Shown here in pieces: positions 1 to 64,000 of a stretch of DNA of 64,000 nucleotides. The stretch lies in assembly GCA_025738555.1 (NCBI GenBank), contig JAOVFP010000003.1, forward strand, positions 4,464,001-4,528,000, given 5' to 3'. Within the stretch, counting starts at the first letter, position 1, and each line of letters opens with the position of its first letter. Origin of the DNA: Cyathus striatus (taxonomy: Eukaryota; Basidiomycota; Agaricomycetes; Agaricales; Nidulariaceae). The notes under the pieces are model-generated. The model saw only the letters and a list, made by a program, of their open reading frames with translations. It did no database searches and was not told the origin of the DNA. The position numbers and the translations under genes are program-made.

Positions 1-228
1 TTTCAAGGTGATCATAGGTGATCATAGGTCATTTCAAGTGCATATTCACCTATTATTACTACTAATGATTTTCAAGGTGATCATAGGTCATTTCAAGTGT
101 GCATTCACATATTATTACTACTAATGATTTCACAGGTGATCATAGGTGATCATAGGTCTCATATATATTAGCAAATGTCACATTGGTCACATATATTCAC
201 ACGCGTCACATCTGTCACATATATTCGC

Positions 229-354
229 ACGCGTCACGCTTTTCACGCGCGTCACGCTTTTCACGCGCGTCACGCTTTTCACGCGCGTCACGCTTTTCAC
301 GCGCGTCACGCTTTTCACGCGCGTCACGCTTTTCACGCGCGTCATGCTTTTTAT
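229..354. repeat. 18-bp tandem array, about 7 copies
   Basis: The unit GCGCGTCACGCTTTTCAC is repeated about seven times with a period of exactly 18 bp. The last copy is diverged. The opposite arm of the foldback element (around 1535-1565) holds only one copy, so the array expanded or contracted after the arms formed. The unit is CpG-rich, unlike most of the repeat DNA here. Confidence 0.9.
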
Positions 355-471
355 GCGCGTCACACACGTCACATTTGTCACACTTTTATCTCTCGTCACG
401 CATGTCACATACTTACATTTGTCACACTTTGCACATCTATCATGTATTTGATGGGTGTTACTCTTTTGATT

Positions 472-1430
472 TTTGATTTATCTGACACAAGATATAACAA
501 CTATAAGTATGTGTACTTAATTTTGCTTTCAACATTTGCTCACACTTGTGGAGCCTGAAGACACAGTAGGAAGGAGAATTATAATGTACTGAACACTTAA
601 CACTAGTGAGAGAAGCTCATCACATGTGTCTGGTTATCTGTATATCTATACCATTGTTCAAATTGTTTCAGACCAGAAGTATCCAAAAGTGCAGAGTACA
701 TTATTAAAGCAAAGAAAACAAACCCACTCCTGTTAAATTGGGGGTTATGACATGTGGCAATTAGTTCATTATAGAAGTGTATCAGTAATAAGCAACTAGA
801 ATAAAACATGTAAAGTGTGTATGTAAGGTCAATGTCATTTTACAATCAAGACTAGAAATGTTATATAATGGGATTGAACATTTTCATATTAAACAATTTG
901 GTAATAGACTCACACATGGACAAAAAATGTGAAAGAATGGTGAAATATGTGATTCTACATCACATCAAACTTACACATCTCAGTTATTACATGATCTATT
1001 GGTTATAATGATATATTCAATACTCACTATTTAGTTTTATCTACTTACTCTGTATGACTATATAATAGTTTGATTTACTGATACAGAGAGGTAATGAGAA
1101 CTATCTTCACTCTTATTGATATTGTGTCACAATCAGTTTCACTTCTACACTGCCATATGTATTCACACCTCTGATATATGTTGTTTATACTTATACTCAG
1201 ATAGCATGACTTCATCTTTGAGACAAGCATATGACTATTGGCAGGATCAACCAGGTAACTACTCAGATGGAATCAGAAAGTGGTTCATGCATATACTATT
1301 GCTCAGTATGTCCTACTTAACATAGTTATCAAATTTAGATATGTCGTCAATGTCAAAGGCCAAATTACATCACTGAGCTGCAAAGTGACAAATGTAACAT
1401 ATGCAAAGAGTATGATGAGTGATAATGTGA
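472..1430. other. Spacer of foldback element, no gene seen
   Basis: AT-rich sequence between the two arms. The open frames are short and show no recognisable motif or splice structure. I see no transposase. Confidence 0.6.
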
Positions 1431-1619
1431 ATCAAAAGAGTAACACCCATCAAATACATGATAGATGTGCAAAGTGTGACAAATGTAAGTATGTGACATG
1501 CGTGACGAGAGATAAAAGTGTGACAAATGTGACGTGCGTGACGCGCGTGAAAAGCGTGACGCGTGCGAATATATGTGACAGATGTGACGCGTGTGAATAT
1601 ATGTGACCAATGTGACATT

Positions 1620-2060
1620 TGCTAATATATATGAGACCTATGATCACCTATGATCACCTGTGAAATCATTAGTAGTAATAATATGTGAATGCACACTTGA
1701 AATGACCTATGATCACCTTGAAAATCATTAGTAGTAATAATAGGTGAATATGCACTTGAAATGACCTATGATCACCTATGATCACCTTGAAAATCATTAG
1801 TAGTAATAATAGGAGAATACACACTTGAAAAAGCCTATGATCACCTATGATCACCACTACATTCATTAGTAACCCATAGATTCATTAGTAGTAACAATAT
1901 ATGAATACACACTTGAAATGGCCTAAGATCACCTATGATCACCTTGGAAACTATTAGTAGTAATAGTATATGAATATGCACTTGAAATAACCTATGATCA
2001 CCTATGATCACCACTACATTCATTAAGTAACCCATAGATTCATTAGTAAATATATAATAG
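1620..2060. repeat. Tandem 60-90 bp repeats extending the right arm
   Basis: About five imperfect copies of a unit containing CATTAGTAGTAATAAT, a short spacer with CACTTGAAA, and CCTATGATCACCTATGATCACC. Unit length varies from about 61 to 90 bp. They are the complement of the repeats that open the window at 1-160. Confidence 0.75.
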
Positions 2061-2117
2061 TAGAGGCACTCATAAATCCTGGGCTTTTTATGATCAAATT
2101 GGCTAACACCCCTCATA

Positions 2118-3118
2118 AATGAGTGTTGCTGTAATCGCAGAATTGGCTTATTCTTCAATATATTATATACATATGTATTCTACATGGTTATGGTATGCAT
2201 TCATATATTATAACATCTTTGAAATTGACCGTTTCAATGACTTTTTGCAGCCTTGGAAATCTCCGAACAATGTTCCCATGCATTCTCAAAGATGAGAAAG
2301 GTACTTTGTTATGACTTCATTCTCACTAATACATTAGAATATGTAACATAATACTTCTGTATGAACTATATAATATATAATTATTATATTAAATACTATT
2401 TACTTACAGGCATGAACTGAGATCAGCTAAGGCATTTGATAGACACCTACAATGCTCCAATTTTTATGTTATGTTATACCTCTTCTGCACCATCTTTCTT
2501 AATTATTGATAGCAATAAAGCAGTGTATTGGGAAGCTGAACATATAATATAGCTTGAAGGTATCTGGACATGGTCTTACTTTGATGAGCAGTGTACATGT
2601 GATTTTATATTGGAAATGAGACAATATAAACCTTTTAGTGTCAGATATCTATTAATAAAATGTACAAAAGTGAAATAAGAGCATAAACAAAGTTGAATGT
2701 ACAGCACAACGGTCAGAAGAGCATGGGAATTAAAATGGTAATCTCTGAATCATTTGAAAGTTGTCAAAACAGTCAATTTTACAGACATATATGCAGTAGA
2801 TTTACATACCAACATATATTATAAAATAGTGGAATGTATTTATGATGGAAATATCGAAAAATGCGCAGATTATAAGATTATAGTGACCCTTAAGTATGGC
2901 AAACTGAACTATAACTACAGTGAATTTATTAATAGATATGACTCTCCATCCTTGAGAAGGTGTGGAAACACTGTACAGAGATTTCTGAGGCTGCAAAAAG
3001 TCATTGAAACAGTCAATTTCAAAGATGTTATAATATATGAATGCATATCATAACCATGTAGAATACATATGTATATAAAATATTGAAGAATAAGCCAATT
3101 CTGCAATTACAGTGACAC
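2118..3118. mobile_element. Non-autonomous inverted-repeat element (about 1 kb)
   Basis: About 2118-2280 is the diverged reverse complement of about 2960-3118: GCAGAATTGGCTTATTCTTC on the left pairs with GAAGAATAAGCCAATTCTGC on the right, and the similarity runs for about 150 bp. The interior holds no recognisable transposase. A short ORF at 2754-3053 overlaps a diverged direct duplication of the right arm and is unlikely to be a gene. Element limits are approximate; I found no clear target duplication. Confidence 0.6.
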
Positions 3119-3220
3119 TTGTATATGGCAACCAAAGTATGGCACAGGTTTTTAGTACAGTGAATTTATTTATAGTTGGAGTGTCATATGGAGCATCATA
3201 GGATGGAGCATCATACATCA

Positions 3221-3338
3221 TAGTCCCATACCATAGAAGGTCCAAAAAACTTTGTACAGTATGGTTACAGCTGCCAACTGTACTGTAAACAGCTTGCCTT
3301 ATATGGCTGTAAACCATTATGGTATGGTTGGCAGCCCT
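3221..3338. repeat. Terminal segment of a TIR family shared with 17731-17841
   Basis: This about 118-bp stretch ends in GGTATGGTTGGCAGCCCT and aligns over its whole length with 17731-17841, the right end of a defined element in this window. It is probably a solo end or a truncated copy; a matching left end is not evident nearby. Confidence 0.7.
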
Positions 3339-3928
3339 ATTTTCAGTGGCCTGCCTCTTTTGTTGTTGCTCTTTGGGGGCCCTGGTATTGCTAGTTTGTT
3401 GCTAGTAGTGGAAGAGACATGGAGTGATGCCAGCAGTGGTGTCTTAACACACCTGTAGAATAGCACTGCAGCTAAGAAATTGTGAAAAGACACAATATAT
3501 TTCAATAGAACTTCATTTCACAATGCAGACTTGGAGGAGGTCCCGGATTTTGCCCAGGTCCTGAATTGGCCACTGCACAATGCAAGATCTGGTCACAATC
3601 ACATGGATGTTATCCTGTGTGACATTAGCACTTAACCTCTGAAGCTTCCATCAACCACTGGGGCCAACATTAATACATTCACCAACATCCACCATTGTCT
3701 CCAATGATGTCCATAGCACTACAAGGGTTGTCATGGTCATATACTATGTTGAGCTCTTATACATGTGCTCTACCCTCCTCTTTTTCCTGCCCCCCCTTGT
3801 ATCGAATATGAATTACCCAGCTGGCTGCTCTCTCATCTACTCCACGAAAGCACAAGGACCACAAACAACCTTGTCCAGGTACACTACATCAACGTCATAC
3901 TCCACTGCACCACTACTTCCAATATTAC

Positions 3929-4483
3929 ATGATTGCCTCATCCATCTTTTTGGTCATCTCTCTCATCATAACCATTGAACTTGAAAACAGTGCCAGTGGA
4001 TTTCTCAACCAGTCCTTAAAGTGTTACTTTGCCTTCTTCTTCAGCCTGCAGACAACCCAACCCAAGTATACTACCCCTGTGGAAATAAACAACTTCTTCA
4101 TAACCATACATGAGATACACAACATCTTTATGGAAAAGAAGATATCTGCCACAGACCCTACCTGGGAGCAGCTCCGGAAGAACTGGGTGAGGACAGGGAA
4201 GGTCATTGTGAATAGCTTGGTAGATATGGATAGTAAGCAGGCCATGGCATTGTCAGAGGAAGAGGTGGATGCATTGGAGAGCAAGATGAGGGCAAAGGTG
4301 GTTATTATGTGTGAGAGTGAGAAGTTGATTGTGGAGATCTATTTGCTGAAAAAGGAGGAGGGTGATATGAGGATGCAGAGGGCTAAAGAGATATTAACAG
4401 GGTACTTGTCTAAGATGGTGGAGGTTATGAATGTTGATATTGGTGAGGAGGAAGTGCCAACTTCGGAGAGTGTGATTCAATAG
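3929..4483 (+). CDS. Hypothetical protein, 184 aa
   Basis: I do not recognise this ORF. It opens with a hydrophobic stretch (about residues 4-16) that could be a signal anchor, or could be intron or non-coding sequence read through. From about residue 45 onward the composition looks protein-like, with charged, probably helical segments (acidic and lysine-rich from about residue 100 to the end). The start codon is uncertain, and an upstream exon is possible because 3733-3978 is also open in another frame. It lies between decayed repeats and a pseudogene, so it may be a relic exon. There are no TGA interruptions, unlike its neighbours. Confidence 0.35.
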   Translation: MIASSIFLVISLIITIELENSASGFLNQSLKCYFAFFFSLQTTQPKYTTPVEINNFFITIHEIHNIFMEKKISATDPTWEQLRKNWVRTGKVIVNSLVDMDSKQAMALSEEEVDALESKMRAKVVIMCESEKLIVEIYLLKKEEGDMRMQRAKEILTGYLSKMVEVMNVDIGEEEVPTSESVIQ

Positions 4484-5116
4484 GAGGTGTCATTGAGAGA
4501 GGTAGACTTTTTCATTTGTTGCTTTGTCCTCTGCTTTACCAACTTGTTGTTTTTGACAAGCGGAATCAGAATCCATTACTGCCATACATGCATGTTAACT
4601 TCATTACATACATTGAAAGCTAGCTAAAACATCACATACATCACCACTCAACAGCTCTGGTCCACTAATCAGTATCACACGCTTCACATTTTGTCCCCTC
4701 AAGCCCTCCAGGTTCTCTCTGACATTGGCACTCCACATAATCTGACATCATTTCTACCCATCTTCTCTGGGCCTCTAGACATGGCTGGTTGTATAAACAG
4801 GGTATTTTCTTTTGAACACTTTATAAATGGTGCACATAATATTAGCTGACACAGATTCAATGATTGCACAAGTCTATTGCCCATAGAATCATTTCAATAA
4901 TCATACACCAAATGAACTTCGCAATCAATACCTTGCAATAAGTGTTAGTAAGTAGTACTGACACAATAGAGAAGCATCATGTTGAACAAATCAACTAAGC
5001 CTGTCCATAGCCTGTTTCAACATTACATCTCTTATTCATATCCGTTAGCTGATATATTCTACAAGTAGGCATTTCGAGATTGGTTATCCTATATACAGTT
5101 CATTTTAAAACTCAAT
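4484..5116. other. Intergenic, no feature recognised
   Basis: Moderately AT-rich sequence between the hypothetical ORF and the 3' end of the glutamine-synthetase-like pseudogene. No gene, RNA or repeat is recognisable by eye. Confidence 0.5.
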
Positions 5117-6756
5117 TCAGTAAAACTGTACCAACTTCCTCAAATGTTCGCTTTCACTTTCAGAATCCATTTCAAGCATGTCTTCAAGAACCTGTGGGAG
5201 TGTGTCAGCTCTCCGAAAAAAGATGAATAAGCTTGCTACCAACTTGATTCACAGCCAAATATTTCTTACTGCACCATCTCCAAATATATACCTAATTCCA
5301 GAATCACTGGAAAGACTTTTTCAAGCCTCTTCCCAGGTTAGTAGTAACCTCCTTGTAATCCCCAATGTATTTCTCTCCTCTTCGGACATTTTGGCTGCAG
5401 TCTGAGGTCCAGGACAATCTTTAACCTTCAATTGCATATTCGACTGTATTCCCAAGTGCCCACACCCTAATATTGCTGCCAGGACAGGATACAGATTTGC
5501 AGTTCCATCGATAAAGCAAAACTCATATCGTCTCACAGTAATCAACCCAACATTGGTGTACCATATTGGGCATTCCCGATTTTCAGTTCCCCAGCAAATG
5601 TATGTTCCACCAGAATGCATACCATCTACCATCCTCTTGTAGGAGGCCAGTATAGGCATTGCAAATCCCATGATACCGGGAAGATGTTCTAAAACCCCTG
5701 CAAGAAAAGAACTTTCATATAAGGAAAGATCATTGGGATACTTGGTAGATCAGGGTGATTTTATTGAAATATGTGCATGGGCAGAGCTTCCTGTACTCTG
5801 CATGAAGATTTGGGGAGAAAATGTAGCTCTAAGGCCATGTTTGGCTGCGATGTGGAATATTGTTTCTCATGTATGAACTAGTCCATTGGCAGCTTCTAGT
5901 GGCAGTAGCAGGCCAGTCACTACTTCATACTGTGCATAAACTCAATTTTTATGAACTAGGTACAGTGAATAGCTGCTACTCACTTGACCAGATGCTGTTT
6001 CAGCATGATACATCAGAAGCTCTATGCCTGAAAGCTGCAGTGCCTCAGCAATGTCATCCATTACTGTAGCCTCTACTGAACCTGATGCAAGCCCACGAGA
6101 CGCAGAGCAAGAATGATAGCTGACAGCTTCGATTGGGTCTGTAGACTTGATGAGAATAAACTCTGACTCAAATCCAATGAGAAAATCAACGTCAGATATT
6201 GCCTTTGCCTCTCTAAAATCTGATAGATCAGCATCAATGTCATTAGGAAGAATAAGAAATGGCACTGAATTTACAACATGCTGCAAGGCTCTTCATGGAC
6301 AGATGTCTGCTTCCGCAGATAATCTACCATCCTCAGTCTTTACAGGGGACTTTTCTTCAAGCCAGCCCATTACCACCACATGCTTTGGAGCATACCCACA
6401 CAGCCGCAACATAGACAGGTCAAGTACATAGAGATATTTGCCCATCATGGCAAAGCCAGCAGCCAGGCTCTTCAACTGAACATGGCCAAATGATGCCTTG
6501 GAGATACCAATACCAGGCCTTGTCCTGCTCAACAACTGTTTGAAATATTTCACTGGCAGCATGTGATATCAGACAACATTGGTAAGATCAACCCATTGAA
6601 TACACATGTAGCCTGATGACATATGGACAATGAAGGTATAATATGGAATGTAAGGAAGTGCTTACTTGCACCAAGGTCATCTACATTTTTTGTAATAACC
6701 ACAGGAGATGGTGACAATGGATAGTGTTGGGTACTGAACTCATAGCCAGGTGCCAT
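5117..6756 (-). pseudogene. Glutamine-synthetase-like (FluG-type) pseudogene
   Basis: Conceptual translation matches the fungal glutamine synthetase-like family from near the N-terminal beta-grasp region to the end. Visible landmarks are LLSRTRPGIGISKASFG, then VVMGWLEEKSPVKT, the segment FLIGFESEFILIKST (metal-site glutamates), IELLMYHAE, and the C-terminal GGTYICWGTENRECPI and FIDGTANLYPVLAAILG. Two introns are plausible: one ending near 6551 and one at 5930-5983 (54 bp). The main frame carries TGA stops at about 6293, 5869, 5753, 5321 and 5255, several where relatives have arginine. The extreme N-terminus is not recognisable. The intact enzyme family makes glutamine or related amides from glutamate with ATP; this copy cannot. 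Decay resembles that of the transposons around it. Confidence 0.8.
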
Positions 6757-7149
6757 TGTATGTGTGCTGACTGGTAAAAGAGTATTACTAGTATATAAAT
6801 CTAAATGCTAGTCGATGTGATCCTGAGTCAGTTCCTAGTTCGTGTTGTATACCTCCTCAGTTTTCTGTGATGTCTATTGAATACCCCTATCGGCTGGAAT
6901 GATGAGACATGTTCAAATGTTAAGTTCCCTGTAAATTGGTGCCATTGTGAGATGTGCTCTGACAGAAGGATGGCAAATAATGGTGTTAACACATCTCATG
7001 AATGTCAGCACATCTTGAGTCTGAGCATGAGTACTTGAATGTAAAGTATAGTTGCAATATAGGGAGGTGGTGATCCATACTTTATTCCCTGATATGTCAT
7101 AAAATGGAATGCAGCTGAAGCAGTGCTGGAATTTGGTGGCTGGAGAGAC
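6757..7149. other. Flank of KDZ insertion, no gene recognised
   Basis: Sequence between the pseudogene and the KDZ element. A 90-aa frame on the minus strand (6913-7185) runs into the element end, so it is not a real gene across the junction. Nothing else is recognised. Confidence 0.4.
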
Positions 7150-7157
7150 TGTATAGG
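7150..7157. repeat. Left target-site duplication of KDZ element (TGTATAGG)
   Basis: Exact 8-bp match to 33260-33267 immediately outside the inverted repeats. Confidence 0.8.
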
Positions 7158-8340
7158 CATAAGTGTCAGCCAAATTATTCACCAATTAGCCTGAAAATAT
7201 GAGTGCCAGCAATCATATAATCCAGGCAAAATTGAGTGCCATTTTTATAAGGCATATTGGGTGAATACTAAGAAGTGTGTATTGGTGAATATTAGGCAGT
7301 GATCATTGGCACTCATTTGTTTATTGTTAGTCATTAATACAGTATAATATTAGTATAGTATTGGGGCACTCAAATGTGATCATTTAGAGATTAATAGGCA
7401 GTGATCATTGGCACTCATTTGTTTATTTTTAGTGATTACTAGGGTATAATATTAGTATAATATAGGGGCACTCAAATGTGATCATTTGAAGGTTAGCAGG
7501 CAGTGATCATTGACACTCATTTGTTTATTGTTAGTGATTACTAGGGTATAATATTAGTATGATATAGGGGCACTCAAATATGATCATTTAGAGATTAATA
7601 GGCAGTGATCATTGGCACTCATTTTTTTATTGTTAGTGATTACTAGGGTATAATATTAGTATGATATAGGGGCACTCAAATATGATCATTTGGAGATTAA
7701 TAGGCAGTGATCATTGGCACTCATTTGTTTATTGTTAGTGATTACTAGGGTATAATATTAGTATGATATAGGGACACTCAAATGTGATCATTTGGAGATT
7801 AATAGGCAGTGATCATTGGCACTCATTTGTTTATTGTTAGTGATTAAAATATTAGTATAGTATTGGGGCACTCAAATGTGATCATTTAGAGATTAATAGG
7901 CAGTGATCATTGGCACTCATTTGTTTATTGTTAGTGATTACTAGGGTATAATATTAGTGTGATATAGGGGCACTCAATGTGATCATTTTGAGATTAACAG
8001 GCAGTGGTCATTGGCACTCATTTGTTTATAGTTAGTGATTACTTAGGAATAATATTAGTATAATATGAGGACACTCAAATGTGATCATTTGGAGATTAAC
8101 CATTTGTATATAATGAGTGATTACTAAGGTATAATATCTATGTAATATGGAGGCACTTAAATGTATCATTTGGAGATTAATAGGCAGTGATCATTTGCAC
8201 TCATTTATTGATATTTAGTGATTATTAGGGTATAATTTAGTGTAATATGGGGAGACTCATTTGTGATAATTTACAGAATATTAGGGTGTCTGATATTAGT
8301 ATAATATGTAGTGATCATTTTTACTGATTTATTCTCACTG
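7158..8340. repeat. Left TIR with subterminal 102-bp tandem array
   Basis: About 130 bp of unique terminus is followed by roughly ten copies of a 102-bp unit containing GGCAGTGATCATTGGCACTC and CACTCAAATGTGATCATTTG. Unit starts fall at 7297, 7399, 7501, 7603, 7705 and 7807, so the period is exactly 102; later copies are shorter or broken. The palindromic GATC-containing motifs are candidate transposase binding sites. Confidence 0.9.
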
Positions 8341-8369
8341 ATTACTAAGCTATTTAATATGAATTTACT

Positions 8370-8790
8370 CACTCTCTTTCATTATTCCACCTGTCTCAAC
8401 TAACCCCTGCTCACAAAACTATCATTCATTCTCAGTTAATCAAAGTAGTCCACCTGTCTCAATGAACCCCTGCTCACAAAGCTATCTTATATCAATTTAT
8501 TTAATCTCATTTAATTATTTCACCTGACTCAACTTACCCCTGCTTACAAAGCTATTTTATATCAATTTAGTCACTCAGTTAATTATTTATCTTGTCTCCA
8601 GCAACTCATGCTCATAAAGCTTTCATTTATGAATTCAATCAATCTTGGTTAATTTTTTCATTCCACATGAACCAACTCCTGCTCACAAATCCATTTTATA
8701 TCAATTAAATCAATCTTATTCCATTATTCTATTATTTCATTCTGTCTTAAGTTACCTTTGCTCAAAATGCTATTTTATCTATATTAAATC
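8370..8790. repeat. Diverged 80-100 bp tandem repeats
   Basis: Around five or six degenerate copies of a unit carrying CACCTGTCTCAACTAACCCC followed by TGCTCACAAAGCTAT and an AT-rich tail. It follows directly on the left subterminal array and is absent from the right side. Confidence 0.7.
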
Positions 8791-8989
8791 ACTCACATTC
8801 AACATTGCATGAGTGATGTACAAGTATTAGCTGAGATACATTAAACTCATAATGCAATATGTGCTGTTTGGCTGTGGTCTCTCATTATTTGGCATTGGCC
8901 TCGGCTTGTTTTGTGGCTTATTTGTTATGGCCTTCATATTGTTTGGCATTGGTTTGGCCATATCACGGCACATCCAAGGGGTATGATTA

Positions 8990-9726
8990 TATGACGCTCC
9001 ATTGATCAAAATATTACCATACCATAATTTGGTTGCTGTGTGCCGTAGCATTGGAGATTTCGAGTCCTTTTAAGCCAATCCTAATCTATTCAATATTAAT
9101 ATATATTCTATAATGTACATATACTATTATAACTAAAATATATGCCTAGGAAGTCTCTTTTACACAACTTTTACACGTTGTTTCGCATGCGAAGGTTATT
9201 TTCCCACACCTACTCTGCATGCAGAAACTCTTCAATAATACTAGCTAGGCAGTAAGATACATTCATGGATGTCATAAAAGTGAGTTAATACACTTTTATG
9301 GTGTACATAGAGACCTTCGCATGCGAAGGTTATGTTCCCACGATTACTCTGCATGCGGAAACTCTTTAATAATACTTGCTAACTTTTATTACAGGTAATT
9401 TACACCTTATGAATGTCATTAAAAGTAAGTTATACACTATTTTTTAGTTATTATAAAGTTTACTGCCTAGCAAGTAATATTGAAGAGTTTCCGCACGCGA
9501 AGTAGGCGTGGGAAAATGACCTTCGCATGCGAAACAACATATTAAAGTTGTGTAAAAGAGACTTCCTAGGCATATATTTTAGTTATAATAGTGTATGTAC
9601 ATGATAGTATATATATTAATATTGAAAACATAAGGATTGGCTTAAAGCAACTTGAAATCTCCAATGCTACGGCACACAGCAACTGAACTATGGTACAGTG
9701 ATTTTTTGATCAAACGGAGTGTCATA
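8990..9726. mobile_element. Foldback MITE A
   Basis: The ends are inverted copies beginning TATGACGCTCC and ending GGAGTGTCATA. The arms (about 8990-9240 and 9460-9726) pair over more than 200 bp, including GTTGCTGTGTGCCGTAGCAT and a CpG-rich TTCGCATGCGAAGG block. There is no coding capacity. Confidence 0.75.
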
Positions 9727-9766
9727 CTCTGAATGGGAAAATTATGCCGCTCCGAATGGGAAAATA

Positions 9767-11031
9767 TATGACGCTCCATTTGATCAAAAACTCACCGTAC
9801 CATAGTTTGGTTGCCGTAGCAAAGGGGGTGCCGTAGCATTAGACATTTCGTGTTTTTTCTACCCAATTCTTATGTTTTCAGTATTAATATATATTCTATG
9901 ATATACTTCCACTATTATGACGAAAATATACGCCTGAAAAGTCTTTTTTTAAGGTTATTTCACGTGTGAAGGTTGTTTTCCCACGCTTATTGACCGTGCG
10001 GAGACTCTTCAATAATACATTCTAGACAGTAAAATAAATGGATAGATATTGTTAAAGTGAGTTAATGTATGTATATAGCACCTTATAAAAGTTAAAAATT
10101 CAACACATCCCACATCATTAAGCCAATCAACCTAGAGATGTGATAGAATAACAGTACTAGGCTCTTTATTAGCATTAGTATTGGTGATATAAAAATAGGG
10201 CACAACTTTACTTATGATACAGGCCTACCAAATATTGTTGAAGTCTCCGCGCATTGAGAAAGCGTGGGAAAATAACCCTTGTATGCGTGACAATACGAAA
10301 AACAGAGACTTGGAGGGAAAAACAAAACATATCGTGAAGTAATATAGCTTTTGGAGACTATTTTATTGCTACGACGAAACTCAGGAACACCTATAATGAT
10401 ATTTGAGCCTTCAAATTGTCCTTAAAGTCTCCGTTTTTCATGTTGTTTCACACCGAAGGTTTTTTCCCGCGCTTTCTCAAAGCACGGAGACTTCAACAAG
10501 ATGTGCTAGGTGGCCTAGGCCTGTACTGTAGACATATACATCATGAATATCATATAAAGCGAGTTATGCACTATTTTTAGTAGCTATAAAGTCAGATTTT
10601 TGTACCGCTAATGCTAATGACGAGCCTAACAATATACTGTCACTCTATTACTTCTCTGTATTGATGGACTTACTGACAGTGGAATTTTAAAATTTGATTT
10701 GTACAAGTCCCTATGTACACCATAGAAGTACATTAACTCACTTTGATAATATCTATCTATTTATTTTACTGTCTAGCATGTATTATTGAAGAGTCTCCGC
10801 ACGGTCAGCAAGCGTGGGAAAAACATTTTTACATGCGAAATGACAGGAAAAAGAGACATTTCAGGCGTATATTTTCGTTATAATAGCTTAATAATATTAT
10901 ATAATGTGTATTCATATCGAAAACATAAGAATTGGCTGAAAAAAACATGAATTGTCCAATGCTACAGCACCCGCTTTGCTACGGCAACCGAACTACAGTA
11001 CGGTGAGTTTTTGATCAAATGGAGCATCATA
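9767..11031. mobile_element. Foldback MITE B with a nested internal palindrome
   Basis: Same family as MITE A: ends TATGACGCTCCATTTGATC and its inverse. Arms 9767-10020 and about 10780-11031 pair. A further inverted pair lies inside (about 10235-10275 with 10465-10500, AGTCTCCGCGC against GCACGGAGACTT), so the hairpin is compound. No ORF. Confidence 0.75.
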
Positions 11032-11046
11032 CGGAGCGGCATAGTC

Positions 11047-11135
11047 ATACCATAACAGTTTACAGCTGTATTTAGGAGGCTGTTTACGGTATGGTTTTCA
11101 CCCGTAACCATACCATATGAAGATTTTTCAGATCC
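11047..11135. repeat. Short palindromic relic (GGTATGGTT family)
   Basis: Contains CATACCATAACAGTTTACAG and its imperfect inverse, ending in AACCATACCATATGAAG. The motifs match those of the 16369-17841 element ends. Confidence 0.5.
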
Positions 11136-12049
11136 TTGATGCTATGGGGTCTAGCATTCAATTAGTATTACTTATAGTATTTAAAGCAGATCAAGAGTTT
11201 TATTATATACAAGTAGGAGCATACATAAAATATAGTGTTTTTAATGCAAATTTTGTCAAGAGGCAAGTGATATCTATATCATAGACGGCACATAGTACCT
11301 ATTTTGCCGTTCCCACTTATAATACTCGTCACTGCTCTCACATGCAGTACTCTACTGACTACACACAAACCACAGCATGAACCATGCTTGCCTACAACCT
11401 CCCCTGTAATAACCTCGCACAAATTCATAGACCTTCGGCACCGGCTTTATGAGTTCTTGCTTCATTTCAGGGAGTACAGAGTAATGGTGGATTGGGCATG
11501 AGTGAGGACAATGGTATCTGCTAGGGAAGAGATGTCATGTCAGTATAGGCTAGGAAACATATGACAATGCTACGTACCTGCGAAGAGCATTCCCTCCACT
11601 TCATACCTCGCACCTCATACCACTCACTATTCTCACTGGCTCTCCACTGGGTGTTCTTTCGGAATGGGCTTCATGAATTTACCACCATGTGCAATTGAAG
11701 AAGCCGGCGGATGGTGAAGGGGGCGGACTCAGGACGATGAGTAAAAGAGGGGAGGAGGATAAGTGGGGAGGCTAAAGGAGACATAGTAACAGAGGAGGGG
11801 AGGAGAGAGCATTACCCTGCTGTCCCCACCCCTGAATTCCCAAAAATGAATATATATTCACACAAGTCACACGAATTACTGTCATGTGCGTAAGGATGTT
11901 GATGCGACCAATGATTAATATTCCTCCCTGCTTCCTCCCTCCTTGTCGTTCCACTCTTCCCTCCATTCCCACATCTCCGGATCATCTCCTCCCCACATCC
12001 GAATTCCCAGGCTGGTTGGCAGCTTCTGATCTCGCCGTTCTAGTCCCCA
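11136..12049. other. No gene recognised; repeat-like
   Basis: Short frames only. The words GCCGTTCCCACTTA near 11307 and again near 44557 hint at an unidentified dispersed repeat, but I could not define its ends. Confidence 0.35.
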
Positions 12050-12335
12050 GGTCACCACAGCATGACATGCGAACAGCGAAACGTACAAGGGTAAAAGGAA
12101 AGAAGAAGGGAGGAATTACGAGGGGGCAGGGGACACATCAACAGCGAAACGTATGGGGGGGTTAGAAGAGGAAGGGAGGAATGATGAGGGGGCGAGAGAC
12201 ACGCGAACAGTGAAGCGTATGAGGAGTAAGGGGAAGGAGGAAGGGGGGAATGACAAGGGGTTGGGAGACACGCGAACAGTGAAACATACAAGGGGTGAAA
12301 AGAGGAAGGGAGGAATAACAAGGGGGCAGGATACA
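12050..12335. repeat. Purine-rich minisatellite, about four 65-75 bp units
   Basis: Each unit carries ACGCGAACAGTGAAACGTA-like sequence, then AGGGGTAAAAGGA and GGGAGGAATGACAAGGGG. Strong strand asymmetry (G and A on the plus strand) produces spurious long ORFs on both strands. Confidence 0.75.
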
Positions 12336-12700
12336 GGCTGCCCTCACCTACATTTCTAAGTAATATGACACCACTGCCCCTTCCCTCCTCGCTGTCAATC
12401 TCTCTGGCAGTACCTCGTATGTAAAATATATGTCGTTATGTATATAAGTAGATAAGCAGCACAATGCAATATTTTTGTCTTATTTTCTGTCCCCTCAGCT
12501 GTGTTCTTGCACGCTCAACAAATTAAATGAATTATAGATCAATGCATGTTTTTATCTACAGATTTGAAATAAGGGTTCAAAGCAATGTAAATTAAAATGA
12601 ATATAAGTAGTATGTAGCTCAATCGAAATTAAAATGAGTTTTAGCTGAGAGAAATAGCTGATACCGAATTAAAATGATTTAAATAAATGACTCTAACTGA
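12336..12700. other. Intergenic, AT-rich
   Basis: Contains loose repeats of AATTAAAATGA near 12590-12675. No gene seen. Confidence 0.4.
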
Positions 12701-15383
12701 AGATTAAGACTGAATGAACTGATATTATATCAACGGAAGCCTTTGGAGCTGGTACATTTACCTGCTCAGTGCTTCCTTCTGCTATAGACAGAAATAAGCT
12801 GTCATAACATATATTGAATAGTGATGAATATACGTACCGCTTTCTTGGCTTCTCTGGAGCAGTGTCTATTTCCAAAACTCATTTTGTTGCAGCAGGTCCA
12901 GGGAGTGTGCCAAACTGCTGGAAGACCCATGTTATGTCTTCTACTGCTTCCCAAAGGCTTTCCAAAGTTTCCATCAGGCCATCTGACAACATTTGAATTG
13001 TGCTGACCCATCATGACAGAGACACCACAACGCTGCATAATCCCAATGCACCGCCGCGGAACAATGTTCCCCATTGACAATTCTCTGATGGAGTCGACTG
13101 AGTTCGGCTAGCTTTACGCCATTCAGGCTGCATTTCGGTCCACCATGTAATCCATGCGCTGCCAAATTTGGATGCAGTTATTTCCGGTACTGCAGCTGTA
13201 CTCCGACGACGACGAATCCACCATGCCAATTCTTTAGGATGTTTTGTCATAGGAAAAGGCTGTTATAATATATAAGTATACTGGTTGTAGCTTTTGATGA
13301 AGGGTGGTTACTTACTGATTCCTCAGGCATTTTCTGCTTGAAAGTTTGCCATTCTTTGATAAGCACCTTCCAGCGCAGGTCAGATGAAACATTAGTCAAA
13401 TACTTGACATATTGTTGGGCGTATTTTGGCAATAAATTGATGCTATCTTCGCCAGGAGAACTCACATTGTCTGAAGACTTTCTACTTTTAGGAAAGTCAG
13501 CGATAACAGATTCTGATGATATGCGTAAGCCATGCTTACTGTGTAGAATGCTCCTCGTGGTAAATCGAACTCATAGCTATGCTAGCTGTGTCCGCTGACC
13601 CATTGGCTGTTGTTCTTTCCTGTTGCGAGCTTTTGTTATGATTGGATGTGTCTCCAGTATCGACAGGTGGTTGGGAAGATTCCCTAGAAAAGAATTAATG
13701 AATAATAATTGATAGAATGCACGTAATAGTACCCACTGAATACCACTACTTTGACATTCTACTGAAGCTTCAGAAGTTAACCTACATATAATTTATAAGT
13801 ATGTGATTGGTCTAACATGTACATACATACTTCTCAATGCTCTGTTCGTCATTTGCTATGGTCATATCGTTAGGACTGAGGAAATGAATGGTCAGCCAGT
13901 TGTTTGCACAACGATAAAGGGGGTAAGCTCTTACCGAGGTAACTCATCATCTATGGTAACCAGATGGGAAGATCTACGAGGTGTCACATTGACACTTCCT
14001 TTTGGTTTCCTGGGACCATGCTTTATGACCTTCTTGGCGATACTAGGTGGATGACCTTCTTTTTCCCAGTTAGCTTTCATCTCCGTCATTACACTATTGA
14101 TCTCTCTCATGCGATCAAGATGGTCAGCCTCATTTCTACTCATACGGCTCCCATCAGAAGCAATGACATACTCGACTGGTGGTAGAGTAGGACCAGCCTC
14201 GATATTCTCATCCTCCGTTTCAGGAATATGCTCTTGTGCTCCTTCTTTCTCTTTTCCTTTACCTTTACCATTGGATTGTCCATCTGAACATATAATGTTT
14301 GCATCAAGGCTGTGTGAATTGCACTCATCTATGGCTTTAGAGACTTAGTTGGTATGTCTTACTTAAAGAAAAGCACACTTACAGAAGCAGTGTTTTAGGA
14401 AGTCGTCAAATTTATCTGAAATTTGTTCTCCAAAATTTGCCCCTCCCATCCATGTCTCCCAGCTATTTCCTTCCTCGTCACTGCCATAGTGGTAGCTACA
14501 GGATTTTAGTGAGTAAATATGGATCTTTTACTATTACCCAAGGTCAACTTACATCGCTGCATCCATCGCTCCACCATGTGATGGATGTGGCCCACCTGCA
14601 AGTATGGTGAAGTTCCAGCCAGTGCGTTTTGAAAGTTCTGGAATTGAATCAGCTAGGGCTGCTTTGAGCTTCTTTATCGCCCTAAACAAAAAAGTGAGTC
14701 TTACTTATGTTACATCATATATAGATGTGTTTTACTTACGTTTCATATGCTATATTTCTTGCCGCAATACTTTCATCCTTTGGAATCACCCCACTCCTCT
14801 TTTGACGCAACTTCTGTAGGTGCATCTGTACCTCATCCTTTACACCCTGGGTTTCCAGCTCATAATGCCTCTTGATCGAGTTATTTTCAAACTCATAGCG
14901 TGACATTGGCTTAGAATCCTTCTGACTCGAATGTTGGTATTCATCCCACTCATCATCGATGAGTGCATCCATATATTCCTCATACAGCGTGTAGTAAACT
15001 TGCCATTCCTGCATCACGGTCTCCCCTTTTACCTGAGGCCTCTGCTTGATATTGAGAAGACCTCTGGAAGACAGAGAGTTGTGGATGTAATTGCGGAACC
15101 AACAGCTAAGCCTCTGTGCACAATGTAAGCCATTTATTCACAATGAAAATTAATGAATACTTACACCATGCATTTCCTTCCATTTCTTAATATCTGCCTT
15201 TTCACTGTACACATTCCACTTGTCCATATCTTCTTTGGTGGCTGTTGGTCGACCCCATGTATCGTCCCAATCTGAATACAAGTTCCTTAGCCACAGTGTC
15301 GACTTCCCTTCATCCCTGGCAAGGTTATAACCTGGTATTTTTGCTACCAGCCAGTTCCACTGCTTCAAATCTGCCCAAGTCAT
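12701..15383 (-). pseudogene. Decayed multi-exon cargo-like gene inside the KDZ element
   Basis: Reading from 15383 down, exons separated by typical short introns encode recognisable blocks: a tryptophan-rich N-terminus with TWGRPTATKEDMDKWN, an exon with MQEWQVYYTLYEEYMDAL, then RTGWNFTILAGGPHPSHGGA and SYHYGSDEEGNSWETWMGG, a linker, and a C-terminal block PKELAWWIRRRR followed by WITWWTEMQPEWR. This order recalls a lineage-expanded family of uncharacterised proteins in mushroom genomes (memory only; function unknown). The last exon block carries TGA stops at 13011-13013 and 12879-12881, so the copy is probably dead. Its location inside the KDZ element suggests cargo or a captured host gene. 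Exact exon limits in 13500-14000 are uncertain. Confidence 0.55.
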
Positions 15384-16157
15384 GGATTAGCGTGGTAGTT
15401 GAGGAGTGTGAGGCACATGGTCAGGAGAACAGGAGTGGTGATGACATGGTTGAGTAGTGAATGTGTCTGGGGTTGGGGTACGAAAGGATGCTCAGTTGTG
15501 GACCAACAAGTATATGTGGCATACGTGGCAAGCAATGCAATCTGGGGGACTGTTGTGGACACTAATGCTTGGACAGGGTACTGTGGTGCTCGGTTCTGAA
15601 ATGTAACCGAAGTAGAGTATTTACAACTTTGTAATAGTTTATAAAATCCACATTATTGAAAGATAATGATAAACACACCACTGTTGTAAGTGTAACTACC
15701 CACATGTTGGCAGTGGTTGTAGTCTCGAATGTATTTAGATGATACTAATAATTGTAAATCCTATTTATAGAGAGTTAGAAGCAAATTAGCAAATAAAAGT
15801 ATAGAATGAATCTGCACAATGTACAAGTTTTATCCACATATACAATGAATGAGTACATCGTCATCGTAAACTCAACTTTTGATACATCATTATGTACCCC
15901 GCCATTCTCAACGATCCACCTACACCAGCATGCACTTCTGTTGAAGTTTGTTATCACCCTTTTGGCTTGCTTCCTCACGTTGTCCACTATCCATTCCAAA
16001 GGGGAAATATATGTGAAGTGCACGTATAAACTCAGATAAGTAAGTAAAGCAGTACCATTGTTTTACATTACAGATTCTTGAAATACCTATGTATCGTTTG
16101 TATCATTGTTATTGAGCCATTGTCAGTACTATTTCCATTTTCTAGAAAGAACCAATT
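15384..16157. other. No gene recognised
   Basis: Short overlapping frames on both strands without motifs. It could hold the 5' region of the minus-strand gene ending at 12701. Confidence 0.35.
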
Positions 16158-18553
16158 CATACTATGTAATAGAAGCCATTCATCAACATTATGTTCTTAA
16201 ATAGAGTCAAAAGTTCATTCCAAAGTCAAATTCTATTAAGTATATAATATTACATGATTTCTTATATAAAGAGTACAATGCTACCTTGTTTTTAACATAG
16301 CTGCAATAGACATCGATAATAAAAACATATCCTTAAACAAGGAGAGGATCAGAAAATCAATGATTGATAGGGCTGCCAACTGCACCCATACAAAATGGTT
16401 ACAGCTGTTATGGTGCGGTGTCCAATGCCATACCATACAGGCTGGTTGAGTTGTAAATATGGTATGGCTTTCAGCTGTCAATAGCCACACCATACAACTG
16501 TGTATGGCCATAAGTATGGATTTGTCTAATCACTCAAATAACGCCTATCATTGTAGCAACATATCACTATGTTCATTGCCTAACCAGCCTCATCAGTGAT
16601 GATCAACAAACCGTGAACATGCACTTACATACTACCTTGTACCACGCTAGTGAGTAATTCTCAACCCTTTCCTATTATATAGATTGGTTGGAATATAATG
16701 TATAAACTTACTTTATAAATACAGGTTTCCTCTACACTATTATTGCTATTACTTGAAGCTTGACTGCTGTCTCAATAAGATAACACTATCAAATCTAGTC
16801 ATGCATGCATCAACATATTATTTGTGTTTGCTCTCCCTCTCACTTGTTCCCTCCCACTGATTCCCTCCAATACCAACACTTACCCATAACCTCAACTAAT
16901 GAACAGGCCTCAAGATCGTCGGGATAGTGCAATACCAAGAGCCACTGAATACCATAATTGGCTTTACCAATGGTTGCATTGTCACCTCAAGTCTTCCTCC
17001 CCAAGTTTTATACTTTAAAATTTCTTTCAATTCATCACCATGGCTTATATTTTACACATAACCGTTTTTTGCAATATCCTATGACCCAAAACACTATTAA
17101 TCTCCATCGTTTCGACCATTCCTCATTAAGTAACCTCTTTATTTTAATTTTATTTAAACCTCTGTATCTACTTCCACCAAATTCAGTGAATTTTTCCCTT
17201 CTCACAGTCGAGTTTTGAGCTTCAGTTTTCTTCTTCAAGTTGTTGTCAGTGCTCTCATCTTCCGTTTTACCGATCCGATCTCGAAAATCCATCAAGTCTT
17301 CGCATTTGAACTTCATTATGAAGTTCCCATTCCTTGTTACATTCTCGATGCTAAATTGTCATTACTAATTACACTCTCAAGCACCTTAGGTCTCCTTTGT
17401 CAAACGGATGTTCGACAACTCACATACTTATTCTTTGTTTAGGCCTTAATGAGCCTGTTTCCCTTACAGTGCTTGTCAAATTTGCATAAAGACTACTACA
17501 CTTACAGGCTTTACATAGTGTCGTATATTTGTAATAATCATTAACATAATCTGTATTCTTGATACACATTATGAAATACTACTTGTTTCAAGCACTTTAC
17601 TATGTTTTTTCATATTTTTCTTTGTCCTATTGAAGTATTACTCCCGTTTTATTCATTCAAGTTAAAAATAACATTAATTAAGTATAGATCAAAGCCATAA
17701 ACCATCTATGGCCATATTTGTACCCCTCACGTACCATAGAAGGCTCAAAAAACTTTGTATGGTACGGTTACAGCTGCCAACCATACTGTAAATGGCTTAC
17801 TTTATATGGCCGTAAACTATTATGGTATGGTTGGCAGCCCTAATGATTGATTGCAAGATGATTGGGGGGTGTTTGTACAGGAATATTATTAGAGCTACTA
17901 ATTCACCAGCCTACATGTTTGGACATCGGAAATGGAACTGACTCAGAACCCTGGTAAGACCCAGGTATGTGCATACCACATGTCTAAATACATGATACCC
18001 TGTTCCTTGGTTCATTTTACGGGGATCAGCGAAGGGGACAACATACATTATGGCAAAAAAGTCGAACCACTGACCATAGGATCTTGATAAAAAGTGTTAA
18101 TACTATGTAATAGAAGCCATTCGTCGACATTATGTTCTTAAATGGAGTCAAAAGTTCATTCCAAAGTCAAATTCTATTAAGTATATAATATTACATGATT
18201 TCTTATCCAAAGAGTACAATGCTACCTTGTTTTTAACATAGCTGCAATAGACATTGATAATAGAAAACATATCCTTAAACAAGAAGATCAGCAAATCAAT
18301 GATTGATTGCAAGATGATTGGAGGGTGTTTGCAGAGAAATATCATTGGAACTACTAATTCACCAGCCTATGTGTTCTGACATCGGAAATGGAATCGACTC
18401 AGAACCCCAGTAAGACCCAGGTATGAGCACATGACAGGTCTAAGTGTGTGGTACCCTGTTCCTTGGTTCATTGTACAGGGATCGGCGAAGGGGACTACAT
18501 ACATTATGGAAAAAAAATCGAACCACTGACTATAGGATCTCAATACGAAGTGT
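16158..18553. repeat. Tandem duplication A-B-A'-B' split by an insertion
   Basis: A (16158-16368) matches A' (18094-18297), and B (17842-18093) matches B' (18298-18553), all in direct orientation at high identity. So a unit of about 460 bp was duplicated in tandem, and the first copy was then split by the 16369-17841 element. No function is evident; a 71-aa frame in B' is not supported by B. Confidence 0.8.
16369..17841. mobile_element. 1.47-kb TIR element with 10-bp target duplication
   Basis: Perfect 12-bp terminal inverted repeats AGGGCTGCCAAC / GTTGGCAGCCCT. Flanked by AATGATTGAT at 16359-16368 and 17842-17851, a 10-bp duplication; the uninterrupted copy A'B' at 18297 shows the empty site with a single AATGATTGAT. 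The subterminal regions carry GGTATGGT/ACCATACC motifs also seen at 3221-3338 and 11047-11135. A lysine/arginine-rich minus-strand ORF (17035-17316, 93 aa) is present but unrecognised. Confidence 0.85.
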
Positions 18554-19785
18554 TAGACTGGATCATGAAGCGAAGGGGGGAAGAATTATGCATGTACTTA
18601 CCAGGTGATGGAAAGTCAATATCCACAATTCTTTGCGCCATTGTGTTTGATACGAAGCATTGAATATGGAGAGCTATATCATCTCTGAATGATACAAAAA
18701 CATTAGTACTGATATCAAAAAAAAGAATACACCAGCATAGAATGGTAGCTATTACAGGGAACATACTTACAGTGAATATTATCACGACATTCAGCAGTCT
18801 GATATCACCTCCTCCACATCCATTTTCGCATCTTCCTACCCATAATGTGGCTAGGACAAAGAACCACAATAGCTTTCATTCGAGAACGTGTGGGCATTCC
18901 AATTGGTGAGAAGGCTTGATATCGATCTTATGTAGGTCACTATATGTGCTAGAGCTTGATGTTGGTCTTTGTTCACAGCTGCTCATAGTCGCAGTCGATT
19001 CAGTGGTGGAAACAATACCCTCTGCTGTGTTCGTTTTGCACATAGGATTCGGAGTTTTCTGGTGCAATAATGTGAGTACACGTAGCAAGGAATTATGGAA
19101 GAGTTTTATACTTATCTTCCTGATATGTTCGAAGAGAGTGAAAGGAATGTGTGGGTGTCCAAGTTGCTGAGTCAATTAATGGATAGAGTGATGATCAGTA
19201 TAACATACCTTTGTAGGGGCCCTGAAGAATGGTCACGACGATACATAGAAAAGGGGGAAAGGACACAAGGAAAAGAGGAGGATAGTAGCAGCAGTGAGAA
19301 AGGAAGGGAAACGAGAAAGAGAATGGAGGGAGTAGGATTGGCAAAACGAATGGAAGCATGTAGCTTTCATTTGGTACATGTTGACAGCATGAGGATTATT
19401 GATTGCTATTTATGGTAGAGTTAATTCTAGGGGGCAGGGGCATTCATGCGATGTAAGCATGGTACATGTTGACACTGTGTGGGAGCTCAATCGCTATGAA
19501 TAGTAAAACCAACTGAAATGGGGAGGTTCCTGGCAATCACGTGATGTAGGTTAACCTGTACATGTTAAAAGTGTGTGATATGAATCGCCGTGATGCTAAT
19601 ATTTCTGTAGCAGTAGTGCAGTATGTTCTTGCAGCATGTCAAACACACATGGAGTCAAGTCATGGACATAAGTTATTCATATGAGCACCTCACTTGGATA
19701 AACATGAGGCCAATGTACTTATTAATACTGCTTCATACTAGCTAATCCAAGCTTTCTGTCACTTCCCTGCTTCCTACTGCATGAA
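18554..19785. other. Region upstream of KDZ transposase, no gene recognised
   Basis: Several 60-110 aa frames on both strands overlap each other without motifs or splice support. It probably contains the transposase promoter. Confidence 0.35.
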
Positions 19786-22700
19786 ATGCCTTCAAAGCGT
19801 AATGTGTCCCCTACAGCTGAAGCTCCAGTTGCTGCCCAGAAGTGTTCACGATGCTCATCAATTGTTAAAAGCACTGTTCAGTTCTGTCATGTGTCACGAT
19901 CTCAAGCACCTGTGGCTAGTGGAAGTGGTGGAATGAGATCAGGCCAGTCAATGACTTGGGATCATTCATCATGAATTACATCACATAAAATTATGGGCAA
20001 TGAAGGCAAGACCATAATACAAAGGGAATCTCAGAGGCAGCACAGTGAAAATTCACATGTACCAACAAATATGGTTACAAATGATACAGAGAATGTTACA
20101 AATGATACAGAGAAAGTTATAAATGATACAGAGAATGTTATAAATCATATACAGAAGGAGCCTCAAGTATATGAATCATGCAATAATGAGGAATTGATCT
20201 CAGATGTAAATGTTAGTAATCAAAAAGTTAGATCCCATGAAAGAGATCAAAAATCTTCAGTAAGTGCATTGAATATTATATTACACACAATCTGAAAATT
20301 ACACAGGCAAAACTAAGGGATTGGGTTCAATACCAAAATGAATTTCTAGATGAGCTTCTCCATCATGATGGCAAAGGAGACTATACTGATCAAGATAAAT
20401 GCTATTCATGTAAGAAAGAAAAGGCTGTTTATAAATGTAAAAATTGTTTGAATGGTGGTTTACTACATTGCAAGAGCTGCATAGTTCAGGAACATGCTCA
20501 TTTACCCCTTCATCAAATAGAAGTAGGTTAACACCTATAATATTTAGTCTTTTACAATTTGCTTATTATACTCATTATCTAGAAATGGAATGATTCATAT
20601 TTTGAAAAGGACTGTCTGAAAAACTTGGGACTTGTTATTCAGCTTGGACATGGAGGTGCTGCTTGTTTAAGTGCAGCTAAAGTCATTGTTAACTTAGTGG
20701 TGGTTGATATTACTGGAATTCACACAGTTTCAGTTGCTTCCTGTGACTGCAGAAAACAAACAATTCCTCTCTATGTTCAATTATTGCGTACACAGTGGTT
20801 TCCTGCTAGTTTTATTTGTCCTCAAACAGTTTTTACATTTGAATGTCTTGAAACTTTTCATGAGCTCACATTGCAAGGAAAAACAACATTATATGACTGG
20901 TATCATACCTTATGCCAGAAAACAGACAAATGCAAACTGGAGAATGAAATAGTGAGTATTTAAATAAGATAACAAGATAAGACACATGTATTAACATATC
21001 ACAAAATACAGAATCGGTACAATGAATTTAGACATGTTGTAAGAATGTGGCGAGTTCTCTTTATGTGTAAACGTGGTGGTAGAGGTCAGTTCACTGAAGG
21101 AATTATGGGAACAAAAAATGGAGACTTGACAGTTGAATGCCCTGCATGTCCACATCCTAATAAAAACCTTCCTGATAATTGGGAAAACACAGATTTGTCA
21201 TTGAAGTATGTCTAATTTTATTACAAATGCATCTTAGTTGCTGATGTGACATCAATTATAGATTCCTTTATATAATGTATCTTGCTATTGATGCAAATTT
21301 TAAGTTGAGCTGTAAAGATCATGGCATTCATGATGTAGAGCTTATGCCAGGATGGGGGCCTTATGTTGAAGAACAGAGCTATCAATCACATCTTGTAACT
21401 CACAAGGAAAATCCAGAGGTTTGTTGTACTTATGATCACTTTTCTGATTGCAATACTTATTCACATATACAAGATTAACACATGTGATTCTGAACATGAT
21501 GCAATTCTTCAGGCTGGAATACATTCAGCTCCAGGTCACTCAGTCACTGGAGTAGCACTTGTAATTTGTTCAAGGCATAGCTTAATTTGCCAAAATGGAG
21601 CAGGTGATTTGCAAAAAGGTGAACGGTAAGTAAGCTTTGTCACTCATAAGACTATCACTATATCATTTAACAGATACTGTAATATTGACTATATTTTACT
21701 TTCAACACTTGCAAGTGTTGTTCTTCCATGGATTATGATTACTTATGACATTGGATGTCAGTGGTCTAAAAATCTGAGAAAAAGAATAGAAGAGTATCCT
21801 GAGTCTATGAAAATTTCTCCAGATATAAAGATTGACATTGGAGTTCCATCTTGACATATAAATGGACATGGAAGTACATGCCATAGTAATTTTGCTTTAG
21901 CATATTTTCCAGGAGCTGGCTGTACATGTGGTGAAGAAGTTGAAACAACATGGTCTAGTAGTAATCATCTTTGCCCTAGCACATGTGAGATGGGTTCAGC
22001 TTCCTGCCATGAAGTACTAAATGATCATTGGATTGACTGGAATGCTCAAAAGATTTTTGGCTTTTGTTAGTATTCTTGATTTTATTTTTATTATCTTACT
22101 GATTAAAACATTATAGACCACTTTTTTCTTAGGCAGTTCAATGAGGCTATATCAATGAGTCAAAAGCACAATGAAATTTTTGAGAAATTTAATGCAACAT
22201 TCTCAACAGTCATGACAGACAAATGGGAATGTCAAATAAAAGCATGGAATGAAAATCATACTGGACCAAATCCATATCATGAGATAGAGTGTAGTAAGTT
22301 TAATCAATATAATTAATTAATGAGCAATATTTAATAGTATTTAATCTGATAGCTAACAGACTGCAAGATGTAAGACTTGCACTAACTAATGAAGAAGCAG
22401 CAGAAACTGAAAAGGGAATTCCTCCAAAACACAAAATAACCATGACAAAGTTTATTCTCCTTGCATTTGAGCTTGAAGAGCAACAGTAAGTTGAAAATAT
22501 AATGTAACACATGTTGCTGACTTATATATTTAGACAAAGACTTAAACTTGAAGTTTCTAAAATGAAAAAGAGTCAAACATCTAAGAAACAAGCTGATCTT
22601 CTGGATAAACATATTTCTCTAGCTACATGAATTCAAAAATGGCAAGAAGTTCAACTGATCTATATGCCAGAAGTGGCAACTGAGTATGAAAATACTGTTA

Positions 22701-23446
22701 CAGCTGAATTGCTCCCAATAAATCTTCCCTCCAGAATTCCTGTGAATTTGCAGAAATTATCTGAAATACAAAAGGTAGCAAATTCAGAACTAAAGTTGCA
22801 TAAGGCACAAGCTGAAGATGCATTGTCAGAGATATGGCATCTACGTCGTGTAATCTCAACATTATGGATATTCAAGCAGTTAAATACATCTGGTACAGGA
22901 AATGAATGAAATACTCGAATGAGATTACAGTATAAAGGATTTCAAAATAAGATTGAAATATGTGCAAGTCAGTATAGAATGGCACATATTGCTTTACAGA
23001 AACTTGATCCAAATGGAGAATGGCAGACAAATCTATGTGAACTTAAGAAAGAGGATATCAGAGGACCTGGGAAAGATCCAGATGATCCAACAAGTAATAA
23101 ACGATTTGAAATGTCATGGATATGGCTAGTACCATGTGGATCTACAAATACTGAGAACAGTGAAAATGAATTGAATGAAAGTCTCAGAATCGAATGGGCA
23201 AAATGTCATGCCAGAAGAGATAGATGGGTGGAGGAAGTGCTCATTCTTAAAGAAGAGATGAGAAGAGTTACTCAATACTTGGAATGGAAGGCTGAGTGGT
23301 GGACTGGGTTAACTAACATAAGAGAGTATGACAGTACTATCAGGGAAGATATTAAACAAGGAGTAAGAGCATATGCTCTGAAACAGGCATCAATATGTCA
23401 GAGACTAGCACAGCATTGTGCAGACTGGTGGAGGTCATGTCACTGA
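19786..23446 (+). pseudogene. CxC2-type KDZ transposase gene, interrupted by TGA codons
   Basis: Ten exons joined by nine short introns (for example 20260-20306, 20523-20582, 21206-21261, 22066-22116) give one frame of 1046 codons to the stop at 23446. The N-terminal region is low-complexity. A zinc-binding CxC2 block follows: CYSCKKEKAVYKCKNC, then LLHCKSC, then HLPLHQIEKWN, then LGLVIQLGHGG. The RNase-H-fold core shows LAIDANFKL (first Asp), TYDIGCQWSKN (second Asp) and STCEMGSASCHEVLNDHW (Glu), so catalytic residues are kept. TGA codons interrupt at 19972-19974, 21852-21854, 22628-22630 and 22907-22909. The intact family cuts and pastes large KDZ elements. If the first TGA is real, translation could start at 19993. 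Either the copy is dead or the stops need checking. Confidence 0.85.
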
Positions 23447-23449
23447 CCC

Positions 23450-23720
23450 ACAGTCTCAGTAGAATCCAGTGAGATTCTCATGAGATTCTCTGATACTCCA
23501 GTGAGAATCCAGGTTAATTTTAGTGGTATTTCAGAGAGTGTAGAGAGATATTAGTGAGACATTGGTGAGACTACATCGAGAAAATGAACAATTTTCATCT
23601 CACTAAAATCTCAGTAAATTCTCATTGGGTGAGAGTCTCATAGAGTCCAGTGATACTATAGTGAGATGAATCTTAGAGAGTCCAATGAGAATCTACTGAG
23701 AGTAAGTCACTGGACTCTCA
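23450..23720. repeat. Degenerate 11-bp satellite (CCAGTGAGANT)
   Basis: Many imperfect repeats of CAGTGAGATTCTC-like words in both orientations directly after the transposase stop codon. Same motif family as 31085-31590. Confidence 0.7.
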
Positions 23721-24094
23721 GTACAGTCTCTGACATTTACCTCTTTTGTCACAAATTCCCACACAACATATGATAAGATCTCTCCGCATCGAAGCGGTCA
23801 CGTGACCGTGTGAATGGTCCGTGCGCAACGATCACGTGTCAGGGTCTGTGCGCTTTTCATATGTCATTTCGGTTATTACCGTAACGGTCATGTGTCATGG
23901 TCCGTGCGCAAATGGTCTGTGTGTGGTATTCGAGTTTGGTGGAATTATTCGGACTTGTTACTTGCTCTTCCCCTCTCTTCCTCCCCTTTCTTCCCCCCCT
24001 TCACCCTTTCCCGCTTTTTTCCCTGGCCCTGCTGTTTGCTTTTTAGTCCCATTCGTTCCGTCGTCCCGCAGCGTCGTACACTACAAGCATGATG
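23721..24094. other. CpG-rich leader with E-box-like motifs
   Basis: CACGTG occurs near 23799 and 23832, within a repeated TCACGTG...GGTCCGTGCGCA pattern. Pyrimidine runs follow (23960-24030). It may be promoter DNA for the gene at 25635, though 1.5 kb away. No coding evidence. Confidence 0.4.
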
Positions 24095-24123
24095 GAGGGT
24101 TGAGGGTTGAGGGTTGAGGGTTG
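24095..24123. repeat. Interstitial telomere-like (TTGAGGG)4
   Basis: Four perfect tandem copies of GGGTTGA. This is a one-base variant of the fungal telomere unit TTAGGG with an added G; it may be chance or a healed break. Confidence 0.6.
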
Positions 24124-24339
24124 CGTGATAGGGCGACAACATATGTTTTTTTTTATGTTTCATTTGCTCTCTCGCGTTGTTTTTTTTTAGCAGATGTATA
24201 TATTTGACAGGATACCATGTGCTGGTACGTGTGAGGGCGATTCTGTCATACAACGGCAGGCGTGTATCTTCGCCGGCACAGCATATGCCGGTATATGCGT
24301 GTGCGATTCTGTCGTGTAGCGCAAATGCTGCACGTTTCG

Positions 24340-25260
24340 TGTGTCGATGGCCGTGGTTGGTGTTCTCGTTGCGCCGCCCACCCTCGCCGTATTCTCGTTA
24401 CGCTGCGCACCGTCCTCCCCCTCTTTGGCGCGTTCCCCCTTGCCGTGTTCTCTTTACGTCGTGCACCAACCCCCCTCATCTGCGCGTAACCCCCTCGCTG
24501 TGTTCTCGTTATGCCGTTACCATCCCCCTTGTCTGCGTGTACCCACCCTAGCTGTGGTCTCGTTACGCTGTGCAAGGTTCTCCCTCGTTGGCACGTACCC
24601 CTCTTCGCCATGTTCTCCTTACGTCATGCACAACCCCCCTCATCTGCGCATAACCCCCTCGCTATGTTCTCGTTACGCCGTCACCATCCCCCCTCGCCTG
24701 CACGTACCCACCTCGCCGTGTTCTCGTTACGTCGTTCACCACCCCCCTCATCTGCGCGTAACCACCATCGCTGTGGTCTCGTTACACTGTGCGCGGTTCT
24801 CCCCCCTCGTTGGCACGTACCCCTCTTCACCGTATTCTCCTTACGTTGTGCACCATCCCCCTTCATCTGCGCGTAACCCCCTCGTTATGCTCTCGTTACG
24901 CCATCACCATCCCCCCTCGCCTGCACGTACCCACCTCGCCGTGTTCTCGTTACGTCGTGCACCACTCCCCTTATCTGTGCGTACCCACCCTCGCTGTGGT
25001 CTCGTTACTCTGTGCACGGTTCTCCCCCCTCGTTGGCACGTACCCCTCTTTGCCGTGTTCTCGTTACGCCGTCACCATCCCTCCTCGCCTGCACGTACCC
25101 ACCCTCGCCGTATTCTCGTTACGCTGCGCACTGTTCTCCCCTCATCCGTGCTTACCCCCCCATCGCTGTGTTCTCGTTATACCATGTACCATACTCCCCC
25201 TTTGTTGGCATGTACCCCCCTCACTGTTCTCGTTGCACTGTATATACCCCCCTTATTGTA
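24340..25260. repeat. CpG-rich 55-bp minisatellite, about 16 copies
   Basis: Units centred on TGTTCTCGTTACGCCGT recur every 54-56 bp, with CCCCCTC and TGCGCGTAACC or TGGCACGTACCC between. The variable unit length leaves several frames open (up to 335 aa), but the translations shift between frames at each unit, so I do not call a protein. The array is strikingly GC- and CpG-rich inside a CpG-poor transposon. Confidence 0.85.
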
Positions 25261-25634
25261 TGTCCTCCCCCCCTGTCTGTGTTTACTCCCCCTTGCTGTA
25301 TTCTTGTTGTGCTGTGCGACGTGCACTTCAGTGCATGAGATATATTAGTCCCACTTACACTTTTGTGTGTGGGTAAATTTTTTGTCTTCTCTGCTTTGGC
25401 GGAGATCTTTCTTTAGGTCCTGTTGTATTTTTGTCCTGACAGTTGTCAGTTGACGAGAACAGCAGGACCTATATGGAAAGTTGAATGATCTTTTGCCACA
25501 TGCTATTTATAAATTGAATCTTGTGATGTCTCGCTGTATCTATTATATAGAAGCACCTGCATTATCAAGTTCCTTCCCTCCCCCCCCCATCAGAGTGCAT
25601 CATTTAACCTCTGCTTTTTTGTACTTCAACTTCT

Positions 25635-27810
25635 ATGCCTCCCAGAGCTCTCAGATCTGCAACAGCTGCTGCTGCTGCTGCTCCTGCCACTTCTACCAGG
25701 TCTAAGACCAACTCTGGCACTTCTGAAACAGCCAGGCCTCAAGCTGCTATTTCCAGATCTAAGAGAGGTGCAAGTAAGTCAGGAGAAGTTAGTAAAGGTG
25801 GGAGAAAGGGCAGAGGGAGAAGAAAGGTTGTGAGTGAGGAGGAGGAGGAAGAGGAGGAGGAGGAGGAGGAGGAAGAGGAGGAAGAGGGGGAGGAAGAGGA
25901 GGAAGATGTGGTTGTGATAGCTGGGAGAGAAGTAGACATTGAAACTGAACAACAGGGGGAGGAACAAGTGAAGGAGGTGAGTTCTAAGATGAAAAAAGTG
26001 GTGATCAGAAAGAAAAATAAGTAAGTAAAAATATCTATATAATTTCAGTGATCTTATACACTTATAGAATTACCTCTGTTCAACGTCTTGAAGAAGACCA
26101 GCGCAATGAGGCTGCTGGACCACCAAGAAAACTAACCAAGTACATTTTATTTATTTATCTATATGTATTTCTAACATTTTATTTGACTTTCAGTGCAGAA
26201 AGAATTCTAGAACATAGCAACATTTCAGTTGCTCCTCCACCCCACTACCGTGAGCACTCAGGAACAGTGACACCAGCAACTTTGGTTCACAGATCTATTC
26301 CTCAAGACTCATTTAATACTCTGTCCAGAAATATGGACAATTTGTTTAATGACAATGAGAGCTCAGCTGTATTTTCACAATCAAAATATCCTCTTCAAAT
26401 TCAAGAAGAAGAGATGGACTTTGAGCATTATGATCTAGTGGAAACTACTCCTCGTAAACTTGCTGATAAGAGGGGAAGATCTGAGTCCCCTGATTCTCCT
26501 ACAATGAGTTCTTCATCAAAGGTTAGCAGAAGGTCACTTTCACACCATTCTGCATCCAGTCAATCTACTTCAAGTCATTCTGCATCCAGAACTTCATCCA
26601 GAAGTTCTATTTCAGAATCTGATAAACTTGTCCAAAATGAATTGCTCTATGATCCAATGCAATTTGAAAATTTTATGAGACAATTTGAGTATATTTCTGA
26701 AGAAGATAATATATCTTTGGATCTTCAAGGTGCCTCAAAGATTACTGGTGGACACAGTCGCCAGAATGCAATTGGAAATAACTATAATATTGGAGATAGT
26801 GATACAACATCAGAGATTGCATCTAATGCAATTTTATCCACTGGAACACTATATATTTACAATGATTTCTCAGCTTCTGATCCAATATTTTCATTTCAAA
26901 AAATTGAAATTCAAGTTCTTCTATCTAAGATTTTGAAATATATTGGGCAGAAGTATAAGTTGATTGAAGCATCCAATCCATATGTATTTTTATGGGAAAG
27001 TGAAGGATGGAATTTTACTGGTCAATATTCAGAGTTATTAAGTGATACAAACCAGCAAGTAGAATGGAACTTAGACATAAATAAAAATACATATTGCAAG
27101 ATTTTACTTGTAAGTTACAATTCATTTCAGAACTAGTATATAACTTAACTGGAATTTAGGATGGTTTTGGTACAACAAAAACATCAAATATATCTAGTGT
27201 TCCATCAGATTCCAATGTGGATACTTCAACACCTTCCACCTCTAAGTTAAGGGAAACAAGCTCAGATCAGCAAAAGTTAATTGATCTATTTAAGATTCCC
27301 AGTGCTTTACATGACTATGGTATTGTGAATATACGTTTGAACTATGCCAAATGGTTATTCATTGAAAATATTATTAAGCAACTTCCATCATTAGTTTCTG
27401 GTGGAAAATGGAAAGGAAAATTGCCTGGTATATATATCATTGCACCAATATTTATGTCAGTACCAGCATACTACAGATGGAAGGGTGTATTTGTGAGACT
27501 TCATCTTTATCCTCAAATGGAGCTTTGGCTTCAGGGAAAAGAAGGCATTTCTGATTATGAGGTTTGGAGAGGAAAGTCACAAACTCAAGACATGTTAAAG
27601 GCAATTCTTAATAAGATTGAGAAACAGCAGAAGGCTGCTAAGAAAGATGCAGAAGAGGATTCAGAAGATGAGGAGATTTCTGACAATTTGAAAAGCAAAG
27701 ACAAGGGGAAGGGAAAGGGAAAAGAAAGAGCAAGAGAACAAACTAAAGGAAAAGAGAAGGAGAAAGAGAAACGGAAGGATGGAAAGAGAAAGAAGAACAG
27801 AGATCTGTAA
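25635..27810 (+). CDS. KDZ-linked nuclear-type charged protein, 674 aa, function unknown
   Basis: Four exons (25635-26020, 26068-26139, 26194-27109, 27160-27810) sum to 2025 nt and stay in frame without internal stops. The N-terminus is alanine/serine-rich with a basic patch GRKGRGRRK (AT-hook-like), followed by a run of about 30 mostly glutamate residues. The centre is serine-rich (SRRSLSHHSASSQSTSSHSA). The C-terminal half has a folded-looking segment (about residues 470-590) with RLNYAKWLFIENIIKQLPS and SVPAYYRWKGVFVRLHLYPQ, then a long lysine/glutamate tail (KGKGKGKER). I recognise no family. It sits between the transposase and the CxC5/6 gene on the same strand, so a role as DNA- or chromatin-binding accessory protein is plausible but inferred. 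Unlike the transposase, it lacks TGA breaks. Confidence 0.75.
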
Positions 27811-27869
27811 GATTTTCATTTAACTTTCTTTTTGTTTACATTTAGTATCAATATTTTATCTATTATGTG

Positions 27870-28160
27870 TATACATACTTTCAACAAGTATGTAGCACTT
27901 GTACAATATTTCTTTTTCAACTTAGGTCCTACTTTCAACAGTATGGACTGTAAGTTCTGTATTAATTGCTATTTATCTTACATTCTTTCAACAAGTATGC
28001 AAGATATGTACTATATTTTACTTCAACAGTATGGACTTCAATTTTTTCATTATATACTTGTTTTACTTTCATTACTATTTATCTCAATGTTGTATTTTCA
28101 ACAAGTACAACATAGAGCAATTTGTACTTTGATTTAGTCATACTTTCAACAAGTATTCAA
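27870..28160. repeat. Intergenic repeats of CTTTCAACAAGTAT
   Basis: TACTTTCAACAAGTAT or TTCAACAGTATGGAC words recur about six to seven times at 40-50 bp spacing between two KDZ-module genes. ATACTT...AAGTAT forms an imperfect palindrome. A regulatory or transposase-binding role is possible; this is only inference. Confidence 0.55.
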
Positions 28161-28351
28161 TATGTACATTATAAAATTGAACAGTTTTTCCTTGTACTAT
28201 AATTCAAATACATATTTCTTGATGTGTTTGTTTAATTCTGCAAGAATAATAAGCTAACTTAAAATTCTTTAGTTTCTGGCACTCTTTTATTTGGCTTTTC
28301 ACATTTTATGCCCTTATATCATGCATTCCAAAAGCATGGGCATCTTCTCCA

Positions 28352-30743
28352 GTGCAAGATCCATTTCCAGAAATAAAATTTTCAGATTTTTCCGAATTTA
28401 TTACCAGCAACTTCCATACAGACATTACACTAGCAGTGGTACTCAAACTGTTATTCACATTAATAAATAACACAGATCTATTGAATCTCCATGGATGTCA
28501 AAAACAAGCATATAAGAAACCTACAACAAGTTGGATTAATGCTCTTATTAGAGTTCTACAAAGAGATATAAATGATAAGATTAATTATCTATTTACTGAA
28601 GATGAATCTGCTGCTGCTGAGAATTTAACCAATATACAGAAAATAAATTCATTGGGCTCAAAACTTGATTCATTTGCAGCAATTTTAGCACTAGATCCAA
28701 TTATAAAAGGTCATTCTTTAAATGCTGTAAGAACTATAGAAATTGAACCAGTCTTTACTATTTGTCCAAGCCGTTATACTTGCTCAACACCATCATGTGA
28801 TGGGGCACCACTTTACCAAGAAGTCCGCAAACGAGATGTTTCATGTGTAACACTTATAAAAGGAATGCATCCTTACAGTAGTGCCTATGTTCTGAAAGGG
28901 AAATGCAAGCATTGTAATGCATTTTACTATGCAGATCATAAAAGTGTAAAACATACAAATGGCACACGGATTAAAGGATTAAAGAACTCTGCAAAATATG
29001 TAAAGCTTGGACAGCAAGTCTGGGCAGACAGATGCTATACAAATGCAGTTCTTCAAGGAATTTATCATTTTCATGCATCTACAGCTGCATTTGCAGAATT
29101 TTGGAATGAATGCTTTAGAGAATCAGCATTTAAACTGTCTCATAGACAAACTTGGCAGGCATTTATTTCTGAAAGTGTAAGACAGGTAGCAACATATAAT
29201 GATAAAACACTTGTTATAACATCTGATGAGCGTGACATACAAGAGTTAACTAGAAAAGCATTTGAAATACTTGGACAGGAAGGAATTATTGCATGTGCTA
29301 AAGATCATTCATGTAGTGAATGTACACATGACTATAAAAGTACTCCAGACAGAATAACTGATGATACTCCAGCTGCAGTAGCTGGAATTGATGAAAATCA
29401 AACAGTTCCAATTTTACAGGGTGAAGATGCTGAACAATCAATGAGAGAGGAAATTGAAGCTAGAGCACTTTCTCGGCAACAAATTCAACAAACCAATTGT
29501 ACAACCAATGATATGGATATTGACAATGAACTGTCTAGTGAATCATCCAATGAATCATCCAATAATGTACCAAACACAAGTCAATCAAATCAAGCTGAGA
29601 AACCAATAGTAAACATGGTTGTTATGGATGGGATAATTATGGGTCCAAGACATTGTGCATATGAGAACTGTGATAATAGTTTAGAAAATGAAAGAACAGG
29701 TGTATTCTGTATATATCATCAAGCTATGCGTGGTCACATATGTCATATAAAATCATGTAACAACCTCAAAGAACAAAACTCTAAAACATGTATTAATCAT
29801 CAGTCACAATGGCGCAACCATCTTGTAAGATTTGGTCGGCAAACACTTTTAGGAATAAGAAGACTTATTCGAAGAAGTGAAGAGGAACGAGTAGATTGGC
29901 TTCCTCGTATAAACCGGCAAGTGATGCCCCATGATGATGCTCCTGCACCACATGAGGAGCGAAATCATTACTTTACTGCTCCTCGATTTTACTGTGTTGA
30001 GACATTATGTGCACCATGTGGAGCAGTTATTGCATGGACCAAGTTTACAAAATCTGAAGGACCTGGAAATATTATGAGATTTTTAGATCATGTCTATCCA
30101 ACTCTTGAATCTCGTCCAAGCTATGTCTGTATTGACAAAGCATGTGTAGTGCTAAAAAATGCTGTGTTAAATGGTGCATGGAGAATTTGGAGTCTAACAA
30201 CCAGATTTATTGTTGATTCATATCATTATGTTAACCATAGAACAACTGATTATACATGTCGTAAATGGTGCAACCCAGCACCTTTAAATGGATCTGCACC
30301 CAACTTGGTTGTAGTGGAAAATGATATTCATGGAAGACCACATTATAAAAGAGCCTTCAATACTCAGGTAAAAAGAATTTCATATTAGTATATGTATAAC
30401 TTTATTTAATACTTCCATACAGGCTTGTGAGCAATTAAATGCATGGCTTGGAGGGTTTCAGAACATGCTTAACAGAATGACTGTTATTAACTTCAACTGG
30501 ACCATACATGCACTTCTATTTATTCATACACAAAAGGTTATTAAGAAGCAACTTGAAAGAAACAATAGTACTCAAGATGATGAAGATATTATAGAAGATG
30601 ATTCTGATAATTCTGATGTAGAAGAGGAAGAGGAAGCAGAAGAGGAAGCAGAAGATATATATGACAGAGAAGAAGCAGCAGATGAATATGACAGAGAAGA
30701 AGATGAAGGAATAGCAGATTATGGATTGGATATTGATGTCTAA
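28352..30743 (+). CDS. CxC5/CxC6-like KDZ-associated protein (RNase-H-fold)
   Basis: Two visible exons (28352-30367 and 30423-30743) with an intron of about 55 bp. The first begins after a likely acceptor (TTCTCCAG), so a short upstream exon carrying the ATG is probably missing from my model. Cysteine clusters: CSTPSCDGAPLYQEV with KGKCKHCNAFYY (CxC5-like) and CAYENCDN with FCIYHQAMRGHICHIKSCNN (CxC6-like). The C-terminal part resembles a DDE/RNase H core: SYVCIDKACVVLKN, RFIVDSYHYVNHR, then RAFNTQACEQLNAWLGGFQ. It ends in an acidic tail. Such proteins accompany KDZ transposons in mushroom genomes (memory); the frame has no premature stop here. Likely a partner of, or second, transposase. Confidence 0.75.
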
Positions 30744-31084
30744 GTACTTTGTATTTTTTGATTTTTGTATTTCAGCCCCTTCAGTTATGTTCTCCCACCT
30801 CTATGTAGTTCTTTCCTTCTATTACTTCATTTCCACCTTTGATATGACTCACTTCCCTCACTTCCCATCTTTAAACACAAACTTTATCTGCTCCACTGAC
30901 TTGTTATGTCAAGAGCATGAACATATTTACATTTGTTGTTTTGTTTTAAATTTTTATTGCACCTCTGATGGGTTATATCAAGTGCATGGACTTATATCAC
31001 AACTATATAGCTGAATGTGATAACTATTTGTTGTACTGTAGTGATAAGTTATAAGATCACTTTAGAAACCCTCCAACAAGATGT

Positions 31085-31590
31085 ATATATTTCACAATTG
31101 ATAATACAGTGAGAGTCCAGTGAGAGTACAGTGAGAGTACAGTGAGAGTACAGTGAGATTACAGTAAGAATATACATATTTGAGGTTGGAAAGCATTTAG
31201 AAACTGAAAGTACAGTGAGAGTACAGTGAGAGTACAGTGAGATTACAGTAAGAATATGCATATTTGAGGTTGGAAAGCATTTAGAAACTGAAAGTACAGT
31301 GAGAGTACAGTGAGAATACAGTGAGAGTCCAGTGAGAGTCCAGTGAGAGTCCAGTGAGATTATCCAAATTTGAGGCTGACAACAGTTTTAAAAGTGAGAG
31401 TACAGTGAGAGTACAGTGAGAATACAGTGAGAGTAGTCTCACTGAGACTACTGATAGTGTAGTGAGACTCTCACTAAAATCTCGATAGTCCAGTGAGACT
31501 CTCACTGGATTCTCGATAATCTAGTGAGAGTCCAGTGAGAGTCTCGATAGTCTGGTGAGAGTCCAGTGAGAGTCCAGTGATAACTGTGGG
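31085..31590. repeat. 11-bp satellite (CAGTGAGAGTA) with about 88-bp higher-order repeat
   Basis: Perfect or near-perfect 11-bp units CAGTGAGAGTA/C in runs of three to five, separated by a longer repeated segment (AAGAATATACATATTTGAGG...GGAAAGCATTTAGAAACTG) at about 31160 and 31248. Towards 31440-31590 the motif also appears inverted (CTCACTGAGAC), so hairpins are possible. Confidence 0.85.
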
Positions 31591-31837
31591 AGAGTGCAAC
31601 ATACTGGATTGGTGGATACCTGCTTTCCAAAAACAGAAATACACTCCTGATTGGATTGCAAAATATATTCAGCCAATTACTATTAACCCTTCAGACAAGT
31701 CTGATTGGGAGGATTTTGAGGATGATTTTATGAATGAGGAAGACAATGATGAATATGCTATGGATGATGAGAATGATGGGGAATATATGGATAATCTCAT
31801 GGAAATATTAGAAGTAGAGGATGAAAATAACAACTAG
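31577..31837 (+). CDS. Small acidic ORF, 86 aa
   Basis: Unrecognised. It has LDWWIPAFQKQKYTPDWIAKY followed by a very acidic C-terminus (DWEDFEDDFMNEEDND). The acidic tail resembles those of the neighbouring KDZ-module proteins, so it could be a displaced 3' exon. The start overlaps the satellite and is doubtful. Confidence 0.35.
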   Translation: MITVGECNILDWWIPAFQKQKYTPDWIAKYIQPITINPSDKSDWEDFEDDFMNEEDNDEYAMDDENDGEYMDNLMEILEVEDENNN

Positions 31838-32459
31838 CATACTATATTAATATACATGTATATTGTTATGCTTTTTCCTTTCTTACCCTGCCAGACCCCT
31901 TTCTTTTCATGTGACTCATTCTATTTATACTTATGCCACTTACTCATGCACTTCTATTTATAATTTTTCTACTTACTCATCTGTTTCACCTTCATCATCC
32001 CTGACCCCTGACCCCTTGCTCCCCTGGTTTGTCATACTATGAGCACAGACTTTATTACTCATACCTGTTTCATTCCTGATGAAAAATGTTTCACCTTTAC
32101 GATATCTGATGACTGCACCTCTGGTTTGTCATACCAAGTGCATGGACCATTTCCTTACTATATGAGGTAGCCTTGCATTAGGTGCACAGACCAAGCATCT
32201 ATTGTAAAAATAGCTCATGTATTCTGATCAAGCTTCCTCAGCTTGATCTTAGTTTAGCTATCATTCAATATAGCTGGTACCCCTCTTCTATATCACATTA
32301 GAACCCATTAGTGTGTACAACAAGTACAACTGTTAAGACTTTGACTTCATCATACAACTTACATGTGTAGTGACAAGTCACATGATTAACTCATCATGTT
32401 ATCAAGATATCACAAGACCTGCTCAGATTGTAACATATATACACTAGGTACACAGTAAT
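31838..32459. other. Intergenic inside KDZ element
   Basis: AT-rich, with scattered CTCATGCACTTCTATT-type words. No gene or clear repeat. Confidence 0.4.
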
Positions 32460-33259
32460 ATACAATGTCTTAGTGTTACTATGATCACAATGAGTGCCAA
32501 TGATCATTGATTATTATTTTCAAAATGATCACATTTGAGTGCCCCCATATTATACTAATATTATACTATAGTAATAACTAACTATAAACAAATGAGTGCC
32601 AATGATCACTGCCTATTAATCTCCAAATGATCACATTTGAGCGCCCCTATATCATACTAATATTATATTGTGGTAATCATTAACTATAAATAAATGAGTG
32701 TCAATGATCACTGCCTGCTAACCTTCAAATGATCACATTTGAGTGCCCCCATATTATACTAATATTATACTATAGTAATTACTAACTATTAGCAAATGAG
32801 TGCCAATGATCACTGCCTATTAATTTCTAAATGATCACATTTGAGTGCCCCAATACTATACTAATATTATACTGTATTAATCACTAACAATAAACAAATG
32901 AGTGCCAATGATCACTGCCTATTAATCTCCAAATGATCACATTTGAGTGCCCCTATATCATACTAATATTATACCCTAGTAATCACTAATAATAAACAAA
33001 TGAGTGCCAATGATCACTGCCTATTAATCTCCAAATGATCACATTTGAGTGCCCCAATAATATACCAGTATTATACTGTATTAATCACTAACAATAAACA
33101 AATGAGTGCCAATGATCACTGCCTAATATTCACCAATACACACTACTTAGTATTCACCCAATATGCCTTATAAAAATGGCACTCAATTTTGCCTGGATTA
33201 TATGATTGCTGGCACTCATATTTTCAGGCTAATTGGTGAATAAATTGGCTGACACCACT
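32460..33259. repeat. Right TIR with subterminal 102-bp tandem array
   Basis: Reverse complement of the left array. GATCACTG occurs at 32604, 32706, 32808, 32910, 33012 and 33114, an exact 102-bp period. The outermost 130 bp is nearly identical to the left terminus after reverse complementing. Confidence 0.9.
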
Positions 33260-33267
33260 TGTATAGG
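33260..33267. repeat. Right target-site duplication of KDZ element (TGTATAGG)
   Basis: Exact 8-bp match to 7150-7157 immediately outside the inverted repeats. Confidence 0.8.
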
Positions 33268-35128
33268 AGCAACAGTGGGGAGGTTAGACTTTTGATTTGA
33301 TTTGGATTAAATGCACAAGTAACTTGAATTTGAAGAAAGCTAACTTTGTGTGAAGTTTGACTTGCCAGATAATTATGGCCATTCATCAGCCCCAGTCATT
33401 GACCACTCATATTAGATTCTGTGCATTTGGGAAAATGCGGTGATGATGGAGGGAAATTGGAATATATGCAAGCACATTTGTGGTTTTTGAGGTGAAATTA
33501 GACCATCAACAAGCTTCAAGCTTGCTTTGCAGAACCTTGACTGGCACTCATGCACTGATCGCATATTTGGATCAGGGCTCTTGTTGGTGGTCAAGGCCCC
33601 TCCTTTAGTGAGTTATGAGTCAAGCAGTGCCACAGGAAGGGGATGGGAGTGAATGAACCAGACTCCACTGATATCGGAGTCCCTCCTTCAAGTTCCACTA
33701 GCTAGACATGGTTGAAGCTTGAATGTAGTGAGGTAGTGAGGAGTAGCAGTTAGTCCTGCTGGTCCACCATCAATGATTAAGACTCATGTGTTCGGGATAT
33801 TGGTAGCCTAGGTTTGGTTGGACAGTTGGGGCTCAAGACATAGGTGAGAGGCCAGGGCTGAGGGGATGAGTTGGGTGTTGACTCTGTTATCAATGAGTAA
33901 GTAATAAGTCCTTAGTGAACTCGAAATGGCTACTTTTTGTTTCTTCATGACATGGTAAGTAATGGATCTGGGTGGTCAAGGTACATCAGTAAAAAAGCGC
34001 ATGGCGTACATTGGATTGTTAGCAAGGGAAAGTGCCAGAAGTGTTTTATTAGTAATACATTCCCATAAAATAACTATGAGCCAATAGAAAGCAAATAAAA
34101 TAATTCCACTGCAATCCAAGGCATTATAATTATTTTGCTGAAATACAATGTACATAGAATATTTCCTGCCCTTTTCAATGACATTTTATATACATTATAA
34201 TGATCCTGAAATTCCTTCTCATGCACTCAACATAATACAAGTTCAACCTAAGATTTCTTACACATTACATCAGTAAATAACTATTTTATTGACATTTAAT
34301 AGACTTGAAGCAATTCTTTCATTCACATAATGAGCTTGAAATGTTAATGTATAGAGGCCCTTTTCATTTCCCCACAAACATATATAATTATAACCTGGGG
34401 GCATCTTCATGCATTTACACTCATGTAAAATAAAGCCTGTGCTGTCAAAGAAGGGAGACGAGACATAGAGGGGGACCAGAAGGAGGAGCCTGAGGTGATC
34501 TGCATGAGTCAATGCACATATTCATAAAAATGGCTTGTGATGTCAAAGAAATGAGGAAAGGAATAATACATACAACCTACAAGTGACAGTGCTGGTATAT
34601 AACTGCCTGTACTGTTCAAAATGTAACATATACAAGTGATTGGACCTGTGAAGGAGCTCAATTTGCACTTATCCATGATGTGTTGCAACAGGCCAGGACA
34701 GTTATTGAATATGTATATTCGAGGGGAAGGTTGAAATGAGTGAGAGGGGATGAGTGATTGAGCAGAGATACCAATGGAATACATGCAGACATATAACATG
34801 AAGGTAGTCTTCTCAAATAATCTGAATTTCTTAATGCATAGACTTTGCATGCTCTACAATGCATTCAGAATTTCAGATAAATTACTGAATAAATGAGTTG
34901 ATGACAATGAGAGCAGTGTAAAGATAAGATGCACTACTTACCAATATTTTTGAAGGAGCTTTTACTGGACCTGGGTCTGACTCAAAGGTTGGAGCAATGA
35001 ACTAGGGAGAAACAGCACCAGTGAGCCAAATAGTTTCATTTGGAAGAGGCCTCGATGAGGAAATGTACAAAGATCATTTCAAAACTGTGTTAGCAAACTT
35101 GTAAAGGGTGCATATGTACTGTATATCT
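33268..35128. other. No gene recognised
   Basis: Between the KDZ element and the next foldback. Overlapping short frames at 34270-34864 lack motifs. Nothing supportable. Confidence 0.4.
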
Positions 35129-36232
35129 CACTCCTCCATGAGATCAGGTGGACTCTGGGTAGAGTCCAGGACTCCAGGTGGACTTCAGGTGGACTCCAAG
35201 TGGACTCCAGGTAGAGTCTACCTGGACTCTACATGGACTCTACATGGACTCTACACAGACTCTACTGAACTCAAGTGCCTAAGCTGTACCTAGACTCTAT
35301 TGTCACAGTTGTAATGTGTTTCCCACAGTCATCATACTTGTCACACATGTGTGAAAGTGTGACATATTGGAAAAAGAATGGTGCTTGTCACAGTTGTAAT
35401 GTGTTTCCTACAGTCATCAAACTTGTCACACATGTGTGAAAGTGTGACATGTCAGAAAATGTTGGAAAAGTGTGACATATGTGACAACTGTGGGAAAAGT
35501 GTGACGTGTGTGACAATCGTGGGAAAAAGTGTGACATGTTTGGAAAAATGTCACATATTATAGCCATCATGCTCGCCACACTTTTTCCAACATGTTACGC
35601 TTTTTCCAAACATGTCATACTTTTCCCACACTTGTCACGCATGTCACACTTTTTCCCTGACATTTTCCAACATATCACACTTTTCCCACGATTGTCACAT
35701 GCGTCACACTTTTTCCCCTAACATTTCCCAACATGTCACACTTTTTCCCCACGGTTGTCACATATGTCACACTTTTCCAACATTTTCTGACATGTCACAC
35801 TTTCACACATGTGTAACAAGTTTGATGATTGTAGGAAACACATTACAACTGTGACAAGTACCACACTTTTTCCAACATGTCATGAATTTTCCCATATTTT
35901 TTAACATGTCACACTTTTCCCACATTTTTCAATATGTCACACTTTCACACATGTGTGACAAGTTTGATGACTGTGGGAAACACATTACAGCTGTGACAAT
36001 AGAGTCTAGGTACAGCTTAGGCACTTGAGTTCAGTAAAGTCCAGGTAGAGTCCAGGTAGAGTCCATGTAGAGTCCATGTAGAGTCTAGGTAGAGTCCAGT
36101 TGCTTGAGTCCATGTAGAGTCTATAATTTTCTCTATGTAAAGTCCAGGTGAAGTCCAAGTAGAGTCCAAGTGGAGTCCAGGTAGAGTCCAGGTGGAATCT
36201 ACATGGAGTCTACACGATTTCATGGAGGAGTG
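35129..36232. mobile_element. Foldback element with GTCACA core and 11-bp GGTAGAGTCCA arms
   Basis: The ends CACTCCTCCATG and CATGGAGGAGTG are perfect inverted copies. The arms are arrays of 11-bp AGGTAGAGTCC-type units (left 35150-35290, right 36005-36215). The core (35290-36000) is built of GTCACACTTTTCCCACA words in inverted order. No ORF. It abuts the Helitron frame, whose 5' part it may have displaced. I found no clear target duplication. Confidence 0.8.
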
Positions 36233-36234
36233 TA

Positions 36235-39200
36235 ATGACCTCCCTGACTGCATCCACCAGGGAGTGTCTTCAATTTGGAAGTTGCTGTCTGACTGGAAAG
36301 GTTAAACTTCCAGGATGGGGCCAATCTCCAAGAGAGTTGACAGAGCTGCTTGCAAAGGATGGAAACAAGAATTTCCAGGACAATATTCGTCAATACAACT
36401 GTGCCTTTGCCATGACATCCATGGGAGTTGAGAAAAATGCTTCCATCCAGGCAGGAGGTCCATACATTTTCAAAATTGGAGGTTGAGTTACTCACTTTGC
36501 TGGATCACTCCTACCTTGCCAAGGTCTTCCCAGAAAATATGCTCAACTCTACATTCATGATCCAGCTGAGGCACCTTCAGCTCAGGATTGAATTAATGGT
36601 CATCCTGCAAATCATAATCTTAACATGGATGTCAATGTTATGAGAATATTGGAAGATGTTCTCTATTGTCATCATCCAGGTGCATCAGTGTATCAGAAGG
36701 CCTATCAGGAAATACAGAACAATAACCCTGCTCACAATTTTTGCCTTGCCATTTGTTGTCCTGTAGGCACAGACCGATGGCGATACAATGTTCCAACACA
36801 AGATGAGATTTCTGTTCTTCTGCTTGGTGATGGTGATCAGGTGGAGGGTCCTCACAAGGTGATCATGCATCGCCTTGATGGTAGACCGGAGAGAATCAGT
36901 GAGGTGAATGCAATGTATTGGTCATTTCACTATCCAATCCTGTTTCCACAAGGTCAACTTGGATGGCAGCCTGGCATTAAATATGATGGTGTGAAGGAGG
37001 TGGATAATGTGGATCATCCACCCAACAGGGCACCAGGAGAGGAGGAGGATGCACCCACAACAAGGAAGCACAAGCATGTCTCACAAATTGAGCATTTTTG
37101 CTATTACATCCATCCACATATTGGTGAGAATCTTCATCAATTCAGGACAAAGAAGCTGTTTCAGGAGTATAGTGTGGATACATGGGCATGCACTGAGCAG
37201 GGTTGGTTGCATTGGATTGATGGTCATCAACCAGAGATCTATCAGGGAATTGTGGATGCAATTGCAGTTAATCCAGATGTGCAAGGGGAGGAACTTGGGA
37301 AAAGGGTAATCATTCCATTCAATTTTGCAGGAAGCACTCAATTCATGCAGCAGAACTGTCAGGATGCACCGGCTATCAATCGGCACTTTAAGTTTCCAGA
37401 CTACTTCCTCACAGTGACCATGGATCCCCATCATCCAGATGTGAAGAGTGCCCTCCCTGAAGGGGTGGAAGCTCATGATCAGCCAGACATTGTGGTTTGG
37501 GTGTTTCATCAAATTCAGCAGCAGATTATTTGAGATATCTACCAGGAGGGCATCTTTGGACAATGTGTTGCACATATCCATACCATTGAATACCAGAAGC
37601 ATGGACTGCCACATATGCATTTAATTGTGTTTGTGGCTCCTGAGGACAAGTTGCACACTCCTGAGGATATTGAGAGCATGATCACTGCTGAACTTCCTGA
37701 TCCTGAGACTGAACCTGAGCTGTATGATTTGATTCTGAGAACCATGATTCACAAGCCCTGTGGTCCTGGCAGCAATCAGCCATGTATGGAACATGGCAAG
37801 TGCTCAAAGGGATTTCCAAAGGCTTATTGGGATGAGACCATCATCACAGATGATTCATACTCTGTTCTGAGAAGGAGGGAGATCACAAGATTTCAGCCCA
37901 TGACCAGGGATGGAACCCCAGTGAATAACTGCTGGGTTGCACCATACAATCAATATCTGTCATGGAAGTACCAGTGCCACATTAATGTTGAATGCATTGC
38001 ATCAATCAAGGCCATCAAGTACATTTACAAGTACATTTTCAAAGGCCATGATCGCACTACAGTGGAGTTTTCAAGGGAACTAGATGAGATGAAGACATTC
38101 TTGGATGCTCGCTATATCTCTCCCTGTGAGGCTCTGTGGCGACTGTTTGCATTTAAATTGCATGAAGAGGTTCCAAATGTAGTTCAGCTGTTGACTCATC
38201 TTCCAAATGAGCAGTCTGTTATATATGATCAGAATGCTGAAGATGTGCAGGAGGTGTTGGAGCATGCATCAACACAAGATACAACTCTTACTGCTTACTT
38301 TCAGGCCAATATTGAATACCCAGCAGCAAGGGAGGTTCTGTACCAGGACATGCCCAATACCTTTGTGTGGAATAAAACTGAGTGCACATGGACAGTTCAT
38401 CAGTGAGGATTTGCAATTGAATGAACATACTTTGTTCATCCAAATGCTGGGGAGCAATTCTACCTGTGAACATTGCTAACAGTGGTCAAGGGTGCAAAAT
38501 CCTTTGCTGACTTGCGAACAGTTGATGGAGTTGTGCATCAGACATTCAGAGAGGCATGTCTGGCTTTAGGCCTTCTGCAGGATGATGGTGAATGGAGAGA
38601 GTGTTTGCGAGATGCTGCTGCTATGAAGACAGGATATCAGCTGCACAGCCTGTTTGGGACAATTCTTCAAGACTGTGGACCTGTAGAGTATGTGTGTGAG
38701 AAGTAACAAGAGTAAAGGAGGGTGGTTGAGAGGATAGAGAGTAATAAAGGAGCAAGGAGGGTGATGAGAGAGCAAATAACTCAGACACAAACACTAACAC
38801 AGACACAAGATGAGTAGGAAACTTGTTAACAACTACCAAGTTACAGAGTGTTTATATACTGAGTAAGTCTACCAAAGTCCAACCAAAGTCCTGTAACTAA
38901 GGTAACTGACAGCTGTCAATCTGTCAATCACATATCTGTCAATCAAGTATCTGTCAATCACAGAACTGTCAAGTATGACAGGTGACAAGTGACAGCTGTC
39001 AAAGAAGCTGTGCAACCCAGAATATCTAACAATGTGGGACTCTGGAATGAATTTAAGGAACACATCTGTGATGATCTGGGACATATTATTCAAACACACC
39101 TTGATCTTGCAGATCCTACAGAGCAACAAATCTATGATTATGGGTTGTACCTGATTGATAAATTTCTAATCAGTTCTGGCAAGTCTCTGTCAGAATGGAA

Positions 39201-40734
39201 AGATATGCCACTACCAACAGAAAACTGGCATGAATGGGAGCAGCAAGCCAACAACAGGAGGGAAGACCAGTCCAACAATCCATTAATTGCAGTATACACT
39301 GCATACAATATAGTGGAACAGCATGCTCTGGGTCAGGAGCAACTGGCAACTTTGAATGAGGAGCAGTGTGCAGCCTTTGATCAGATAGTGCACACCATTG
39401 AGACAAAACCTGGGGAACTGTTCTTCTTGCATGGCCCTGGAGGAACAGGAAAGACCTATGTGTACAACACACTATGCTATTACCTTCTGGGGGAGGGAAA
39501 GATAGTGATTGTTGTTGCATCATCAGGGATTGCTGCACTTCTGATTGTTGGAGGGCAAACAGCTCACTCTGTGTTCAAAATACCAATTGACATCAATGAG
39601 ACATCAATGTGCAATATTGCATGGGGGTCTGATCTTGCTGGGCTGATTAAGAAGGCTGATGCAGTGTTTTGGGATGAGGCACCAATGCAGCACTGACATA
39701 TCCATGAGGCAGTGAGCTATACATTCAAAGATCTTCATCGTGATGAGTGACCATTTGGAGGATGCACTGTGGTGTATGATGGAGACTGGCAACAAATCCT
39801 TCCTGTGGTGGTACAAGGGAGCCGAGCTCAAATTGTGTCAGCATGCCTTCAGAGATCTGATCTTTGGGCAGACATTACAGTGATTCACTTGTGACATAAC
39901 ATGCAATTGAATGTGGAGGATGCAGATGAATGAGATTTTGCTGCATGGCAGCTGGGTGTGGGTCATGGGGAGCACACTGTTAATGAAGATATCCAAATAC
40001 CAAATTACTTCAAGTGCACTTCAAATACTGTGGAGTCCCTTATTTCAGCAATCTACCCTGGACTTTCATCAGCTGAAGGAAATACTGATGAGTACTATGC
40101 TGAGCAAACAATTCTGTCAAGTCAGAATGATGATGTGGATGGTCTGAACTCTCAGATTCTGGCTTCATTCCCAGGGGAGGCAACTTCATTACACAGTGCA
40201 GATACACTTCCAGAAGATCATGGATATGATGGGGAACTTCTTTACCCTGTGGAGTACCTGAACACGATCAACTGCTCTGGATTACCACTGGCACACTTGG
40301 AATTGAAGATAGGATGTCCTGTGATGGTGCTTCAGAACCTGAGTGTTTCTGATGGAGTGTGCAATGGCAGCCATGGAGTGATTACACAAATACAAAACTG
40401 AGTGTTGGAAGTTCAGTTATTAACTGGGGACAAGAGAGGGTGTCAAGTGTTTATACCACAGTTGAAAATTGAACCATCTGCTTCACAAGTGCCATTCCAG
40501 TTTTGTTGACATCAGTTCCCTGTTCAACTTGCATTTGTGATGATGATCAATAAATTACAAGGACAATCAGTTTCTAATGTTGGATTGGATCTTTGAAATG
40601 GGGTGTTTACACATGGACAGTTCTATGTTGGAGTTTCACGAGTACAATCAGTATACAAGATAAAGGTGATTTGGGATGCCAGATCTGAAGAAGCTGTTAC
40701 AAAGAATATAGTGTACCCAGAAGTGTTACTTTAG
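36235..40734 (+). pseudogene. Helitron Rep-helicase, single frame with about 13 TGA codons
   Basis: All segments share one reading frame to the TAG at 40732-40734. The N-terminal Helitron-like region starts abruptly (CLQFGSCCLTGKVKLP; FQDNIRQYNCAFAMTS). The HUH replicase motif is in EYQKHGLPHMHLIVFV (about 37590-37630), and KYIYKYIFKGHDR carries the paired tyrosines (about 38025). The helicase part shows Walker A GPGGTGKTY (about 39433), [17 protein letters not shown] and a C-terminal INKLQGQSVSNVGL and THGQFYVGVSRVQ. In-frame TGAs lie near 36484, 36589, 37531, 38404, 38422, 38467, 39694, 39748, 39892, 39929, 40399, 40507 and 40594. TAA/TAG occur only within a 0.3-kb insertion. Intact relatives transpose as rolling circles; this copy is dead and 5' truncated. 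Confidence 0.9.
38690..38990. mobile_element. About 0.3-kb insertion within the Helitron helicase
   Basis: Between LQDCGPVE and NNVGLWNEFKEHICDD, which should be almost adjacent, lies unrelated sequence with TAA/TAG stops and repeated CTGTCAATCA words. It begins near TGTGAGAAGTAAC and ends near AGTATGACA, suggesting a solo LTR-like piece. GTATG at both edges could be a 5-bp duplication, but the limits are uncertain. Confidence 0.5.
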
Positions 40735-40845
40735 ATTATATTTGATATTGTAAATAAGTTTTTTGTAGTGTAAAGTAGTGTATATTATGGATATTGATAT
40801 ATATGTTCAGAATTGGAATAAGAGATTAGAAGTGAAATTGAATAG

Positions 40846-41060
40846 CAGGGGGTTTGGGGGGTGCAACCCCCCAAGAAGAAAAAAAGCAGGGGTCTGGGGG
40901 CGCAGCCCCTCAGTGTAAGGAACTGGGATTAAGAAGTGGGGGGTCTGGGGGGCACAGCCCCACAGCAGGCCATCAGTCATGTGGAGCAGAGGAGGGAGCC
41001 GACAGGCTCCCATTCCCATAGTGGAGCACAGGTGTAAGGCTTGTCTTATATATAATGAGA
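40846..41060. repeat. G-rich hairpin repeat, copy 1
   Basis: Three hairpins of the type GGGGGGTGCAACCCCCC, GGGGGCGCAGCCCC and GGGGGGCACAGCCCC spaced about 55-60 bp, followed by GAGCCGACAGGCTCCC and TTGTCTTATATATAATGAG. It begins about 110 bp after the Helitron stop. Confidence 0.85.
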
Positions 41061-42270
41061 CAAGGCATGTGGAAAGTGGGTATATATGGGACTTTTGGGG
41101 GTCAGGGTTTGAGGGGTTTTGATGGGGTCCTGTTGTTCAAAACACATGGATGTAAACAATGTTAAATATAAACAACATTATAGATGACCAAGCAAAAAAA
41201 GTAAATGACTAAGCATCATGAGAGAAGGCCTGGGAAAGTGGATATATTAGATGTAACTGTGGGACACTTGAAAATGCACATGCCACAATGGGTGATTAAG
41301 TAATGGCTGGAGTTCTGCTACTGGCACTTCCCTTCCCTTCCCTTCCCCCCCCCCTCCCCCTCCCCCCTTGAATATAAAAACCAAAATAATGGAGTATATT
41401 TGAATGGATAATAATGGCACAATAATAATTAAATTTCGGATTTATGTGAGTATTGTAGTGATTTATAGTGTATTTGTTAGAGTTTGTGGTGTTGTAATGC
41501 TCTGTTTAGTGTTTATATATTGTGCTGTAATGAGTGTTAATTGCAATGATTTCTGTGGGTGGATATAAATATTGAGGATATATACATAGATGACATGTGT
41601 GATATATATACATACACCTGAAGTAATAGGAGTAAATTAATGGTGGATTTGGTAATAATTGAGCTGGATTACAGTATGAGTTGAAAAATATATATAATGT
41701 AGACAAAGAATATTTGTGAAGAATAGAGGGATTATTTGTGTTGTAATTTAAGTGATTTTGGTGATGGGTGTGATATTGAGGAAGACAGTTGCTCTGGGCA
41801 ATTGTTGGGGGTGTAAAATATGATATATATGACATGGGTGATATAATGTAGATTAGGTGCAATAAATTAAAGGGAGCTCTAACTGATTGGTACTATTGAT
41901 GTGTGAAATTGATAGAAATAGTTAGAGATATATAAGTAATGTAATTTACGTGTAAATGGTAGGAGAAGAGATATGTAAGTGATATAAGTTAAGTGTAAAT
42001 GGTGATGGGTGATGAATGTGTGTGGATGTGTGTAGTGAGGATGTGTGGAGATGTAAACAATATGGGTGTGTTATTGCACACCTGTTTTGTGAGCAGGTTT
42101 CCCAGTATTTTGCTTTTGTTTCACAAGAAAGCCATGTTTCATAGTGAAAATTTAAGAAAGGGGTTGCTGAAATCAAGGTTGGTTGTGATGAAAAGATCAT
42201 CTTATATATAAAAGGTAGATTGATAATGTAATTTATGTGTAAATAGTGATGGATATATTCCTCATGGGTT
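41061..42270. other. AT-rich intergenic, no gene recognised
   Basis: Contains a poly-C/CCTTCCC run near 41330-41370 and short frames only. It separates hairpin copies 1 and 2. Confidence 0.5.
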
Positions 42271-42485
42271 AGCAGGGGGTTTGGGGGGTGCAACCCTCCA
42301 AGAAGAAAAAAACAGGGGTCTGGGTGTGCAGCCCCTCAGCCAAAGGACTGGGATTAAGAAGCAGGGGGTCTGGGGGGTGCAGCCCCACAGCAAGCTGTCA
42401 TCTGTGTGGAGTGGAGGAGGGAGCTGACAGGCTTCTGTACCTGTAGCAGAGCATGAGTGTAAAGCTTGTCTATATATAATGAGAG
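42271..42485. repeat. G-rich hairpin repeat, copy 2
   Basis: Direct copy of 40846-41060 with the same three hairpins and the same TCTATATATAATGAG end. Confidence 0.85.
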
Positions 42486-43557
42486 AAGGGTGGGAAATGT
42501 GGGTATAACAGTCACATGGGAGAGGCAGTGTTTAGTAATGTGACCTTATTAGCACTGAGTTACTGTATTTGGAATTTAAATGTGACTAAGCATATGGCAA
42601 ATGAGTTGCAAACAAGTCCAGATCAGCTGTTTTTGGAATCTTACTAAGCCATAATTCTTACTAAGCATCTTGAAAGGTTCTTGCCACAACTTTGCCACAC
42701 TGTTGCTGATGCTCAGCTGCCACTCCTCCTTTGCTCCCTCCATTGCCCTTTCTTGAATTTTAACCTCACTATGATGCTGTATGCATTTTGACACAATATT
42801 AATTTATTTTACTGATGTTTCACATTTTTCTGCAGCTGCTGCACTATACTAAAATGTGTTTCTTCTTTTCTGCAAATGATTAGTAAGCTTCTTGAAATAT
42901 ATTCTCACATGCACACATACTCAACCTCACTGCTGCACTGCTAACTGCTAACTGCTAACTGCTGTCCTCATCTTTTCTCAACACCTTCCCCCTTTGAGTT
43001 GACATTATATTTTTAATCTTTACACATAATAATGACACTATAAACAATTAATTTTCGCTTTTTCTGTGGGTACTGTAATTGTTTAAAGAGAAGGGGGGGT
43101 AAGTATATTATATAGGTAGAATAAAATGAAGAATATCAAACTAATAATAAAGTAATAAATTAACTGTACTTAGGCAATGTGAGGGGTACAAGTATAGGTG
43201 TTCTTCACATTACCTGTGACTAATACATAGGAATAATTAAAGAACACTTAGCAATGTGATAGATATAAAAAATGGGTAAGGGTGCTGAGACCTTAGATTA
43301 GTAGGTAAGGATCTGTAGTGGGTGGATGGTGTATGTATAATTATAATACTCATGGGTGTGGTGACTTTTTAGAGTACTACACATATATACATGAGCATGG
43401 GCATGGGTGATCTCTGATATGCTGTTCAACAAAGTAAATGACTAAGCTTCTTGAAAAGGTTGTGTGCAATATATAACTTATGAGTATAGTAATTTGGACT
43501 AAATTTCCAAATTTTATATATATATACATCACAGGTAGATATATTCCTCACAGGTAA
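42486..43557. other. AT-rich intergenic, no gene recognised
   Basis: Separates hairpin copies 2 and 3. GCTAACTGCTAACTGCTAACT is a small tandem repeat near 42938-42960. A 72-aa minus-strand frame at 42576-42794 is unsupported. Confidence 0.45.
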
Positions 43558-43757
43558 GCAGGGGGGTTGGGGGGTGCAGCACCCCAAGAGAGAAAAAAGT
43601 GGGGGTCTGGGGGTGCAGCCCCTCAGCCTAAAGAACTGGGATGAAGAAGCAGGGGGTCTGGGGGGCGCAGCCCCACAGCAAGCTGTCATCCGTGTGGAGT
43701 GGAGGAGGGAGCCAACAGGCTCCTGTTCCCATAGCAGAGCATGGGTGTAAAGCTTGT
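43558..43757. repeat. G-rich hairpin repeat, copy 3
   Basis: Third direct copy, also preceded by GATATATTCCTCA as in copy 2. It ends GTGTAAAGCTTGTT. Confidence 0.85.
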
Positions 43758-45109
43758 TATGGATTAATATAATTGCCATTAGATCTTATCGGAAGGCCAT
43801 AGTATTAGAATATGTGACACTAACCACCACTTTTGTTATGTAAGAATTCATTCCCACCACTCTCCAATGGGTGGGAAATATTCTATTGGATTATATTAGA
43901 TTCTGAGCTTTCTATTGCATTAAAATTATTTCCATGCCATCTATTGAGACAAAATAATTATAGTAGTATGTATTTTAGCAATGTAATCCATTGGGTTCCA
44001 TACTAACAACCCTATCCCATGCTCACAATTATTGCTGGTTATCCCAAGCAACCCCGGCTTTCATGGCACTCACAACAAATCCAGTCATTACAATGCATGT
44101 TACATAATTCCATTTAATTCTACATAAATCTATTATATTCTGTCCGCTATGTATGTGGTGCGCTTTTTTACTGATGTTAGTGGTAAGTTCCCTTACTCTC
44201 CCACCCCCCTGACATCGCCAAACATTGTACAAACAAGGTGTGCCATATTATTTGGAGGTCTCAGACAAATACTTAGATAATCAAACTGTTGTCAATGTGG
44301 TGAGGCCAAGCGCGATGTAATCAAAGTTCAAATTTGAAATACAAAGTACTTACATACTTGATATTTAGTACTTTAGTGCTTAAGTAAATATTGTAAGGGG
44401 CTCAGTCATCAGTTTAGGACAGCTTTATTCACAAAGCAAGTAAGATATTGTATTAAAGGTATGTAATTTACTGTAATATACACATGTATGAACATAAACA
44501 ACATCGATGGCATGTAAGTGGGTGCAGACGAGTTGGGCGCATAGGGCTCATCCTGCCGTTCCCACTTACAACACACCCCGCCTCGGCTTCAAGCGCTCTA
44601 CCTACGATACACAGACGTGGCAGACCAACATGGTACTCACCAAGCGGACGTGCCACTCCACCTCCCAACGGAGTCCTATGCCCTTCTCCCCAAGTCCCCA
44701 CTACGATCCACCAACCACCCACCTCCCACCTTGTACCACCCATTATCCTCTCCTGCCATTCCCTTCTGTCCTTGCGCCCTTGCTTTTGTTGGTCTTGGTG
44801 CATCGGTGGTCATTTGCTAATGTGCCGCATTGCACTGTGAATGGCGCTGGCCCAATGCTCAGTCTTCTTTCTGAATGTGGCTTGGCCTGCTCTATTCTGA
44901 AGGGACCGGCGGGTGACGAGGGGGGGGCAGACAATGGGTGGGGAGGATAGGTGGAGGGGGGTTGGAAGGAGAGGTGAATGACATTTGTTGATGCGTTCAA
45001 CTAAGTGTGTTCTCGCACACACGTGACGGAAACCGTGAGATCAAATGTTCATTTTTAGAAATGTCAGGGGAGGGAGAGCAGGGTGCGCTGGTGGTCGAGG
45101 TAGTGGTCG
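43758..45109. other. No gene recognised
   Basis: 44484-44950 is GC-richer with long overlapping frames on both strands, but no motif or splice structure. It shares GCCGTTCCCACTTA with 11307 and may be an old repeat. Confidence 0.4.
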
Positions 45110-45403
45110 ACGTTAGAATGGCAGTCTCATTTGGGTTAGGATCCAGGTTAGGGTTAAAAAATGATTGTGCTCGTCAATGCCCTCAACTTGCCAATTCCTC
45201 TTTCTTCTCCATCCTAAATTAATGCTATGTTGGCTATACCATCTGATGTCTTGCTGCCACTGGTGATCTTCAGAGTCCAAAACCCTGAAATATGCTGGCC
45301 ACTGCTTTAAGTGGGCTTTGAAATTTTGAAATTTGACCTCAGACCAGGAACCACGGTCCTCGCACATGCTTGATACTTCCACTCCCACCATTTCTTCTCA
45401 TCG

Positions 45404-46283
45404 ATGCCCATAGCACTTAGAACGCTGTTGAGGTATCGCACCACACTGAACAGCCTGCCCTTCAGTGTCTCTTGCACCTCGTCTCCTACTCTCTGGTTCC
45501 CTCAAATTCGGGCTGCTAATTCTAAGCTACCTGTCATCAGACTCTCCTTTTTACTATGAACACTACACACAACATCAACATGTCCACAGAACATCTCTAG
45601 CTCAACCTCAAGCGTCCCTGCTCCCACACTTTTGTACAGAATCCGCTACAGGCATGATAGAACTCAATGCTCAAAGGCGCTAGGCATGATAATTGGCATG
45701 TCCCACTACAGTTCATCCATTCATCACACAATTGATTGACACTTGGCAGGCCTCTCAATAGCCTCCATCGTCTTCACTATATCCACCTTGTACACCGCAT
45801 ACGACTTCTATAGAAGAGCAACAGCCCTCGACATCATATCCCAGCTTCAAGCCCAATCCTACTCGAATACCTCTGTATCAGATATGCTCCAGTCCATCAA
45901 AACCATCATGTCCATTCTCGTGAAAGCAACCAACTCCCCACCGCACCTAAACTACCTCCTCGATATCATAGAAAAGTATATCAAGCTACATCAAGTGGAA
46001 ATGGACAACTATGAGGTGGATGCTCTGCAGCTTATGCTTCTGCCTGTGTCGCAGGAGGTGTGGGATATGCTTCATTATGTGGAGTTTGCAAAGTGGAATC
46101 TTGTGGTGTGTATGAAGGCAATGGAGTTGGTAATTGATCGTCATATGCAGGAGCTGGGCCCAGTAGTTTTGGTAGATAAACTTATGGAATGAGGCGGGGA
46201 GGTTGGGTGATCGTGTAATGGGTGATAAGAATCGGAAGGAGGAGGAACAGAAGGCTAAGAGTGATATACAGGTTATTGGATGA
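45404..46283 (+). pseudogene. Type-A duplicated gene, decayed copy 1
   Basis: Nearly identical to the intact minus-strand copy at 49905-50834. The frame starts at ATG 45404 but meets TGA at 45557-45559, exactly where copy 4 has an arginine CGA. The intron donor GTACGT of copy 4 is GCATGT here (about 45690). A deletion of about 47 nt near 46190 (after DKLME) removes a C-terminal block and brings in a stop at once. The region ends with the shared VQVIG-type terminus. It is part of an inverted duplication. Confidence 0.85.
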
Positions 46284-46509
46284 TGTTGTTGCAATGTTCA
46301 CTTGGGTTTAGACACAGCAAGTTTCATTAATATCACTTTTGTCTTAGAGCTAGCACGTCTACCGCCAGGGAAGGAAGCTCGATAAGAGGTATATGTGGTG
46401 ATCTACTGACGATGCATTGAACTAAAACTGTGTGCATAGAGGATATAAATACAAAATCCACCAGTCCATATAATCGCAACAGGGTATATTACAATCCATG
46501 CACCGGTAA

Positions 46510-47527
46510 CTACTTCACCTCTCCTCCCTCTTGCACACCGCTACCTCCATCCCCAGCATCAATAGTAGCCGCAACATCAAACAACGTATCAGTCATCACC
46601 AACTCATAGTTTGAAAGTTTTATCATAGTATAAATCGGCAAATTTCCCACTTGCGCATTCTTGTCAATCATGATCAACAATTCACCGAACTGCAGATAAA
46701 GAAGGAGTTTAGCTGCATCCTTTGGAGTGCTAGCTATCATTTCCTGGAAGTTCGAACCCACGGTTATGAATTCCTTGACTTTTATTTTGCTGTCGATTAT
46801 CTCTCACCATCATTTTGGATGTGCTCCAAAGTCCTGTTCAAATTTTGAGATTAGGCTGTCCCGATTGGATGGGTGGTCACCGGGTTGAGACATTTCACTG
46901 TACAAAGCAGCCAGCTGAAGATTTTTATAACTCCAAATGGCCTTCTTTATCCAGTTCTGATTCTGTATCCGATCATGCTCGTCTTCAATGTGTTTTAAAA
47001 TGCACAGGATGATGGATATATGCTCCAGCAGCTCTTCCGGTGTGGATGTTTCATCTAAACGGAAAAGGCGAAGGTGTAATTGTAGATCGCAAACTATTTC
47101 TGCTGCATTGTGTATACACTCCAATTCAGCTAGCCATGAAGTTGCTTCGTATGCCATGGAGATGGAGAAGAGGGTTAAACTGGCTGGTTCATGATTGCAA
47201 TGTAAGTTGGATTTTTAGAGTAATGCTACTGTACTGACTGATGGCTGCGCCCCTCCGTATCAACCTTCATGTTCCATTTGTCCTGTACAGAGCTCGATAA
47301 AATAGACTTGAAATCGTGATGGGTGGAGATGTGGCATTGGTAAGTGACGAGGTGGTGTACAGAGCTCGTGCTCGTGCCTGTGGTTCTGCAGTGAATGACA
47401 GTGTGATCTGAGCCTTTGTTCTTGTTCGAGGGAATTTAGTAGCAGTGGTGAAGGTAGGAGAAGCTTGAAAGGACAGCGTGTTCAGTGTAGCATGCGACTT
47501 TAATAGTGTCCTTTGTGACATTGCCAT
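46510..47527 (-). pseudogene. Type-B duplicated gene, copy 2 (probably decayed)
   Basis: Exon 1 (from 47527) encodes an arginine/serine/threonine-rich N-terminus of mitochondrial-presequence type ending in LYTTSS...SLFYRALYRTNGT, then TGA where copy 3 reads RR. Exon 2 holds EIVCDLQLHLRLFRL and TPEELLEHISIILCILKHIE, then two in-frame TGAs near 46805, and the same frame continues to 46510. The intron position matches that of type A, so types A and B are old paralogs. Function unknown. Confidence 0.6.
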
Positions 47528-47599
47528 TGATGAGCAGGTTGGCGAAGATGGAAGTTAAGTGTGAGAGTGGGGAGTGCTAAGTATTGCCACAGGTAACGT

Positions 47600-49130
47600 G
47601 GTAACGTGCAGAGGACTGTTCTGGTTATTGGGCCGCTAATAATCAAACTAACTCTGCATAAGTACACCCCAAGCACAAAGTTTTAATGTTAGCTGTTACT
47701 AAAATACACATCTGTAGTCAAATACTTGACCTAAGTAGTATTGTCAATTAAATCATGGATTAATAGCAGAATCTGGAGATGTGGGATAGTCAAGACATCC
47801 AGTACATACAAAGAAATTTAACGTGCTCTTAGTTTGACTTGTGCAAGCACGAAGTCTTAAGCCCAGAACCCACGACAAGGGAGCATGAGGAAGGATAACA
47901 AGTATCCCACCCACCCTGGGAAGACGTACCTTTATATCCCGAATCTCAAATGTTGTCAAATGTTTTCGATGTCGGCATGCCAGAAGGTTAGGATAGGAAC
48001 GGGGTCAAAATGATAGACAAATATGCCAGTTCAACGCCAAACCTAAGCCCGACAAAGCACATGTTTACTGTACTAATCAAAATACTTTGGCAGTCACGCG
48101 TCACACAACTACCTGATATGCTGAAATTTAGTACTTGTCATGCATCATAACTGCAACTGACGGAAGGTCTGAGATGTCACAGATAAAAATTTCGCTGAAG
48201 AGGGTTCAAACTAATGAATTTTCAATTTTTCTTCGCAAATTTGGCCTTTTACAGTGTTTAAATACAACTTACTGTTAGACCATGACATGTTATAAATTAA
48301 TTACACTTAAGAGCTATATATTTGGGGCTCTTCTACTCATGAAGATGCCGAATTTTTTAAATTGTCACACAATATTTTCGACCTGACGAAGTGGTTCCGC
48401 GGTTGGACCTGTCACGCACATATAAGGGTGCCGAAGTATTTTGATTAGTACAGTAATATAATTAAAACATGGTGGGTACAGCACAAATTGTACGGAGGAA
48501 ATATCAGAATGCTAACGAAATAAGTGTGTTGACAAACCTAAGTTGTGAATAGCACATGTAGAGTACTATCCCCAGCCTGGTGGACAGCACAGATTCGCCA
48601 GACACACGACTCGCTACCGAGGAATATGTGTGTTCAACGCCAAACCTAAGTTGTGTGGACGTTGTGCATGCCGAACCAGGTGGGTACAACACATATTTGC
48701 CCATCGGAAAAGCCAGGGACGAATGTCGAGGTTTCAGATATGGTTGTCGCCAGAGACCAAAGTTCGAACCAAAGCTGCACGAGAAAAAGAGAGGAGTGAG
48801 GGGTTGTCGAGAAGGAGAGTACGCACTTTTCGAAACTGCCAGGCATGACTCCGAGACATCATCAGAGACCGCAGGCGGCGGACAACATTGTTCGCTAGAG
48901 ATGGAGAAACGTTGGTAAGTAGGCATTCTTGAGCCAGAAGAAGATGGGTCCAGGAGGCTGACACGAACGATGGAAGCGAGAGTGTAACCAAGGATGCCAC
49001 AAAGAAAACCACTAGTAGAGAAGACTATGGGTAAATATCAACGAAAGTTAATGAGATAAAACATACATCTGGACAAGTTCACGATAAATTCAATAAACAA
49101 TGAGACAAAGTTGCCGGACGAGCGGTCCAA
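47600..49130. other. Spacer of the inverted duplication
   Basis: Holds a mariner-like MITE and direct repeats of TTCAACGCCAAACCTAAG (near 48030 and 48632) with GGTGGGTACA words. Long frames at 48500-48926 overlap on both strands without motifs. Confidence 0.5.
48068..48453. mobile_element. 386-bp MITE with TA target duplication (Tc1/mariner-like)
   Basis: TIRs of about 26 bp start CTGTACTAATCAAAATACTT and are mirrored at the right end (AAGTATTTTGATTAGTACAG). The element is flanked by TA at 48066-48067 and 48454-48455. No ORF. The superfamily call rests on the TA duplication. Confidence 0.8.
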
Positions 49131-49189
49131 GAGCGGTCGGCCACCACAAATATAGAATTAACAGTGAACACTTACCAACACCACCACTG

Positions 49190-49700
49190 CACCTATCTCG
49201 ATTCGAAGTCTCTTTTATCGAGCACGGTACAGAACAAATGGAGCACGTAGGTCAATATGGAAGGGTGTAGCCATCGGTAAGTACATTAACCATGCATAAG
49301 TATATTAAACATTCAACTTACATTATAGTCACGAACCAGCCATTCTGTCCCTCTATTCCATTCACACGGCAATTGATACAATCACATGGGTAGTTGCATC
49401 CGAGTGCCAAAGCAACACAACAGAAATAATCTGGGATCTTCAACAACATCTTCTCCTGATGCCTATCGATAGGATGACCACTGGAGAAGAGCTGCAAGAG
49501 CATATATCCATGATATTGCGCACGTTCATACGAGTTGACAACGAGATTAAACGAGTGGAGCAGTTGAACTGGATAAAGAATGCGATTTGGAAGGATGTAT
49601 ATCCTAAACCAGCTTTTTCTATTCCAACACAACTTTTTACCCTGATGGCCGCCCATCTCACGGCCTAATCACCAAATTCGAAGTTTGAAAGATAGGATGG
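49190..49700 (+). pseudogene. Type-B duplicated gene, fragment copy 3
   Basis: Begins within SIRSLFYRARYRTNGARRS and runs to GVAIG, then an intron GTAAGT...TTATAG (about 49277-49328), then HEPAILSLYSI and EELQEHISMILRTFIR. It parallels copy 2 closely, but a frameshift precedes the LITKFE segment near 49660 and the C-terminal part is missing. Confidence 0.65.
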
Positions 49701-49904
49701 GATGGAGAGGAGGGAGAGATAAGAAAGCTGAAGGTGCTCAGCGTAGTAGTGTGATAAATTCAATGCGCTGAGTAGCGGGCGTCAACGAGTCCTCTATCCA
49801 CACAGTTGTAGTTCAGTGTATCGTCAGTGGGTCACCGCATATACCTCGTATTGAGCTTCCCTCAAACCTGCTGTGTCTAAATCCAAGTGAACATTGCAAC
49901 AACA

Positions 49905-50834
49905 TCATCCAATAACCTGTACATCACCCTTACCCTTCTCTTCCTCCTCCTTCCGATTCTTATCACCCATTACGCAATCGCCCAACCTCCCCGCCTCTTC
50001 ATCCTCCGCAATGCGAGCCACTACGGTCAAATGTTCAAGTACCGATTCCATGATATAATCTAGCAAAACTACTGGGCCCAGCTCCTGCAGACGAACATCA
50101 ATTATGAAGTCCATTGCCTTCATACACACCACAAGATTCCGCTTTGCAAACTCCACATAACGAAGCGTATCCAGCACCTCCTGCGACATAGGCAGAAACA
50201 GAAGCTGCAGATCATCCACCTCGTAGTTGTCTATTTCCGCTTGATGTAGCTTGATATACTTTTCTATGATATCGGGGAGGTAGTTTAGGTGCGGTGGGGG
50301 ATCAGTTGCTTTCGCTAGAATGGACGTTAGGGTTTTGATGGACTGGAGGAGACCTAATGCTGAGATATTCGAGTAGGTATGAGCTTGGAGCTGGGTTATG
50401 ATGTCGAGGGCTGTTGCTCTTCTATAGAGGTCGTATGCGGTGATCCAGGTGGATATAGTGAAGACGATGGAGGCTATTGAGAGGCCTGCCGAGAGTCGAT
50501 CAGTTGGGTGATGAATGAATGAACTGTGGTGGGACGTACCGATTATCGTACCTAGCGCCTTTGAGCGTTGAGTTCCATCGGGCCTGTAGCGGATTCTGTA
50601 CAAAAGTGTGGGAGCGGGGACGCTTGAGGTTGAGCTAGAGATGCTCTGTGGACACGTTGATGTTGTGTGTAGTGTTCGTGGTGCAAAGGAGAGTCTGGTG
50701 ACAAGTAGCTTAGAACTAGTAGTTGCCCATATTTGAGGGAATCGGAGAGCGGGAGACGAGGTGCAAGAGACGCAGATGGGCAGGCCGTTTAGTGTAGTGC
50801 GATACCTCGACAGTGTCCTAAGTGCTATGCGCAT
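49905..50834 (-). CDS. Type-A protein, 291 aa, apparently intact; function unknown
   Basis: The whole span is open (309 aa), but a 54-bp in-frame intron is likely at 50486-50539 (GTACGT donor, CTGAT branch-like site, CAG acceptor). The corresponding intron in type-B paralogs supports this; spliced product 291 aa. The N-terminal 60 residues are rich in Arg/Ser/Thr with LHTTS, like a mitochondrial targeting sequence. AGLSIASIVFTISTWITAY looks like a membrane segment. The remainder is helical (YIKLHQAEIDNYEVDDLQ) with an acidic/lysine tail (KNRKEEEEKGKG). No known domain recognised. It is the only unbroken member of four copies in the window. Confidence 0.7.
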   Translation of the reverse strand: MRIALRTLSRYRTTLNGLPICVSCTSSPALRFPQIWATTSSKLLVTRLSFAPRTLHTTSTCPQSISSSTSSVPAPTLLYRIRYRPDGTQRSKALGTIIGTSHHSSFIHHPTDRLSAGLSIASIVFTISTWITAYDLYRRATALDIITQLQAHTYSNISALGLLQSIKTLTSILAKATDPPPHLNYLPDIIEKYIKLHQAEIDNYEVDDLQLLFLPMSQEVLDTLRYVEFAKRNLVVCMKAMDFIIDVRLQELGPVVLLDYIMESVLEHLTVVARIAEDEEAGRLGDCVMGDKNRKEEEEKGKGDVQVIG

Positions 50835-51243
50835 CGATGAGAAGAAACGGTGGGAGTGGAACCATCAGGCATGCACGGGTCAAATGTCCACCTAAAGCAG
50901 CCGGCATTTCATGGGTTTGGACTCCGAAGACCAGTGGCAGCAAACAAGCAACAAGACATCTGTATCAGACAGTAGAGCAATCAGACTAGATTTGGGATGG
51001 AGAAAGAGGGATAAAGCCATAGCTGAGCGTGCTCAACGCGGTGCGATAAATTAAGTGCAATGAGAGCTGTGGACGTCGATGAGCACGATTAACCCTAACC
51101 CGGATGCTAACACTGACTAGGATTTTAAGCAACACTAGCCATTTGGATCTAACTTGACCACGACCCAAAGCGACTACCCCACAATGAACCATCCATCGAT
51201 AACCTAGCCGCCCAACTCATCCCCTCCACCCCCAACCCCACGA

Positions 51244-52751
51244 ATGTCAACACCAAGCACACCAGCGACAGACCCCTACCCGCGCCCCAACCGCATCCTA
51301 ATCATCGGAGGAGGACCAGCAGGCATAACGACCCTCCACAACCTCACCACACTCGGTTCCTTCGACCGTGTTGAGCTCGTAGAAAGGAGGGACAATATCG
51401 GTGGAGTCTGGTTCGTTCCCCTCCTGCTTAGTTATATCATCGCTCACTGAACCAGGTACCTCGATCCTCCAGATTAATCCCATGGTCCAGCTCACCAGCA
51501 CCGCTGGCCCTCCCCCGCATACAAAGGAATGATAGGAAACGTCCTCCCGACCAACCTCTCCTTCCACTCCCTCCCCTTTCCCCAACGTCCGGATCCACAT
51601 CAGCCCTTCCCAACATTATCAGAGACACACGAGTACCTCCTCGCTGCTGCTCCGCACCTCTCCTCCGGTGCAGTACGGCTCAATACAGAGGTTCTGCGCG
51701 TGGAAGAGCAGAAGGAGGGGTGGAAAGTCGTTTTGAGAGATGTGGTGAAAGATGAGGTGAGGGAGGAACGGTGGGATGCAGTAGTGGGTGCCATGGGGTG
51801 GTATGATAACCCTGTATGGCCCAATACGCCTGGGCTAGATGTCCTTCGTGAGCATGGAGTCGCGAGACATGCAAAAGTGTGGAGAGGACCAGAGGGTTAC
51901 GAAGGAAAGGTATATCAACCCCTCTCCTCATTCTCATTCTCGCTAATGGCATGTCATAGCGCGTCCTGGTAGTCGCCAACGCAAACTCCTCAAACGACAT
52001 TGCAGCTCAACTCGCACCTATAGCCCAATCCCCAATATACCAAAGCATCCGCCGACCAGCGTTCCCGGGCTTCCCAAGTCTCCCAGACGAGCGAATCGAA
52101 ATGGTTTCCCCAGTGCAAGAGTACATTTTCCACGACTCAAGCTGTAAGGTCGAGGCGAAATTATCCGATGGACGAAGCATTCCCGATATCGACTATGTAA
52201 TCCTCGGAACGGGATACAAAGTCTTCCCAGACTTCATACATGTCCTCAACACCGAATCCCAACTGAACCCACTAATCACCCCTACAACATACCCAAACCG
52301 CATCCCACACCTACACAATCTGATCCTCTATGCGCATAATCCAACGCTAGCGTTCACAGGCGCTCCAATGGCATTTACACCTTTTACCATATTCGATTTG
52401 CAGGCTACGTGGCTTGCGCTGTGCTGGACACGCACGAACCCTATCATGTACCCTGAAACGACCGAAGGGAGGCTGAAGTACGATGAAGACCGGATTCGTA
52501 CCGTGGAAGTGTGGCGCAGTGGGATTGAAAATCCCAGTGCGTTGATGGTGTATAATGTGCTTGGGATGGGGGAGGAGGATTATGCAAGCATGTTGAGGGC
52601 GGAGGTGGTTGCCGTTCGCCCGGAGCTTGGGGAGGTGTTGCCTGTTTGGAGTGAGGAGAGTAGGATGGCGAGGGATAGAATGTTTGTGGCCAAGTTGGAT
52701 GCTTTGAGGTGGGCTAGAGTTGGGCTTCGGGAGGGAGAGACGAGTGGCTGA
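51244..52751 (+). CDS. Flavin-containing monooxygenase-like protein, with an in-frame TAA
   Basis: Three exons (51244-51410, 51456-51909, 51960-52751) give 471 codons. Residues 17-27 contain RILIIGGGPAGI, the FAD-binding GxGxxG; ELVERRDNIGGVW follows. Exon 2 has LPTNLSFHSLPFP. Exon 3 starts RVLVVANANSSNDIA, the NADPH-binding region, with the usual glycines replaced. YVILGTGYKVFP matches the ATGY-type motif near the C-terminus. The family oxygenates nucleophilic N or S atoms using NADPH, FAD and O2. A TAA at 51475-51477, shortly after exon 2 begins, breaks the frame; no alternative acceptor I tried bypasses it. So this is either a young pseudogene or an error. Neighbours are not functionally related. 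Confidence 0.75.
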
Positions 52752-52931
52752 ATGGTTTATATGCTATTTCATTGGTACATTTGTTACAATTATTCTGGAT
52801 GTATGTTTTCAGTCAGCCAGACTCTCGAGAAATAAAGAGAACAACCAAAATTCCTTCCATCCAGTATTCTGAGTGAATAGTTCAGTCAGCAAGGAGACCT
52901 CAAGCAAGAAACCGAACCTACCCCACATTCC

Positions 52932-54299
52932 CTAAAACGGCTGCTCAGCAAGCACCTCAGCAACCTTCACAACAAGCTCATCCTTCCCCCTCAACTCAGC
53001 CGCAAAATACGCCTTCAACCCACCCACCCCCTTCTCCCTAACCATCCTCGAAACAGCATCATATGCCTTCGGCTCATCCACCCGCCTAATCGTGCACACA
53101 AAGTCGCGTTTCTTCGTATACACCATCATGTCGCCCGTCGGCGCACCCATGGGTACCTGGACCTTGATCACGATCGGTTTCGGCGCAGAGAGGTCTTTGG
53201 GGACGTTCGAAGCGATGGAGTGGGATGCAGGTGCTTCGAGGTCGGGTGCGCCTACGTGTGCGCGCATGAACTTGCTCATGGGTACGAGGGTGCGTATGTC
53301 GTGGTTGTAAGTCGGTTTAAGGGTGACAGTGTTTGCTGCGTTGAAAGGCTTGCATGATTTCTTGTGCGTTGGCCAGTGTGATCCTGATCACACGCGATTA
53401 GGCTGTGCAGTAGAGAAGATGTAAATGAAAAACACACGTTGGCATTCCCTGGAACAGTACCTCGCAACCTGACACTTTGCACAATTCTTCAAAGGCTTCT
53501 CTTTCTCTCCACATGCCGCGCAAGCCTTCTCACTCCTCGGCGCCTCATCCTCCCCATTCCGCTTCCGAATCCATTTCTGTATAACAGCAGTAATCTGCGG
53601 ACCAAAGCCCAGATAACACAATCGCGGTGTACCACCCTCCGCATCGGCCATATCCAAATCTGCACCAAACTCCATCAACACATCGACATTGTCAGAATTT
53701 CCAGAAGGGAGCGAGAATAGCAATGGGTTCTCGCCGTAGCGGTTCCTGTAGTTTACTGATGCACCCGATTTGAGCAATAGGCGGACGTAGGACTCGTCCC
53801 CTGTTTGGGGCTTTGCCTGGAGGGCGTGGTGCAGGGGTGTGAGGCCGACGATGTCGGGTTTGTCGAGTGGGACGCCTTGTGCGATGAGGTACTCGAGGGT
53901 TTTGTAGTGTTTGAGCGGTGGGGCGGATTCGTCGTCGAAGGAGACGCGTTGGGAACCTGCTACCACCAAGGTTGCGTAGCCGAATTGGTAGGGTAGTTCG
54001 GTGCCTTTGAGGTCTGGCGCGAGTCCTATTTCAACCATCTGGTGTTTGTTGTTAGAATGGGAAGGGGTGGTAAATGGATAGACGCACTACTTTCACTGCC
54101 TCTAGCAAGCCTGTATAGCATAATTTTCCGAACTCGCTCAAATCTCCGTAGGAAAAGTGAGCGCTTCCTGAAGGGGGACAGTGATAAGCTGGTTTCAAGA
54201 GATTTCTTTGAAAGGCTTACCATTGCGGTAGGCAATTCTGACCTGCTGCGCGCCGTCTTTTTTCGACAAGTACCCTTTCTTCGAGAGGTAGGGCTCCAT
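52932..54299 (-). CDS. Ankyrin-repeat and MYND zinc-finger protein, 402 aa
   Basis: Four exons (54299-54221, 54167-54091, 54038-53438, 53383-52932) sum to 1209 nt in frame. Start chosen at MEPYLSKKGYLSKKDG; an upstream exon cannot be excluded. Ankyrin-type repeats: LEYLIAQGVPLDKPDIVGLT, YVRLLLKSGASVNYRNRYGE, VDVLMEFGADLDMADAEGG (roughly residues 95-190). MYND finger: CAACGEKEKPLKNCAKCQ, RYCSRECQ, then HWPTHKKSC across the last intron, so all zinc ligands are present. The C-terminal domain contains VQVPMGAPTGDMMVYTKKRD and ends VAEVLAEQPF, a conserved fungal ending. MYND and ankyrin modules mediate protein-protein contacts; the partner is unknown. No decay signs. Confidence 0.85.
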
Positions 54300-54520
54300 G
54301 AGTTCCACATAGCGATCCACTGGAAGTAGCTAGTGATTAGTATTTATATGTGCATATGGTACCGTTTCATACTTGAGATCCAAGAAAATTAGTAGAAAGT
54401 AGCTGTAGCTGCGAAAGTTCAAACGTTCAACGTTCAATATAAAGGAGAGAATTGCAAGTATTTGTTCCTATGTACGCGACACCAGTGCGCAACCAGTGTG
54501 ACTTGCACATGACTTGCACT

Positions 54521-57475
54521 TAGTGTTGTTGGCAGAATAGATATGATTCTGCCAATATGACAGGCAGAACCTTGGCAGAATGGCAGAACGAGAGGGGGTC
54601 TGGCAGTATATGGCAGAATAGATCTCACCAAATCTCGGCAGCCCTCGCTAATTTCATCAAAATATGGACAGTTAAGGGAATTGGGGTTGATAGAACTGTA
54701 CAGCTCATCAAAAACTTCATCTCAGGGACGGCTGAAGGCTTGCAGTGGGTATGACAGCGTGGTAGATATCAACACATTTTTGATTTTGACGCGCTGCAGC
54801 AGTATTGTCTACTACTTCTTTAAGTTCTCACATTATTATTACACATGGCTTCGAAAACCGGCCGGAAGCAGCTTGATATCATCACCAGCAACTTCGATAA
54901 ATTTAGAAGCATTGGTCACAATCACTATGAATGGAAATGTCATCATTGCAATGCTGTTGTTGAGGGACGTGACAAATTGCATGTGAAGCATTTGTCAGAC
55001 ACGAGGGAATGCAAGAATGTTCCACCTGTTGTCCGAAGCGAGGCTCTGCAGATATTATCTAAACCAGTGAAACATCCAGTGCGAAGACAGGGAGCAGGGA
55101 GTAGCTCGGTTTCATTGGTACCAGATGCAGAGCCAGATGTTGTGGAGGTTCAGAATGTGACGGTTGCAAGCAAGAAAAGGAAGACCAGTACTCTTGATGG
55201 ATATGTTGATTATGGACTTACGGAGGGTCAGAGGCAAGAAGCAGATTTAAATCTTTTCAAGTATGTAACTTTTTCATCCCAGCCATATTCCAAATTAAGG
55301 CATAGTAATATTTTTAGATTCTTAATTCATGGAAACATTCCTTTCCTTGCTGTCGAAAACCCTTTCCTCAATAAATTTATGAACATTATTCGTCCTACCT
55401 ATCAAGTTCCATCACGATATGTTGTTTCCCACTCACTTATTGATAGTCAGTATGCAGACTGTCAGTTATCGGACCTTAATCAACTCCAGGAGCGAAAGAT
55501 GCTAACGATCCTTTTGGATGGATGGGAGGATAAGCTGAAGCGTAGTGTTTATGCTACTGTTGCAGCTGAAGTAAATTGGCACCCTATTATTATTAGTGTT
55601 GATGATATGACTGGTCAACGTGGTTCAGCAGACAATCTCTGGGAATTGTCGATGAAAGCATTCACCCACATGGGACTAGAGTCTGGTGGCCATTTCATTG
55701 CTGCTACTACTGATAATCCTACGGTAATGCGAGTATGGCGTCAACGTTTTCAACAGAAGTATGATTCCGTTCTGGTAAGTATTCTGAGGGTTGTAGTGTT
55801 TCTTACATTCTAACTTTGGGGTGCTATAGACATTCGCTTGCTTTCTCCATGGCATTAACACAATTATTGGAGAAATTGTAGCCTTTCCTGCTATAAAAAA
55901 TATCATAAAAAAGACTGTTCGCATTGTGACGTTCTTCAACTGTTTGCATTTTTGGGGGGGGCAGCTTAAGGATGAAGCTGCTCGTGATAATGTCACTCGC
56001 TCACTTAAAAAACATTGTGAAACTCGGTGGTATTCACTTATTCTCCTGTCTCTAAGTGTTCTCGATCATAGGTATGTCATAGCATTATATATATTGAATT
56101 AAAATACTTACTTTTAGTGTAACAGGAATGCACTTGCACGTATATGTGTCCGACGAGATGCAGCAAGACGGATTAATGGTCTTTCACCTGTTCCACATGA
56201 TGTTCGAGATACTATTATAGATGTAAACAACACCTACTGGCCACTACTCAATCAGCTTGTAAAGATAACAAAGCCACTCGTTGATGCGATTGGGAATCTG
56301 GAATCTCGAGAAGCTAATCTTGCAGACTGCATGCTGGAGCTTATTCGCTGTGCACAACACATGTTCCGGCTTCGGTACTGTCAAGAAGATGACGAAAACT
56401 TCAATTTTTGGAGCAGTTCACGATCAGTATTCAATCGACGTTTCCATGAAATGGATACAGAGCTTCACTCACTTGCACTATTTCTCCATCCTTTGTGTCG
56501 TAAACTTGCTCTCTCCCAGGTTTCTAATGGGCGCACTTTGGATTTTATGCTCAAGACTGCTGCATCTCTTGCCCATCGCTGGAAATGGAATGTAGCTGAT
56601 GCTAAACGGCTTATAGATGATATAAAACTCTATAATCTATGCAAATCACCTTTCTCAGGTGGCCAAGTCGATGCATTAGACTGGTGGAAATCATTGCAGG
56701 TGAAAAGTGACGAGCACCCTATTAAAAAACTTGCTATAGTTCTTTTCTCTATCGTTCCACATGCTGCTGAAGTTGAACGACTATTTTCAGACTTGGGTGG
56801 AACACAGTCAGCAAAACGCTGTAACATGACCATTAGAACAATGGAGCGCATAGCTAAATTGTGATCTTGATATCACAGGGAACTTACTGATCAAGGTTTA
56901 GGACTTGGACCAACCCGATGACGTCATGCTCACATGCATACCCGAGATCAACATGGAGTTGATATCAATCTCGTTAACTCACTACAGGAAGACTTTACAT
57001 AGGTACCGCCAATGGTAGCTTCTGGTTCTTCGGAATATAATGCAGATCCAGAAAATTTTGAAACATTCGAGGATACAACACTTGAAGAACTCGAAGAAGC
57101 ATTTGATGCAATTGAAAACTCACGCGATCTGCCATTGGAGGAAACAAATTTTTCGAGCCATGAAATACTTGATGGAAATGTTTATGACTTCTCTGAATTG
57201 GACCAAGTTGATAAGGGAATTCCACCAGTAATGTTTGAGGAAGAAATTCGAGTGGTTAATACAGACAACAATGGAGAAGGAGGTCAGTGGGATATCAATC
57301 AGCTTTTGGTCAACTGTGGGGTCGCAACTAGATAATAATTCGCTAAATAGTTCTATATACATGGTTTTAGTTCTAATACAAATTTTAATTCTGCCGGTAT
57401 CTGCCCAGCTTGGCAGAATAAGTTCTGCCAGCAGAATGGCAGAACGGAAGCCAAAACATTCTGCCCACAGCACTA
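54521..57475 (+). mobile_element. Complete hAT element, 2955 bp, TSD CTTGCACT
   Basis: Terminal inverted repeats TAGTGTTGTTGGCAGAAT and TAGTGCTGTGGGCAGAAT (after complementing the right end). Flanked by CTTGCACT at 54513-54520 and 57476-57483, the 8-bp duplication typical of hAT. GGCAGAAT-type motifs recur in both subterminal regions (54530-54620, 57390-57445). Confidence 0.92.
54845..57335 (+). pseudogene. hAT transposase, C-terminus interrupted by TGA
   Basis: Three exons (54845-55774, 55830-56071, 56126-57335). Domains: BED-type zinc finger (WKCHHC...HVKHLSDTREC, residues 30-60); DUF659-like region (TILLDGWEDKLKRSVYATVA, then FIAATTDNPTVM); RNase-H remnants; and the hAT dimerisation domain ALDWWKSL...HPIKKLAIVLFSIVP with EVERLFSDLGG. 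TGA stops at 56862-56864 and 56868-56870 follow ERIAKL, and another is at 56919-56921. A TAG lies near 56999. The same frame then continues through an acidic segment to 57335. If the first TGA is the true end, the protein could still be functional (about 640 aa), because the dimerisation domain precedes it. Confidence 0.85.
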
Positions 57476-57483
57476 CTTGCACT

Positions 57484-58909
57484 GCTTGCCGCCACCACCA
57501 CCACCACCATCATAGATAAATCAATAAGGCCGACTAGCGGCAAGGCCCGCTACTTGACACAACCTGACATTCTCTCCAATAAATGTATAATATATCATTT
57601 AGATAAGTATGTAGTTAGACCTATTGAAAGTGCACAAGTGGATGTATCAGTGAAAGTTTATTGAATGGGACATCCAATTAAAACTAACTCCCATGAAAAC
57701 ATCACATAAATTTATTCTTAATGATCCCAAATTCCAGTCAGTTAGGATACAGGAATGACCGATATTTCAAGCTTACACGTAATTGCCAAAAGTGAAGGCA
57801 ATCATGCATTATTCTCGCCAAAAATGCGAGGCATTCCTGCATTAATTAGAATGTAGCACACTACACTCTCTGCAGACCACCTTGAAATTTTGCATATATA
57901 CTTTCCATAATGTATACTAGTGGAATATAACTTTATAACATAATGGACTTATTTAATGGTGTGATATACACAATCTAATTCACCAACTATATTTGTCTCA
58001 TACAATCTACAAATTAGCCTACAGGAATTGTTCTTCATGATATTTCTACGTGATATCTTGGACATATGATGTACTATATATGTAGTATAAGCTATTTAAA
58101 TACTAAAAGATACAGGTGATTGTATACTGAGATATAATGATATTTACGTGAGTCTTCTTACTTGTCAGACCTGAGAAATTGCATATTTAATTGCTATATA
58201 AACTAATGTAGTACTGCATAAATTCCTCAGTATATGTAGAATTCATGCTTTAGAATAGTACTGTACACACAGTATGATATTTACTGGTAGGAGATGAAAC
58301 ACATATATCAATTATGTGTGATCAAACTTATTACACTTGTTTTCAGTACAATAATGAAGCAATTGTTAAATCATCTGGATATTATATTATGTGGCATACA
58401 AGTTATATCTCAGAGAAATTTTGAACAATTCTGTAGTTCTCAAAGTGCTCTGCTGATCAATGAATCATTTCCCTTGAGAAAATGCAGCTTCATAGAAAAA
58501 TAGCTTATAATACGCCACAGAGATATCAAATTTAGCCAAAACTTTATACACATGTATTTCGCACTATCTAAAATATATAATCAAACTTTTGAGGTATCCT
58601 GAGCTGTGTGTAATGTGCTACAACCTGGATGATGCAAGAAGCCATTCTCATTATGTGTGAGAATTGTGTTGGTTGCCATCATTTTTGGCAACCACGTGTA
58701 TTTAAACTCCGGTTGATGGGAGGTGTTCGCTCTGCAAAACACGAGTTTTCATCGCCCTACATAACCCTACTACCTTACAAGGTAGCGGGAATTTCGTCAT
58801 TATTGACTCTCAAGATGGGCAGCTAGAGCAAGGGGCTAAAGCATTGACAGGTGGGTATCATTGACACTAGTGGAAAGCTAGACAACCCATGGCATCACAG
58901 CGTAATAAT
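57484..58909. other. AT-rich intergenic, no gene recognised
   Basis: Between the hAT element and micro-exon gene A. The CCACCACCACCACCAC run at about 57495 is a short simple repeat at the hAT flank. No motif-bearing frames. Confidence 0.5.
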
Positions 58910-60460
58910 CTACATCTCATACTGATCCTCCCAATCCCGTGCACCCAAATACTCATCCCACTCACGAGCATCCAACTCGTACATCTCCTCATCACGCTCC
59001 TCAAATTCATCCCACTCGCCCCGTTCCTCTAGATACTCCTCGCGCATCTCAAGTAATTCCTCAGAGTCCCAATCACGAGAAACAACTTCAAGTTCAGAGT
59101 CATCAAAGTCGCGCCTAAGCACAGTATCCAACACCGCGCCAGCTGCTCCAGCTAAAGGTACAGAAGTAGTAAGCATGTTTCCCATCCCAAATCCTCTACT
59201 TCAAAATTTGCGGACTTACACACTGGATTCCGAACCTTATCCAAAACCTTCATGCCCTTGTCCAGCTTTTTCCCAAGATCCACATGGATCGCATTCGAAG
59301 CTGCATTGGTACCAGTGCTGGCAGCCTTGAGAGCAGCACTGATGGGTTTCCCAATGACAGGGATAAATTTCGCGATCTTTGATCCAATGGACTGTGCAGT
59401 TGATATGATTTTCAATCCGAACTTGGCGACCTTTGCACCAGTCGTTTTCATGAAATGGCCGACTTTCTTAGCGGCTGATCAAGAGTCGTTAGCGTTGAGG
59501 TAAGAGTATCAGATGTTGCCATACCAGTTTTAATTCCATTTCCGACCTTCTTCGCCACTACACAAAAATGTAAGTTTATAAGCAAGACTTAAAACCCTTA
59601 TATTACCAGTTTTAATCGCATTTCCAGCTTTCTGTCGAACGATAAGTCTCATAATTAACGTTCCTAACATTCGCACGCACCTGGAAACCGGTTTTAATCG
59701 CCTTTCCAGCTTTCTGCCAAACGATGAGTATCTTAATTAACATTCCTGTCAGTGTTTATACGCACCTGGAAACCAGTTTTAATCTTCTGTCCGGCTTTCT
59801 ATTGACAACTCAACAACACTCTCAGCATTTATATCAATGAGTACACACCTGGAATCCGCTTTTAACCTTCTGTCCGAATTTCTACAACATCTCAGCAGCA
59901 CTCCCAGAATCCATATCTATGAGTACACACCTGGAATCCACTTTTAACCTTCTTGCCAAGGTTCTATAGCTTGTGGCTCAATGACATTCCTAACATTGCA
60001 AATAACGACACACACCTGGAATCCGCTCTTAACCTTCTTTCCGAATTTCTACCGAAGGATCAATGATAGTCTTTGCATGTATATCGATGGGTACGTACCT
60101 GGAAACCCTCTTTAATTTTTGTGAAAATGCTCTTTCGGCGCACAAGAGTTACTTGGTCGATATCTTCTCGAAGAGCGAGGTGATCAGCATGAGTGGTAGA
60201 CGAACGCTTTACAATAGCATTGACAATGCTCTCAGAGCGTTCTGCAAGAGCGAAATCGGGTTTATGTTTTGGGATGACGCATGATTGAGAATGGGTACAA
60301 GTAAGCGACCTGCATTTCATACGATTGATAAGCCAATGACGAAAATCCACTACGAATGGATAACTAACGCAGACGGGACCGGTACAGCCGATGCGAACAG
60401 AGCGCACAGCGCAAGAGTGAGAGCAACGAGACCAGCTCGTAGGACAGTATGAGAATGCAT
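58910..60460 (-). CDS. Secreted 11-mer-repeat precursor, micro-exon gene A (340 aa)
   Basis: Eleven exons: 60460-60369, 60309-60099, five 33-bp exons (60048-60016, 59963-59931, 59881-59849, 59798-59766, 59713-59681), 59631-59607, 59557-59525, 59474-59220, 59151-58910. They sum to 1023 nt, in frame. Residues 1-25 form a signal peptide ending FASA. A pro-region follows with dibasic sites (IVKR, LVRR). Each 33-bp phase-0 exon encodes one cationic 11-mer of pattern K-(F/A)-G-(K/Q)-(K/A)-(V/I)-K-(S/T)-G-F-Q (one starts N-L). The core has KTTGAKVAKFGLKIISTAQS, PVIGKPISAALKAAS and NAIHVDLGKKLDKGMKVLDK. After VLRR comes a very acidic tail (EYLEERGEWDEFEERDEE). This suggests a Kex2-processed cationic peptide precursor with a neutralising acidic propeptide; an 11-residue period fits a lipid-binding helix. 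Function is inferred, family unknown. Confidence 0.85.
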
Positions 60461-60560
60461 GGTGGGACCAGCCGCACATTTACCAACAATTCATGAGTGG
60501 TGATTATAAGCCAAATCCAACGTTGTCATGACCATCACAGCCCCCTTGTGCTAGCGTCAT
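60461..60560 (-). promoter_or_regulatory. Promoter of micro-exon gene A (TATA-like)
   Basis: TTATAATCA (complement of 60501-60509) lies about 45 bp upstream of the ATG. The surrounding 150 bp is conserved upstream of gene B, including GGTCCCACC next to the ATG and GGGGCTGTGAT further up. Confidence 0.55.
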
Positions 60561-61430
60561 TCAGCGTCGCATTCAAATAGGCGGTATAGATTGTGCGGGT
60601 GAGTTGTATTTCGCTAAAATTACGGACGGCCCCGTGTGGAATCAGTATTGCACGTACGGATCAGTGATTAATGATAGTTTTTATCTAGCGTGGCGGTAGG
60701 CGGTGCTTGGAGTGGACCTACAGATCAGTGATTTGGTTCCTGGAAAGCCAGTTTATAGGCGCTGAAGAGGAATATGATCAAAGATGCGGATAGATGCATG
60801 TAGATAAATGCAAGTACTCACTTTTCATTGAAAAGGACGAAGGACTTCAGTGGTTTAAAGCTTGGCTTTTGTACAAAAAGGTCACCATCCGAAAAGTGTC
60901 GAAGGATCAAACTTAGAGTCAAGTATTAAATAATTTGGAAGAAAAGTTAACAAGTGAGTCTTTGGGGCACTCTTGATGTTTCACAATGAGCATTTGACTG
61001 GATTGCACATAGCAGAGAAAATAGAAATTGCGCCGCGGCAGTAGTAACTGTGTTCTCGGCAGCTTTTCCCCCCAGTGACAGTTTGACATCTCCCCTCTAG
61101 ATCATCGTCATGCGAAGCGGTGAAGACAGCGAGCGGAAGACCAGCACCAAGACATAACCCATGAAGACGGTCCCGTCCTTGTATGCCAATATCTCAAACA
61201 AAGATATGCCTAGGTGCCTAACAACAACCTCAATCTAGCTCACCTCGCACAATCCATTAGTTAAATTTCTCCTGGGTATCCATTGCTGAAGCTGTGGCTT
61301 TCCTAAATCAAGAGGACTTGAAGCAGCTAAAGGAAAACTGAGGATAAGGAAGGTCTATTCTGCAGCGTTGATAAGCGAGTTCCCTCGCAATGTTAAAACA
61401 ACCCTCTTCCTTTTCGTGTTTCCGCGACAC
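60561..61430. other. Intergenic between micro-exon genes
   Basis: The right-hand side, up to about 60670, is conserved with the region upstream of gene B. The rest has no gene or repeat I can identify. Confidence 0.5.
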
Positions 61431-62959
61431 TTACAACGCATACTGACCTTCCCAATGATCCCAGTCCCGTTCCTCCCATTCATTCCATCCTCTAGCCTCC
61501 CATTCATGGGAGTCATCACGAGCTTCCAACTCGTACGGCTCCTCGTCGCGCTCGTCAAATTCACCCCACTCGCCTCGTTCCTCCAGATAGTCCTCGCGCA
61601 TCTCAAGGAAGGAGTCCTCAGAGTCCCAATCACGAGAAACAACTTCTTCAAGTTCAGAGTCATCAAAGTCGCGCTTAAGCACAGCATTCAACGCCGCGCC
61701 AGCTGCTCCAGCTAAAAGTACAGAAGGTAGTAAGCATGTTTCTATCCAAAATTTCCTTTACTTAAAAAATTGAGGACTTACACACTGGATTCCGAATCTT
61801 ATCCAAAACCTTCATGCCCTTGTCCAGCTTTTTCCCAAGATCCACGTGGATGGCATTCGAAGCCGCATTGGTACCAGTGCTAACAGCCTTGAGAGCAGTA
61901 CTGATTGGTTTCCCTATCCCAGGTATAAATCCAGCAACCTTCGCTCCAATGGACTCTACAGTTGATAATACTTTCAATCCGAACTTGGCGACTTTAGCAC
62001 CTGTCGTTTTTACGAAATGGCCAACTTTCTTAGCGGCTGACGAGGCGTAAGGTATGGTTAGTATTGAAGTAAGAGTGTCATATTTCGACATACCGGTTTT
62101 AATTCCATTTCCGACCTTTTTCGCCACTGCACAGAAATGTGAGTTAATAAGCAAGACTTTTAAAACCAGTTATTACCTTTTTTGATTGCTTTCCCAGCTT
62201 TCTGTCTAACGATAAGTCTCATGTTTAACATTCCTATCATTGATACGCACCTGGAAACCGGTTTTAATCGCCTTTCCAGCTTTCTGCCGAACAATGAGTG
62301 TCATGATTAACATTCTTGTCAGTGTTAATACGCACCTGGAATCCGGTTTTAACCTTCTTTCCAAATTTCTACGGATAACCTCAATAACACCTCTAACATC
62401 CATGTCAATAGCCACACACCTGGAATCCGCTTTTAACCTTCTTGCCAAATTTCTACAGCTTGTAGTAGCAAATGACATTCCTAACATCATATATCACAAC
62501 AAACACACCTGGAATCCACTTTTAATCTTCTTCCCGAGTTTCTACTGAACGATCAATTACAGCCTTGTCAGAAATATCGATGATTTACGCACTTTGAAAC
62601 CCTCTTTGATCTTTGTAAAGATACTCTTTCGGCGTACAAGGGTCACTTGGTCGATATCTTCCCGAAGAGCAAGGTGTTCAGCATGAACAATAGAAGAACG
62701 CTTTACGATGACATTAGCAATGCTCTCAGAGTGTTCTGCGAGGGCGAAGTTGGGTTTAGGCTTGGAGACGATGCATGATTGAGGATGGGTATCTGCGCAA
62801 GTAAGTGACCTGTATTTCATATGCCTTATTAGCCAATGACCAAAATATGCTATAAATGATAACTAACGCTGACGGGACTGGCACAGCCGATGCGAAAATA
62901 GCGCACAGCGCAAGAGTGAGAGCGACGAGACCAGCTCGTAGGAAAGTATAAGAGTGCAT
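61431..62959 (-). CDS. Secreted 11-mer-repeat precursor, micro-exon gene B (344 aa)
   Basis: Ten exons: 62959-62868, 62809-62593, four 33-bp exons (62541-62509, 62452-62420, 62368-62336, 62283-62251), 62201-62177, 62126-62094, 62036-61782, 61711-61431; total 1035 nt, in frame. Same architecture as gene A: signal peptide (MHSYTFLRAGLVALTLALCA), pro-region with IVKR and LVRR, 11-mers such as KFGKKVKSGFQ, a core with GIGKPISTALKAVS, then VLKR and an acidic, tryptophan-rich tail (DYLEERGEWGEFDERDEE). It has one 33-bp micro-exon fewer than gene A, while the 25-, 33- and 255-bp exons are equal in length. The two genes lie head-to-tail about 970 bp apart, a recent tandem duplication. CpG-containing codons are frequent and no stops have appeared, so both look under selection. 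Confidence 0.85.
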
Positions 62960-63160
62960 GGTGGGACCAGCCGCACCTTTACCAACGTTTCATGAGCAGT
63001 GATTATAAGGCAAATTCAATGTTCTCACGTTTGACGTTGGCTATCACAGCCCCTTGTGCTATTCAGCGTCGCATGCTTCAGGCGGTGTAGATCGTGCGGG
63101 TGAATTGTATTTTGCTAAATTTAAGGACGGCATTGTGTCTCCTTGTGTGGTATCAGTACT
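62960..63160 (-). promoter_or_regulatory. Promoter of micro-exon gene B (TATA-like)
   Basis: TTATAATCA (complement of 63000-63008) is about 41 bp upstream of the ATG. Conservation with gene A runs to about 63150 (AGGCGGTGTAGATCGTGCGG), suggesting the promoter was duplicated together with the gene. Confidence 0.55.
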
Positions 63161-64000
63161 GTTAGTACAGATCAGTGATCAACAATGATTTCTATCTACT
63201 CTCATCAGCAAACACAGATGCGGATTTTTCCCATAGCTAGACATAGCGCATCAGCTAATCCCATAGCAGCCCATAGCAAACTAAAATTATGTAGCTATCC
63301 GACAGCATGCCATAGCAATCACTAGCAAACACACTTCATTATATAGTACTATATAGCAAAGTAATGAGCCTAGTTAGCATTTCATAATTTTCGGACTTCT
63401 TGTATAGTTCTTTTGGTATATGGTGAGCCAAATAGCACCTTATAGCCCAATTTAAATGCTGGAAGTCCTACATAGTAATGAACTTCAATTTGACCTCAAT
63501 TTCTTGAGAACTCTTGAATTACTTTTCTGAGTCGTCGGAACAAGTGCTCACGTGGACCACGGCCAACCCATCGGCTCATCATTGTGATATTAATCCGCGC
63601 CAAGCTTCAAGTTTTGAACGTCAACGTCAACCACCAACTTACTACCAAGAGCTTCAGAGTCCACTTCTCTCTCGGACTGTTCTTTCTTTTTCTGCTACCA
63701 GGGTTTATGTGCTCACTGTGATGTTGCCTTATTCAAGGATATCAGTCTCACCACCAGCTTTGCCTTCAAGTTGTGTCTGGACATCTACCCTCTCAGCTAT
63801 AACCCATTTTGCTGACTTGTGCTGAGCAATATGTGAGTGTAGTTTTTATTCTCTTTCCTCTTTTACTAAAGGCATATAGGCATATTTACCTGGAAGAGTG
63901 ATAGCCCGTCGACTGCTGCTACGGCGGTGCCAGGTGGTCAGGCTGCGAGGTTGAGGAAGGAGAGTTTGGGTGGTTCTGGAGTCAGTTTGACTTCATCCAC
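63161..64000. other. No gene recognised; short CCATAGC repeats
   Basis: 63225-63335 contains repeated CCATAGC/CTAGCAAAC words. A 103-aa frame at 63514-63825 has no motif. Window ends here. Confidence 0.45.

Follow-up and report, generated by a model that had tools for sequence, protein, structure and literature searches.

Two tandem genes, A and B, lie on the minus strand in the 64,000-nt window (the whole stretch of Cyathus striatus DNA that was analysed), and their coding spans together cover positions 58910-62959. In our models, each gene is built from two ladders of very short exons, one with introns in phase 0 and one, at a second intron position, in phase 1; a 25-nt exon links the two. 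The ladders have very probably arisen by tandem duplication of cassettes, each composed of one exon and its short intron. The anatomy, the two intron positions and the cassette duplication were read from the sequence.

Architecture and origin of the micro-exon ladders

In building the models of A and B (Table 1), we chose splice sites manually among GT-AG dinucleotides; because of this, GT-AG is a condition of the models and not a result, and the splice sites are supported by conservation and homology. Both spliced models run from ATG to stop without interruption. The lengths given in the initial annotation, 1023 nt for A and 1035 nt for B, both multiples of three, were reproduced, and so were the introns of about 50 bp: they measure 49-59 nt in both genes, with the exception of the last one (68 and 70 nt). 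Three further copies (C, D, and E) adjoin A and B beyond the window, which gives five paralogues in total.

Table 1. Features of genes A and B in window coordinates.
Feature	Position	Strand	Remarks
Gene A, coding span	58910..60460	-	11 exons, 1023 nt, 340 aa
A exon 1, signal-peptide-like N-terminus	60369..60460	-	hydrophobic peak; judged by eye
A exon 2, pro-region, dibasic IVKR and LVRR, first repeat SIFTKIKEGFQ	60099..60309	-	
A exon 3, 33 nt, phase 0-0, KFGKKVKSGFQ	60016..60048	-	
A exon 4, 33 nt, phase 0-0, NLGKKVKSGFQ	59931..59963	-	unit missing from annotated C. striatus P0001
A exon 5, 33 nt, phase 0-0, KFGQKVKSGFQ	59849..59881	-	intron 5 vs intron 4: 78% identity
A exon 6, 33 nt, phase 0-0, KAGQKIKTGFQ	59766..59798	-	
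A exon 7, 33 nt, phase 0-0, KAGKAIKTGFQ	59681..59713	-	intron 7 vs intron 6: 73% identity
A exon 8, 25-nt junction exon, phase 0 to 1, KAGNAIKT	59607..59631	-	counterpart in 5/5 copies
A exon 9, 33 nt, phase 1-1, AKKVGNGIKT	59525..59557	-	
A exon 10, 255 nt, last repeat and conserved C-terminal helical region	59220..59474	-	
A exon 11, dibasic LRR and acidic tail	58910..59151	-	tail net -25, 66 aa
Gene B, coding span	61431..62959	-	tandem relative of A; 10 exons, 1035 nt, 344 aa; relative P0002 (C. striatus)
B exon 1, signal-peptide-like N-terminus	62868..62959	-	
B exon 2, pro-region, IVKR and LVRR sites, first repeat SIFTKIKEGFK	62593..62809	-	
B exon 3, 33 nt, phase 0-0, KLGKKIKSGFQ	62509..62541	-	
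B exon 4, 33 nt, phase 0-0, KFGKKVKSGFQ	62420..62452	-	
B exon 5, 33 nt, phase 0-0, KFGKKVKTGFQ	62336..62368	-	
B exon 6, 33 nt, phase 0-0, KAGKAIKTGFQ	62251..62283	-	intron 6 vs intron 5: 77% identity
B exon 7, 25-nt junction exon, phase 0 to 1, KAGKAIKK	62177..62201	-	
B exon 8, 33 nt, phase 1-1, AKKVGNGIKT	62094..62126	-	
B exon 9, 255 nt, last repeat and conserved C-terminal helical region	61782..62036	-	
B exon 10, dibasic LKR and acidic tail	61431..61711	-	tail net -27, 79 aa

The description of symmetric 33-nt exons with one cationic 11-residue repeat each was borne out in both models. The accompanying claim that exons end exactly at codon boundaries holds for five of the seven small exons in A and four of the six in B; it fails for the rest, which in each gene are one 25-nt exon (phase 0 in, phase 1 out) and one 33-nt exon of phase 1-1. 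Small exons with a length divisible by three number 6/7 in A and 5/6 in B, and the two genes together contain 11 exons of 33 nt (nine in phase 0, two in phase 1) and two of 25 nt. Across the five paralogues, we counted 26 exons of at most 70 nt (16 of 33 nt, four of 66 nt, one of 54 nt, and five of 25 nt) and 43 introns of 49-75 nt; the 25-nt exon was found in every copy. One repeat unit would be encoded by each ladder exon, or two in the 66-nt exons. The repeat copy number varies among the paralogues and also, provided that the database annotations are correct, between A/B and their C. striatus counterparts. Neither the two-ladder layout nor the duplication of cassettes had been mentioned in the initial annotation.

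The ladder is beyond chance expectation. Both strands of the window were scanned for units of the form AG-(33 nt, no stop)-GT, chained by gaps of 40-75 nt. The longest chain in the window had six units and fell in gene A, where it comprised the last 33 nt of exon 2 and exons 3-7; in this unrestricted scan, one of the six units was a shifted match overlapping exon 6. In 20 dinucleotide shuffles, the longest chains had two to three units. When at least 5 of 11 residues had to be common to neighbours, the real sequence gave a chain of six and the shuffles of one.

The origin of the ladders was approached by comparing introns. Among the 903 intron pairs of the five paralogues, 23 exceeded z=4 relative to shuffles, and none did so when one intron body was reversed. 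The within-gene pairs above this threshold include A4-A5 (78%), A6-A7 (73%), and B5-B6 (77%), and this likeness indicates that exon and intron were probably copied as one unit. Since each cassette carries 33 coding bases in symmetric phase, its gain or loss would disturb neither reading frame nor helical register. The codon-position pattern was determined for the long exon, in which A and D are 88, 95, and 54% identical at positions 1, 2, and 3. Between A and B, 51 synonymous and 54 nonsynonymous codon differences were counted; four paired micro-exons (44 codons) gave seven and six, respectively. When A is compared with C and E, differences in the long exon are likewise mostly nonsynonymous (24 synonymous to 34 nonsynonymous for A vs C, 24 to 41 for A vs E). 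The A-B codon differences give no clear sign of selection, and this was counted against the explanation proposed below.

Relatives and predicted layout of the proteins

The closest relative of A is P0001 from C. striatus, with 88% identity over 92% of the query. All strong relatives that carry names belong to Agaricales, with the nearest in C. striatus, and relatives were found in Cyathus, Crucibulum, Pholiota, Gymnopilus, Laccaria, and Hebeloma. The initial annotation knew of no described fungal family with this layout. A search of the open-access literature (most subscription journals lay outside its scope) gave, among the papers listed, no description of the family or of fungal 33-nt exon ladders, and a search by six locus names gave no paper; the family nevertheless exists as unnamed hypothetical proteins in several Agaricales. 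The two protein searches scored part of the candidates, 7995 and 7993. Of the 83 protein-search hits, 77 were aligned, with the omission of P0079-P0083 (weak or dissimilar) and P0054 (the annotation looked bad). Genes A and B share with P0001-P0078 the dibasic site, the 11-residue repeats and the conserved C-terminal region, KTTGAK..KFGLK...FIP.IGKP...IH..LG.KL. An iterated profile search collected 247 proteins; many of the 120 matches listed were not counted as members, being short, devoid of fungal names and similar to generic Lys-rich amphipathic repeats. The family trips annotation pipelines: P0006, P0024, and P0054 seem to contain translated introns within the repeats. P0001 has a different N-terminus, which was probably misread in annotation. 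For some relatives, PF27499 is given in the protein table.

The proteins are likely to consist of a signal peptide, a Kex2-like dibasic site, a Lys-rich helix of 11-residue repeats, a conserved helical region, a second dibasic site and an acidic tail. The dibasic sites and the charge layout are sequence-based. The N-terminus of A, B, D, and E is hydrophobic (19-residue mean of 2.07-2.27), and the signal peptide was judged by eye. In 70 of the 77 aligned relatives, a dibasic site is located at most 14 residues before the fixed Phe of the first repeat, against a background of 11% of all 14-residue windows. In E, PR replaces the dibasic site at both flanks of the core. No [KR]R occurs inside the repeat block of the A and B protein strings; some relatives, e.g., P0017 and P0036, do have it there. 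The predicted core carries a net charge of +29 to +38 in A, B, D, and E, and the full proproteins +10 to +16; masking of the core would thus be only partial, because the full proprotein remains net positive. Acidic flanks (net charge of -5 or lower) were examined in 61 of the 77 relatives, namely those starting with M and having at least 60 residues before the core with a [KRP]R site there. The flank was C-terminal in 36 and N-terminal in 11, with two relatives counted in both groups; the other 16 had none. C-terminal and N-terminal flanks tend to exclude one another (Fisher p=0.005, uncorrected for relatedness).

The hydrophobic moment of the repeat blocks of A, B, D, and E peaks at 98.2-98.6 degrees per residue, and 11 residues in three turns correspond to 98.2 degrees. 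The height of the peak was 0.57-0.62, compared with maxima of 0.26-0.31 in shuffles. The four predicted helices would thus be cationic and amphipathic, a trait of cationic antimicrobial proteins. Measured between two fixed points that span the repeats, 47 of the 77 aligned relatives have a distance divisible by 11; of the 30 others, 13 have a distance of 7 mod 11. An AlphaFold2 model of P0001 predicted a helix at residues 94-201, just past the dibasic site at 90-91, although the model is weak (mean pLDDT of 63.6, pTM of 0.26). A Foldseek search with this model gave 49 matches at E<=10 and none at E<=0.001. A profile search of the PDB gave 39 distinct sequences at E<=1, including the designed helical bundle 4uos (1.6e-5), designed coiled coils, apolipophorin III (0.18), and many influenza haemagglutinin stalk chains (0.016 and weaker). 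All of these were read as generic long helices. In Pfam, neither A nor B had a match above the cut-off; the sub-threshold entries include ApoLp-III, MbeB_N, CCDC90-like, and CAP18_C. Membership in apolipophorin III (PF07464) was rejected at 23.4 (A) and 18.1 (B) bits against the curated cut-off of 36.3.

Proposed explanation and alternatives

We propose that A and B are prepro-proteins, probably secreted, of an Agaricales family with cassette-grown ladders, constitutive splicing and a charge-masked, membrane-active core; taken as a whole, this explanation has about even chances of being right. Splicing in the cell, secretion, cleavage, the helix and membrane action are the parts that we infer. 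The signal peptide would be removed first, after which a Kex2-type protease would cut between LVRR and KSIF and between L(R/K)R and D. The cuts would free the Lys-rich core (185 aa in A, 174 aa in B) from the pro-region and the acidic tail. The core may form a single long amphipathic helix, in which each 11-residue unit makes three turns, and then the shorter helical region. Before cutting, the acidic segment would offset part of the positive charge; after it, the core would act on membranes, most likely those of competing microbes. For such membrane or antimicrobial action, the chances are slightly below even. Lipids, nucleic acids or cell walls are further possible targets of a cationic amphipathic helix, and the 16 of 61 relatives without an acidic flank at the cut-off used, the 30 of 77 without an 11-fold distance and the PR sites of E count against the explanation. 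A Kex2-cut antimicrobial protein, copsin, is described from another mushroom in the accessible text of PMC9769878. A bolder version is offered tentatively, as somewhat doubtful: the 33-base cassette would be a ruler, with introns inserted at two different places in an ancestral 11-residue repeat, each seeding its own ladder, and a membrane-active secreted helix tuned since then, even between close strains, in three-turn steps, perhaps with length isoforms in addition.

Splicing is probably constitutive, with helix length set by the number of genomic cassettes. The initial annotation suggested alternative skipping of the symmetric micro-exons, which would give helices of graded length from each gene; this is very improbable. 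Any of the 11 symmetric 33-nt exons of A and B could be removed without frame loss, but its statement that any exon is skippable does not hold, because loss of the asymmetric 25-nt exon, which every one of the five copies has, would break the frame. Moreover, skipping is not required: cassette duplication alone yields exon symmetry. Where introns are short, splicing tends to follow intron definition and cassette exons are few, and in the available part of a survey of 42 eukaryotes, the cassette-exon fraction averages 3% in fungi and protists, with retained introns dominating (PMC2397502). Among basidiomycetes, however, Ustilago maydis has a fraction of 0.21 there (eight cassette exons, 31 retained introns), so cassette exons need not be rare in this group; Cryptococcus has 0.02, and no mushroom is among the species noted in that part (PMC2397502). 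That there is no gene at all, only tandem DNA repeats with AG and GT occurring by chance, has a negligible probability. The models were placed by hand, which speaks for it, but it is opposed by the shuffle control (a six-unit chain vs at most three), the codon-position pattern between A and D, the five paralogues, the annotated C. striatus proteins with the same joined repeats and the contigs of ~1 kb that encode uninterrupted 11-residue repeats.

Other functions were weighed against membrane action. It is unlikely that the core is a lipid carrier, surfactant or desiccation protein, i.e., an 11-residue helix coating lipid or hyphal surfaces after the manner of apolipoproteins, perilipins, group 3 LEA proteins, or the Kex2-cut Rep1 peptides of Ustilago. 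The 11/3 periodicity of the repeats, the weak likeness of A to Pfam apolipophorin III (E of 7e-5) and the PDB match to it agree with such a role; the Pfam score, however, is under the curated cut-off, and a core charge of about +35 with an acidic partner segment is atypical of apolipoproteins and LEA proteins. A secreted cationic repeat effector aimed at a host or plant partner is less probable still. In its favour, relatives occur in the mycorrhizal genera Laccaria and Hebeloma, and secreted effectors built of repeats are known, e.g., SP7 of Rhizophagus (PMC11333574). Against it, the family is also present in Cyathus, Crucibulum, Pholiota, and Gymnopilus, which are decay fungi with no living host.

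Comparison with known systems

The findings touch two known kinds, exon-equals-repeat genes and Kex2-processed secreted proteins, and suggest that several genera of Agaricales carry an unnamed family of cationic, probably secreted proteins. A single quantum (33 nt, 11 residues, three turns) underlies gene structure, repeat and helix geometry, so cassette duplication would be visible as added helix turns. As the acidic segment may stand on either flank of the core, charge-masking is directly testable.

In fibrillar collagen genes, too, exons are symmetric in phase and their length is locked to multiples of the repeat; A and B differ in the protein, in having two intron positions and phases, and in their fungal introns of ~50 nt. 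Apolipophorin III and other 11-residue lipid-binding helices have an amphipathic 11-residue periodicity, whereas A and B are strongly cationic and below the Pfam cut-off. Copsin has a compact Cys-rich fold and candidalysin, from the secreted, Kex2-cut precursor Ece1, is about 31 aa long, while the predicted helical core of A and B has 174-185 aa with 11-residue repeats. Like the proposed A and B, copsin comes from a secreted precursor cut by Kex2 (PMC9769878, as far as its accessible text goes). The fungal Kex2-processed repeat proteins (KEPs) share with A and B, as read from sequence, the signal peptide, dibasic sites, repeats and occurrence in Agaricomycetes; in the same text, their sites flank every repeated peptide core (PMC9769878). 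Those of A and B stand on either side of a repeat block that is left whole. SP7 of Rhizophagus likewise represents secreted fungal tandem-repeat proteins of variable repeat number, but its repeats are hydrophilic, some with nuclear signals, according to the available part of PMC11333574. The schistosome micro-exon genes named in the initial annotation remain a loose analogy. They encode secreted proteins (for A and B this is predicted) through many short exons, mostly multiples of three; the accessible text gives exons of 6-81 bp and introns of 0.1-5 kb, compared with 49-70 nt in A and B (PMC10526429). Genes A and B differ from them by their introns of ~50 nt, one dominant exon size and one repeat per exon, with about 22% of the A coding sequence in small exons.

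Gene models and the two ladders

Genes A and B were rebuilt as ladders, that is, chains of small exons, most of which have 33 nt and encode one 11-residue cationic repeat (see the table). Their coding totals and limits are exactly those of the initial annotation. The introns are 49-59 nt long, except for the last ones (68 and 70 nt). Both models were placed by hand on GT-AG sites, so these sites are no independent evidence. To see whether chance could produce such a ladder, we looked on both strands of the window, and in 20 dinucleotide shuffles, for stop-free 33-nt units between AG and GT that follow one another at gaps of 40-75 nt. The longest chain, in gene A, contained six units (the final 33 nt of exon 2 and exons 3-7), compared with two to three units in the shuffles. 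When neighbours were required to share 5 of 11 residues, the chain was again six units, against one. One unit of the unrestricted chain overlaps exon 6 of A in a shifted position; the restricted chain takes exon 6 proper.

The analysis revealed two ladders at two intron positions in both genes, rather than one. In the phase-0 ladder (A exons 3-7, B exons 3-6, 33 nt each), the intron follows repeat position 11, between GFQ and K. In the phase-1 unit (A exon 9, B exon 8, 33 nt each), it lies within the codon of repeat position 9. The two are joined by a 25-nt exon running from phase 0 to 1, which every one of the five family copies has. The earlier proposal that any exon could be skipped without a frameshift thus holds for the 33-nt exons but fails at this joint. 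Exons of 70 nt or less number 26 in the five copies: 16 of 33, four of 66, one of 54 and five of 25 nt. A frameshift or stop would follow from retaining any of the 10 introns of A, as well as 8 of the 9 of B, 7 of the 8 of D and 9 of the 11 of E.

Coordinates of the ladder genes and other features (window numbering, or contig JAOVFP010000003.1 where marked C3)
Feature	Position	Strand	Description
Gene A	60460 to 58910	-	11 exons, 1023 nt, 340 aa
Gene B	62959 to 61431	-	10 exons, 1035 nt, 344 aa
Copy C	C3:4530212-4535442 (L009, L010)		split; signal-peptide exon ~4.4 kb from remainder
Sixth copy	near C3:4536070-4536750 (L010)		decayed; signal-peptide-like start and acidic tail kept, ladder gone
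Two ORFs	36625-39696	+	Helitron_like_N and PIF1 helicase matches, in separate ORFs
ORF, 678 aa	28352-30388	+	CxC5 and CxC6 cysteine clusters associated with KDZ transposases
ORF, 322 aa	54845-55813	+	weak DUF659 similarity, below cut-off
Further ORF	56331-56864		
ORF	53388-54038	-	ankyrin repeats, then MYND finger
Two overlapping long ORFs	24341-25376	+	in repetitive sequence

Among the other features, the segment with helicase matches probably represents Helitron remnants; the ORF between the two matching ones gave no match. The ORF with DUF659 similarity we take to be possibly a hAT-like transposase, and the overlapping ORFs are perhaps a tandem DNA repeat, not a gene.

Duplication of cassettes and genes

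The genome (107 Mb, 24 contigs), in which the window occupies C3:4464001-4528000, was searched with the 255-nt long exon of A, which encodes the conserved helical region. Five copies were found, all on the C3 minus strand within ~37 kb: A, B and, beyond the window, C, D and E. A Gymnopilus query returned the same five, and the long exon of E added two weak matches. The phase-1 ladders of D and E consist of exons of 33 and 66 nt, with one 54-nt exon in E; C has one phase-0 unit only. The stretch splitting C has matching inverted sequence at its ends, as insertion of a DNA transposon would leave. The Cyathus striatus counterpart of C, protein P0026, is annotated whole.

If cassettes (an exon with its intron) were copied, introns within one gene are expected to resemble each other. 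We compared 43 introns in 903 pairs, scoring z against shuffles that preserve splice sites; 23 pairs exceeded z = 4, and none did in the control with one intron body reversed. Within genes, identity reached 78% (A4-A5), 77% (B5-B6), 73% (A6-A7) and 66% (A2-A5); between genes it reached, among others, 87% (A6-B5) and 84% (A7-B6). The pair A6/A7, corresponding to B5/B6, therefore probably predates the A-B split, and A4/A5 against the single B4 looks like a younger duplication or one loss in B. For D and E, no within-gene pair scored above z = 4; cassette copying is thus demonstrated in the phase-0 ladder, and the same origin is assumed for the phase-1 one.

Between the long exons of A and D, identity at codon positions 1, 2 and 3 was 88, 95 and 54%, a coding pattern. 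The signal is less clear for A and B (91, 94 and 77%; 51 synonymous and 54 nonsynonymous codon differences), including their four paired micro-exons (86, 98 and 82%; 7 and 6 differences, respectively).

Relatives and protein layout

The closest proteins, P0001 (88% over 92%) and P0002 (80% over 99%), come from Cyathus striatus. These two and P0026 are each listed with a contig of 239,039 bases, which suggests that the cluster may be conserved. By annotation, the phase-0 units number four in P0001 against five in A, and five in P0002 against four in B; the difference could be real or an annotation error. An ~8-residue non-repeat insert after the fourth phase-0 unit of P0002 is possibly an exon extended past an altered donor site. 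Other strong named matches were from Hebeloma, Laccaria, Pholiota, Gymnopilus and Crucibulum; iterated profile search added Hypholoma and Flammula among the 120 matches listed. All these genera belong to the Agaricales. A weak match in the lichen fungus Varicellaria rhodocarpa (P0079, E 8.7e-5, 15% of the query) has a short run of the same repeat, through either common ancestry or chance. P0084 and P0087 of Gymnopilus dilepis each contain two signal-peptide-to-core units in tandem, probably two genes merged by annotation.

Non-repeat inserts of 18, 17 and 17 residues (54, 51 and 51 nt) occur in Hebeloma P0006, Crucibulum P0024 and Pholiota P0054. By eye, they fall exactly at the two intron positions (phase 1 in P0006 and P0054, phase 0 in P0024), with first and last residues compatible with GT...AG read through in that phase. 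They thus read as translated introns and give a hint that these genera, too, have both positions. Many matches lie on ~1 kb contigs almost filled by the protein (e.g., P0028, 315 aa on 992 bases); these resemble spliced transcripts, judging the source type from this likeness.

The proteins consist of a signal peptide (assigned by eye), pro-region, dibasic site, 11-residue repeats, conserved helical region, second dibasic site and acidic tail; in E, PR replaces the dibasic sites. Net charges of the core (repeats plus helical region) and tail are +37/-25 in A, +38/-27 in B, +34/-24 in D and +29/-14 in E; the entire proprotein is still positive (+10 to +16). A [KR]R site at most 14 residues ahead of the fixed Phe of the first repeat was found in 70 of 77 aligned relatives (window background, 11%). 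Of the 60 relatives in which at least 30 residues follow the conserved region, 46 carry a dibasic site in that stretch, and in 39 the site is followed by an acidic segment. In 61 fuller relatives, this segment was C-terminal in 36, N-terminal in 11 (both in two of these) and absent in 16 (C- versus N-terminal placement, Fisher p = 0.005, uncorrected for relatedness). We read its change of side as pointing to charge, rather than sequence, as what matters.

In A, B, D and E, the repeat block has its highest hydrophobic moment at 98.2-98.6 degrees, which corresponds to 11 residues per three turns. Measured across the repeats, the spacing of two fixed points was a multiple of 11 in 47 of the 77 relatives and 7 mod 11 in 13; seven residues make about two turns, so both preserve the helix face. 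AlphaFold2 predicted for P0001 (77-row alignment; N-terminus probably misread) a helix at 94-201, with the most confidence close to its beginning and little in the rest (mean pLDDT 63.6, pTM 0.26). The model had no fold match at E ≤ 0.001.

Possible function and known systems

The sequences themselves show the gene anatomy, the duplication of phase-0 cassettes, the dibasic sites and the charges. Our best reading of them is that A and B encode charge-masked, Kex2-activated, membrane-active proteins, which would be secreted and most likely used against competitors. The acidic segment would partly mask the core charge until Kex2 cutting releases the active core, which would then act on membranes, presumably as a helix in lipid. 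Rival readings make the protein a lipid carrier or surface coat, or a host-directed effector. A further rival, a ladder serving exon skipping, would draw on the symmetric 33-nt exons and meets the 25-nt joint. In a survey of 42 eukaryotes, intron retention predominates in fungi and cassette exons are scarce (on average 3% in fungi and protists; cassette-exon figure 0.21 in Ustilago maydis and 0.02 in Cryptococcus; PMC2397502), so splicing in the cell would be expected to give one main isoform of A and B.

Our searches of an open-access library listed no description of this family. The schistosome micro-exon genes have long introns (PMC10526429), unlike the 49-70 nt of A and B, and Kex2-processed repeat proteins (KEPs) carry dibasic sites around each repeat (PMC9769878), unlike A and B.
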